Source of the DNA: a virus
Reading direction: 5' to 3' (one strand)
IMG/VR virus record: IMGVR_UViG_3300025769_001142
Location: 1-20,099 of that record
Length of the DNA stretch: 20,099 bases
Part shown: piece by piece, positions 1 to 20,099 of the stretch
Layout of the letters: each line of letters opens with the position of its first letter
Position numbering within the stretch: the first letter of the stretch is position 1
The notes under the pieces: model-generated
Told to the model about the DNA's origin: nothing
Seen by the model: only the letters and a program-made list of their open reading frames with translations
The model's database searches: none
Program-made: the position numbers and the translations under genes

Positions 1-86
1 TAAACTGAATAAATAAAGTTAAGCAGTAATTAGAACTGTGGGGGTTATCGTATAAAGGGTAGCCCCCGAATCTAAAAAGGAATAAT
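1..86 (+). promoter_or_regulatory. Leader with strong intergenic hairpin
   Basis: No gene fits here. All three forward frames hit stops within the first 16 bases, so any upstream gene ends at or just before the window edge. Bases 40-47 (GGGGGTTA) pair with 60-67 (TAGCCCCC), giving an 8-bp stem with one G-U pair and a 12-base loop. The five consecutive G-C pairs are unusual in this AT-rich window. The stem is followed by GAATCTAAAAAGG rather than a T tract, so a classical intrinsic terminator is not supported. An RNA-processing or mRNA-stability hairpin is equally possible. A TATAAA at 51-56 lies inside the loop, but no convincing -35 box accompanies it. The ribosome-binding site AAGGA at 77-81 belongs to the next gene. 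Confidence 0.5.
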
Positions 87-332
87 ATGAATTGTGTACA
101 TTGTAAAAACCCAAACCCTGAAAGATGGTTCTACTGCAGAGCGTGTGGTAAGAAAGCATCTGAGGCTATATTTACAACTAACTTATATATGATGAGTGAA
201 GCTGGGAAGAGAAGTGACATAGAATTTTCACAAGTTAGTATGGATAGCCATATAGATAAGATGAAGAAAGAAAAAACAAAGAAGTTAAACAATGTTTGGA
301 AAGAAAGAGTAAAGCAAGCAGGTGTTAATTAA
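87..332 (+). CDS. Small zinc-ribbon protein
   Basis: 81 residues. The N-terminus carries two CxxC knuckles, C3-x2-C6 and C17-x2-C20, with the second in the form CRACG. This is the typical arrangement of a short zinc ribbon that binds one Zn ion. The rest is charged and helical, with a Lys-rich stretch (residues about 56-77) and no membrane segment. AAGGA at 77-81 gives a good ribosome-binding site for this ATG. Its stop overlaps the next ATG by one base (TAATG), so it is translated together with the virion genes. Zinc ribbons in phage late operons can be structural or nucleic-acid-binding; nothing here decides between them. I do not recognise a named family. Confidence 0.75.
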   Translation: MNCVHCKNPNPERWFYCRACGKKASEAIFTTNLYMMSEAGKRSDIEFSQVSMDSHIDKMKKEKTKKLNNVWKERVKQAGVN

Positions 333-1369
333 TGGCTAATTTTGATATACAAATACAAGATTTAGTTGGAACATTTACAGATCAAGTAGCTATGGATGAT
401 TTCATGACTGCTGGTGCTAAAGAAATAATTAACTCTCTTCCAAACAATTTACTATATAAGTGTGCTGATAAAACTACATTAAATAATTCTCCTTCAACTT
501 TATCCAATATGGATACAAGAGGAAAAGTATTAGGTGTTTTAAGATTGGATGCAGATAGTAGTGGTATACAAAGACCATGTAGGTCTGTAAATCCATTTAA
601 AAGAGGTAGAATACAAGACAGTTCGGATATGGAGCTTGCAACAGCAACAGACCCTGCCTATCTTGTATATGATAATACCTTAGAAGTATATCCTACTCCT
701 ACTGCAAACCAAACAGCAGAGGTTGAGTTTGTATCCTTTCCCACTGTAGATGCTGATGTAGATAATGCAATAGCAAATTTTCCAGATGAAGCTGAATACT
801 TAGTAGTGCTATATGCTTCTATAAAAGTTTTACAGCAGTTAATGACAGCAAAGCATGGCAATACAGATATAACAGCATCTTTGACTAAAATAAACAATGC
901 ATTAACAGATGCTACAGCTTCAGCTAATGCGGCTGTTGCCAAGTTTGAAAATGCAGATAGTGAATCTGTTTTTGGAGATGAGTCTACTTTTCTTACAGAT
1001 GATTCTCAGTTAGCAAGAGTTAAGGGTGCTTTAGATGCGGCTGAAAATGTAGTTAACAATAATCAACCTTCATCAGATACAGATGCATTTGGTGCTCAGG
1101 CAAATGAAGATGTTGAAATAGTTTCTTCAGCTTTAAACATTGCACAAACAGAAATAAGAAGAGCACAAGCTCATCTTTCAGAGTGGACTGCAATAGGAGA
1201 TATGAGAGTAAAAGAAATAAACGCTTACTTGTCTACGGCTCAGGGTCATGCAAGTGAGATACAAGCTAGGTTAAATGTTGATAATACTGAGTATTCTTGG
1301 TATGAAAAGCAACAGTTAAAACTGCAATCTGATTATGAAAAAGGTTTAGCTAAGTTGGTAGGTGCATAA
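332..1369 (+). CDS. Neck/adaptor-like virion protein with coiled-coil C-terminus
   Basis: 345 residues. The N-terminal half (about 1-175) has the composition and rhythm of head-to-tail adaptor or tail-tubular-A-like proteins: a beta region with YDNTLEVYPTP near residue 112, followed by NFPDEAEYLVVLYASIKVLQ, a helix that ends the adaptor-like part. From about residue 175 onward it is Ala/Glu/Gln-rich and heptad-like, including the DSQLARVKGALDAAE segment, and is predicted to form long helices or coiled coil to the C-terminus. I recall very similar coiled-coil proteins from uncultured marine phages, but that is memory and not a search. It is joined to both neighbours by TAATG overlaps. Role as a neck or adaptor component is inferred from sequence style and from the connector-like genes that follow. 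Confidence 0.65.
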   Translation: MANFDIQIQDLVGTFTDQVAMDDFMTAGAKEIINSLPNNLLYKCADKTTLNNSPSTLSNMDTRGKVLGVLRLDADSSGIQRPCRSVNPFKRGRIQDSSDMELATATDPAYLVYDNTLEVYPTPTANQTAEVEFVSFPTVDADVDNAIANFPDEAEYLVVLYASIKVLQQLMTAKHGNTDITASLTKINNALTDATASANAAVAKFENADSESVFGDESTFLTDDSQLARVKGALDAAENVVNNNQPSSDTDAFGAQANEDVEIVSSALNIAQTEIRRAQAHLSEWTAIGDMRVKEINAYLSTAQGHASEIQARLNVDNTEYSWYEKQQLKLQSDYEKGLAKLVGA

Positions 1370-1719
1370 TGGCAGTACATTCAATAACTGTAAAAGAATT
1401 AATAAGTAGAGTAAGATTGGTTTTTCCAGATGCTCCAGAAACTTATATACTAAATTTAATAAACGATGCTTTGGTTGAGGTAGGAACTTACAAAACAAAA
1501 GTAGTTCATGCTAAAATATCAACTGTAGCAGATAGAATGTATTATGATTTAGCTGATGGTGCACAAGACTCTAGTAATAATAAGCTTGAAGTTAATCAAG
1601 TGATTAGAGTTTACTTAATGGACAATGAAGGAGACTATATACAAATACCAAGATTGGTTGATAAGAATTTATTATTAGCTGATATAGCAAGTGAAAGCAA
1701 CGTAAATACACCAGATTAA
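1369..1719 (+). CDS. Connector-like protein, N-terminal part of a possible split gene
   Basis: 116 residues. The opening, SITVKELISRVRLVFPDAPETYILNL, is a helical start like those of phage head-tail connector or tail-completion proteins. It is followed by a beta segment with DNEGDYIQIPRLVDK at about residues 84-98. It stops at TAA 1717-1719, and the next gene begins two bases later in another frame. The downstream product reads like the continuation of the same fold (see the split-gene finding). The start is fixed by the TAATG overlap with the preceding adaptor gene. No transmembrane or catalytic motif is seen. The function is inferred from position only. Confidence 0.65.
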   Translation: MAVHSITVKELISRVRLVFPDAPETYILNLINDALVEVGTYKTKVVHAKISTVADRMYYDLADGAQDSSNNKLEVNQVIRVYLMDNEGDYIQIPRLVDKNLLLADIASESNVNTPD

Positions 1720-1721
1720 TT

Positions 1722-2153
1722 ATGGCAAGCAATATTAAATATCCAGAGAACCAAGCAATGTACTTTATAGAAGGTGACAAGCTTGCGTTGATAACAAAAG
1801 TAGATTCTAGTGGTAATGGAAGAACTAGTTCTAGAAAGCAATTTAAGGCTATATCTGAAGCGGTTACAGATGGTATACTGATACACTACTATGCAGAACC
1901 AAATAGTGTAACTGCAATTACAGATAGTTTAGATATAGACAATACTTTAGAGTTAGCTGTTGTTGACTATGTAAAGAAGTGTTTATATATGGATAGAGCA
2001 GGCAAGGCTAGAGATGCTGGTACATCTCAAGCTTCTATGCTAATGGCTAGTAAACATGAGAAAAATTTTAAAGATGCTGTGCATAGGTATGGCGTAAGAA
2101 AGAAAGACAAAACAGGTGGAAGTAGGGTTGTTAAAGTCCCTAATTTAGTTTAA
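1722..2153 (+). CDS. Connector-like protein, C-terminal part of a possible split gene
   Basis: 143 residues. It contains YPENQAMYFIEGDKLAL at about residues 7-23 and a beta/helix region around HYYAEPNSVTAITDSLDI (about 54-71), then a helix (LAVVDYVKKCLYM) and a basic tail (KKDKTGGSRVVKV). This pattern, a strand with an IEGDKL motif followed by a helical closure, resembles the second half of short phage neck proteins. The ATG lies two bases after the previous stop, so translation is probably coupled. The gene could be autonomous or the product of a frame break in a single ancestral connector gene. Confidence 0.65.
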   Translation: MASNIKYPENQAMYFIEGDKLALITKVDSSGNGRTSSRKQFKAISEAVTDGILIHYYAEPNSVTAITDSLDIDNTLELAVVDYVKKCLYMDRAGKARDAGTSQASMLMASKHEKNFKDAVHRYGVRKKDKTGGSRVVKVPNLV

Positions 2154-2200
2154 CCAATATGGATGCTTTTAAGCGGTGGTGGAGGAATATAGGATAGATT
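2154..2200 (+). promoter_or_regulatory. Fibre gene leader with strong Shine-Dalgarno
   Basis: This 47-base spacer is one of the few true gaps between genes. It holds two purine-rich stretches: GGAGG at 2181-2185, and AGGAT at 2191-2195, which sits five bases from the fibre ATG. GGTGGTGGAGG is the most Shine-Dalgarno-like run in the window, consistent with high expression of the fibre. No phage-type promoter can be named from the sequence. Confidence 0.4.
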
Positions 2201-5200
2201 ATGGCAGATATAAATAAATTTACTACAAAAGAAGTACTAAACAAGGTACTTCTAGACTCTTCAGGCAACTCTGTAGCCGCAAATTCTCACACATCTCAAG
2301 AAGCGTTAAACGCTGTACTTGATACTTCTAACAATAGATTGAATGTATCCCTTGGTGGTAGTAATACTATTTCGGGTGACGTTACGATTACAGGCGACTT
2401 AACTGTACAAGGTAGTGGTACTAATACTTATGATGAAATAGTGCAAGGGCAACTTGTTGTTCAAACAGGAAGTTCAGGGGCAACTGTTGATAGTAATGCT
2501 GATGAATTAGTAGTAGAAAGCAATGGAAACGCTGGTATTTCTATACTTACACCTAATGCTAATACAGGACAATTAGTTTTTGGAAGTGATAGTGATGCTT
2601 ATGGTGCTTTTGTATCATGGCAGGGTAGTGCCAATCAAATGACGATTGCAACTGCTAATGATGGTGATTCTATGGTATTGCAAACAGCAAATAAAGTTAC
2701 TGCACTAACTATAGACTCAAGCCAAAATGCTAATTTTGCATCTAAAATTGGGATTGGAGTATCTCCCGTAGGTACTTTAGATATAAATATCAGCACAGAT
2801 GCAAGAGGTTCGTTTACTTCTAGTATAGGTGAAATTGGTTCTGGTGTCTTTGCATTACAAGTAGTTAATTCTGCTGGAAGTGCTTTAAAACCAATGGGAA
2901 TTAGAGCAGAAGATATAAGGCTTGTAACAGGTAGTGCTGAAAGAATAAGAATTAAAGACTCAGGGGTTGGTATTGGAAGTTCAAGTCCTATTTCAAATGT
3001 AGAAATAAAAGGAACAATTAGTGCTTTAGATGGAGTTCCATCTGGTTTAGTTGTTCATGATTCTGGCACAGCAAATTCTGGATTGCAATTAATAAACAAT
3101 AGTGGAAAGTTTGCTATACACGCTGATGGATCAAATGATAGAGTAGATTTTTATTTAGATGATGCAACTACAGGAAACAGTTTTGCTGGTTCAGATAAGC
3201 TATTAACTTTAAAATATGGAGTTGGTGTTGGTATTGGAACTGATAGTCCAGCAGAACTTGTTGAGGTTGAAAAAGACCAAAATGCTCATACGGTATTGCA
3301 AGTCGATAATAATACCGCTGGAACAGGAGCATCTGGTGGGTTTAAAGCATCTTCTGATGGAGCAGATTTATATGTAAGGTCATTTTCTTCAAGCTTTACC
3401 ACATCTGGTCGTAACATACAAGATTCAGTTCAATTATTAAGTGTAGGAGCATCTGGTGGGTTTGTAATTGCATCAAATCATGCTACTGCTGATATGTCAT
3501 TTTGGACAAATGATACTAAAAGATTAACTATTGATGGTGATACAGGAAATGTTGGTATTGGAGAAGACTCTCCAGACGAATTATTGCATTTAAAATCATC
3601 TACCGATGCTAAACCAGTCATTAAAATAGAACAATCTGGAAATAATGTAAATGGTGGCGGTCTTATATTTCTAACAAGCGGAACTGCTAATGATAATGAT
3701 GATTCTGGGGTTATAAGATTTAAAGGAATGAACGACGCTGGTACTCCAGAAGAAATTGAATATGCTACAATATATGTAAATCACGATGACGTATCTGATG
3801 GTTCAGAAGATGCTACTATGCATTTTAGAACTCAAAGCGGTGGTTCATTAGACTCAAGATTAGTTATTCAAGGAAGCAACGTTGGTATTGGAAATACAAA
3901 TCCTTCAGTTGCTTTAGATGTTACTGGACAAATTAATGCCAGTACCAATATACTTGCAATGAGTGGACTTTATTCAAACGAATTAATCACAAGAAGTGGT
4001 AGTACTCTTGCTATTAAAACTTCTGGTGGTGCTAATATTGTAAAATTAGACACCGACTCCAGAATCTCACTTTCTAATAATGGTGGTACTGAAACAACTG
4101 TATTTGGTCAAGAAGCTCTAAATTCTGGTATAGGTGGTTCAGACGTAAGGTATTCTGTAGCAATAGGTCATAGAGCATTGATGTCTGAAGATTCAACAGA
4201 TGGAGCTACAGCAGTTGGTTATCAAGCATTAATTTCGCAAAACCAAACAGGAGAAACAGGAAATACAGGAATAGGTTATCAATCCATATATAATAATGTG
4301 ACAGGCACAAAAAATACTGCTGTAGGATGGAAAGCATTAAAAGGTACAGGTTCTCAAAGTGGTTCTAACATTACAGCTATTGGAAGTGAGGCGTTAGCTG
4401 TGGCTTATGGTCAAGGAAATACTGCTCTAGGTCAAAAAAGTGGAGTTGCCTTGACGAGTGGAGTAAGAAATGTATTAATAGGAGTAGATGCTGGTGCAAC
4501 TGCTACAACTTCTAGTAATATGGTTTTAGTAGGAGCTTTTGCTGGTGATTCAATAAATAACACAGGGGCAGATGGTACAGTTGCGATAGGAAGAGATTCG
4601 CTTACAGCATTGACATCTGCACAAAGAATGACTGCTGTTGGTTATCAAGCTTTATCGTCAGAAGATGCTGGTAGCTATCAAACTGCTGTAGGTTATCAAG
4701 CACTATCGCAAGTAAATAATGATAATGGTCATAATACAGCTTTGGGTCAAAGAGCTGGTTATAACTTAACTACAGGAAACTCTAACACGATTATAGGCTC
4801 TGGTGCAGATGCTAGTGGTTCTGGTGGAGTTAATCAAATAGTAATAGGTCAAAGTGCAACAGGACAAGCAGATAATTCAGTAACGCTTGGTAATAGTTCT
4901 GTATCTAATTTTTATCTAGCACCGGGAAATACATCTGGGCAAACCATAAATTTTAATGATGCTGGTGCTGGTGGGTTTATACAGTATGACCATAGCGATG
5001 ACCAACTAAAATTGGCTGTTGCTGATACTATTAATGTTAGATTGTATAATGGCAGATTAGAACCCGGATCTGATGATACTCAAGACTTAGGAAGCACAAC
5101 AAGGGCATGGCATACTTTATATGTAAAAGATGGAATAAACTTTCCAGATGATGCTTCTGCAAATCCAAGTTCAGATGCAAATACTCTGGATAACTACGAA

Positions 5201-5617
5201 GAAGGCGACCACAATCCAACTACTGTTGTTGGTGCATCTGGTGGAGATTATACAGTAGATAGTACAAATGATGTTTTAAGATATACAAAGATAGGAAGGC
5301 TTGTAAATATACAAGGTCTTATTCTTATTACTGGAGATAATTCTGCATCGGGGCAACTTAGAATTTCTTTACCATTTACGATAGGAGACGGAACAGGACT
5401 TAGTGGAAGGTCTTATGGAAGTGCTTATTTATCTTCTCATGGAAGCGGCAGTGCGAACGATACACCGATAGAAGGTAAAGTTTATGCTAAATTAGAAGAA
5501 GGTAATGCTTTTTTTACTTTAGTAGAAGTAAATGACGATGGAACTGATAATGATATAGATAATGCAGATGTAGATGATGCATTTAACATAGGTGTTAATT
5601 TTAGTTATACTGTATAG
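2201..5617 (+). CDS. Large modular tail fibre with GIG repeats and YadA-type head repeats
   Basis: 1138 residues. The N-terminus (1-60) would attach to the tail. VTITGDLTVQGSG near 60-72 is the beta pattern common in phage fibres. Five spaced modules carry a (V/I)GIGxxxP signature at about residues 183, 256, 343, 451 and 561, each preceding a trimeric beta or coiled segment. Residues about 632-903 hold roughly 16 tandem repeats of TAVGYQAL type, the YadA-head left-handed beta-roll repeat. After this come DLGSTTRAWHTLYV (about 963-976), a LDNYEEGDHNP linker near 996, and a beta-rich tip with TKIGRLVNIQG, the likely host-contacting domain. I see no S74 self-cleaving chaperone motif. The product is expected to trimerise. 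Host receptor unknown. Confidence 0.9.
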   Translation: MADINKFTTKEVLNKVLLDSSGNSVAANSHTSQEALNAVLDTSNNRLNVSLGGSNTISGDVTITGDLTVQGSGTNTYDEIVQGQLVVQTGSSGATVDSNADELVVESNGNAGISILTPNANTGQLVFGSDSDAYGAFVSWQGSANQMTIATANDGDSMVLQTANKVTALTIDSSQNANFASKIGIGVSPVGTLDINISTDARGSFTSSIGEIGSGVFALQVVNSAGSALKPMGIRAEDIRLVTGSAERIRIKDSGVGIGSSSPISNVEIKGTISALDGVPSGLVVHDSGTANSGLQLINNSGKFAIHADGSNDRVDFYLDDATTGNSFAGSDKLLTLKYGVGVGIGTDSPAELVEVEKDQNAHTVLQVDNNTAGTGASGGFKASSDGADLYVRSFSSSFTTSGRNIQDSVQLLSVGASGGFVIASNHATADMSFWTNDTKRLTIDGDTGNVGIGEDSPDELLHLKSSTDAKPVIKIEQSGNNVNGGGLIFLTSGTANDNDDSGVIRFKGMNDAGTPEEIEYATIYVNHDDVSDGSEDATMHFRTQSGGSLDSRLVIQGSNVGIGNTNPSVALDVTGQINASTNILAMSGLYSNELITRSGSTLAIKTSGGANIVKLDTDSRISLSNNGGTETTVFGQEALNSGIGGSDVRYSVAIGHRALMSEDSTDGATAVGYQALISQNQTGETGNTGIGYQSIYNNVTGTKNTAVGWKALKGTGSQSGSNITAIGSEALAVAYGQGNTALGQKSGVALTSGVRNVLIGVDAGATATTSSNMVLVGAFAGDSINNTGADGTVAIGRDSLTALTSAQRMTAVGYQALSSEDAGSYQTAVGYQALSQVNNDNGHNTALGQRAGYNLTTGNSNTIIGSGADASGSGGVNQIVIGQSATGQADNSVTLGNSSVSNFYLAPGNTSGQTINFNDAGAGGFIQYDHSDDQLKLAVADTINVRLYNGRLEPGSDDTQDLGSTTRAWHTLYVKDGINFPDDASANPSSDANTLDNYEEGDHNPTTVVGASGGDYTVDSTNDVLRYTKIGRLVNIQGLILITGDNSASGQLRISLPFTIGDGTGLSGRSYGSAYLSSHGSGSANDTPIEGKVYAKLEEGNAFFTLVEVNDDGTDNDIDNADVDDAFNIGVNFSYTV
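4097..4910 (+). repeat. YadA-head-type repeat array inside the fibre
   Basis: About sixteen repeats of 14-20 residues share a core of small/hydrophobic residue, I/V/L, G, then Y/Q/W/S and an A-L or A-G pair, for example TAVGYQAL, TGIGYQSI, TAVGWKAL, TALGQKSG, VLIGVDAG and TALGQRAG. TAVGYQAL occurs three times. At DNA level the copies are diverged (GTTGGTTATCAAGC recurs with changes), so recent duplication is limited to a few units. In YadA such repeats build a trimeric left-handed beta-roll. Loops between cores vary most, as expected for a surface-exposed shaft or head. Confidence 0.8.
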
Positions 5618-5626
5618 AAATACAGT
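5609..5626 (+). other. Small inverted repeat over the fibre stop codon
   Basis: ACTGTAT at 5609-5615 is the exact reverse complement of ATACAGT at 5620-5626, with a 4-base AGAA loop. The fibre stop TAG (5615-5617) sits at the stem/loop junction. The stem is only 7 bp with two G-C pairs and no T tract follows, so it is a weak structure and no terminator is claimed. Confidence 0.25.
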
Positions 5627-5654
5627 TGGAAATAAAAAATAAAGGAAAAATAAT

Positions 5655-5900
5655 ATGGCTTTATCAAAAGTAGAAAAAGATGATTATGAAGTAAGAGGTG
5701 AGTACAAGCATATAAATGTTCGTACTAAAGTTTCTATAATGGAAGATGGTGCAGAAATCTCTTATAAATATAACAGAAAAGTATTAACGCCAGATATGGA
5801 TGTATCTGGAGAGTCAGGAGAAATACAGTCTCTTGCTGGTGCAATATGGACAGATGAAGTGAAATCAGCATGGGCAGATAAACAAGCTGAAGAAATTTAA
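5655..5900 (+). CDS. Small conserved protein following the fibre
   Basis: 81 residues with a pattern of alternating strands (EYKHINVRTKVSIMEDGAEISYKYNR) ending in a helix (IWTDEVKSAWADKQAEE). AAAGGA at 5641-5646 gives a ribosome-binding site about eight bases from the ATG. I recall proteins of this size and shape just after fibre genes in marine phages, but cannot name a family. It could be a fibre accessory or assembly protein; that is inference from position. No signal peptide or membrane segment. Confidence 0.7.
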   Translation: MALSKVEKDDYEVRGEYKHINVRTKVSIMEDGAEISYKYNRKVLTPDMDVSGESGEIQSLAGAIWTDEVKSAWADKQAEEI

Positions 5901-5917
5901 CAAACAAGGAGTCAATA

Positions 5918-6148
5918 ATGGCTAAAAAACAAAAAGAACAGAAGCCAGTCTTGACCTTAGATGATAAAGAATATATCATTGAGGATATGACTGATGAGCA
6001 AAAAATAATGGTAAATCATCTTAATGATATACAGAATAAGCAAAGAACAAATCAATTTGTTGCTGAGCAGTTATCAGTTGGACATAATGCATTTGTTAAT
6101 ATGCTTAAAGAGTCTTTATCTAAAGAAGAGGAATCAGAGGACAAGTAA
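5918..6148 (+). CDS. Short DUF6447-like protein
   Basis: 76 residues. Residues about 12-28 read LTLDDKEYIIEDMTDEQ, and the rest is one long charged helix ending in an acidic tail (KEEESEDK). The combination of a short beta hairpin containing a D(D/G)KEY motif, a DxxTDEQK or DxLSDEAK segment, and a helix matches the small phage family I know as DUF6447; the assignment is from memory. AAGGAG at 5906-5911 is a clear ribosome-binding site. Its stop is immediately followed by the next ATG. Role unknown. Confidence 0.7.
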   Translation: MAKKQKEQKPVLTLDDKEYIIEDMTDEQKIMVNHLNDIQNKQRTNQFVAEQLSVGHNAFVNMLKESLSKEEESEDK

Positions 6149-6439
6149 ATGCTGATAAGAAGGTGTGCTCAAGGTCACGATATTAAGATTTATAGAAACA
6201 CAACTCCCGGTGCTACTCGTACAAAGAATTACCCAGATGGTACAACTGAGACCTTGACATATCCTTCGTCTTATAAATACTTCTTATTAATAGATGGAGA
6301 GATAGAAAGGAGAAGTAATAGTTGGGAAACTATTGAAGAACTTTATGTTGAGAAGTGTGAAGATAAGCATGGTGATAGTCATGGTAGAATGTTAATAGGT
6401 AAGCATGAATTAGTTAATAACGTTATAACAGAAAAATGA
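6149..6439 (+). CDS. Unknown 96-residue protein
   Basis: Not recognised. The reading frame starts directly after the previous stop and ends in an ATGA overlap with the next gene, so it belongs to the same translational chain. The product looks soluble and beta-rich, with TTPGATRTKNYPDGT in a loop near residues 18-32, then SSYKYFLLIDGEIERRS (about 40-56), then a short helix EEIEELYVEK-like (NSWETIEELYVEKCED). There are two cysteines (6 and 70), too far apart in sequence for a knuckle. An N-terminal MLIRRC is too short for a signal peptide. Confidence 0.65.
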   Translation: MLIRRCAQGHDIKIYRNTTPGATRTKNYPDGTTETLTYPSSYKYFLLIDGEIERRSNSWETIEELYVEKCEDKHGDSHGRMLIGKHELVNNVITEK

Positions 6440-6729
6440 AGAATCCTTTAGCAACATTAGTATCATGGCAATACAGAACTGGACAATTAGATGGGTGGAC
6501 TGCGTATCATTTAGCCGCTGGAGCTTTCTTATGTAAGATATTTCAATGGTTAAGTTGGACAGATTTTTGGTGTGTAATGGGTGTGTTTATTATAGGCGTA
6601 TTGTGGGAAGTATTTGAGTGGTTTATCGAAGGAGATGAAGAAACTTATGGAAGTAAAAAAGCATGGGCATACAATACTATAGCTGATATTGTTGTTGAGA
6701 CTGGTATCGCATGGTGGATGGTGCTATAG
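6436..6729 (+). CDS. VanZ/YjdF-like small membrane protein
   Basis: 97 residues with about three hydrophobic segments: residues 19-37 (GWTAYHLAAGAFLCKIFQW), 42-61 (DFWCVMGVFIIGVLWEVFEW) and 80-97 (NTIADIVVETGIAWWMVL). The pattern H-x2-A-G, then WEVFEW, then NTIADIVVETG is that of VanZ/YjdF-type membrane proteins, which carry WE-x2-E and a D-x-x-x-D near the C-terminus. Here the first two TMs of a full VanZ protein would be missing, so it is short for the family. It overlaps the previous gene by four bases (ATGA) and the next start by one base. Possible roles are envelope modification or holin-like activity; neither is proved. Confidence 0.7.
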   Translation: MKNPLATLVSWQYRTGQLDGWTAYHLAAGAFLCKIFQWLSWTDFWCVMGVFIIGVLWEVFEWFIEGDEETYGSKKAWAYNTIADIVVETGIAWWMVL

Positions 6730-7511
6730 TGGCAAAGCACGATATAAATTTTTACAGTGAAAAAGAAGTATCAAATCTACAGTTATTTACTGACAATTTA
6801 TTTGCTTCTTCTGGTCAATTTAGTGGATATAGTGTAATACATAAGTTTGGACATAATACAGATGTTGCAACTAACTATGAAACTTTGTGGAGCTTTGGTG
6901 CTACTTATAGCTATTTAAGCTCTGCTACTTTACTGAAGCTATCTAGCTCTGATACAAATGATGATGATGGAGATACAGGTGCAAGAACAGTTTTGGTTCA
7001 AGGGTTAGACTCAGATTATAATGAGATAGAAGAAACAGTTACATTGAATGGGCAATTAGCAGTTGAGACTCAAAATCAATACTTAAGAGTTTTTAGAATG
7101 ATAGTTAAATCTGTAGGTAGCAGTGGGTATAATGAAGGAATTGTATATGCAGGTACAGGAACGGTATCAAGTGGAGTTCCTGCAAATGTTTATGCTGAAA
7201 TACCTGCTGGTTACAATCAAACAATGATGTCTGTTTATACAGTGCCTGCTAATAAAACTGGTTATATGACAATGTTTTATGCTCAGCCAGATGATAACAA
7301 AGGTTTTCAAACTAGATTATTAACTCAAGAAATAGATGGTATCATGAGGATTCGCAATCAGCTTCATGCATTTCAATCTCAAGCAAATTTTAATTATCTT
7401 CCTTACTTAAAAATAAATGAAAAAACAGATTTAGAGATTCAAGTAAAAATTGACCAAGGGACAGCTGAGTTTGGCGGTGGATTTTCATTAACCTTGGTAG
7501 ACAATGACTAA
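6729..7511 (+). CDS. Beta-rich virion structural protein
   Basis: 260 residues from the GTG at 6729, which overlaps the preceding TAG by one base (TAGTG) and gives an N-terminus of MAKHDINFYSEKE. An upstream in-frame ATG at 6711 would overlap the membrane protein by 19 bases and adds six unlikely residues, so GTG is preferred. The product is dominated by strands. It contains DDDGDTGARTVLVQGLDSDY (about 78-97), ETVTLNGQ (about 101-108), a YAGTGTVSSGVPANVYAEIPAGYNQT stretch (about 144-169) and a closing EKTDLEIQVKI segment. I recall proteins with this GTGTV-x3-GVPANVY signature from many marine phages, annotated only as virion or hypothetical proteins. A decoration, vertex or tail-surface role is inferred. 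Confidence 0.7.
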   Translation: MAKHDINFYSEKEVSNLQLFTDNLFASSGQFSGYSVIHKFGHNTDVATNYETLWSFGATYSYLSSATLLKLSSSDTNDDDGDTGARTVLVQGLDSDYNEIEETVTLNGQLAVETQNQYLRVFRMIVKSVGSSGYNEGIVYAGTGTVSSGVPANVYAEIPAGYNQTMMSVYTVPANKTGYMTMFYAQPDDNKGFQTRLLTQEIDGIMRIRNQLHAFQSQANFNYLPYLKINEKTDLEIQVKIDQGTAEFGGGFSLTLVDND

Positions 7512-7596
7512 TAAAGTAAAAAAAATAATTCAAAAATATCTTGCTAATAGAAGAAGGAAGCAAGTTAAAAAGAAACTCATGAAAGGGAGTAAATGA
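7504..7596 (+). CDS. Tiny 30-residue basic peptide
   Basis: ATG 7504 lies eight bases before the end of the previous gene, and the TGA at 7594-7596 forms an ATGA overlap with the next ATG at 7593. The peptide (MTNKVKKIIQKYLANRRRKQ and ten more residues) has 14 Lys/Arg of 30 and would be an amphipathic basic helix. Both overlap junctions match the style of the surrounding genes, which is the main evidence. There is no clear Shine-Dalgarno, so translation would depend on coupling. It may be a linker that keeps ribosomes running into the lysis genes, or a membrane-active or nucleic-acid-binding peptide. Confidence 0.5.
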   Translation: MTNKVKKIIQKYLANRRRKQVKKKLMKGSK

Positions 7597-7778
7597 ATAA
7601 AGTAATTAAAACATTAAAAAGCGGAGATTTTCAAGTTGTTGATTCGAGTTATGATATTCCTGTTAAGTATTCTTATAATACAAAGTTGCGGAGGAAGAGG
7701 ATGGGTAGTGGCAAATGTACCTCTCACACCTCAGGATACAGTTACAAATACAGTTTTTATCGAGATAGTGGATGCTGA
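7593..7778 (+). CDS. 61-residue ORF overlapping the lipoprotein gene
   Basis: The ATG overlaps the previous TGA by four bases and has a good ribosome-binding site (AAGGGAG at 7583-7589). The N-terminal half (MNKVIKTLKSGDFQVVDSSY) looks like normal protein, but from about residue 30 the sequence turns Ser/Tyr/Cys-rich (HTSGYSYKYSFYRDSGC), as expected where selection acts on the other frame. Residues 15-61 overlap the lipoprotein frame that starts at 7636. No transmembrane or catalytic motif. It may be a true small gene, a leader whose translation exposes the nested start, or a chance ORF. Confidence 0.4.
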   Translation: MNKVIKTLKSGDFQVVDSSYDIPVKYSYNTKLRRKRMGSGKCTSHTSGYSYKYSFYRDSGC

Positions 7779-7869
7779 TTCAGTGGTTCATTGGTTTCAT
7801 GGTAATATCAGCGATTATAGTAATTGGTGCTATAAGCATGAAAGATGGGAAGAGGTAAAGGTTAGGTGA
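7636..7869 (+). CDS. Small lipoprotein, outer-membrane spanin candidate
   Basis: 77 residues in a different frame from the overlapping ORF. The TTG start at 7636 has GGAG at 7623-7626 nine bases upstream and gives MLIRVMIFLLSILIIQSC: an Arg in the n-region, a hydrophobic core, and a lipobox (IIQSC, Cys 18) for signal peptidase II. The alternative ATG 7651 lacks the positive residue and a good ribosome-binding site. The mature part is short (about 60 residues), polar, with two Trp pairs and a VNTVF-like strand region. Its stop shares a TGATG with the next gene. A small phage lipoprotein next to membrane and endolysin genes, and lying partly inside another frame, is the pattern of Rz1-type o-spanins; this is inference. 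Confidence 0.65.
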   Translation: MLIRVMIFLLSILIIQSCGGRGWVVANVPLTPQDTVTNTVFIEIVDADSVVHWFHGNISDYSNWCYKHERWEEVKVR

Positions 7870-8204
7870 TGGATACAGCTACGCTACTAGAAGCCTATGG
7901 AGAACTTGGTGTTATTGGTATTTGTATGCTTTTATTTGGGTTTATGATAACTAATCTAATAAAAGAAAACAAGTCTCAAACAGAACATATTGATGAAATA
8001 CAGCAAGCTTTAGCTAGTATGAAGTCAGAGCTAAGCAATACTATGAGTATATGTGTAAAGCTTATTGATTCAGTAAATGGATTTAAAGGTAGCATTAATG
8101 ATAAGATGGATAGAAGGCACGAAGCTTTAATGAAAGACATAGATGATTTAAGTGATAAGATTAGCTACATGAGTGGGAGACTTAATGGTGGAGGTAAGCA
8201 CTAA
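7869..8204 (+). CDS. One-TM plus coiled-coil protein (BhlA/UviB-like holin or i-spanin candidate)
   Basis: 111 residues from the ATG at 7869, chosen because TGATG overlaps the lipoprotein stop; an upstream GTG at 7866 adds only one residue. A hydrophobic segment at about residues 13-31 (LGVIGICMLLFGFMITNLI) follows an acidic N-terminus, and the remainder is a charged coiled coil (IDEIQQALASMKSELS..., then DDLSDKISYMSGRL). This matches the small BhlA/UviB type of holin-like proteins. The distribution of charge (E/D before, K after the TM) predicts C-terminus in the cytoplasm, which fits BhlA/UviB better than an i-spanin, whose coil must be periplasmic. Next to the lipoprotein, an i-spanin role remains an alternative. 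Confidence 0.65.
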   Translation: MDTATLLEAYGELGVIGICMLLFGFMITNLIKENKSQTEHIDEIQQALASMKSELSNTMSICVKLIDSVNGFKGSINDKMDRRHEALMKDIDDLSDKISYMSGRLNGGGKH

Positions 8205-8347
8205 TGGACAGTCTAAAGGTTACAGCTTTATCGTTTGCTAACTACGGCATACATTTAGCTAATATAAATTTAATATTACAATTAGTTATAGGTGTTATGA
8301 CTATTATTTACTTAGCGTATAAAATAAAAAAAATAAGGAGTAATTAG
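8204..8347 (+). CDS. 47-residue one-TM protein, holin candidate
   Basis: The ATG shares a TAATG with the preceding stop (8202-8206). The product has a polar N-terminus (MDSLKVTALSFANYGIH), one hydrophobic segment at about residues 20-37 (including NLILQLVIGVMTIIYLAY), and a basic tail (KIKKIRSN), predicting C-terminus inside. Such very small single-TM proteins are frequent in marine phage lysis clusters and can act as holins or pinholins. The last codons overlap the AAGGAG used by the next gene. Function inferred from size, topology and neighbours only. Confidence 0.6.
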   Translation: MDSLKVTALSFANYGIHLANINLILQLVIGVMTIIYLAYKIKKIRSN

Positions 8348-8349
8348 CT

Positions 8350-8526
8350 ATGTTAGTAAAAATGATTGCAGATGAATTGTTGTCTGACAGCACTAAGGAT
8401 GAGCTTATTGATGAGCTTAATAAGTCTATTGACATTCCAATTATTAGTGAAAAAACAGAGAAGGCTATACTTGAAGCACTATGGAAGATAATCAAAAGCA
8501 TATTGTTAAAAAAGCTAGGTGTCTAG
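8350..8526 (+). CDS. 58-residue helical protein of unknown role
   Basis: The ATG at 8350 has a strong ribosome-binding site (AAGGAG at 8335-8340, nine bases away). It ends at TAG 8524-8526, just before the GTG of the next gene at 8528. The product is charged and helical, with DELLSDSTKDELIDELNKS (about 8-26), a conspicuous IDIPIISEKTEKAILEALW segment (about 27-45), and an amphipathic C-terminal helix KIIKSILLKKLG that could lie on a membrane. I recall similar small proteins with an IDIP..NEK motif in marine phages, with no known function. Confidence 0.6.
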   Translation: MLVKMIADELLSDSTKDELIDELNKSIDIPIISEKTEKAILEALWKIIKSILLKKLGV

Positions 8527-8527
8527 A

Positions 8528-8836
8528 GTGGCTAAAAAGAAAGACCCTAGGTTGGCAAGAGCTGGTGTATCTGGTTATAATAAACCAAAGAGAACTCCAA
8601 GCCACCCTACTAAATCTCATGTTGTAGTTGCTAAAGAAGGTGACAAGATAAAGACTATTAGGTTTGGTCAGCAGGGTAAAAAAGTTGGAAAGCTTTCTGG
8701 AACAGCAGGTAAACCAAAGAGGGGTGAGTCTGCTAGAATGAAAGCAAAGCGTAAATCATTTAAGGCTCGTCATGCTAAGAATATTGCAAGAGGTAAGATG
8801 TCAGCGGCATGGTGGGCTAATAAGGTGAAATGGTAA
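8528..8836 (+). CDS. Lys/Arg-rich protein, DUF6321-like
   Basis: 102 residues from the GTG at 8528 (MAKKKDPRLARAGVSGYNKP). A GTG at 8519 is in frame and adds three residues (MSR), but it overlaps the previous gene and gives a worse match. Very basic: KRTPSHPTKSH near residues 20-31, then a beta segment HVVVAKEGDKIKTIRFGQQG (about 31-50), then a basic stretch ending in RRKSFKARH-like KRKSFKARHAKNIARGKMSAAWWANKVKW (about 74-102). This is the phage family I know as DUF6321, from memory. The role is unknown; tight positive charge suggests nucleic-acid or envelope contact. No zinc or catalytic motif. Confidence 0.75.
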   Translation: MAKKKDPRLARAGVSGYNKPKRTPSHPTKSHVVVAKEGDKIKTIRFGQQGKKVGKLSGTAGKPKRGESARMKAKRKSFKARHAKNIARGKMSAAWWANKVKW

Positions 8837-8997
8837 TGAATAAAAAAGTAAGAGCACCTAAAGGTTATCATTGGATGAAGTCTGGCTCAAGTTACAAGCT
8901 TATGAAACATAGTGGTAAATTTAAAGCTCATAAAGGAGCTAGTATAATGGCTGACTTCAAAGTACAAATGAAACATACTAAGCCAAAAAAGAAATAA
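8836..8997 (+). CDS. 53-residue basic protein
   Basis: TAATG junctions at both ends (8834-8838 and 8995-8999) bracket this reading frame exactly. The product opens MNKKVRAPKGYHWMKSGSSY and continues with KLMKHSGKFKAHKGAS, ending in a Lys tail (HTKPKKK). APKGYHWM followed by a Gly/His/Lys-rich region recurs in small proteins I remember from marine phages. Of 53 residues, 16 are Lys or Arg. It is the middle member of three consecutive basic proteins. Function unknown. Confidence 0.65.
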   Translation: MNKKVRAPKGYHWMKSGSSYKLMKHSGKFKAHKGASIMADFKVQMKHTKPKKK

Positions 8998-9377
8998 TGG
9001 CAACGGCTAAGAAAAAAGACCCTGCTAAATGGGCAAGAGCCAAGGCTAAGGCTAGGTCTAAGATGGGAGGTCACTCTGCCAGAGCAATGCAACTTGCAGT
9101 TAAGTATTATAAAGATATGGGTGGAAGATACTCTGGTAAAAAATCTTCTGGTAATAAATTATCTAAATGGTCTAAGCAAAAGTGGGATTATGTCAGCAAA
9201 GGAGACGCAAAGAAACCAAAAAAGAAACGTGGTCGTTACTTACCTGAGTCAGTTAGGAAAGGTCTTAGTCCCGGCCAAAAGAGTTCTACAAACAGAGCAA
9301 AAAGAAAAGCCTCTGCTTCAGGAAGAAGAAAAGCTAAATACAGCAAATCAATAGCAAGGAAGGTTCGCAATGCCTAA
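8997..9377 (+). CDS. Lys/Arg-rich protein, DUF5872-like
   Basis: 126 residues. It opens MATAKKKDPAKWARAKAKAR, sharing KKKDPxxxxRA with the 8528 product. The central HSARAMQLAVKYYKDMGGRY (about 25-44) and KWSKQKWDYVS (about 57-67) are the core I associate with DUF5872, from memory. After RGRYLPESVRKGLSPGQ (about 78-94) the C-terminus is a Lys/Arg/Ser tail. Net charge is very high, like a DNA-condensing protein. The last eight bases overlap the start of the peptidase gene. Possible roles are DNA binding in the virion or host, or contact with the negatively charged envelope; neither is shown. Confidence 0.75.
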   Translation: MATAKKKDPAKWARAKAKARSKMGGHSARAMQLAVKYYKDMGGRYSGKKSSGNKLSKWSKQKWDYVSKGDAKKPKKKRGRYLPESVRKGLSPGQKSSTNRAKRKASASGRRKAKYSKSIARKVRNA

Positions 9378-9750
9378 GTTTGGTAAAAGAAGTAAAGAAA
9401 GATTAAAAGGTGTAGACCATAGGTTAATCAAAGTTCTCGATGAGTTGATTAAAATTATGGATGTTACGATTATAGAAGGTCTACGTAGTGAAGAAAGACA
9501 AAAAGAACTATTGGAAAAGGGGGCCACGAAAGTAAAGTATTCAAGGCACATGGAGGGTAAGGCGGTAGATTTAGCTCCCTATCCAATAGACTGGGACAAT
9601 AGAGATGGATTTCACTATATGGGTGGAATGATAAGAGGTATAGCTCATCAGCTAGGATTGAAGGTAAGATGGGGTGGCGACTGGAATAGTGATGGGGATG
9701 TAAAAGATAATACCTTCGATGATTTAGTTCACATAGAAATAAGAGATTAA
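9370..9750 (+). CDS. M15-family peptidoglycan peptidase (endolysin)
   Basis: 126 residues, the size of single-domain phage endolysins of the VanY/L-alanyl-D-glutamate type (peptidase family M15). The Zn site is visible: SRHMEGKAVD gives His 60 and Asp 67, and the C-terminal DDLVHIE gives His 121. Asp 118, three residues before His 121, is the likely catalytic acid, as in the T5 enzyme. EGLRSEERQ near residues 36-44 is the conserved loop before the site, and RWGGDW (100-105) the conserved wall. It should cleave the peptide stem of the cell wall. No signal peptide, so release would depend on a holin. AAGGA at 9358-9362 serves the ATG, and the start overlaps the previous gene by eight bases. Confidence 0.92.
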   Translation: MPKFGKRSKERLKGVDHRLIKVLDELIKIMDVTIIEGLRSEERQKELLEKGATKVKYSRHMEGKAVDLAPYPIDWDNRDGFHYMGGMIRGIAHQLGLKVRWGGDWNSDGDVKDNTFDDLVHIEIRD

Positions 9751-12591
9751 ATGCCAAAATCCTATTTAAATATAAATGATTTCTCTAAGGGTATAAACAA
9801 CGTTAAGAATCGTAGAGACCTATCTTCTGGTGAAGCTGTTGAGATTGTAAATTTTGATTTATCTAATCGTGGAGAGCTAAAGCCTAGAGGTAAGTTTAAT
9901 GAATTGACAGATGGTGACTCTCTAGACTTTGATGGTACAAGCACAGGAGTTTTTACTGCATCTGTAAATCCCGGATATGGATTGCATTACTTTGAGTACG
10001 ATGATGAAACTGCAGTTGCTGGATTTAGCCTTCCGGGAAAATCTCCAAGTGGAGATACGCAAATTGGAACTGCAGGAAATGCTATAGGTACTGATTTTTT
10101 AGATGACGGAACTTCCTCTGGTTACTATATTGGATTTCTAGCAAGGTCTGACCAGCAACCAACCACGCAAATATCATTTCCTGTTTCTAGCTGGATTGCA
10201 ATAAGTGCTAGCACAGGGCTACTTACGCATGTTAATAATAATTTTTTAAATGATATTTTAAATTCAAGTTTTCCTATAAAAATATCAGTTAGTGGAACCT
10301 CCAGTAACAACGGAATCTTTACCGTTTTAGGAGCTACGCAAACAAACTCTGCTTTAAGTCCGGGTGAAACTTGTCATTTCATAGCAAATTATGGAGGAGA
10401 TGAGGTAAAAATTAAACTTAACACTGCAAATGCTTTGCTAATGAGAATTGAAGAGAACTTAGCACATGAAGCTATAGAAGCAGGGACTACAGTTACATTT
10501 AAAAGAATTGGAGTACAAGACGACGTTGCTTTGCTATTAGGAAACGCAGATGATAACAAGATAGATGTATTTAGAGCTTCTACAAACCCTGTAAAAACAG
10601 TTGATGTTATAGATATGGAAACTATAGCAACAAGTTCTACATATCCTAATTGGGTTTTTTACTCTGCTAATGGAGCTACTAGAGTTGCTGATGGAAACAG
10701 GCTAAATGCATCTAAACCTAAGTGGTATGGATATATTAAAAGAGATATGTTTTTTGCCGCTGAGTCTGGAGCAACTAGTAATATAGATAGCTTTATAAGT
10801 TACTCTGTAGAATCTAACTTGTATGCAGAAAACAATGACTTAGCTAAGCCTACTGTAGGAGCTTACATAGCCTCTGGAAGTATAGATGGGTCTGTTGAGT
10901 TTAATAAAACAGACGGTTTAGGTTGGAGTATATCTGTAGCAGAGAGCGATGACACTGGTCTTTGGGAAGCAAAGACTTACGAGTTTGCTTGTACTTTTAT
11001 ATATGACGGTAATCAAGAATCTTTATTGCATACTATGTCTAATACGTTTACGGCTACAGGATTAAAGAAACTTCTTTTAAATGTATACGCAAATCACAAC
11101 CCTTCTAGTGCATCTAGTAGATATGCAAATAGAATATCTGGAGGTAGAGTATATATAAGGGAAAGTGGCTCTAGTGATGATTGGTCTTTATTAATAGATA
11201 TAAGTATTAAAGATGGTGCTAGGTCTTCTCTTCTTGGTAACTACAATCAATGGGTTCAAGACAGCTCAACTGCTGGCTCCGCAGGAGACCATCACTTTAG
11301 AATAACAGACCCTACTAATACTACACTAGGAAACAGAGGCACTGTCTATTGGCAATTAGAATTAGAAGCTCCAAACCTAGATACATACGCTAGCCTAAAT
11401 GGATTTTCACAATCAACAAAGCAAATATCTTTTGGTCAATTAGGAGCAGGTTACTCAACGGCTGTAATAGCTAACAGAAGAGCGTTTGTTGCTAACGTTA
11501 AGTACGATGAAGGTGGCTCTGGGTCTAATGATGGTTTAACAGAATTTAGTAGTTTTGGTGACAGGATAATGTTTAGTGAAATAGGAAAGTATGACACCTT
11601 TCCTAATTTAAATTTCATAGAAGCATCGAAGGGAGATGCAGAAAATTATGTAAGACTAGAATCTTTTGCAGATAGAATACTAGCTTATAAACAAAGAACT
11701 ATGCAGGTTATAAATGTGTCCTCAGCTTCTCCTGCTAGTTGGTACATAGAAGATACAGTATACTCAGCTGGTGTTAAGTATCCATATTCAGTATGTAAGG
11801 GAGAGCTTGGTATTGTATGGGCAAATAGCAATGGAGTATATTATTATAATGGCTCTGACACAAGAAGAGTAAATGATGGTAAAATATCTGATGAAGAGTG
11901 GGCTTCTTTTGGAGGACAGCAATTATCTTTAGGTTACATATCAGACTCTAACCAAGTGATGATAATGCAAGACGTAGATCAAGCTAGGCATGCTTATATA
12001 TACGATATAAGAACAGGCTCTTTTACTTACGCTAAAGACTTAGCTCCTAATGCTTTTAATGATAGTATTACAAATGGTTCTAGCTTTGTTCCTGTGTTAA
12101 CCAATTTTGTAAACGACAGTTCAGGTAGATTAATAGTAGGTTACGACGTTAGAAGTTCAGAGTTAGCTGGTGAGAGCAATGATTCTGTTGTATTTACTCC
12201 TTATGATATATCACCAAAGACACATAAGACTTATAAGATTGAAACTGGTGACTATGATTTAGGTACTCCTTCTTTAGTTAAGAAGTTTTACAAGCTATAT
12301 ATTCATTATCAACATAGTGCTAGCGTTGTAGTTCCTGCGGCTAATGTTTACTATCAAATAAATCAAAGTGGTACTTGGGTAGCTTTTAACTCAGGTTCAC
12401 TTACTCAAGCTAATGGAGTGTATAAAACAGCAGTCTTTTCTCCTTCTTCTCCTGTACAATGCCAAAGTATAGCTTTTAAAATAGATATAGAAGAAGGTAC
12501 AAATGGTTGGGATACTGAAAGCAAGATATACATAAATGATATGCAAGCTCAGTATAGAACAATAGGTAACAAAGATGCGGTGGCAGGCTAA
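9751..12591 (+). CDS. Nozzle/hub-like tail protein (tail-tubular-B or stabilisation-protein-like)
   Basis: 946 residues. The N-terminus (about 10-49) reads FSKGINNVKNRRDLSSGEAV followed by NFDLSNRGELKPRGKF: this "GIN...R...L..GEA...NFD...RGxLxPR" opening is the one seen in podovirus nozzle proteins of the P22 gp10/T7 gp12 type, where strand-loop repeats build a beta-propeller. A long beta-rich body follows, with SKPKWYGYIKRDMFFAAES (about 318-336) and, near the end, GVYYYNGSDTRRV (about 695-707) and ARHAYIYDIRTGSFTY (about 747-762), propeller-blade-like strands. A role as tail nozzle or hub is the best reading but not certain, and the whole could be a different beta-propeller virion protein. 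The ATG follows the endolysin stop directly. Confidence 0.75.
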   Translation: MPKSYLNINDFSKGINNVKNRRDLSSGEAVEIVNFDLSNRGELKPRGKFNELTDGDSLDFDGTSTGVFTASVNPGYGLHYFEYDDETAVAGFSLPGKSPSGDTQIGTAGNAIGTDFLDDGTSSGYYIGFLARSDQQPTTQISFPVSSWIAISASTGLLTHVNNNFLNDILNSSFPIKISVSGTSSNNGIFTVLGATQTNSALSPGETCHFIANYGGDEVKIKLNTANALLMRIEENLAHEAIEAGTTVTFKRIGVQDDVALLLGNADDNKIDVFRASTNPVKTVDVIDMETIATSSTYPNWVFYSANGATRVADGNRLNASKPKWYGYIKRDMFFAAESGATSNIDSFISYSVESNLYAENNDLAKPTVGAYIASGSIDGSVEFNKTDGLGWSISVAESDDTGLWEAKTYEFACTFIYDGNQESLLHTMSNTFTATGLKKLLLNVYANHNPSSASSRYANRISGGRVYIRESGSSDDWSLLIDISIKDGARSSLLGNYNQWVQDSSTAGSAGDHHFRITDPTNTTLGNRGTVYWQLELEAPNLDTYASLNGFSQSTKQISFGQLGAGYSTAVIANRRAFVANVKYDEGGSGSNDGLTEFSSFGDRIMFSEIGKYDTFPNLNFIEASKGDAENYVRLESFADRILAYKQRTMQVINVSSASPASWYIEDTVYSAGVKYPYSVCKGELGIVWANSNGVYYYNGSDTRRVNDGKISDEEWASFGGQQLSLGYISDSNQVMIMQDVDQARHAYIYDIRTGSFTYAKDLAPNAFNDSITNGSSFVPVLTNFVNDSSGRLIVGYDVRSSELAGESNDSVVFTPYDISPKTHKTYKIETGDYDLGTPSLVKKFYKLYIHYQHSASVVVPAANVYYQINQSGTWVAFNSGSLTQANGVYKTAVFSPSSPVQCQSIAFKIDIEEGTNGWDTESKIYINDMQAQYRTIGNKDAVAG

Positions 12592-13259
12592 TGTCTAGAG
12601 ATATAAGAAGATTAAACAATTCTACTGAGCAGTCTCAGTCTTTTTCTACAGGAGCACCAGCTACAACTTTACAAGAAGGTGGTACTTTTGTATCTATAGA
12701 AAACGGAAGCTTAGCTGTGTATAGAAAGCATAAAGGAATTGAGTTTAAAAACTACATGACGAGAGGTGGCAATCAGTTAATAGACAAGAAGTTAACTGCA
12801 GGTGAGTTAGAGTATACAAGAAAATTTATAGACTATAGGTATTTTGTGCATAACTTTACAGATGACATAGAAACAACTGAGCACTATATACCTTGGGCTG
12901 GAACTGGAGAGCAAACATCAATGAATGTTAGCACTACAGGTTTCTTAGCTCCATTTAATATGACTATGCAAAAAATAATAATAAGGCCTGAAACTATAAC
13001 AGACATAAATGCTTTATACACTATAAAGCTTTACAAACAAGAAGATGGCTCTACTTCGGTAGTAAACGTAGCAACTGCAAGCACAACAGGAAGACAAACA
13101 AGTGACACATCTTTTACTTTGTCTCTTCCAGACTTTGATAACTTGCCATTTGTTGCTTCTGGAACTAAGTGCGGTCTTTCAATTACAGCAAGCCTAGACC
13201 CTACTGGAGCAGAAGATTGGTATATAACGTCAGTATGGCGTGTAGAGGTAACAACATAG
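12591..13259 (+). CDS. Beta-rich tail/virion protein
   Basis: 222 residues, translationally coupled to the 9751 gene by TAATG. An N-terminal region (1-60) with FSTGAPATTLQEGGTFVSIENG precedes a short linker (about 60-85), then a jelly-roll-like beta domain: HNFTDDIETTEHYIPWAGTG (about 86-105), SMNVSTTGFLAPFNMTMQKI (about 108-127), RPETITDINALYTIKLYK (about 131-148) and a closing DPTGAEDWYITSVWRVEV (about 202-219). I recall similar proteins in marine phages just after the nozzle-like gene, annotated only as virion structural. A receptor-contact or tail-decoration role is inferred. Confidence 0.65.
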   Translation: MSRDIRRLNNSTEQSQSFSTGAPATTLQEGGTFVSIENGSLAVYRKHKGIEFKNYMTRGGNQLIDKKLTAGELEYTRKFIDYRYFVHNFTDDIETTEHYIPWAGTGEQTSMNVSTTGFLAPFNMTMQKIIIRPETITDINALYTIKLYKQEDGSTSVVNVATASTTGRQTSDTSFTLSLPDFDNLPFVASGTKCGLSITASLDPTGAEDWYITSVWRVEVTT

Positions 13260-13267
13260 AGGACAAT

Positions 13268-14326
13268 ATGAAGTATAAAACAATGAAAGAATATTTAGGT
13301 GGTGGTTACATGAAGCCTATGCTTTACCAGACAGGAGGTTATATACCCGGATTGTCTCGTGCACGCTATGGCTTAGGTTTACAAAGAGATGTAACTAGAG
13401 CACAAGAAGAATTTGAAGAGCAATCTAGAAGGTTAGCTGAAGAGCAAAGAGGTAGAGGTTTGCTTAGTGGAGCTGGTAAGGCTTTAGGAACAGCTTTAGG
13501 TGCGGCTCTTGCTCCAGCAACAGGGGGACTAAGTTTGGTAGCCGCTAAGGGAATTGGCTCAGCTTTAGGCTCTGGATTAGGTGAACTAGCTGGTGGTAAG
13601 CTGTATGATGCAGGTGATATGAAAGCTTCTAAAACAGGTTTGTTTAGAGAAGATTTTGCAAAGCTAAAAGAAATGGAAAAAGCTAGCGAAGAAGGAGTTC
13701 TTGATAGAGCTATAGGTGCAGGAGCTGGAACTGCTCTAGGAGCTGGGTTAGGAATGGCTGTGGATAAACTTGGTAGCTATGCTCCGGGTGAGCTTTTCGA
13801 TAAGGCTAAATATAAACTTAAAGGAGCTTTGGGTAGAGCTGGTGGTGCGAAATACTCAGACCCTGTTAAAGCAGATTTTGGAGCTACTTTTAATCAAGGC
13901 ACTGGGTTATATGGCGACCTTCCTATTGAAAGTTTAGATGGCTTTGACCCAACTGAGATGGCGTATCTAGAATCTTTGCCTAGAGCACAGTCTTTAGGCG
14001 AAGCTAATCAGCTAGTTGGAATGGCTCAAGAATCAATGGCTTTAGAGGCTCAAATGAGGGAGTTGGCTGAAAACTTAGGAGGTATTATTGATGCTCAAAC
14101 AAGCCCTACAGGTATGATGAAAGGTGGTCAGTTAAAAGAAGTACCAGAAGGTAACAAAGGTTTGATGAATTTGCCTGAAGAAGTTAGAAACAAAATGGGA
14201 TACATGATGAAAGGTGGAATGATGGATAACTATATGTATGGTGGCATGGCTAAGAAGAAAAAGAAGTATGGATATATGGGAGGAGGATTATTAGATATGA
14301 TGCCTTTTAGTAGGAGGATTGTATAA
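13268..14326 (+). CDS. Gly/Ala-rich internal virion protein with MxxGG motifs
   Basis: 352 residues from the ATG at 13268, which has AGAGGA at 13258-13263 and avoids a 91-base overlap; an upstream in-frame start at 13169 is not credible. The N-terminus carries YLGGGYMKPMLYQTGGYIPG, a charged coil follows (about 38-60), then two membrane-active Gly/Ala-rich segments: about 63-112 (GKALGTALGAALAPATGG... and GIGSALGSGLGELAGGK) and about 150-166. The C-terminus repeats TGMMKGGQL, YMMKGGMM, YMYGGMA, a KKKKK run and YMGGGLLDMM. Small-residue helices of this kind are typical of ejection proteins that insert into the host envelope. The MxxGG motif also occurs in the next protein. Exact role unknown. 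Confidence 0.65.
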   Translation: MKYKTMKEYLGGGYMKPMLYQTGGYIPGLSRARYGLGLQRDVTRAQEEFEEQSRRLAEEQRGRGLLSGAGKALGTALGAALAPATGGLSLVAAKGIGSALGSGLGELAGGKLYDAGDMKASKTGLFREDFAKLKEMEKASEEGVLDRAIGAGAGTALGAGLGMAVDKLGSYAPGELFDKAKYKLKGALGRAGGAKYSDPVKADFGATFNQGTGLYGDLPIESLDGFDPTEMAYLESLPRAQSLGEANQLVGMAQESMALEAQMRELAENLGGIIDAQTSPTGMMKGGQLKEVPEGNKGLMNLPEEVRNKMGYMMKGGMMDNYMYGGMAKKKKKYGYMGGGLLDMMPFSRRIV

Positions 14327-15444
14327 TGGCTCAAGCAGATAACGTAGGCCCAGTTATGCTTAAAAGCGGAGAGTATGTTGTCCGTAAAGAAGCAGTAGAT
14401 AAACTAGGAAAAGATACAATGGACATGATAAACAACGCAGATAGATTAGGTTATATGGGAGGAGGTTTAGTCCCCAAAGGAGGACATGGGCACTCTGCTA
14501 TAGATGAACTACTTGCTTTGAATACATTAAGCACTCAAAAGAATACTGATATGACTAGGCAGTCTGCTATGATGCAACGTGGAGGTCAGATAAAACCAAT
14601 CATGAGTAAGGAAAAGAGTACTTATTCAATAGGAGTAGTAGATGACCTTGCAAAAAGCTTAGGTTACTTTGATGACATGAGTGAGTTTGTAATACCTTTC
14701 AATAAAAGAAGTAGAGGATTACTAGATGACCTTGAAGAAGCTGGTGAGCTTGATACTCAAAAGGCTTTAGAAGCTCTTGACTTGATAGCAAAAAGATATT
14801 ACGAAGGCACTGCTGACAAGATGTCTAAGCCTAAGAAATACCAAGATGGCGGAATGATAAGCTATGGTTCTCAAACAACTTCTGCTCCTACATTAGAAGA
14901 ATTATACGCACAAGCAGGAATAACTCCTGTAGGTGAACAAAGAAGACAGTTTGAAAGCCAGTTTACCTATGACCCTTCTAGAGAAGAAACAACTGTAGCA
15001 GGATACCTACAAGGTTTAGCAGGAACAAGAGCTTCTGGAACAGGTGCATTAGGTAGGGCTATGGCTGGAGCAGAAGGAGCTGGAGGTGGCTTTGCTGGGT
15101 TTGGAGCTAGAGCTGGTGCAACTCAAATGGCAAGAGAAGCCGCTCAACGTGGATATGAGTCAGCTCAAGAAAGTGCTCAAAGAGGAATGTTTGAAGATAT
15201 AAGGTCTCAAAGAGAACGTTACACCCAAGATGCATTAGCACAGCTAGGTCAGTTAGAAGATGTTGGTGGCACTCAAACATATACTGCCCCTCCTCCTGAG
15301 GTTAGTAGTTTACCCTCGTCAGACCAAGGAGCAGTTACTTATAATGGAGTTTCCTATGTATGGGATTCTGAATCTGGACAATACATTACCGAAGACCAGT
15401 ACGAGCAAGGTATGAGTGAACATTACGATAGCATGTACGGTTAA
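14326..15444 (+). CDS. Virion protein with tape-measure-type LKSGEYVVRKEAV motif
   Basis: 372 residues, joined to the previous gene by TAATG. Residues 8-40 (GPVMLKSGEYVVRKEAVDKL and following) match the short motif "P-x-x-L-x-x-GE-(Y/F)-V-(V/I)-x-K-x-A-x-x-x-(G/L)" found in long-tail tape measures and in some internal virion proteins. YMGGGLVPKGG (about 43-53), MMQRGGQIKP (about 83-92) and KYQDGGMISYG (about 172-182) repeat the (M/Q)xxGG pattern. A Gly/Ala-rich stretch lies at about 228-285 (with GAEGAGGGFAGFGARAGA), followed by Arg/Gln coil (QRGYESAQESAQRGMFED) and a PPPEV-rich tail. Likely carried in the virion next to its neighbours; inferred. Confidence 0.65.
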   Translation: MAQADNVGPVMLKSGEYVVRKEAVDKLGKDTMDMINNADRLGYMGGGLVPKGGHGHSAIDELLALNTLSTQKNTDMTRQSAMMQRGGQIKPIMSKEKSTYSIGVVDDLAKSLGYFDDMSEFVIPFNKRSRGLLDDLEEAGELDTQKALEALDLIAKRYYEGTADKMSKPKKYQDGGMISYGSQTTSAPTLEELYAQAGITPVGEQRRQFESQFTYDPSREETTVAGYLQGLAGTRASGTGALGRAMAGAEGAGGGFAGFGARAGATQMAREAAQRGYESAQESAQRGMFEDIRSQRERYTQDALAQLGQLEDVGGTQTYTAPPPEVSSLPSSDQGAVTYNGVSYVWDSESGQYITEDQYEQGMSEHYDSMYG

Positions 15445-15459
15445 CATTAAGGAGTTATA

Positions 15460-16968
15460 ATGGCAATAAGATTAATCAATAGACCTTCTGTTACACTTCA
15501 AGAGCCTGAAAGTGGTCTAGATGTATTCTTAAAAGAAGTGGCTAAGTACTCTAGCCCTGAGTATCAATTACGAAGAAAAGAATCAGAAAGAGCAGATGCT
15601 AGGCTAGAGTTATCTAAAAGACAACAAGAGCAAACTGAAGAAAGATATGCAGATTTACTCAATCAACAAGATATAGAAAACAGATTAGCTAGTAATAGAG
15701 AAGAAAGACTTCAGTCTGATTTTGAAATGAAGCAAAAGCAAAGCTATAGAAACATGGCTCAAGAATCTATTAGAAACCAAACAGCTGGTATGAACGCAGA
15801 GCAAATAGCTAATTACCCTATAGAGGCTTATAGTTCAGATGTAGATGACCCAAAGCTTAAAATGTCTATAGCAAGGCAAGCTAAAAATGTACAGAAAAAT
15901 GCCAAGTTAAGAGTTGAAACAATACAGCAAAGGATTTCAAATCACAACTCAAAGTATCCAGATAATCAAATTTCAGATAATGAGGGCATGCTTTTATTCT
16001 CAGATGACACTTCATATAGAGAGCATCTATCAAATCTATACTTAGATGTCTCAAAGAAAGGTGACTTAACTCCTCAACAACTAGGGCAAATAAGGTATTT
16101 AACAGGAAAAATCTCTGATGCTGATGAGCAAGTAGCCAATATACGCTCTCAACTAGCTTCGGGAATAGCAATACAAAATGCTGAGGATAAAATAACAGAT
16201 TTTGAACTTATGGCAAATAATGCTCGCAATAAAGTAGAAGGTATCTTAGGGATAACTGCTCAAGAAGAACAAACAGGGGGAGACCCTTATGGAGATGCAT
16301 ATGAAGATGATGCATATAAGCAAGTAGATACTAAGATAGCAAGCCTTTATGGCGAAGACGCACTTGACCCTTCTTCAGATACATATAAAATACTATTTGC
16401 TGATGATTTGGAAATTCCAGAACCTCCTATGGACATAGCCACTGAAAATGCAAAAGATGAAAGCGAGATAATTTCTGGTATTCCAACAGTTGATATACAG
16501 CCAGAAGAAGAAGAAAGTGAAGAAAAAACAAGTGTAGCAGATAGGTTATTATCTGGTTTATCTGGAGTTCAAGCTCAACCTACAGAAAAAACTGAGCCTT
16601 CTGAAGCTCCTGAATTGTTCCCAGAACAAGAAGAGAAAGGAGTTTTTGGAAAAGAAATACCCGGTAAAGATAAAAGTATTTTTAATCAAGAAAGAAGACT
16701 TAGGAATCCATCAGTAGGTTCTAAGATATTAAAGAAGAAAATCAAAAATCTTAAGAAGGATATAAGAATATCCGAAACTGCTCCCAATTTAAAAACTAGA
16801 GAAAATTTTAAAAAAGGTTTACCTAAGCAAATACAGGAGTTGAAAGATTTATTTAGTGTTATTTACGATGAATCTACAAATGCTTTTTACAATCCTAATA
16901 ATCCAAAGGCAGGGACTTACGAAGACAGGTTAGGTCAGGAAGATATAGAATTTCTTAAAGGATTATAA
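15460..16968 (+). CDS. Coiled-coil internal virion protein
   Basis: 502 residues with AAGGAG at 15449-15454 and a TAATG junction at its end. The first 160 residues are strongly heptad-like and charged (KESERADARLELSKRQQEQT-type), predicting an extended coiled coil. The middle is helical (DLTPQQLGQIRYLTGKIS at about 203-220), then an acidic low-complexity linker (about 340-395, including EEEESEEKTS and EPSEAPELFPEQEEK), then a basic helix (SKILKKKIKNLKKDIR at about 422-437). This shape fits the T7 gp15 class of internal core proteins, which assemble a periplasm-spanning tube. No sequence motif proves the match. Position before the largest gene supports it. Confidence 0.6.
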   Translation: MAIRLINRPSVTLQEPESGLDVFLKEVAKYSSPEYQLRRKESERADARLELSKRQQEQTEERYADLLNQQDIENRLASNREERLQSDFEMKQKQSYRNMAQESIRNQTAGMNAEQIANYPIEAYSSDVDDPKLKMSIARQAKNVQKNAKLRVETIQQRISNHNSKYPDNQISDNEGMLLFSDDTSYREHLSNLYLDVSKKGDLTPQQLGQIRYLTGKISDADEQVANIRSQLASGIAIQNAEDKITDFELMANNARNKVEGILGITAQEEQTGGDPYGDAYEDDAYKQVDTKIASLYGEDALDPSSDTYKILFADDLEIPEPPMDIATENAKDESEIISGIPTVDIQPEEEESEEKTSVADRLLSGLSGVQAQPTEKTEPSEAPELFPEQEEKGVFGKEIPGKDKSIFNQERRLRNPSVGSKILKKKIKNLKKDIRISETAPNLKTRENFKKGLPKQIQELKDLFSVIYDESTNAFYNPNNPKAGTYEDRLGQEDIEFLKGL

Positions 16969-19900
16969 TGTCTCAATTCAATCCAAACATGAGTAAAGAA
17001 CAGCTTGTTAATGACTTTAGAGCTGTTAACCCTTCTTACAATTCTATGAGCGATGACTTAGCTTATAGAATGATTGTTAGAAAATTTCCTCAATACAAAT
17101 TAAACTCAGAGACTCAGCAATATACACCTAAAGACGAAAGTGGTATAATAGATAAGCTAGGAGATGTATGGAAAGATGGTTACAATAGGTCTTTACAGGG
17201 AATGGTGTATGAGATAACTCAGGGTAAAAAGAAGTATGACTTAGGTAATTATCATCCGGGTCTTGTGTCTGACATAGCCGCAGGTGTAGCTTCATTCTTT
17301 CAACCTCTTGATTTTGCTACTACTCTTGCAGGTGGAGGTCTTGGAGGTGCGGCTACTAAAGCCGTAGCTACTAAGTATGTAACTAAAAAACTAATACAAA
17401 ATGGAGCTAAGCCTAAGGTAGCACAAAGAGCCGCTAGAATGGCTGTTAAATCAAATGCTTTACCAAAGGTAGCAACTGCATCTGCAGGTGGAGCAGGAGC
17501 TTTAGGTTTGTACTCTGGAGCTGGAGAAGCATTGAATGAATATATATCAGATGGGACAGTAACACCCGGTAAAGTAGTAAAGGCTGGGGCTAAAGGTGCA
17601 GTTCTAGGAGGTATGACAGGAGCTACAAATGCTTATCTAACTCAAAAAGGTGTAGGTGTTTTAGGTAGAACATTAGCAGAAGTTGCTGAGTTTGGAACAG
17701 TATCACCTGCATTAGAAGGAAGAACTCCTACTACAGAAGACTGGATTCATGCAGGAGGTATGATACTAGGTATTAAGGGTGTAAATACAGTAGCTAGTAA
17801 AGGATTTAAAAAGCTTAATGAATTTAGAAAAGAGGCTACAAAGCAAGAGATAACTTACGAAACTGCACCATCAGATTTAGACTTAACTATACAAAGTAAA
17901 GAGATTGCAAGGCGAACTTATGAAACAGAGCTTCGTGATAATATATACGTAGATAACCAAAAGCAGAGAAGAAAAGTAAGGATTTTAAGTACTAATCCTG
18001 AAGAAGGTAAGGTACAATTTAGATTTACAGATACTAATGAGGTAGTTGTTAGAGATACAAAGTTCTTTAATCAAAACTATAGAAAAGAAAATTATGAAAA
18101 ATTAAGTCCTAAAGAATTAAAGGAAGTATATAGTAAAGAAATAAGAAAAATGGAAAAAGAGTTAGGGCACGACTCAACTCAAAAAGAAACTAATAGAGGT
18201 TTACGTAAAGCTTCTGAAGGTAAGAAAGCACTTCCTAAAACATTAAGAGAAAATAGCAATGGTTATCTATCTGAATTGCATGGTAAGCTTACCACTGAGT
18301 TATATACTAAGCAAGTATTAAATCACATGGAGAAAAATGGCATACCTATGCAGAAAGCTAGGTACAGTATTTTCTTAGATAATATACTACCAAAGCCAGC
18401 TAATAAATTATTAGATATTGTTAGACCAGCTAGAAACCAAGGAACTGTTAGCCCTATTAGAAGAATATACGTTGCTAAAGTAGACCAGTTTGTAGTAGAT
18501 CAAAGACGTACCTTGTCAGAAACATACGACTTAATGAGTGAATTTGGATTTAATACAGAGAAACCAACTAAAGCTCAAGTTGAAAGACTTTCTAATGCTA
18601 TAGGAATAAATAAATCTGAAGTTTCTAGTAGATATTGGGAGCTATTATCAGATGCTGTAGAAAAAGGAATAGATATAAAAGAGACAAGGGATTATAAGCA
18701 AATATCCGATTTTTTATTTAACAGGGCTAAGGAGTCTGGTGTAGATGTAGGTTATCTACAAAACTATATACCAAGAATATTAAAGCAAGGTCTTGCTGAA
18801 AAAGTATTTGCAGATATATATAAAATATCTGAATTTGTTTCTAAGGAATCTGCTAGAAGCGGAGAAGAAATGATGGTTAAGAATTTAAAAAGTGATTATA
18901 TAGATTTGATAATTCAAGCCATGAACAACCCAAATGATTTTATAAAAAACAGAGGTGGAGAAGCTAACTTTTTAAACAGAGTTATTAGAAATTCTATATC
19001 ATCTTTGTCTAAAGAAACAAGAGAAGCATACGACGAAATACTAAAAGGAGTAAAGAAACAAGATAAGCTTGAAGAGCTTAGTCCATTTAAGGCTATGGCT
19101 TTAATGGGGAGGTTGACATACGGAGAAGTATTTAAGCTTGATGGTAACTTAGAAAAATCTAGGACATATGAACTACCTAGCAACTTTTATGAAAAAGATA
19201 TTAGAAAACTTCTTGGTATATATTCTTCTAATGTAGCTAGGCGTTCAGCTGAGGTAAAAAACTTTGGAAGAAAGGGAGAGATATACGAAAATTTACTGAA
19301 CAATCTTAAAGGCTCTGAAAGTGACCTTGCTATAATGAGAGAGTTACATAATCACGTTATGGGAACAATAGGTTATAATAGAAGATACAATCTAAATCCC
19401 GGAATCAAAGACTTTATGCAAAAGGTTATGGAATGGGAAACTTCTACTAAGATTGCACTAGGTACAGCAACAGCTATGAACCTTTCTCAGTTTGCTATAT
19501 CATCTGCTCTATCTGCAGGGTATTGGAGATTTACAAAAGGTACTTACAAGTATATGACGGATAAAGAATTTAGAAAACAAGTTGATGCATCTGGTGGTAA
19601 CTTGTATAAGTATATCAACGAAATGATGGGGTTATCTCAACAAAGTGATATATCTAAAAAAGTAGTAGGTAAGTTAACTGACATATCTCAATTTAATAGA
19701 ATAAACTCTATTAATAATATATTAGCGGCCGCATCTGCAAGGGTATTAATAGATGACTTAGTAGCTATAACATCTGGAAAGAGAGGCATAGGGCTAGGAA
19801 GAATGGGTTCTAAAGGATGGGCTAAGTCTACATTAAGTAAGATGGGCATAGACCCTAACCAAATAAAAAACGGTAAGCTAGGAGACTCTGCAATAATAAA

Positions 19901-20099
19901 TGCTATGGGTAGATTTGCAGTTAGAACTCAGTTGCAGAAAGACATACTTGCAGACCCTCTTATTTTAAATAGACCTATTATGAAACCTTTTCTACAGTTT
20001 AAATCATTTGGTCTTAGGCAGTACAACTTTATAACAGATACATTGAAGTTTGATTTAGCACATGGAAACTTTATGCCACTACTTAGATTAGCGGCAGGT
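16968..20099 (+). CDS. Large internal virion/polyvalent-type protein, open at the right edge
   Basis: The reading frame starts at the TAATG overlap (16966-16970) and stays open for 1044 codons to the last base, so it is partial at its 3' end. Regions by residue: about 1-95 charged helical N-terminus; about 96-285 Gly/Ala-rich hydrophobic helices (GLVSDIAAGVASFFQPLD, VATASAGGAGALGLYSGAGEAL, GKVVKAGAKGAVLGGMTGAT) ending with HAGGMILGIKGVN; then a long helical, Lys/Glu-rich body with GVDVGYLQNYIPRIL near 590-605 and, near the end, NRPIMKPFLQFKSFGLRQYNF. The Y-(L)-x-N-Y-x-PR and the FxQFKSFxxRQ motifs are those of large polyvalent-protein-associated domains that I know from marine and proviral ejection proteins. 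It is the best gp16-like candidate; no transglycosylase glutamate motif is identified. Confidence 0.75.
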   Translation, partial: MSQFNPNMSKEQLVNDFRAVNPSYNSMSDDLAYRMIVRKFPQYKLNSETQQYTPKDESGIIDKLGDVWKDGYNRSLQGMVYEITQGKKKYDLGNYHPGLVSDIAAGVASFFQPLDFATTLAGGGLGGAATKAVATKYVTKKLIQNGAKPKVAQRAARMAVKSNALPKVATASAGGAGALGLYSGAGEALNEYISDGTVTPGKVVKAGAKGAVLGGMTGATNAYLTQKGVGVLGRTLAEVAEFGTVSPALEGRTPTTEDWIHAGGMILGIKGVNTVASKGFKKLNEFRKEATKQEITYETAPSDLDLTIQSKEIARRTYETELRDNIYVDNQKQRRKVRILSTNPEEGKVQFRFTDTNEVVVRDTKFFNQNYRKENYEKLSPKELKEVYSKEIRKMEKELGHDSTQKETNRGLRKASEGKKALPKTLRENSNGYLSELHGKLTTELYTKQVLNHMEKNGIPMQKARYSIFLDNILPKPANKLLDIVRPARNQGTVSPIRRIYVAKVDQFVVDQRRTLSETYDLMSEFGFNTEKPTKAQVERLSNAIGINKSEVSSRYWELLSDAVEKGIDIKETRDYKQISDFLFNRAKESGVDVGYLQNYIPRILKQGLAEKVFADIYKISEFVSKESARSGEEMMVKNLKSDYIDLIIQAMNNPNDFIKNRGGEANFLNRVIRNSISSLSKETREAYDEILKGVKKQDKLEELSPFKAMALMGRLTYGEVFKLDGNLEKSRTYELPSNFYEKDIRKLLGIYSSNVARRSAEVKNFGRKGEIYENLLNNLKGSESDLAIMRELHNHVMGTIGYNRRYNLNPGIKDFMQKVMEWETSTKIALGTATAMNLSQFAISSALSAGYWRFTKGTYKYMTDKEFRKQVDASGGNLYKYINEMMGLSQQSDISKKVVGKLTDISQFNRINSINNILAAASARVLIDDLVAITSGKRGIGLGRMGSKGWAKSTLSKMGIDPNQIKNGKLGDSAIINAMGRFAVRTQLQKDILADPLILNRPIMKPFLQFKSFGLRQYNFITDTLKFDLAHGNFMPLLRLAAG

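Follow-up and report, generated by a model that had tools for sequence, protein, structure and literature searches.

Two neighbouring genes in an uncultured virus record encode proteins punctuated by short glycine-pair motifs, which raises the question of what these proteins are and what the motifs do. The window analysed here, 20,099 bases, is the whole IMG/VR record (IMGVR_UViG_3300025769_001142), and the two genes (genes 1 and 2, Table 1) overlap in it by one base, at TAATG. A preliminary description, made from the sequence alone, had noted a motif theme common to both genes and a tape-measure-type motif in the second, in a podovirus-like region, and had offered docking sites, processing sites or flexible membrane-active linkers as explanations. 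All nine motifs that it quoted, the GPVMLKSGEYVVRKEAV segment and both copies of the DNA word TATATGGGAGGAGG are present in the window. Because they diverge fast, ejection proteins are harder to recognise than most other phage proteins. A short unit marking them across podoviruses, and marking tape measures as well, would help in searching for unannotated ejection genes, would link tape measures with ejection proteins by sequence, and would point to candidate docking residues for the portal or tail lumen.

Table 1. Positions of the genes, motifs and segments discussed in the text.
Feature	Position	Strand	Remarks
Gene 1	13268..14326	+	352 aa; MKYKTMKEY start (conserved), YxxGG twice, helical Gly-rich region, variable middle, region of cassettes, C-terminus YMGGGLLDMMPFSRRIV (conserved)
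YLGGG motif	13292..13306	+	gene 1 residues 9-13
YQTGG motif	13325..13339	+	gene 1 residues 20-24; Y20, G23, G24 near-invariant in 44 relatives
Gly/Ala-rich, moderately hydrophobic segment	13460..13612	+	gene 1, residues ~65-115
MMKGG motif	14114..14128	+	gene 1 residues 283-287
PEGNKGLMNLPEEVRNKMGY cassette (PEGNKGL module)	14129..14203	+	gene 1; bounded by two motifs
MMKGG motif	14204..14218	+	gene 1 residues 313-317
YMYGG motif	14231..14245	+	gene 1 residues 322-326; followed by KKKKK
YMGGG motif	14273..14287	+	gene 1 residues 336-340; TATATGGGAGGAGG copy 1; first half of split GG...GEYVV unit
Gene 2	14326..15444	+	372 aa; tape-measure-type unit at the N terminus, SAIDE..A...L helix (invariant), cassette, GxGFxxFGxR signature in the helical C-terminal region
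GPVMLKSGEYVVRKEAV	14347..14397	+	gene 2 residues 8-24; core of tape-measure-type unit
YMGGG motif	14452..14466	+	gene 2 residues 43-47; trailing motif of the unit; TATATGGGAGGAGG copy 2
SAIDELLALNTL helix	14494..14529	+	gene 2; S57-E61, A64, L68 invariant in 35 relatives
MQRGG motif	14572..14586	+	gene 2 residues 83-87
YQDGG motif	14839..14853	+	gene 2 residues 172-176
Gene 3	15460..16968	+	502 aa, motif-free; third gene of presumed ejection block
Gene 4	16968..20099	+	large (full-length relatives: 1212-1247 aa), truncated at the contig end; fourth of the presumed ejection block

The YxxGG motif in genes 1 and 2

Relatives of both genes were collected by searches of IMG/VR, and 44 non-redundant adjacent pairs were taken from the related contigs. 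The [YMF]xxGG motif occurs 383 times in these pairs, as compared with about 67 instances expected by shuffling. Both genes contribute: within-protein shuffles gave 40 expected motifs for the 201 observed in gene 1 products, and 27 for the 182 observed in gene 2 products. The window taken alone behaves likewise, with 6 motifs in gene 1 (1.4 expected) and 3 in gene 2 (0.7 expected). As can be seen from the consensus, Y-[MQN]-[GDEKN]-G-G-[LMY]-[VIM], the motif extends beyond the glycine pair, and Y is enriched 8.2-fold three residues ahead of GG. The copy number ranges from 1 to 10. The 383 instances are encoded by 214 different DNA words, indicating that selection acts on the protein; the repeat of TATATGGGAGGAGG on either side of the gene junction (exactly two copies, at 14273 and 14452, with 0.02 expected by chance when up to one mismatch is allowed) is therefore a by-product of coding.

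In gene 1, T5, Y20, G23, G24 and the C-terminal Y-x-x-G-G-L...R-R-I show little or no variation. In gene 2, P9, G15, E16, A23, N36, N37 and the S57-E61/A64/L68 helix are conserved, as are the GG pairs at 86-87 and 175-176. Thus, conservation covers the two ends of gene 1 and the start of gene 2, with a variable middle. The MKYNTI start conserved in the relatives supports the start of gene 1 at MKYKT. The motifs and their repetition are real and conserved: the theme holds for both genes, and the lack of conservation among relatives that would have spoken against it was not observed.

We also counted a stricter form of the motif in all proteins of six longer relatives and the window. Its density per 100 residues was 0.77 in gene 1, 0.72 in gene 2 and 0.019 in the 287 other proteins, i.e. 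about 40 times higher in the two genes than elsewhere. The 14 motifs found in the other proteins are near chance (9.4 expected); three of them belong to a gene 1 copy that was missed by the rule of the script, and two lie in the gene that follows the giant gene (gene 4 of the window).

A tape-measure-type unit across the gene junction

The GEYVV segment of gene 2 matches several tape-measure PHROG families: phrog_3547 is matched by 19 of 35 relatives (best E 8e-7), phrog_10030 by 14, phrog_37649 by 6 and phrog_973 by 3. For comparison we used 13 tape-measure or tape-measure-like proteins of other phages, which were picked by their match to the GEYVV core and not by the GG motif. In these unrelated proteins, [YFMW]xxGG occurs 1.62 times per 100 positions within 45 residues of the GE[YF]V core and 0.16 times elsewhere, a tenfold enrichment (Fisher p 1.2e-11). 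The trailing motif is present in 10 of 13 recognised units, and the composite unit in most of the 13 proteins. The stretch 'GEYVV...INNADRLGYMGGGLV' of the window copies this unit, as seen from the alignment of Kp4852-3 (VDFLHAINNGRLGAFADGGLV) with the window (KDTMDMINNADRLGYMGGGLV). Given the enrichment around GE[YF]V and the likeness between the window and tape measures, the glycine-pair theme and the tape-measure-type motif, which had been noted as two features, are therefore one composite unit. The PHROG matches and the comparison set both bear out the tape-measure-type motif noted at the start of gene 2.

Siphophage tape measures (PHROG 3547, 10030, 37649, 973 and others) and the window proteins have in common the arrangement [YF]xxGG ... 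SIPAMLxxGE[YF]VV ... IN..RLGx[YF]xxGGxV. The window proteins carry the GE[YF]V unit of tape measures, and a shared unit alone is not diagnostic of a family. Unlike siphophage tape measures, however, they are encoded in a podovirus-type genome, a gene junction divides their unit, and the GG part of the unit occurs in multiple copies. Nor does the locus encode a single very long helical protein of the tail-length type beside tail-tube and chaperone genes, as its products have 352 and 372 residues. The Roseobacter phages CRP-13 and CRP-1 also have the composite unit, in proteins encoded near the portal gene, and T4-like cyanophages have it in tail-region proteins. CRP-13 gp55, CRP-1 gp49 and cyanophage SSM2_012 resemble the window proteins in having a GE[YF]V core together with several [FYM]xxGG motifs, but they have core and GG motifs in one chain, contain other domains and lie at a different place in the genome. 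The literature that we searched contained no relevant description of the GEYVV/SDSIPA motif, which does not show that the motif is undescribed.

The TAATG junction falls inside the GG...GEYVV unit in all 44 pairs at a conserved spacing, and the one-base overlap is kept in 43 of them. Read across the stop and start codons, the distance from the last motif of gene 1 to the GE of gene 2 is 28-46 residues, mostly 28-30; the equivalent spacing in single-chain proteins is mostly 22-40. An origin of the two genes from a single protein is thus favoured by a junction lying inside the unit at about the single-chain spacing, and by the cassettes that cross the junction (see below), but no fused gene was found among the relatives. 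In our opinion, the simplest reading of these sequences is that an ancestral unit was split internally. The conserved gene ends indicate that the two proteins are separate today.

Exchange of cassettes between the two genes

We compared the segments between motifs among the pairs. The PEGNKGL module (PEGNKGLMNLPEEVRNKMGY) is found in gene 1 of 7 pairs and in gene 2 of 12, and the YMYGG-KKKK module in gene 1 of 10 pairs and in gene 2 of 9, neither ever occurring in both genes of a pair. Longer cassettes, too, sit in gene 1 of some phages and in gene 2 of others. Gene 1 of one contig (L133) and gene 2 of another (L135) have in common a 535-bp block with 89% DNA identity, the remaining aligned stretches being 67-80% identical; the block precedes the junction in L133 and follows it in L135. 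In a second case (L117/L132) the block is 297 bp long with 82% DNA identity. The borders of the cassettes are at or adjoining motifs. As judged from these alignments, motif-bounded pieces have moved between the two genes, for which domain exchange between ejection proteins provides a precedent (PMC8954989). None of the 143 cassette matches between a gene 1 and a gene 2 was within the same contig, where about 3 would be expected at random by a rough estimate; as the contigs are, moreover, related, mutual exclusion of cassettes within one phage is only suggestive. Movement of cassettes between neighbouring genes suggests that function resides in the modules and not in the carrier chain.

It is possible that the motifs are mainly flexible turns that separate modules and have no binding partner, and that they are retained because in-frame recombination between them does no harm and allows the gain, loss and movement of modules. 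The position of the cassette borders at or beside motifs, the variable copy number and the low confidence of the structural models at most motifs (likely disorder) would all fit this explanation. However, a plain linker requires neither the conserved aromatic residue three positions ahead of GG nor the V/I/M two residues past it, and gene 1 keeps its second and last motifs, and gene 2 its GG pairs, at conserved positions. Furthermore, the DNA words encoding the motifs are diverse and would therefore make poor recombination seams. We regard flexible turns of this kind as an unlikely explanation.

Genomic setting and possible role

In a 42-kb relative (G001), the portal is of P22 type (PF16510, E 4e-50) and the major capsid protein of SU10 type (PF17236, E 1e-27); genes for a terminase and a DnaB helicase are present as well. 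The SU10-type adaptor falls just below the cut-off in this relative, and the window's own copy just above it. Between the portal and capsid genes, in the place of a scaffold gene, lies an acidic gene without a family match (G001 34113-34868). No long tape measure was found in the contigs of the longer relatives. The region is thus podovirus-like, as had been proposed, and the nearby recognisable long tape measure that would have contradicted the proposal was not encountered. To our knowledge, there is no cultured relative; neither protein matched any of 50,697 phage records in tblastn at E 0.01, and a host search through cellular genomes found no relative.

In the relatives, the nozzle-like gene is followed by the gene of a 222-aa protein, by genes 1 and 2, and by two genes whose products have about 500 and about 1230 aa; in most, a 280-500 aa protein is encoded next, and convergent replication-type genes come thereafter. 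Genes 1 and 2 therefore lie at the end of the late operon, after the nozzle and fibre genes, i.e. at the place of the five ejection genes gp20-24 of the Kuravirus SU10, whose proteins leave the virion upon genome release (PMC9509320). The sizes are comparable (350, 322, 551 and 1473 aa for SU10 gp21-24; 352, 372, 502 and ~1230 for the block in the window), and the two phages have related capsid protein and adaptor families. SU10 gp20-24, which together with the ejection proteins of T7 and P22 are among the closest known systems, are without GEYVV and almost without YxxGG, unlike the window proteins. Profile comparison by hhalign with SU10 gp13 and gp16-24 gave no match above 6% probability (best 5.7%, for the giant gene only), and no transglycosylase was recognised in the presumed ejection block.

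A similar picture emerges from comparison with crAss001, where the cargo proteins gp45-47 have the same order as the block in the window. The order stabilisation protein, cargo 1, cargo 2, giant protein is found in the window by position and size only, with one extra small gene in between. Cargo protein 1 (gp45, PF25725), which is bound to the portal and tail barrel (PMC10172136), is encoded in the same neighbourhood, after the stabilisation/muzzle gene. Like the window proteins, it has a Gly-rich segment, putatively transmembrane in gp45, several [YF]xxGG-type motifs and mosaic relatives, and its portal-bound domain (residues 425-552) includes a GEVV segment; unlike the window pair, it is a single gene. 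Profile comparison by hhalign showed no homology to the gp45/gp46 families, PF25725 was not matched by the window proteins, and we rejected the possibility that genes 1 and 2 are split homologues of this cargo protein. In view of the failed profile comparisons with both phages, the likeness is an analogy by position and design.

Since genes 1 and 2 hold the place of the SU10 ejection proteins, we read their products as ejection (internal virion) proteins built of exchangeable, motif-punctuated modules. On balance, analogy and sequence favour their being the first two proteins of the ejection block, forming one extended modular system with docking units. The two proteins would be packed in the head and then ejected, acting together as one long, largely extended polypeptide system, like beads on a string, in which small exchangeable modules alternate with Y-x-x-G-G-x-V turns. 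The composite unit [YFM]xxGG ... IPAMLxxGEYVV ... IN..RLGxYxxGGxV straddles the gene junction. The YxxGG and GEYVV units may serve as short docking turns by which the chain is held at portal, tail lumen or partner ejection proteins, and the modules between them may be threaded out before the DNA follows. In gene 1, the Gly-rich part may be membrane-active, and might insert into the membrane; GxxxG occurs 475 times in the family (339 expected), and the predicted hydrophobicity of gene 1 is only moderate (best 19-residue mean 1.42). AlphaFold models of the two proteins are weak (pLDDT 55 and 54), suggesting long helices with low-confidence motif regions; Foldseek searches with them returned nothing meaningful (best E 0.32), and neither did a sequence search against solved structures. 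An uncultured podovirus lineage thus seems to have ejection-type proteins with a tape-measure GG-GEYVV-GG unit divided between two genes and with exchangeable cassettes between repeated GG motifs. More tentatively, YxxGG-GEYVV-YxxGG might act widely as a docking or hand-over element in proteins passing through the portal or tail, linking tape measures with ejection proteins and multiplied here into a cassette system between two co-working genes.

The same position bears on the possibility that the products are minor tail, head or scaffold-type structural proteins, either retained in the virion or lost before maturation. In one homologue branch (L007, 9962-11854, and G006) gene 2 ends with a Peptidase_S74 domain (endosialidase chaperone, E 4e-9), which is typical of tail fibres. 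A structural role is, however, quite improbable given the place of the two genes after the nozzle-like gene and ahead of the giant last genes, as for SU10 gp20-24 and crAss001 gp45-47, the Gly-rich segment and the tape-measure-type unit; the scaffold-like place is, moreover, already taken by the acidic gene of G001. Processing of the motifs by a phage protease during assembly is highly improbable. Although Gly-Gly is a common cleavage context and the motifs punctuate the chain, a partial scan of the G001 proteins revealed no prohead protease, and cuts at every motif would leave very short and medium pieces; as this would shred both proteins, cleavage is the least likely of the docking, processing and linker explanations. 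Low-complexity coincidence is refuted, even though both proteins are Gly-rich, by the five- to sevenfold fewer motifs in composition-keeping shuffles and by the conservation of motif positions in the 44 relatives.

Several other features were noted in these genomes. crAss001 gp45 (L032:41987-44515) and p-crAssphage gp47 (L142:6107-8680) share a cassette of ~60-120 aa (crAss001 residues 222-342, core 264-329) with 47-74% identity across distant crass-like phages; it is flanked by GG motifs inside otherwise dissimilar proteins, so that a second phage group shows mosaicism of a similar sort. The gene that follows the giant gene (L016:15160-15999, L002:12261-13106, L006:11110-12033, L015:9732-11231) has the N-terminal signature of gene 1 (MKSKSIKQYYQQGG in L004) and a stretch that by eye resembles ADP-ribosyltransferases, with a weak Pfam match to Tox-ART-HYD1 in L015 only (E 0.079); it could encode a virion-carried ADP-ribosyltransferase. 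On the minus strand of the G001 contig, two amidoligase-like genes (L018:2552-4369 and L018:55-1218) flank a gene with a glutamine amidotransferase-like start (MCGIFGF), and these may be peptide or cell-wall modification genes. In the window, two small, very Lys/Arg-rich proteins (8519-8836 and 8997-9377), conserved in relatives and possibly DNA-binding, are encoded ahead of the M15 endolysin gene. A 1138-aa fibre-like protein (2201-5617) has TAVGYQAL/NTAVGW repeats, which presumably resemble the head repeats of trimeric autotransporters.
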